Shown one piece after another: positions 1-11,626 of a stretch of DNA of 11,626 nt; positions within the stretch are counted from its first letter, which is position 1, and each line of letters begins with the position of its first letter. The notes beneath the pieces were generated by a model. That model was given only the letters and a program-made list of their open reading frames with translations, was not told the DNA's origin and did no database searches. Position numbers and translations under genes: made by a program. This DNA is from Pseudomonadota bacterium (GTDB lineage: Bacteria; Pseudomonadota; Gammaproteobacteria; Burkholderiales; Burkholderiaceae_C). The DNA lies in the NCBI GenBank assembly GCA_018241985.1, contig JAFECV010000025.1, positions 1 through 11,626 of the forward strand, written 5' to 3'.

Positions 1-161
1 TCGTGATGCCGTGGGAAGGCGTGAAGTTCGACGCCAAGGGGCAGAACACCGAAGGCCAGGGCCTGATCCTGCAGCTCGAGGACAAGGAATACCACACGGT
101 CTGGCCGACGCGCTACAAGAAGATGGACGACCTGCCGAAGCTCCCGTTCAAGTGGCAGTGA
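1..161 (+). CDS. ABC transporter substrate-binding protein, C-terminal end (partial)
   Basis: Only the last 52 codons are present; the reading frame enters at base 3 and ends at TGA 159-161. The visible peptide begins VMPWEGVKFDAKGQNTEGQG and continues into a segment with YHTVWPTRYKK. From memory, this 'KFD..GQN' stretch followed by 'VWP' is typical of the C-terminal lobe of type I periplasmic binding proteins of the branched-chain amino acid (Peripla_BP_6) class. The position directly before two Liv-type permease and two Liv-type ATPase genes, seven bases upstream of the first, fits the ligand-binding subunit of the same importer. The ligand pocket is outside the window, so specificity cannot be judged. 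Confidence 0.85.
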   Translation, partial: VMPWEGVKFDAKGQNTEGQGLILQLEDKEYHTVWPTRYKKMDDLPKLPFKWQ

Positions 162-168
162 CGGGGCA

Positions 169-1080
169 ATGACGAGGCCGCGACGGCGCCGCGACCGACG
201 ACAGCCGCGCAACCGCATCGAGGCCGCCTTGATCGACGCGCTCGCTACCGGCCTGCTGAACGGCCTGGTCTACGCGCTGATCGCGGTCGGCCTGGCGCTG
301 ATCTGGGGCATCACCGACGTCATCAACTTCGCGCACGGCGACTTCCTGATGCTCGGCATGTACGCGGCCTACTGGCTGTTCACGCTCGGGCACCTGGACC
401 CGACGCTGTCGGCGCCGCTGGTCGCGTGCCTGCTGGGGTTCGTCGGCTTCCTGACCTTCGCGCTCGTGATCCGGCCGCTGCAGCGCGGGCCGGCGATGAT
501 CGTCATCCTCGCGACCTTCGGGCTCGGGCTGGTGCTGCGCCAGCTCGCGTTCATCGCGTTCTCGCCGGACTACCGCAACCTGCCGGCGACCTGGCTCTCG
601 GGCAGCGTCAGCTTAGGCAACGTGCACCTGGGCCGGCCGCAGCTCGGCACCGGCATCGTGTCGCTGGTCGTGATCGTGCTGCTGTTCCTGCTCGTGTACC
701 GCACGCGCTGGGGGCATGCGCTGCAGGCGGTGGCCGAAGACCGGCAGGCGGCTTCGCTGGTCGGCATCGCGTCGGACCGCGTCAACGCGCAGGTCTGGAT
801 CCTCGGCAGCGCCGCGGTGGGCCTGGCCGGCGCGCTGCTGACGACCTTCTTCTACGTGTTCCCTTCCGTCGGCAGCGTGTTCGGGCTGCTGGCGTTCGTC
901 GCGGTCGCGATGGGCGGGTTCGGCTCGCTGCCGGGCGCGTTCCTTTCGGGCATCCTGATCGGCGTCATCGAGGCGATGACCGGCTATCTGGTGCTGCCGG
1001 CGTACAAGATGGTCAGCATCTTCCTGATCTTCCTGCTCGTGCTCTGGTACCGGCCGCGCGGCCTGTTCGGGCGCTGGTGA
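169..1080 (+). CDS. livH: branched-chain amino acid-type ABC transporter permease, LivH family
   Basis: Inner-membrane permease of a Liv/HAAT importer, pairing with LivM to form the channel. After a short N-terminus the protein reads LLNGLVYALIAVGLALIWGI and then INFAHGDFLMLGMYAAY, the usual LivH opening helices and 'NFAHG' loop. The cytoplasmic loop VAEDRQAASLVGI, which contacts the ATPases, is present, and the protein ends in the typical YRPRGLFG tail. Its 303 residues are slightly longer than usual. The start is uncertain. ATG 169 gives an odd arginine-rich leader (RPRRRRDRRQPRNR) and has only a poorly spaced G-run before it. TTG 229 is preceded by GAGG five bases upstream, removes that leader and gives 283 residues, closer to the family norm. 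I keep 169 as the longest supported form but consider 229 at least as likely. First permease of an operon running to livF. Confidence 0.93.
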   Translation: MTRPRRRRDRRQPRNRIEAALIDALATGLLNGLVYALIAVGLALIWGITDVINFAHGDFLMLGMYAAYWLFTLGHLDPTLSAPLVACLLGFVGFLTFALVIRPLQRGPAMIVILATFGLGLVLRQLAFIAFSPDYRNLPATWLSGSVSLGNVHLGRPQLGTGIVSLVVIVLLFLLVYRTRWGHALQAVAEDRQAASLVGIASDRVNAQVWILGSAAVGLAGALLTTFFYVFPSVGSVFGLLAFVAVAMGGFGSLPGAFLSGILIGVIEAMTGYLVLPAYKMVSIFLIFLLVLWYRPRGLFGRW

Positions 1081-1081
1081 G

Positions 1082-2125
1082 ATGGACCGCCCAGGCTCCG
1101 CTCCCGAGCAGCGGCCGGACGGCGCGGCGCACGCGTCCGCCACCGTGGCGGCGGACATGCCTGCTGACGTGAACGCGCCGGCCCGGCGCCGGGCCATCGC
1201 CTGGCTGCTCGTCGCGATCGCGGCGCTGATCGTCTTTCCATTCTTCGTGCCCGACCCGTTCTCGCAGCAGGTCGTGGTGATGATGCTGATGTACGGCGCG
1301 CTCGGCGCCGCGTGGAACCTGGTCGGCGGCTTCCTCGGCCGGGTCTCGTTCGGGCACGCGGTGTTCCTCGGCATCGGCGCCTACACCACCTTGCTGCTGC
1401 TGCAGTCGCTGCACCTGAGCCCGTGGATCGGGATTCCGCTCGGCGGCGTGGCGGCGGCGGCGGTGGCGTTCGTCGTCGGCCGGCCGACGCTGCGGCTGAC
1501 CGGCCACTACTTCGCGATGGCGACGATCGCGCTGCTGTCGGTCGCGCAGCTGCTGGTGGTCAACTGGGACTGGGCCGGCGGCGCGACCGGCGTCGAAGCG
1601 CCGATCGCGAACAACCCGTGGCTGCTGCTGTTCCGCAGCAAGGCGCCGTACTACTGGATCGCGTTCGCGCTGGCGCTGCTCACGCTGTGGGCCACCGTGG
1701 CGCTGGTGCGCTCGCGCACCGGCTACTACTGGCGCGCGATCAACGGCGACGAAGCGGCCGCGCGCAGCCTGGGCGTGCCGGTCGAGCGCTACAAGATGCG
1801 CGCGTTCGTGCTGTCGGCCGCGCTGACCGGCGTCTGGGGCGGCTTCTATGCGATCTACATCGGCTTCATCGACCCGGACTCCGCGTTCAACCTCACGCTG
1901 TCGATCCAGATCGTGCTGGTCGCGATCCTCGGCGGCATCGGCAGCCTGGCCGGCCCGTGGCTGGGCGCGGCGGTGCTGATTCCGCTCGGCGAGGGGATGC
2001 GCGTCGCGCTGGGCAGTTCGGGCAGCGGGTACGACCTGCTGATCTACGGGCTGGCGATCATCCTGGTGAGCCTGTTCCTGCCGAAGGGCCTGATCACGTT
2101 GAGGCTGCGCCGTGGCTCTGCTTGA
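1082..2125 (+). CDS. livM: branched-chain amino acid-type ABC transporter permease, LivM family
   Basis: Second membrane permease of the importer, one base after the livH stop. It has the LivM hallmarks: WNLVGGFLGRVSFGHAVFLG around residues 79-98, the loop RAINGDEAAARSLGVPVERYK that docks on the ATPase, the segment AILGGIGSLAGPWLGA, and a C-terminal LFLPKGLITL. Multiple hydrophobic segments run from about residue 37 to the end. The first 35 residues are hydrophilic and of low complexity, so the true start may be ATG 1157 (MPADVNAPARRR), which lies just before the first membrane helix. The 3' end overlaps livG by 14 bases, suggesting translational coupling. The family assignment is firm; the transported compound is unknown. 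Confidence 0.94.
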   Translation: MDRPGSAPEQRPDGAAHASATVAADMPADVNAPARRRAIAWLLVAIAALIVFPFFVPDPFSQQVVVMMLMYGALGAAWNLVGGFLGRVSFGHAVFLGIGAYTTLLLLQSLHLSPWIGIPLGGVAAAAVAFVVGRPTLRLTGHYFAMATIALLSVAQLLVVNWDWAGGATGVEAPIANNPWLLLFRSKAPYYWIAFALALLTLWATVALVRSRTGYYWRAINGDEAAARSLGVPVERYKMRAFVLSAALTGVWGGFYAIYIGFIDPDSAFNLTLSIQIVLVAILGGIGSLAGPWLGAAVLIPLGEGMRVALGSSGSGYDLLIYGLAIILVSLFLPKGLITLRLRRGSA

Positions 2126-2834
2126 AGTCGAGAAGCTGACGAAGCGCTTCGGCGGCCTGGTCGCGAACCGCGACATCAGCCTCGCGGTCGAGGCCGGCGA
2201 GATCGTCGCGATCATCGGGCCGAACGGCGCCGGCAAGAGCACGCTGTTCAACGGCCTCGCCGGGCATCACGCACCTAGTTCAGGCCACGTGCGCTTCGAC
2301 GGCAACGAGCTCATCGGGCGCACGCCCGAAGCGATTGCCGCGATGGGGCTGGTGCGCACCTACCAGATACCGCGCAGCTTCGCGGCGATGACCGTGCTCG
2401 AGAACGTGATGGTCGGCGCGCTGCTGCGCCACCCCGCGCTGGACGCGGCGCGCGACGTCGCATCGCGCGTGCTGGGCGAGGTGGGCCTCGGCGAGCGCGG
2501 CCAGACGCCGGCGGGCGAACTGAACGTCGCCGGGCAGAAGCGCATCGAGCTGGCCCGCGCGCTCGCGACCGCGCCGAAGATGCTGCTGCTCGACGAAGTG
2601 GCGGGCGGCCTGAACCCGAGCGAGGCGCGGGCGCTGGCCGAGATCTTGCGCAAGGTGCACGCCGGCGGCGTCACGCTGCTGATCGTCGAACATGTGCTGG
2701 AGGTCGTGATGCGGCTCGCGCAGCGCGTGCTGGTGCTCGACTTCGGGCAGTTGATCGCGGCCGGCACGCCGGAGGAAGTGGTGCGCAACCCGGCCGTGAT
2801 CGAGGCCTACCTCGGAAAGAAATACCGTGCCTGA
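2112..2834 (+). CDS. livG: branched-chain amino acid-type ABC transporter ATP-binding protein, LivG family
   Basis: Cytoplasmic ATPase subunit of the importer. Walker A is GPNGAGKST at residues 36-44, the Q-loop glutamine is in TYQIP near residue 85, Walker B is MLLLDE at 157-162, and the switch histidine is in IVEH at 194. The C-terminus has the LivG-type ending AYLGKKY. The ABC signature is not LSGGQ but LNVAGQKR (137-144). From memory a subgroup of LivG proteins carries similar LTLAGRKR-type signatures, so this is probably a subfamily trait rather than damage. GTG 2112 is chosen because GAGG lies seven bases upstream, inside livM, and the protein then begins MALLEVEKLTKRFGG as expected. 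It overlaps livM by 14 bases and livF by 8. Confidence 0.95.
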   Translation: MALLEVEKLTKRFGGLVANRDISLAVEAGEIVAIIGPNGAGKSTLFNGLAGHHAPSSGHVRFDGNELIGRTPEAIAAMGLVRTYQIPRSFAAMTVLENVMVGALLRHPALDAARDVASRVLGEVGLGERGQTPAGELNVAGQKRIELARALATAPKMLLLDEVAGGLNPSEARALAEILRKVHAGGVTLLIVEHVLEVVMRLAQRVLVLDFGQLIAAGTPEEVVRNPAVIEAYLGKKYRA

Positions 2835-3555
2835 CGATGGCGGCGGCGTGCTGCTGAGCGTCGAAGACCTGCACGTGGCCTACGGCGGCGTGCAGGCGGT
2901 GCGCGGCATCTCGCTCGAGGTGCGGCATGGGGAAATCGCGGCGCTGCTCGGCGCGAACGGCGCCGGCAAGTCGAGCACGCTGCTGGCCATCGTCGGCGCG
3001 GTGCGGCCGCGCTCCGGGCGCGTGCGCTTCGACGGCCAGGACATCACCGGGCTCGCGCCCGACGTGCTGGTGCGGCGCGGCATCGCGCTGATTCCCGAAG
3101 GCGGCCGGGTGTTCGCGCGGCAGCCGGTCGAGCAGAACCTGCGCCTGGGCGCCTACACCGTGGCCGAGGGCGCGGTGCAACGCGAGCGGCTCGAGCAGGT
3201 GTACGGCCTGTTTCCGCGGCTGGCCGAGCGGCGCAGCCAGATCGCCGGCACGCTCTCGGGCGGCGAGCGCCAGATGCTCGCGATCGGGCGTGCGCTGATG
3301 AGCGGCCCGCGGCTGCTGCTGGTCGACGAGCCCAGCCTCGGCCTCTCGCCGCTGCTGGTGGACACGGTGTTCGAGGCGCTCGCCAGCCTGAACCGCGCCG
3401 GCACGGCGATCCTGCTGGTCGAGCAGAACATGGCGCAGGCGCTCGAAGTCGCGAGCCGCGCCTACGTGATGCAGAGCGGCGCGATCGCGCTGCAGGGCGC
3501 GGCCTCCGACATCCAGGCGTCGGACCAGGTCCGGCAGGCGTACCTGGGGCTGTAG
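2827..3555 (+). CDS. livF: branched-chain amino acid-type ABC transporter ATP-binding protein, LivF family
   Basis: Second ATPase of the importer. Walker A is GANGAGKSS at 42-50, the signature is a canonical LSGGERQ at 143-149, and Walker B is LLLVDEP at 163-169. IPEGGRVF near residue 89 is the LivF version of the Q-loop region, and LLVEQN at 197 carries glutamine where most ABC proteins have the switch histidine, which is normal for LivF. It starts at GTG 2827, eight bases inside livG. It is the last gene of the plus-strand operon; the TAG stop is followed after 15 bases by the end of a minus-strand gene, and no clear intrinsic terminator fits in that gap. Confidence 0.95.
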   Translation: MPDDGGGVLLSVEDLHVAYGGVQAVRGISLEVRHGEIAALLGANGAGKSSTLLAIVGAVRPRSGRVRFDGQDITGLAPDVLVRRGIALIPEGGRVFARQPVEQNLRLGAYTVAEGAVQRERLEQVYGLFPRLAERRSQIAGTLSGGERQMLAIGRALMSGPRLLLVDEPSLGLSPLLVDTVFEALASLNRAGTAILLVEQNMAQALEVASRAYVMQSGAIALQGAASDIQASDQVRQAYLGL

Positions 3556-3570
3556 ATCAGCGGCTGCCGC

Positions 3571-4452
3571 TTACCGGCCATCCGCGAATTCGTACTCGAG
3601 CTTGCGGATCGTGCCGCGCCAGTAAGGCTTGCGCCCTTGCGGCGTCAGCCATGCAACCTCGCCGCTCATCGGCACCTGCATGACGCCCTGGGCCTGCGGG
3701 TTGGACCAGCGGCCCTCCCACGGCGTCATGACGATCTTGCCCCCGACGGTGCGGCCGCGTGATTCGGCGCGCACACTGGCCATCGTTCCGTCGTCGGCAA
3801 AGCCAAAGGTCAATGTGACCGACAAGTCGCCATCCGTCATCGTTGCCCGCGCCGTGCGCTCATCCATCGGTTCCCAGCGCACACCCTGACTCGGCAGCAA
3901 TGCCGTGGGGTACCACGCTGCCTCGGCGAAGAAGCGCATCAGCTCGCCCTGCGCGATGCCGCCTTCCTCCGGGTCGGCGCCGCGCAGGTCCGCCAGCGTG
4001 AAGAGTCCGACGATCGCGGGACGCAGCATGCCTTCGCCCGCGATGTACGCGTCATGCACGCGCACCGCCATGCCGGGCGCCGCGGCGACCTTGCCGTCCC
4101 ATACGAAGCCGGGCCGCCGGGTCACGACGCGCTGCCGGCTCGTGAAAGGCTTCCACCGATCGGTCGTCTCGCTCATGTTGAACATCCCGTGGTGCTCGAC
4201 GTTGACCGCGGCGACGATCGGTTGGCCTTCGGTGAGCACGGTGCGAAAGAAGCGCTGCACCGGCCCGGGCAGGCCGGGCAGTTCGCGCGCGCTGTGGTAG
4301 CGCGGCGGCATCGGTGCCACGCGCGCCGCCTCCAGGCGCTGGACGAGGCCGCCCGTGCTGGCGCGCCAGACGGACGCCCCCCAGGCCATCAGCGTGACCG
4401 TGACGACGGGGAGCGTGACAAGCACGACGAGAACCCACTTGAGCCAGACCAT
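3571..4452 (-). CDS. DUF6544-type membrane-anchored protein of unknown function
   Basis: A protein of about 293 residues with one N-terminal hydrophobic segment (WLKWVLVVLVTLPVVTVTLM, about residues 4-23) that could be a membrane anchor or an uncleaved signal; the rest is likely outside the cytoplasm. From memory the body matches the DUF6544 (formerly DUF6920) family. Landmarks are the LPGLPGPVQRFFRTVL opening, PGFVWDGKV, a VRVHDAYIAGEG stretch, AEAAWYPTALLPSQGVRWEP, MTPWEGRWS and a final PYWRGTI. No function is established that I can name. Two adjacent ATGs exist at 4455 and 4452. AGGAGG (4459-4464 as CCTCCT on the plus strand) lies three bases from the first and six from the second, so I chose 4452. 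The gene converges on livF and sits downstream of the ligase operon, but the 445-base gap suggests its own promoter. Base composition is less GC-biased than its neighbours. Confidence 0.82.
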   Translation of the reverse strand: MVWLKWVLVVLVTLPVVTVTLMAWGASVWRASTGGLVQRLEAARVAPMPPRYHSARELPGLPGPVQRFFRTVLTEGQPIVAAVNVEHHGMFNMSETTDRWKPFTSRQRVVTRRPGFVWDGKVAAAPGMAVRVHDAYIAGEGMLRPAIVGLFTLADLRGADPEEGGIAQGELMRFFAEAAWYPTALLPSQGVRWEPMDERTARATMTDGDLSVTLTFGFADDGTMASVRAESRGRTVGGKIVMTPWEGRWSNPQAQGVMQVPMSGEVAWLTPQGRKPYWRGTIRKLEYEFADGR

Positions 4453-4455
4453 CAT

Positions 4456-4900
4456 CGGCCTCCTGACTTCAGCCAGTCGACGATCGCCGCGCTAGCCCGC
4501 CTGCTGCACCTCGATCAGCCCGCACCGGGTGTCGGTCAGAAGAGTCATCGCTCCGGTGAGCGAATCGTGTCGATACCCAGTTGCTCAACAGCGACTGCTA
4601 CCTGAAGCCGGCCCCGCCGTTGGCCCTGCCGATCTCAATATCCACCTTCGATGCTCCGCGGTATTTGCGGTGGCTCAAGGCATGGGCGATTCGTCGCCGC
4701 GCGGCACGTCGTCGCCCGCAGACGAATCCGATCATGCGAGCCCTTTGGATCTCTCCGCGCACAGGGTGCGGGGATCGGCTTGCCGGCATGGCAGCAGTCA
4801 CGCACGCCCAAATTCCGCGCAACGACAACTACATCCGGGCGGTCTCCAATCGCCTGATCGCCAGCTTCCTCCATGAAGCCTTGGCGCTTGCGCGGAACGC
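4456..4900. other. about 445-base stretch without a recognisable gene
   Basis: This lies between the start of the DUF6544-type gene and the end of the ligase gene. It is visibly less GC-rich than the flanking operons. Several short open frames exist on both strands. The longest, on the plus strand from TTG 4581, runs on into antisense of the ligase gene; its part outside that gene includes AQIPRNDNYIRAVSNRL and LIASFLHEALALARNA, which look protein-like but which I do not recognise. A minus-strand frame at 4598-4828 is equally unrecognised. Two small inverted repeats are present: TCGCTC/GAGCGA at 4548-4563 with a four-base loop, and GATTCGTC/GACGAATC at 4688-4695 and 4721-4728 with a 25-base loop. 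The region probably holds the promoter of the DUF6544-type gene and the transcript end of the ligase operon, perhaps over the remains of an old gene. Confidence 0.5.
4459..4464 (-). promoter_or_regulatory. ribosome binding site of the DUF6544-type gene
   Basis: On the minus strand the sequence reads AGGAGG, a perfect Shine-Dalgarno core. It lies six bases before ATG 4452 and only three before ATG 4455, which favours the second ATG as the start. It is the strongest ribosome binding site in the window and suggests efficient translation of this lone gene. Confidence 0.8.
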
Positions 4901-6499
4901 TCAATCGCCCTCGCCGGCCCAGGCCTCCTCGGCCAACTTCCCGAACTGCTGGCGCAGCAGGTGCTTCTGCACCTTGCCGGTCGACGTGGCCGGTAGGGCG
5001 TCGACGAAGCGGATCAGCTTGGGCACCTCGAAGCCGCCGAGGTGCTGGCGGCAGTGCGCGAGCAGGCCAGCTTCATCCACCTCGGCGCCGGGCTTCTTCA
5101 CCACGAAGGCGCACACCGCCTCGATCCAGCGCGGGTGCGGCAGGCCGATCACGCCGGCGCCGGCCACGCCGGGGTGCGCGAGCAGCACGGCCTCGACCTT
5201 GACGCTGGCGACGTTCTCGCCGCCGGTCTTGATCATGTCCTTCTTGCGGTCGAGGAACATCATCTGCCCGCCCGGCCCCCACATGCCCAGGTCGCCCGTG
5301 TGGTGCCAGCCGAAGCGCTGCGCCGCCTTTGTCGCCTCCGGGTCCTTGAAGTAGCCCAGCATCGCGTTCGCGCCGCGGTGCACGATCTCGCCGGGCTCGC
5401 CTTCGCCGAGCAGGCGGCCCTCGTCGTCCATCACCGCGGTTTCGTTGTGCGGCAGCGACGCGCCCCAGTAGTTGGCGTCGAGCTGAGGGTGCTCCAGGGG
5501 CAGGAAGCTCATCGTGCCCGGATACATCTCGGTCTGGCCGGTGGCGAGCATCACGTTGCGCGTCATCCGCTCGGCGATCTGCTTGATCAGCGGCTTGGGG
5601 ATCGGCGCCATCGCGTAGATCGCCAGCCGCATCGTGTCCGCGCGAAAGGCTGGGTCGGCCAGCAGCGCCCCGTACATCATCGGCAGGCCGGTGAAGGTGG
5701 TGTATTTCTCCTGCAGGATCGACGCGCGCACTTCATCGGGCACGAAGCCGCGCAGCAGCACCACGCAGGCGCCGGCCGCGTGCGCGGTGGCCACCAGGCA
5801 GTGCTGCGCGCAATGAAACAGCGGCAGCACGCCCGAGCACACGTCGCGCTCGGTGATCGCAAACCCCGCCATGTTGCCCATCAGCGCCGCGGCGATCGAA
5901 GCGTGCGAATGCACCGCGCCCTTCGGATGCCCGGTGGTGCCGCTGGTGTACATGACGAGCGCGGGGTGGTCGCCGTCGATGGCGATCTCGGGCAACGCAT
6001 CGCTGCGGCCGCTTTCCGCCTGCGCGAGCGTCAACATGCCGGCACCGGCCGCGCTGGCCTTGCTGGTCGCCATCGTCAGCACCCGCGGCACGCCAAGCTC
6101 GCCCAGCAGCGCGGCGATCGCCGGCGTCGCCGCGAACGCCTCGTCCACCACCACGGCCGAGACCTCGGCGTGCTGCAGGATGTACAGAATCGCGCCGGCG
6201 TCGAGCCGGATGTTGACCGGCACCCACACGTTGCCCGACTTGTGGATGCCGTTGTAGGCCACCACCATGTCGGCCGAGTTCTGGCACAGCATGCCGACTT
6301 GCTTGCTGCTGCCTATGGTCGCCAGCAGATGCTGCGCGAAGCGCGAGCTGCGCGCGTCCAGCTCGGCGTAGGAAAGGCGCGTGCCGCCATCGACGATCGC
6401 GGTGCGCCCGGGGAATTTGAGCGCACTGCGGTGCACCAAGTCGCCCAGTGCCACGCGGCGGATGCGCCGCAGCGAGTCGGATTCAGGGATTTCGATCAT
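4901..6499 (-). CDS. AMP-forming acyl-CoA synthetase (ligase)
   Basis: A 532-residue enzyme of the ANL superfamily that activates a carboxylic acid with ATP to an acyl-adenylate and then to an acyl-CoA. Core motifs in order are: the phosphate-binding loop YTSGTTGHPKGAVHSH (184-199); the ATGQTEMYPG adenine-site motif (319-328); HTGDLGMW with the ribose-binding aspartate near 403; the hinge DRKKDMIKTGGENV (417-430); and the C-terminal catalytic lysine in PATSTGKVQK (K509). All are intact and the length is normal. The substrate cannot be read off; neighbours point to a branched or terpenoid acid, comparable in position to AtuH of Pseudomonas. ATG 6499 is preceded by AAGGAGA with six bases of spacing. 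It is the last gene of the minus-strand operon, 38 bases after the AtuA-family gene. Confidence 0.93.
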   Translation of the reverse strand: MIEIPESDSLRRIRRVALGDLVHRSALKFPGRTAIVDGGTRLSYAELDARSSRFAQHLLATIGSSKQVGMLCQNSADMVVAYNGIHKSGNVWVPVNIRLDAGAILYILQHAEVSAVVVDEAFAATPAIAALLGELGVPRVLTMATSKASAAGAGMLTLAQAESGRSDALPEIAIDGDHPALVMYTSGTTGHPKGAVHSHASIAAALMGNMAGFAITERDVCSGVLPLFHCAQHCLVATAHAAGACVVLLRGFVPDEVRASILQEKYTTFTGLPMMYGALLADPAFRADTMRLAIYAMAPIPKPLIKQIAERMTRNVMLATGQTEMYPGTMSFLPLEHPQLDANYWGASLPHNETAVMDDEGRLLGEGEPGEIVHRGANAMLGYFKDPEATKAAQRFGWHHTGDLGMWGPGGQMMFLDRKKDMIKTGGENVASVKVEAVLLAHPGVAGAGVIGLPHPRWIEAVCAFVVKKPGAEVDEAGLLAHCRQHLGGFEVPKLIRFVDALPATSTGKVQKHLLRQQFGKLAEEAWAGEGD

Positions 6500-6505
6500 C
6501 GTCAG

Positions 6506-6512
6506 TCTCCTT
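6506..6512 (-). promoter_or_regulatory. ribosome binding site of the acyl-CoA ligase gene
   Basis: The minus strand reads AAGGAGA six bases before ATG 6499. It fixes the ligase start and shows that this gene, unlike the four-base-overlap genes upstream, is translated from its own independent site in the 38-base gap after the AtuA-family stop. Confidence 0.75.
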
Positions 6513-6537
6513 GGAACAAGCCACGGCTATCAGTGCG

Positions 6538-8442
6538 TCAGTTTGCAAACCACTGCGCCGGCATCCGCACCGGCAGCGCGAGCAGGATCTGCGCCATGCC
6601 CTTGCCCAGCGGGTCGTTGCGCAGCGAGGCCATGCCGCCGCCGCCCAGCGCCTGCTCGCAGACGAAGTTGAACGCGTGAATGCCGGGCACCTCGAAGCGC
6701 GTCACCGGCCCCTTGACCAGGTGGCCCAGATGCTCCGCCACGCGCGCCTCGGTCAGTTGCGCGCGCAACAGCGGCAGCCATTCGGGCCGGCGCGCGATGA
6801 CGCCGATGTTGGAGGTGTCGCCCTTGTCGCCGGAGCGCGCCCAGGCGACGCGGATCAGCGGGACTTCAACCGTGTTCGTGGCGTTTGCTATCGAATCGAT
6901 AGCTGATAGTGAACGATCGACGCTGGCGGCAGCCTGTTTTTGTTCATGAATTGCGGGTTGTGATGCAGGCGGCACGCCCTCACCCCTGCCCTCTCCCGCA
7001 CCCGGAGGCGAAGCCTTCGGCTTCGCGGGCGGGAGAGGGAGTGGGACCGGCGCGCCATCCAGCGTCACGGCGGGCGTCACGCGCTCTTTGCCCAGCAGGA
7101 AGGCGTACTGCCGGATCAGCGGCGACACCGAGGCGCGCCCGCCCGCGCCGGTGGTGCCGGGCGCGAACGAAGTGCCGGCCGGTGCGACCTCGCGCGCCAG
7201 CAGTTCGAGCGCGGCCTTGTCCGGATGCCGCGCACTCAATCGCAGGATGGCCTCGCGCGTGCCCTGTACCGCCGGGTCGGCCAGCGGGCCGTAGCACGAC
7301 TCGGCCCCCAGCACTTCGATCAGCGTGGCGCTGAACGGCGCCAGGCCTTGCGCGACGAGCAACTCGCCCACGCGCTCGAGGATCGCCTCGCCGGTGCGCT
7401 GCGCCTTCGCCGCGGCCTCGAAGCCGACGATGGTCAGTTGCGCCGAGGTCTTGAAGCCGTCCAGATAGGTCGCGCTGACCTTGTACGAACCGGTCGGCGC
7501 ACGGCCGCGCGCGCCCTGCACACGCACGCGCTCGGGGCCGCTCTGCTGCATGCTGATTTGAGTGAAGTCGCACACCACGTCGGGCAGCAGATAGGCCGCC
7601 GGGTCGTGGATCTCGTAGAGCATCTGCTCGGCTACCACCTGCGGCGCGATGAGCCCCCCGGTGCCCGCGGGCTTGGTGACGGTGAAGCTCCCGTCCATTT
7701 CGCATTCGACGATCGGATAGCCGATGTGCGCCCAGTCGGGCACCTCGCGCCAGTCGGTGTGCAGCCCGCCCGTACCCTGGCAGCCGCATTCGATGATGTG
7801 GCCGGCCAGGCTGCCGCCCGCCAGTTTGTCGAGGTCGCCCGCCTGCCAGCCGAATTCGTGCATCAGCACGCCCAAGGTCACGGCCGAATCGACGCAGCGG
7901 CCGGTGACGACGATCTGCGCGCCGGCATCGAGCGCGGCCCGGATCGGCGCCGCGCCGAGGTACGCATTCGCGGTCACCACCTTCGCCGGCAGCGGCGCGC
8001 CGCTCTGCAGTTCGGTGATCGGGGGTTGAGCCTGACGCAACTCGGGCAGCAGCGGCATCACGTCGTCGCCGCTGACGACGGCGATCTTCACCTGCACGCC
8101 CAGTTCGCGGGCCAATGCGCGCAGCGCGTCGGCGCAGCCCTCTGGGTTGACGCCGCCGGCATTGCTGACGACGCGGATGCCCTTCGCGACCACGTCCTTC
8201 AGCACGCTCTTCATCGCAACCGTGACGAAATCGGTGGCGTAGCCGAGCTCGGGCTTCTTCATGCGCGCGGCGGCCAGGATCGACATCGTCAGTTCGGCCA
8301 GGTAGTCGAACACCAGGTAGTCGATCTGGCCGCCTTGCACGAGCTGCGGCGCGCCGACGCTGGAGTCGCCCCAGAAGCCCGAGGCGCCGCCGATGCGGAC
8401 TACTTTCGGGACCACTTTCGGCACCGCTTGCTCGTCGCTCAT
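6538..8442 (-). CDS. AtuA-family (DUF1446) protein with C-terminal AtuA-like domain
   Basis: A 634-residue cytoplasmic protein. Residues from about 14 to 460 form the DUF1446/AtuA domain, opening with RIGGASGFWGDSSVGAPQLV and including VVSNAGGVNPEGC, TGRCVDSAVTLG and GSYKVSATYLDGF. Residues from about 527 to 634 form the separate C-terminal domain (ARSGDKGDTSNIGVIARRPE and the ending with FNFVCEQALGGGG), which in other species occurs fused or as its own protein. AtuA is needed for growth on acyclic terpenes in Pseudomonas, but to my knowledge its reaction is not established. The two domains are joined by a linker (about 465-527) encoded by two palindromic repeat elements. ATG 8442 overlaps the hydratase stop (ATGA), with GGAG six bases upstream. 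Near the N-terminus VPKVVPKVV reflects a short tandem duplication. The frame is intact throughout, so this is not a pseudogene. Confidence 0.93.
   Translation of the reverse strand: MSDEQAVPKVVPKVVRIGGASGFWGDSSVGAPQLVQGGQIDYLVFDYLAELTMSILAAARMKKPELGYATDFVTVAMKSVLKDVVAKGIRVVSNAGGVNPEGCADALRALARELGVQVKIAVVSGDDVMPLLPELRQAQPPITELQSGAPLPAKVVTANAYLGAAPIRAALDAGAQIVVTGRCVDSAVTLGVLMHEFGWQAGDLDKLAGGSLAGHIIECGCQGTGGLHTDWREVPDWAHIGYPIVECEMDGSFTVTKPAGTGGLIAPQVVAEQMLYEIHDPAAYLLPDVVCDFTQISMQQSGPERVRVQGARGRAPTGSYKVSATYLDGFKTSAQLTIVGFEAAAKAQRTGEAILERVGELLVAQGLAPFSATLIEVLGAESCYGPLADPAVQGTREAILRLSARHPDKAALELLAREVAPAGTSFAPGTTGAGGRASVSPLIRQYAFLLGKERVTPAVTLDGAPVPLPLPPAKPKASPPGAGEGRGEGVPPASQPAIHEQKQAAASVDRSLSAIDSIANATNTVEVPLIRVAWARSGDKGDTSNIGVIARRPEWLPLLRAQLTEARVAEHLGHLVKGPVTRFEVPGIHAFNFVCEQALGGGGMASLRNDPLGKGMAQILLALPVRMPAQWFAN
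6884..6943 (+). repeat. dispersed palindromic repeat inside the AtuA-family gene (copy 1)
   Basis: The element contains a perfect inverted repeat, GCTATCGA-A-TCGATAGC (6887-6903), followed by GCTGATAGTGAACGATCGAC, CGCTGGCGGCAGCC and a T-run at 6937-6941. This layout (GCTAT..ATAGCTG.TAG, then CGCT.G.GGC, then T-run) resembles, from memory, a repeat scattered in intergenic DNA of Comamonadaceae. Read on the minus strand it encodes residues about 500-520 of the AtuA-family protein (EQKQAAASVDRSLSAIDSIA), part of the inter-domain linker. Confidence 0.65.
6983..7045. repeat. REP-like nested palindrome inside the AtuA-family gene
   Basis: The outer arms CCCTCTCCCGC (6989-6999) and GCGGGAGAGGG (7029-7039) are perfect 11-base inverted repeats, with further partial pairing out to CCC 6983-6985 and GGG 7043-7045. 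Between them is a second perfect stem, GCGAAGCC (7008-7015) with GGCTTCGC (7019-7026), and a three-base loop. Such CCCTCTCCC..GGGAGAGGG palindromes are common intergenic repeats in high-GC proteobacteria. Here the element is read in frame on the minus strand as a proline/glycine-rich linker with KPKASPPGAGEGRGEG, residues about 466-489. Confidence 0.8.
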
Positions 8443-9230
8443 CGCCCGCTCCAGTTCGGTTTGCGCTTCTCGCGGAACGCGGCCTGGCCTTCGGCGGCGT
8501 CCTCGGTCAGCGCGAACAGGCCGATCTGGCTTTCGGTGAAGGCCGCCCGCTCCTCGAACGACATCGCGGCTATGCGCTTCATCAGGTACAGCCCGCGGCG
8601 GATCGCGGCGGGCGACTTGTCGAGCAGGCGATTCAAGAGCGCCTGCACGCCGGCGTCCAGGTCATCGCTGACGCGGTTGATCAGCCCGATTTCCAATGCC
8701 TGCTGCGCCGTGACCGGCTCGCCGGTGATGCACAGCTCGGCCAGTGCGCGCGCGCCGATCAGCCCGTGCAGCACGGAGAGCACCTGCGCCGGGAACAGGC
8801 CGACCTTGACCTCGGGCAGCCCGAAGATCGCGTGCGGCGCGGCGACCGCCAGGTCGCACATCGCCATCAGCCCCATGCCGCCGGCCATGCACGCGCCGTT
8901 CACGCGCGCGATCAGCGGCACGTTGAGCTGGCGCGTCAGCCGGAACAGGTTGGCGATGTTCTGCGTCGGCTCGGAGTAGTCGAACTTGAACGACTGGCCG
9001 GTTGCCAGATCGGCGCCGGCGCAGAAGGCCTTGTCGCCGGCGCCGGTGAGCACGATCGCGCGCACGCTGCGGTCGGCGTTCGCGCGCGTGAGCGCTTCGG
9101 TCAGACCCGCCAGCACGCCGGGGCTGATGGCGTTGCGGCGCGCCTCGCGGTTGATCGTGAGCCACAGCACGCCGCCGTGCCGGCGCTCGATCAGTTCGGG
9201 CGCGGCGGCGCCTTGCGCTTCGGTCGTCAT
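8439..9230 (-). CDS. enoyl-CoA hydratase/isomerase family protein
   Basis: A 263-residue crotonase-fold enzyme, normal in length. The oxyanion-hole segments are FCAGADL (69-75) and NGACMAGGMGLMAMCD (111-126). Of the two classical hydratase glutamates, the second is present in FGLPE (E140), while the first is replaced by glycine (G120). From memory this pattern occurs in the methylglutaconyl-CoA and isohexenylglutaconyl-CoA hydratase types (LiuC, AtuE), so hydration or dehydration of a branched glutaconyl-CoA is a plausible role next to an acyl-CoA carboxylase. The start ATG 9230 overlaps the glutathione S-transferase stop (ATGA), and AAGGAG lies eight bases upstream within that gene. The open frame continues far upstream, but that part is an out-of-frame reading of the preceding gene. 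The 3' end overlaps the AtuA-family start by four bases. Confidence 0.93.
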   Translation of the reverse strand: MTTEAQGAAAPELIERRHGGVLWLTINREARRNAISPGVLAGLTEALTRANADRSVRAIVLTGAGDKAFCAGADLATGQSFKFDYSEPTQNIANLFRLTRQLNVPLIARVNGACMAGGMGLMAMCDLAVAAPHAIFGLPEVKVGLFPAQVLSVLHGLIGARALAELCITGEPVTAQQALEIGLINRVSDDLDAGVQALLNRLLDKSPAAIRRGLYLMKRIAAMSFEERAAFTESQIGLFALTEDAAEGQAAFREKRKPNWSGR

Positions 9231-9916
9231 TTCGTCATCTCCTTGCGCCCGTCGACGGGCGTGCCCCAGCGGTCGAGCTTCATGCCCGTGCGTTCGGCCG
9301 CGGCCTGCTGGGCCTGCTGTGCGCGCCGGTAACCGCCCCGCGCTTCCAGGCGCTGCCAATACGCCGCCACGTTCGGTCCGAACCCGTCGCTGAGCTCCAG
9401 AAAGCCGGCCAGCAGCAGCGCGTAGCCGACCGAGACGTCGGCCACGGTGAAGCGTCCGGCGCACAGGTAGTCCCGGCCTTCGAGCGCCGCCTCGATCGCG
9501 CGCAGGCGCGCCAGGAACCAGCGCGCATAGTCGCTGGCCACCTGCGGCTGGCGGCGCTCGGCCGGCTCGAGCGTGGCATAGCGCAGCACCAGCGTCTGCG
9601 GGAAGGTGAGCGTGGCCTCGCCGAAATGCGTCCAGTTGAGGAAGGCGCCGTAGTCGGCTTCCGCAGGGTCGACGGCCAGCGGGCTCGGGCCGTGACGCAC
9701 CGCGAGGTAGTGGCCGATGGCGCTCGATTCGGTCATGCGCACCGGCCCGTCGAGCAGCAGCGGAATCGTGCCGAGCGGGTTGAGCATCTTGTATTCGGGC
9801 GCGAAAACCCGCGGCGGAAACGGCAGCAGCGTCAGCTCGTAGGCAAGCCCCATTTCCTCCAGCGTCCACAGCGGGCGGAACGACCGCGCATTGAGGCAGT
9901 GGTAGAGATGGATCAC
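9227..9916 (-). CDS. glutathione S-transferase family protein
   Basis: About 229 residues with the two-domain cytosolic GST layout. The N-terminal thioredoxin-like domain opens IHLYHCLNARSFRPLWTLEE, with a serine (in ARSF) where the glutathione-activating residue usually sits. It then shows NPLGTIPLLL with the cis-proline and MTESSAIGHYL, the glutathione-binding Glu-Ser pair. The all-helical C-terminal domain includes FTVADVSVGYALL, the usual helix N-cap motif. I chose GTG 9916 because GGAG lies exactly six bases upstream and the protein then starts as homologues do. TTG 9931 would add five residues but has a weaker site. The stop overlaps the hydratase start by four bases. Its place between a carboxylase subunit and a hydratase suggests a metabolic role, such as glutathione-dependent isomerisation or conjugation of a pathway intermediate, rather than general detoxification; this is inference. 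Confidence 0.9.
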   Translation of the reverse strand: MIHLYHCLNARSFRPLWTLEEMGLAYELTLLPFPPRVFAPEYKMLNPLGTIPLLLDGPVRMTESSAIGHYLAVRHGPSPLAVDPAEADYGAFLNWTHFGEATLTFPQTLVLRYATLEPAERRQPQVASDYARWFLARLRAIEAALEGRDYLCAGRFTVADVSVGYALLLAGFLELSDGFGPNVAAYWQRLEARGGYRRAQQAQQAAAERTGMKLDRWGTPVDGRKEMTK

Positions 9917-9963
9917 GCGGGGCTCCAGCAATCCGGATGCGCCGCCTGAGTCTGCTTGTTCAT
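9913..9963 (-). CDS. possible 16-codon leader ORF between carboxylase and GST genes
   Basis: An ATG overlaps the carboxylase stop (ATGA, 9960-9963) and opens a frame reading MNKQTQAAHPDCWSPA. Its TGA then overlaps the GTG start of the glutathione S-transferase (GTGA, 9913-9916). AGGA lies about nine bases before the ATG. The ORF exactly bridges the two genes by four-base overlaps at both ends, the same geometry as the neighbouring gene junctions. That would let ribosomes reinitiate from carboxylase to transferase. The peptide resembles nothing I know. It may be a coupling ORF, the stub of a deleted gene, or chance. Confidence 0.3.
   Translation of the reverse strand: MNKQTQAAHPDCWSPA
9923..9926 (-). 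promoter_or_regulatory. ribosome binding site deciding the GST start
   Basis: The minus strand reads CTGGAGC with GGAG six bases before GTG 9916. The AtuA-family gene has the same GGAG-six-base arrangement before its ATG at 8442. This favours GTG 9916 over TTG 9931 as the transferase start. Confidence 0.6.
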
Positions 9964-11626
9964 TTCAGGAATTCCTCGCCGGCCTCGGGCACGGCAAAGC
10001 GCAGCAGCACCTGCCCCGGGCTGACCTGCTGGCCCTCGGTCACCAGCACCTCGGCCACCGTCGCATCCGCGCGCGGCGACAGGCTGTGCTCCAGCTTCAT
10101 CGATTCGATCGCCACCGCCGTCTCGCCGGCGGCAAGCCGCTGGCCGGGCCGCGCCGCGACGCGCACCACGCGGCCGTTGAACGGCGCCTTCAGTTCCGTC
10201 GCGGCTTCTGCTCGCCCGTTGTCTGCCACCGGCTCGAACGACAGGTCGTCGAACCACCAGTCCACGCCGCCGGCCTGTGCGTGCCAGCGGCGCGGCGCGT
10301 CGGCGGTCGGCGCGGCGACCGCACGTACCTGCTGATCGAGACCGTCTTCGCTGCAGCGGACGGCACCGCCCGCCAGCGGCTGCAGGGCTATCGTGCGCGG
10401 CGCATCGCCCACCACCTGCACGCCGCCCGCGCGCGCGCGCACCGCAAGCGTGCTCACTTCACCTCGATGCGCGAGCCGCAGCGGCGCGGCAAACGCGCAC
10501 GGCAGATCGCCCGATCCAGGAGAAGAAACGGCCGCAAGCGCGCACCGGTCGTGCACAGTTTGCTCTTTTTTCAGGAGCAATTCGCGCAGCGCGTCGCCAT
10601 GTTCGGCGAGGAACGAAATCAGCGCGTCGCCGCTTCGAAAGCGCGCGTGATCCAGGCATTCCACGAGGAAGCCGCGGTTGCTCGGCAGGCCCAGCAGTTC
10701 GGTCTGCTCGAGTGCAGCGATCAGCCGGGCGATCGCTTCGCCCCGCGTGGCCGCATGCACGATCAGCTTGCCGAGCATCGCGTCGTAGAACGGCGTGACC
10801 TCGCCGCCCGCCTCGATCGCATGGTCGAAGCGCAGCGGCGCACGCTCGAACGCACGGGCGCCGGGCGGCGCGGCAAAGTGAAGGATGGACCCTGAGTGCG
10901 GCACGTAGTGCTCGTCCTCGGCGCACAGGCGCACCTCGATCGCGTGGCCTTGCAGTTGCACTTGATCCTGCGTCAAGGGCAACGGCTCGCCACGCGCCAC
11001 GCGGATCTGCCACTCGACGAGGTCGAGACCGGTAATCGCCTCGGTCACCGGGTGCTCGACCTGCAGGCGCGTATTCATCTCCATCAGGAAGAAATCGGTT
11101 CCTTCCAACAGAAACTCGACCGTGCCCGCGCCCACATAACCGGCGCCTTGCGCCAGCGCCACCGCGCACTGACCCATGCGCGCGCGCAGCGCGGGCGTGA
11201 CCGCCGGGCTGGGCGCCTCCTCGATGATCTTCTGGTGCCGGCGCTGCACCGAGCAGTCGCGCTCGCCCAGGTGGATCGCGTGGCCGTGCGCGTCGGCGAA
11301 CACCTGCACCTCGACGTGGCGCGGGTGCGGCACAGCACGTTCGATCAGCAGCTCGCCGTTGCCGAAACCCGCCAGCGCCTCGGAGCGCGCGCTGTTCAAG
11401 GCCTGCGGCAACCGGGCCGGCTCGGCGACCAGCCGCATGCCGCGCCCGCCGCCGCCGGCCACCGCCTTGACCATGACGGGGTAGCCGATTTTCTCGGCCT
11501 CGGCCGCGAAGCGCCTTTCGCTCTGGTCGTCGCCCGCGTAGCCCGGCAGGCAGGGCACGCCCTGGCGCGCCGCCAGCGCCTTGGCCGCGGCCTTGCTGCC
11601 CAGCGCGCGGATGGCCGCGGGCGGCG
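9960..11626 (-). CDS. acyl-CoA carboxylase alpha subunit: biotin carboxylase plus biotin carrier domain (5' partial)
   Basis: The N-terminus is beyond the right edge; 554 residues are visible, starting PPAAIRALGSKAAAKALAAR, the end of the pre-ATP-grasp domain. The ATP-grasp glycine loop AGGGGRGM (56-63), HVEVQV (103-108) and EMNTRLQVEHPVTE (182-195) carry the expected carboxylase residues. A variable region follows. The C-terminal biotin carrier domain (about 478-545) has ESMKLEHS with the biotinylated lysine at visible residue 510; MKLE replaces the more usual MKME. This architecture matches methylcrotonyl-CoA carboxylase (LiuD) and geranyl-CoA carboxylase (AtuF) alpha subunits, and also propionyl/acetyl-CoA types. 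Neighbouring AtuA and hydratase genes favour the branched-enoyl kind. A beta (carboxyltransferase) subunit is needed and is not in the window. A diverged repeat copy seems to lie in frame in the variable region. Confidence 0.93.
   Translation of the reverse strand, partial: PPAAIRALGSKAAAKALAARQGVPCLPGYAGDDQSERRFAAEAEKIGYPVMVKAVAGGGGRGMRLVAEPARLPQALNSARSEALAGFGNGELLIERAVPHPRHVEVQVFADAHGHAIHLGERDCSVQRRHQKIIEEAPSPAVTPALRARMGQCAVALAQGAGYVGAGTVEFLLEGTDFFLMEMNTRLQVEHPVTEAITGLDLVEWQIRVARGEPLPLTQDQVQLQGHAIEVRLCAEDEHYVPHSGSILHFAAPPGARAFERAPLRFDHAIEAGGEVTPFYDAMLGKLIVHAATRGEAIARLIAALEQTELLGLPSNRGFLVECLDHARFRSGDALISFLAEHGDALRELLLKKEQTVHDRCALAAVSSPGSGDLPCAFAAPLRLAHRGEVSTLAVRARAGGVQVVGDAPRTIALQPLAGGAVRCSEDGLDQQVRAVAAPTADAPRRWHAQAGGVDWWFDDLSFEPVADNGRAEAATELKAPFNGRVVRVAARPGQRLAAGETAVAIESMKLEHSLSPRADATVAEVLVTEGQQVSPGQVLLRFAVPEAGEEFLK
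10522..10581 (-). repeat. diverged copy 2 of the dispersed repeat, inside the carboxylase gene
   Basis: Read on the minus strand, this stretch starts TTGCTCCTG, ends its stem with GAGCAA and continues through GTGCACGACCGG and GCGCTTGCGGCC to GTTTCTTC. Its terminal stem TTGCTC/GAGCAA pairs perfectly (10560-10565 with 10575-10580). Aligned by hand to copy 1 read from 6885 on the plus strand, 24 of the first 39 bases match without gaps, and then GCT.GCGGC followed by GTTT recurs after a four-base offset. It encodes visible residues about 348-368 of the carboxylase and is locally less GC-rich than the surrounding gene. Confidence 0.45.

Follow-up and report, generated by a model that had tools for sequence, protein, structure and literature searches.

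The AtuA-family gene and its inter-domain linker

The window, the whole stretch of 11,626 nt that was analysed, carries on its minus strand an ORF for an AtuA-family protein of 634 aa (6538–8442). Pfam assigns two domains to the protein, the AtuA domain (PF07287; residues 15–460, positions 7063–8400, minus strand) and the AtuA ferredoxin-like domain (AtuA_ferredoxin, PF23544; residues 527–625, positions 6568–6864, minus strand). PF07287 we take to be the former DUF1446. By these boundaries, the 66-residue gap between the domains contains two repeat elements, a derivative of the repeat called TM and an element that we call B. No relatives of the protein were found in the PDB at E ≤ 0.01, and no Rfam matches were found in the window at the gathering threshold. 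Elsewhere in the window, four genes (169–3555) resemble, by eye, a branched-chain amino-acid type ABC transporter, and adjoin a catabolic-looking cluster of acyl-CoA ligase, enoyl-CoA hydratase, GST-like and biotin carboxylase genes. The NCBIfam matches listed are all under their cut-offs.

The first element is a nested palindrome. Its outer arms, CCCTCTCCCGC (6989–6999) and GCGGGAGAGGG (7029–7039), are partners of 11 bases and are perfect, both as read from the sequence and in a hairpin search. The inner arms, GCGAAGCC (7008–7015) and GGCTTCGC (7019–7026), are perfect over 8 bases, and the whole palindrome is also scored as imperfect arms of 25–27 nt. The ORF is uninterrupted across it, and the encoded residues (about 468–489, LPLPPAKPKASPPGAGEGRGEG; 6977–7041, minus strand) fall between the two domains. 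In these respects the sequence-only reading, which had described a nested palindrome read in frame as an inter-domain spacer, was accurate. Judging from domain boundaries and composition, the linker is probably flexible.

Hairpins with 11-bp arms are not above chance in this GC-rich window (two, compared with a shuffle mean of 1.1 and a maximum of 6). The nested element as a whole folds with −62.2 kcal/mol (z = −4.85), and none of 200 shuffles is equally stable. The palindrome therefore exceeds chance by its fold stability, and the decisive point is that it is a known interspersed repeat with three more exact matches in its own genome.

The sequence-only reading had mentioned neither the segment CCCTCACCCC (6977–6986; GGGGTGAGGG on the coding strand), which corresponds to the third strand of a triplex motif, nor the second repeat-like element in the same linker. 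The latter, B, is unrelated to TM and occupies the rest of the linker (residues about 498–520, including HEQKQAAASVDRSLSAIDSIAN; 6883–6950, minus strand). It is a diverged copy, recognised by sequence matches in its own genome, where C156 is a clear relative (82% over 45 nt, E = 3e-6) and C302 a weak one (72%, E = 0.01). A strict B consensus is matched in six of the 22 genomes searched, the own genome giving none. A B match at G000:C332 (L012) was rejected, since by eye it is a methyltransferase motif and no repeat.

Identity and genomic distribution of the palindrome

A literature search with the arm sequences led to the repeat TM, or TMECO, which Holder et al. (2015; PMC4666352) describe, in the accessible part of the paper, as a G/C-rich intrastrand-triplex repeat, for example CCCTCTCCCTGTGGGAGAGGGCCGGGGTGAGGGC. 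The window copy has both arms of TM, CCCTCTCCC and GGGAGAGGG, in exact form, and the third strand, GGGTGAGGG, 2–3 nt past the second arm, so that positions 6977–6997 match the TM pattern exactly. As described for TM there, the element is interspersed and multi-copy, and at times occurs in inverted pairs. It differs from the copies retrieved in the ITxF search of that paper, which allowed loops of 1–6 nt, in having an enlarged loop of 33 nt (6998–7030) that holds the nested 8-bp hairpin (7008–7026). TM loops in the other loci that we fetched are mostly 3, 5 or 6 nt, and the copy at the AtuA-linker site of locus L056 has 6 nt. Because of the 33-nt loop with its nested hairpin, we call the window copy a TM derivative and not a canonical triplex former. 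By sequence, the element is such a derivative, and triplex formation itself is predicted from the motif. A search for the origin of the nested loop returned own-genome matches (L004, L005, L007 and L008) that resemble, by eye, ordinary sequence.

The palindrome had been called REP-like. REP superfamilies are defined, according to the accessible text of PMC3733652, by GTAG or CGTC ends and often lie near RAYT transposases. The window element ends in GCCCTCACCCC... and ...GGGAGAGGGAG, neither of which is GTAG or CGTC, and this label is therefore replaced by that of a TM-type triplex repeat. The idea behind the label, that a mainly intergenic type of repeat had been inserted in frame and serves as an inter-domain spacer, is supported. 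In the accessible parts of the sources, TM is always intergenic in E. coli MG1655 (PMC4666352), and the same hairpin occurs in 100 copies in Enterobacter sp. 638, often at the 3′ ends of genes (PMC2869309). The window copy, unlike both, lies in frame within a gene.

The exact TM pattern matches four times in the own genome, 100 times in G062 (the host of locus L056) and 23 times in Comamonas badia (C. badia) DSM 17552 (G067); a reversed-pattern control gave no match in any genome searched. The four own-genome copies comprise the AtuA linker, one in threonine synthase (C246) and two in a seemingly intergenic stretch of C161. For a census, we fetched exact copies and asked, by a coding score, whether an ORF runs through each of them and whether its codon usage on either side of the copy is like that of genes. 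The codon model was built from genes of the window together with AtuA homologues, and we set the cut-off at 0.08. Full censuses cover the own genome, G062 and C. badia; an earlier scoring covered 59 TM loci. By this score, 32 of 100 copies in G062, 15 of 23 in C. badia and two of four in the own genome are in frame. Reversed sequences gave no in-frame call in 425 (0/340 for G062 and 0/85 for C. badia), and random nearby positions were called coding in 217 of 340 cases in G062 and 46 of 85 in C. badia. Compared with random positions, TM is thus under-represented in coding sequence in G062 but not in C. badia.

The 32 called copies of G062 lie in 22 ORFs. The number is conservative, because these ORFs contain 39 exact copies, seven of which were uncalled. 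Pfam domains are found in 21 of the 22 ORFs (none in L291), and in 18 of the carriers the printed domains flank or span the called TM. The exceptions are L173 and L271, with domains on one side only, and L287, where a second stretch is counted, its place not being printed. The carriers include, by Pfam names, UvrD, two UvrA-like ORFs, MutS, Tex, an HrpA-like helicase, HsdM, MmeI, PurL, ThiD/ThiE, a bifunctional penicillin-binding protein, a lipoyl-Pyr_redox protein, YjeF/NNR and AtuA. In C. badia, where the Pfam scan covered carriers other than the AtuA copies (L319), printed domains lie on both sides of TM in UvrA, MmeI, a CT_C_D/CT_A_B fusion, ThrC, a UvrD_C/PDDEXK protein and an HrpA-like helicase, on one side in three methylase ORFs, and not at all in L314. 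The domain-free ORFs L314 and L291 may be spurious. On plasmids, mostly enterobacterial, 39 of the 40 TM matches listed (116 records in all) lie over no annotated feature and one lies in a hypothetical protein, as counted from an incomplete gene table.

TM is open in five of its six reading frames, and the peptides are rich in Pro, Gly, Ser and Glu. The number of open frames is barely above that of same-composition shuffles (means of 4.9 for the canonical copy and 4.5 for the window copy); therefore, translatability is largely an effect of composition. The six frames are used 24, 10, 9, 4, 2 and 0 times by 49 in-frame copies, which are not independent, as sites are shared between genomes and partly inherited; the last frame has a stop. 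The frame PLPLGEGRGEG accounts for 24 of the 49 copies and the other open sense frame for two (chi-square p = 4e-6). This uneven use suggests some selection on the peptide. In a small test with five genes, fourfold sites in the TM core agree in 36 of 40 pairwise comparisons, compared with 71% over the genes, which is suggestive of a DNA- or RNA-level constraint on the core. No target-site duplication was identified at TM insertions.

Linkers of relatives and shared insertion sites

A protein search scored 8,000 candidates, of which the best 120, the window protein included, were listed. TM-type peptides, recognised by a regular expression, are present in the linkers of 36 of the best 119 homologues. 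Among the matches listed, the 21 closest (P0002–P0022, 83–89% identical) all contain a TM peptide, and the nearest, P0002 (89%), reads LPLPLGEGRGEG and does not have the loop extension of the window at the peptide level. At similar identity, again among the matches listed, the linkers of P0025 (81%) and P0030 (80%) are TM-free. In the DNA sequence, L056, L059, L061 and L112 have an intact TM (with one change in the third strand of L059), and an additional inverted TM lies upstream in L059, L061 and L112. L058 has a decayed TM, and so, judging by eye, does L066. In the same genus, G101 has two inverted TMs in the AtuA linker (L226), and L227–L230 (72–73%) have none. The linker alignment was restricted to homologues of 400 bits or more and contains 74 rows beside the window; 72 linkers, that of the window included, were long enough. 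On a tree built from the domains only, the TM label changes ten times, and at least seven of the changes are forced by well-supported branches.

The sequence-only reading held that a linker shared at the protein level with other genera would speak against an inserted repeat. The linker is indeed common to other genera, but an insertion is not thereby refuted, since an ancestral insertion would be inherited and TM is multi-copy in the hosts searched. The host-genome searches found TM to be multi-copy in the own genome and in the hosts of L056, L059, L061 and L112. From these comparisons of sequence, the AtuA-linker insertion is an old one, presumably an ancestral event that was then inherited.

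Some AtuA linkers carry other repeats. Repeat C (TTCGACAGGCTCAGNNCGAACGG) is found in the linkers of L025 and L031, whose hosts have 24 and 3 copies, respectively, those of the linkers counted. Repeat D (TTGGGGTCNGANCCCAA) is found in the linker of L029, with 26 sites in the host, two of them within the linker. D-like motifs were seen by eye in L027, L028 and L084, where the D pattern matches the hosts 0, 3 and 0 times, never in the linker. In a Duganella linker (L091), there is another palindrome-like stretch, GTGTCACACC...GGTGTGACAC. In C. badia, the two inverted TMs of the AtuA linker (L061:2863–2983) could form a single hairpin of −87.6 kcal/mol within the ORF. In-frame sites number two of 13 for B (one of them being an AtuA linker), one of 13 for C and six of 8 for D, in fetched loci and at sites at least 350 nt from a locus end. 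The DNA polymerase III alpha gene of G009 likewise contains an in-frame D. A B-like motif, loosely defined, lies 30–147 nt downstream of 17 of 170 distinct TM contexts in fetched loci (L138, L140, L322 and AtuA linkers), a count that includes the AtuA copies and possible chance matches.

Other proteins have such sites as well. In ThrC, TM sits between conserved segments, at a place where the loop is short in 24 of the 29 relatives aligned. The own genome has TM there, C. badia has TM at the same place by sequence, G102 carries a pair of inverted TMs, and the insert of G101 is a different one (the loci are L170, G000:C246, in the own genome and L240, L248 and L320 in the other three); L241, L242 and L268 have longer, unclassified loops. 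The G101 insert is repeat E, which is multi-copy, unrelated to TM, and matched 19, at least 44, at least 40, at least 42, 31 and 18 times in the same-genus genomes G101–G106, respectively (at most 40 candidates being scored in G102–G104), and five times in the own genome. In a UvrA paralogue (loci L281, L193, L196 and L220), one loop follows TGRYLL and a second precedes EHNLKN. Both contain TM in G062 and D in G035, and the first contains B plus TM in G097. G062 and C. badia share a TM pair in an HrpA-like helicase. Such shared landing sites have a precedent, because recB of two Xanthomonas species carries different REPs at nearly the same position, as the accessible text of PMC3733652 has it.

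Interpretation and known in-frame repeats

Building on the open frame, the repeat identity, the copies elsewhere, the insert-free homologues and the recurrence at shared sites, our preferred explanation, in which we have considerable confidence, is that an old TM copy inserted in frame where the linker was permissive and was then passed on by descent, probably as a tolerated insertion. TM, as a self-spreading palindrome, would have inserted in frame in the AtuA linker of an ancestor. In a loop or linker, an in-frame copy would add a short spacer and leave the protein intact, because TM is open in five of six frames and its peptides are rich in Pro, Gly, Ser and Glu. In-frame loop copies would then persist, much like Rickettsia palindromic elements and intragenic REPs, and out-of-frame or core insertions would be lost. 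In this group (Burkholderiales, with Comamonas and Ottowia records), such insertion is frequent, and in some loops the repeat family differs from genome to genome. We infer that the peptide is made and is flexible, that TM moves in this manner and that its insertion is neutral rather than beneficial; a benefit of TM insertions is possible.

The palindrome had been regarded as domesticated. On a domestication reading, its peptide or its mRNA hairpin would aid the folding or movement of the two AtuA-family domains, for instance because the ribosome slows down between them. This fits the position of the element exactly between the domains, its highly stable hairpin in the window and that of the C. 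badia pair, the TM peptide in the 21 closest among the homologues listed, and the preference for one reading frame. However, P0025 and P0030 do without TM at similar identity, TM has decayed in L058 and apparently in L066, the same linker is served by several frames and by unrelated repeats, and P0002, the nearest copy among those listed, is free of the nested loop at the peptide level. Several frames are in use, and copies in genes show neither more decay nor more adaptation than the rest, which tolerance explains at least as well. We consider domestication improbable. A role at the DNA level, in which the triplex-forming repeat is kept as DNA and drives local variation, as Holder et al. propose, its read-through being incidental, is unlikely too, though less so. 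The second arm, which played no part in selecting the copies, is perfect in G062 in 31 of 32 copies that are in frame and in 66 of the 68 that are not, and in C. badia in 15 of 15 and seven of 8, respectively; because it is alike in both classes, coding copies appear no more decayed. The conserved fourfold sites of the core point the same way, as does the instability of TM loci in E. coli (accessible text of PMC4666352). However, because one half had to match exactly, the selection of copies is biased towards those that are young or homogenised, the window loop has 33 nt instead of the 1–6 nt of the triplex search, and in-vivo footprinting, as far as the accessible text of that paper goes, does not back the formation of a stable triplex.

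Two further readings were weighed against tolerated insertion. A native low-complexity Pro/Gly linker could be palindromic by chance, as arms of 11 bp by themselves are expected by chance in so GC-rich a window, but exact TM matches occur elsewhere in the genome, with none for the control, and the same pattern of 20–22 nt occurs in 22 different G062 ORFs. The repeat counts contradict a chance palindrome, to which we attach practically no credence. An assembly artefact might be suspected in an own genome of 820 contigs that is about 90% complete; it is contradicted by TM-plus-B linkers in independent records, together with the C. badia DSM 17552 record, and is exceedingly improbable.

Beyond tolerated insertion at one locus, we offer a broader proposal tentatively, as possible rather than probable. 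Small palindromic repeats of this group may be a common pool of in-frame loop modules. Certain permissive loops of core enzymes (the AtuA linker, ThrC, the UvrA paralogue, HrpA, PurL, MutS and HsdM) would be recurrent landing pads for repeats TM, B, C, D or E, and the preferred frame PLPLGEGRGEG would be under selection. They would then be a standing source of protein-loop variation, perhaps most of all in DNA repair and restriction-modification genes.

The findings place an abundant, biophysically characterised repeat, reported as strictly intergenic in E. coli, in frame in conserved enzymes of another, cultivable lineage, where the in-frame share of exact copies reaches about two thirds (15 of 23 in C. 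badia). In these tractable hosts one can ask if the insertions are neutral or beneficial, and how the ribosome copes with GC-rich hairpins of such length. For annotation, Pro/Gly-rich "linkers" in this group can be repeats.

The first protein-coding palindromes were described in Rickettsia, and some REP families followed. The phenomenon of in-frame palindromes is already known (RPE, REPs and RU), and TM in coding sequence is apparently undescribed, as no prior description was found in the open-licence literature. As with other protein-coding palindromes, TM is in frame in many unrelated conserved proteins, and there are homologues, as seen for ThrC, that do not have it. The comparisons that follow use the accessible parts of the cited papers. 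Rickettsia palindromic elements, of about 105–150 bp, lie in frame in conserved proteins (Ogata et al. 2000, 2002, as reviewed in PMC2229807 and PMC10969869), as TM does by translation predicted from open frames. They differ in length and host, the window element having about 65 nt, plain TM about 35 nt, and both belonging to another lineage. Intragenic GTAG/CGTC REPs are palindromes of 20–40 bp and their dimers within ORFs that include uvrA, UvrD/REP helicase, recB and DnaE, the same kinds of gene as the TM carriers; TM does not have their ends (PMC3733652). The ERIC/RU fusions of enterobacteria are, like TM, small open-frame repeats fused into genes, but those are elements of 103–168 bp in another lineage (Delihas 2007, PMC2759123).
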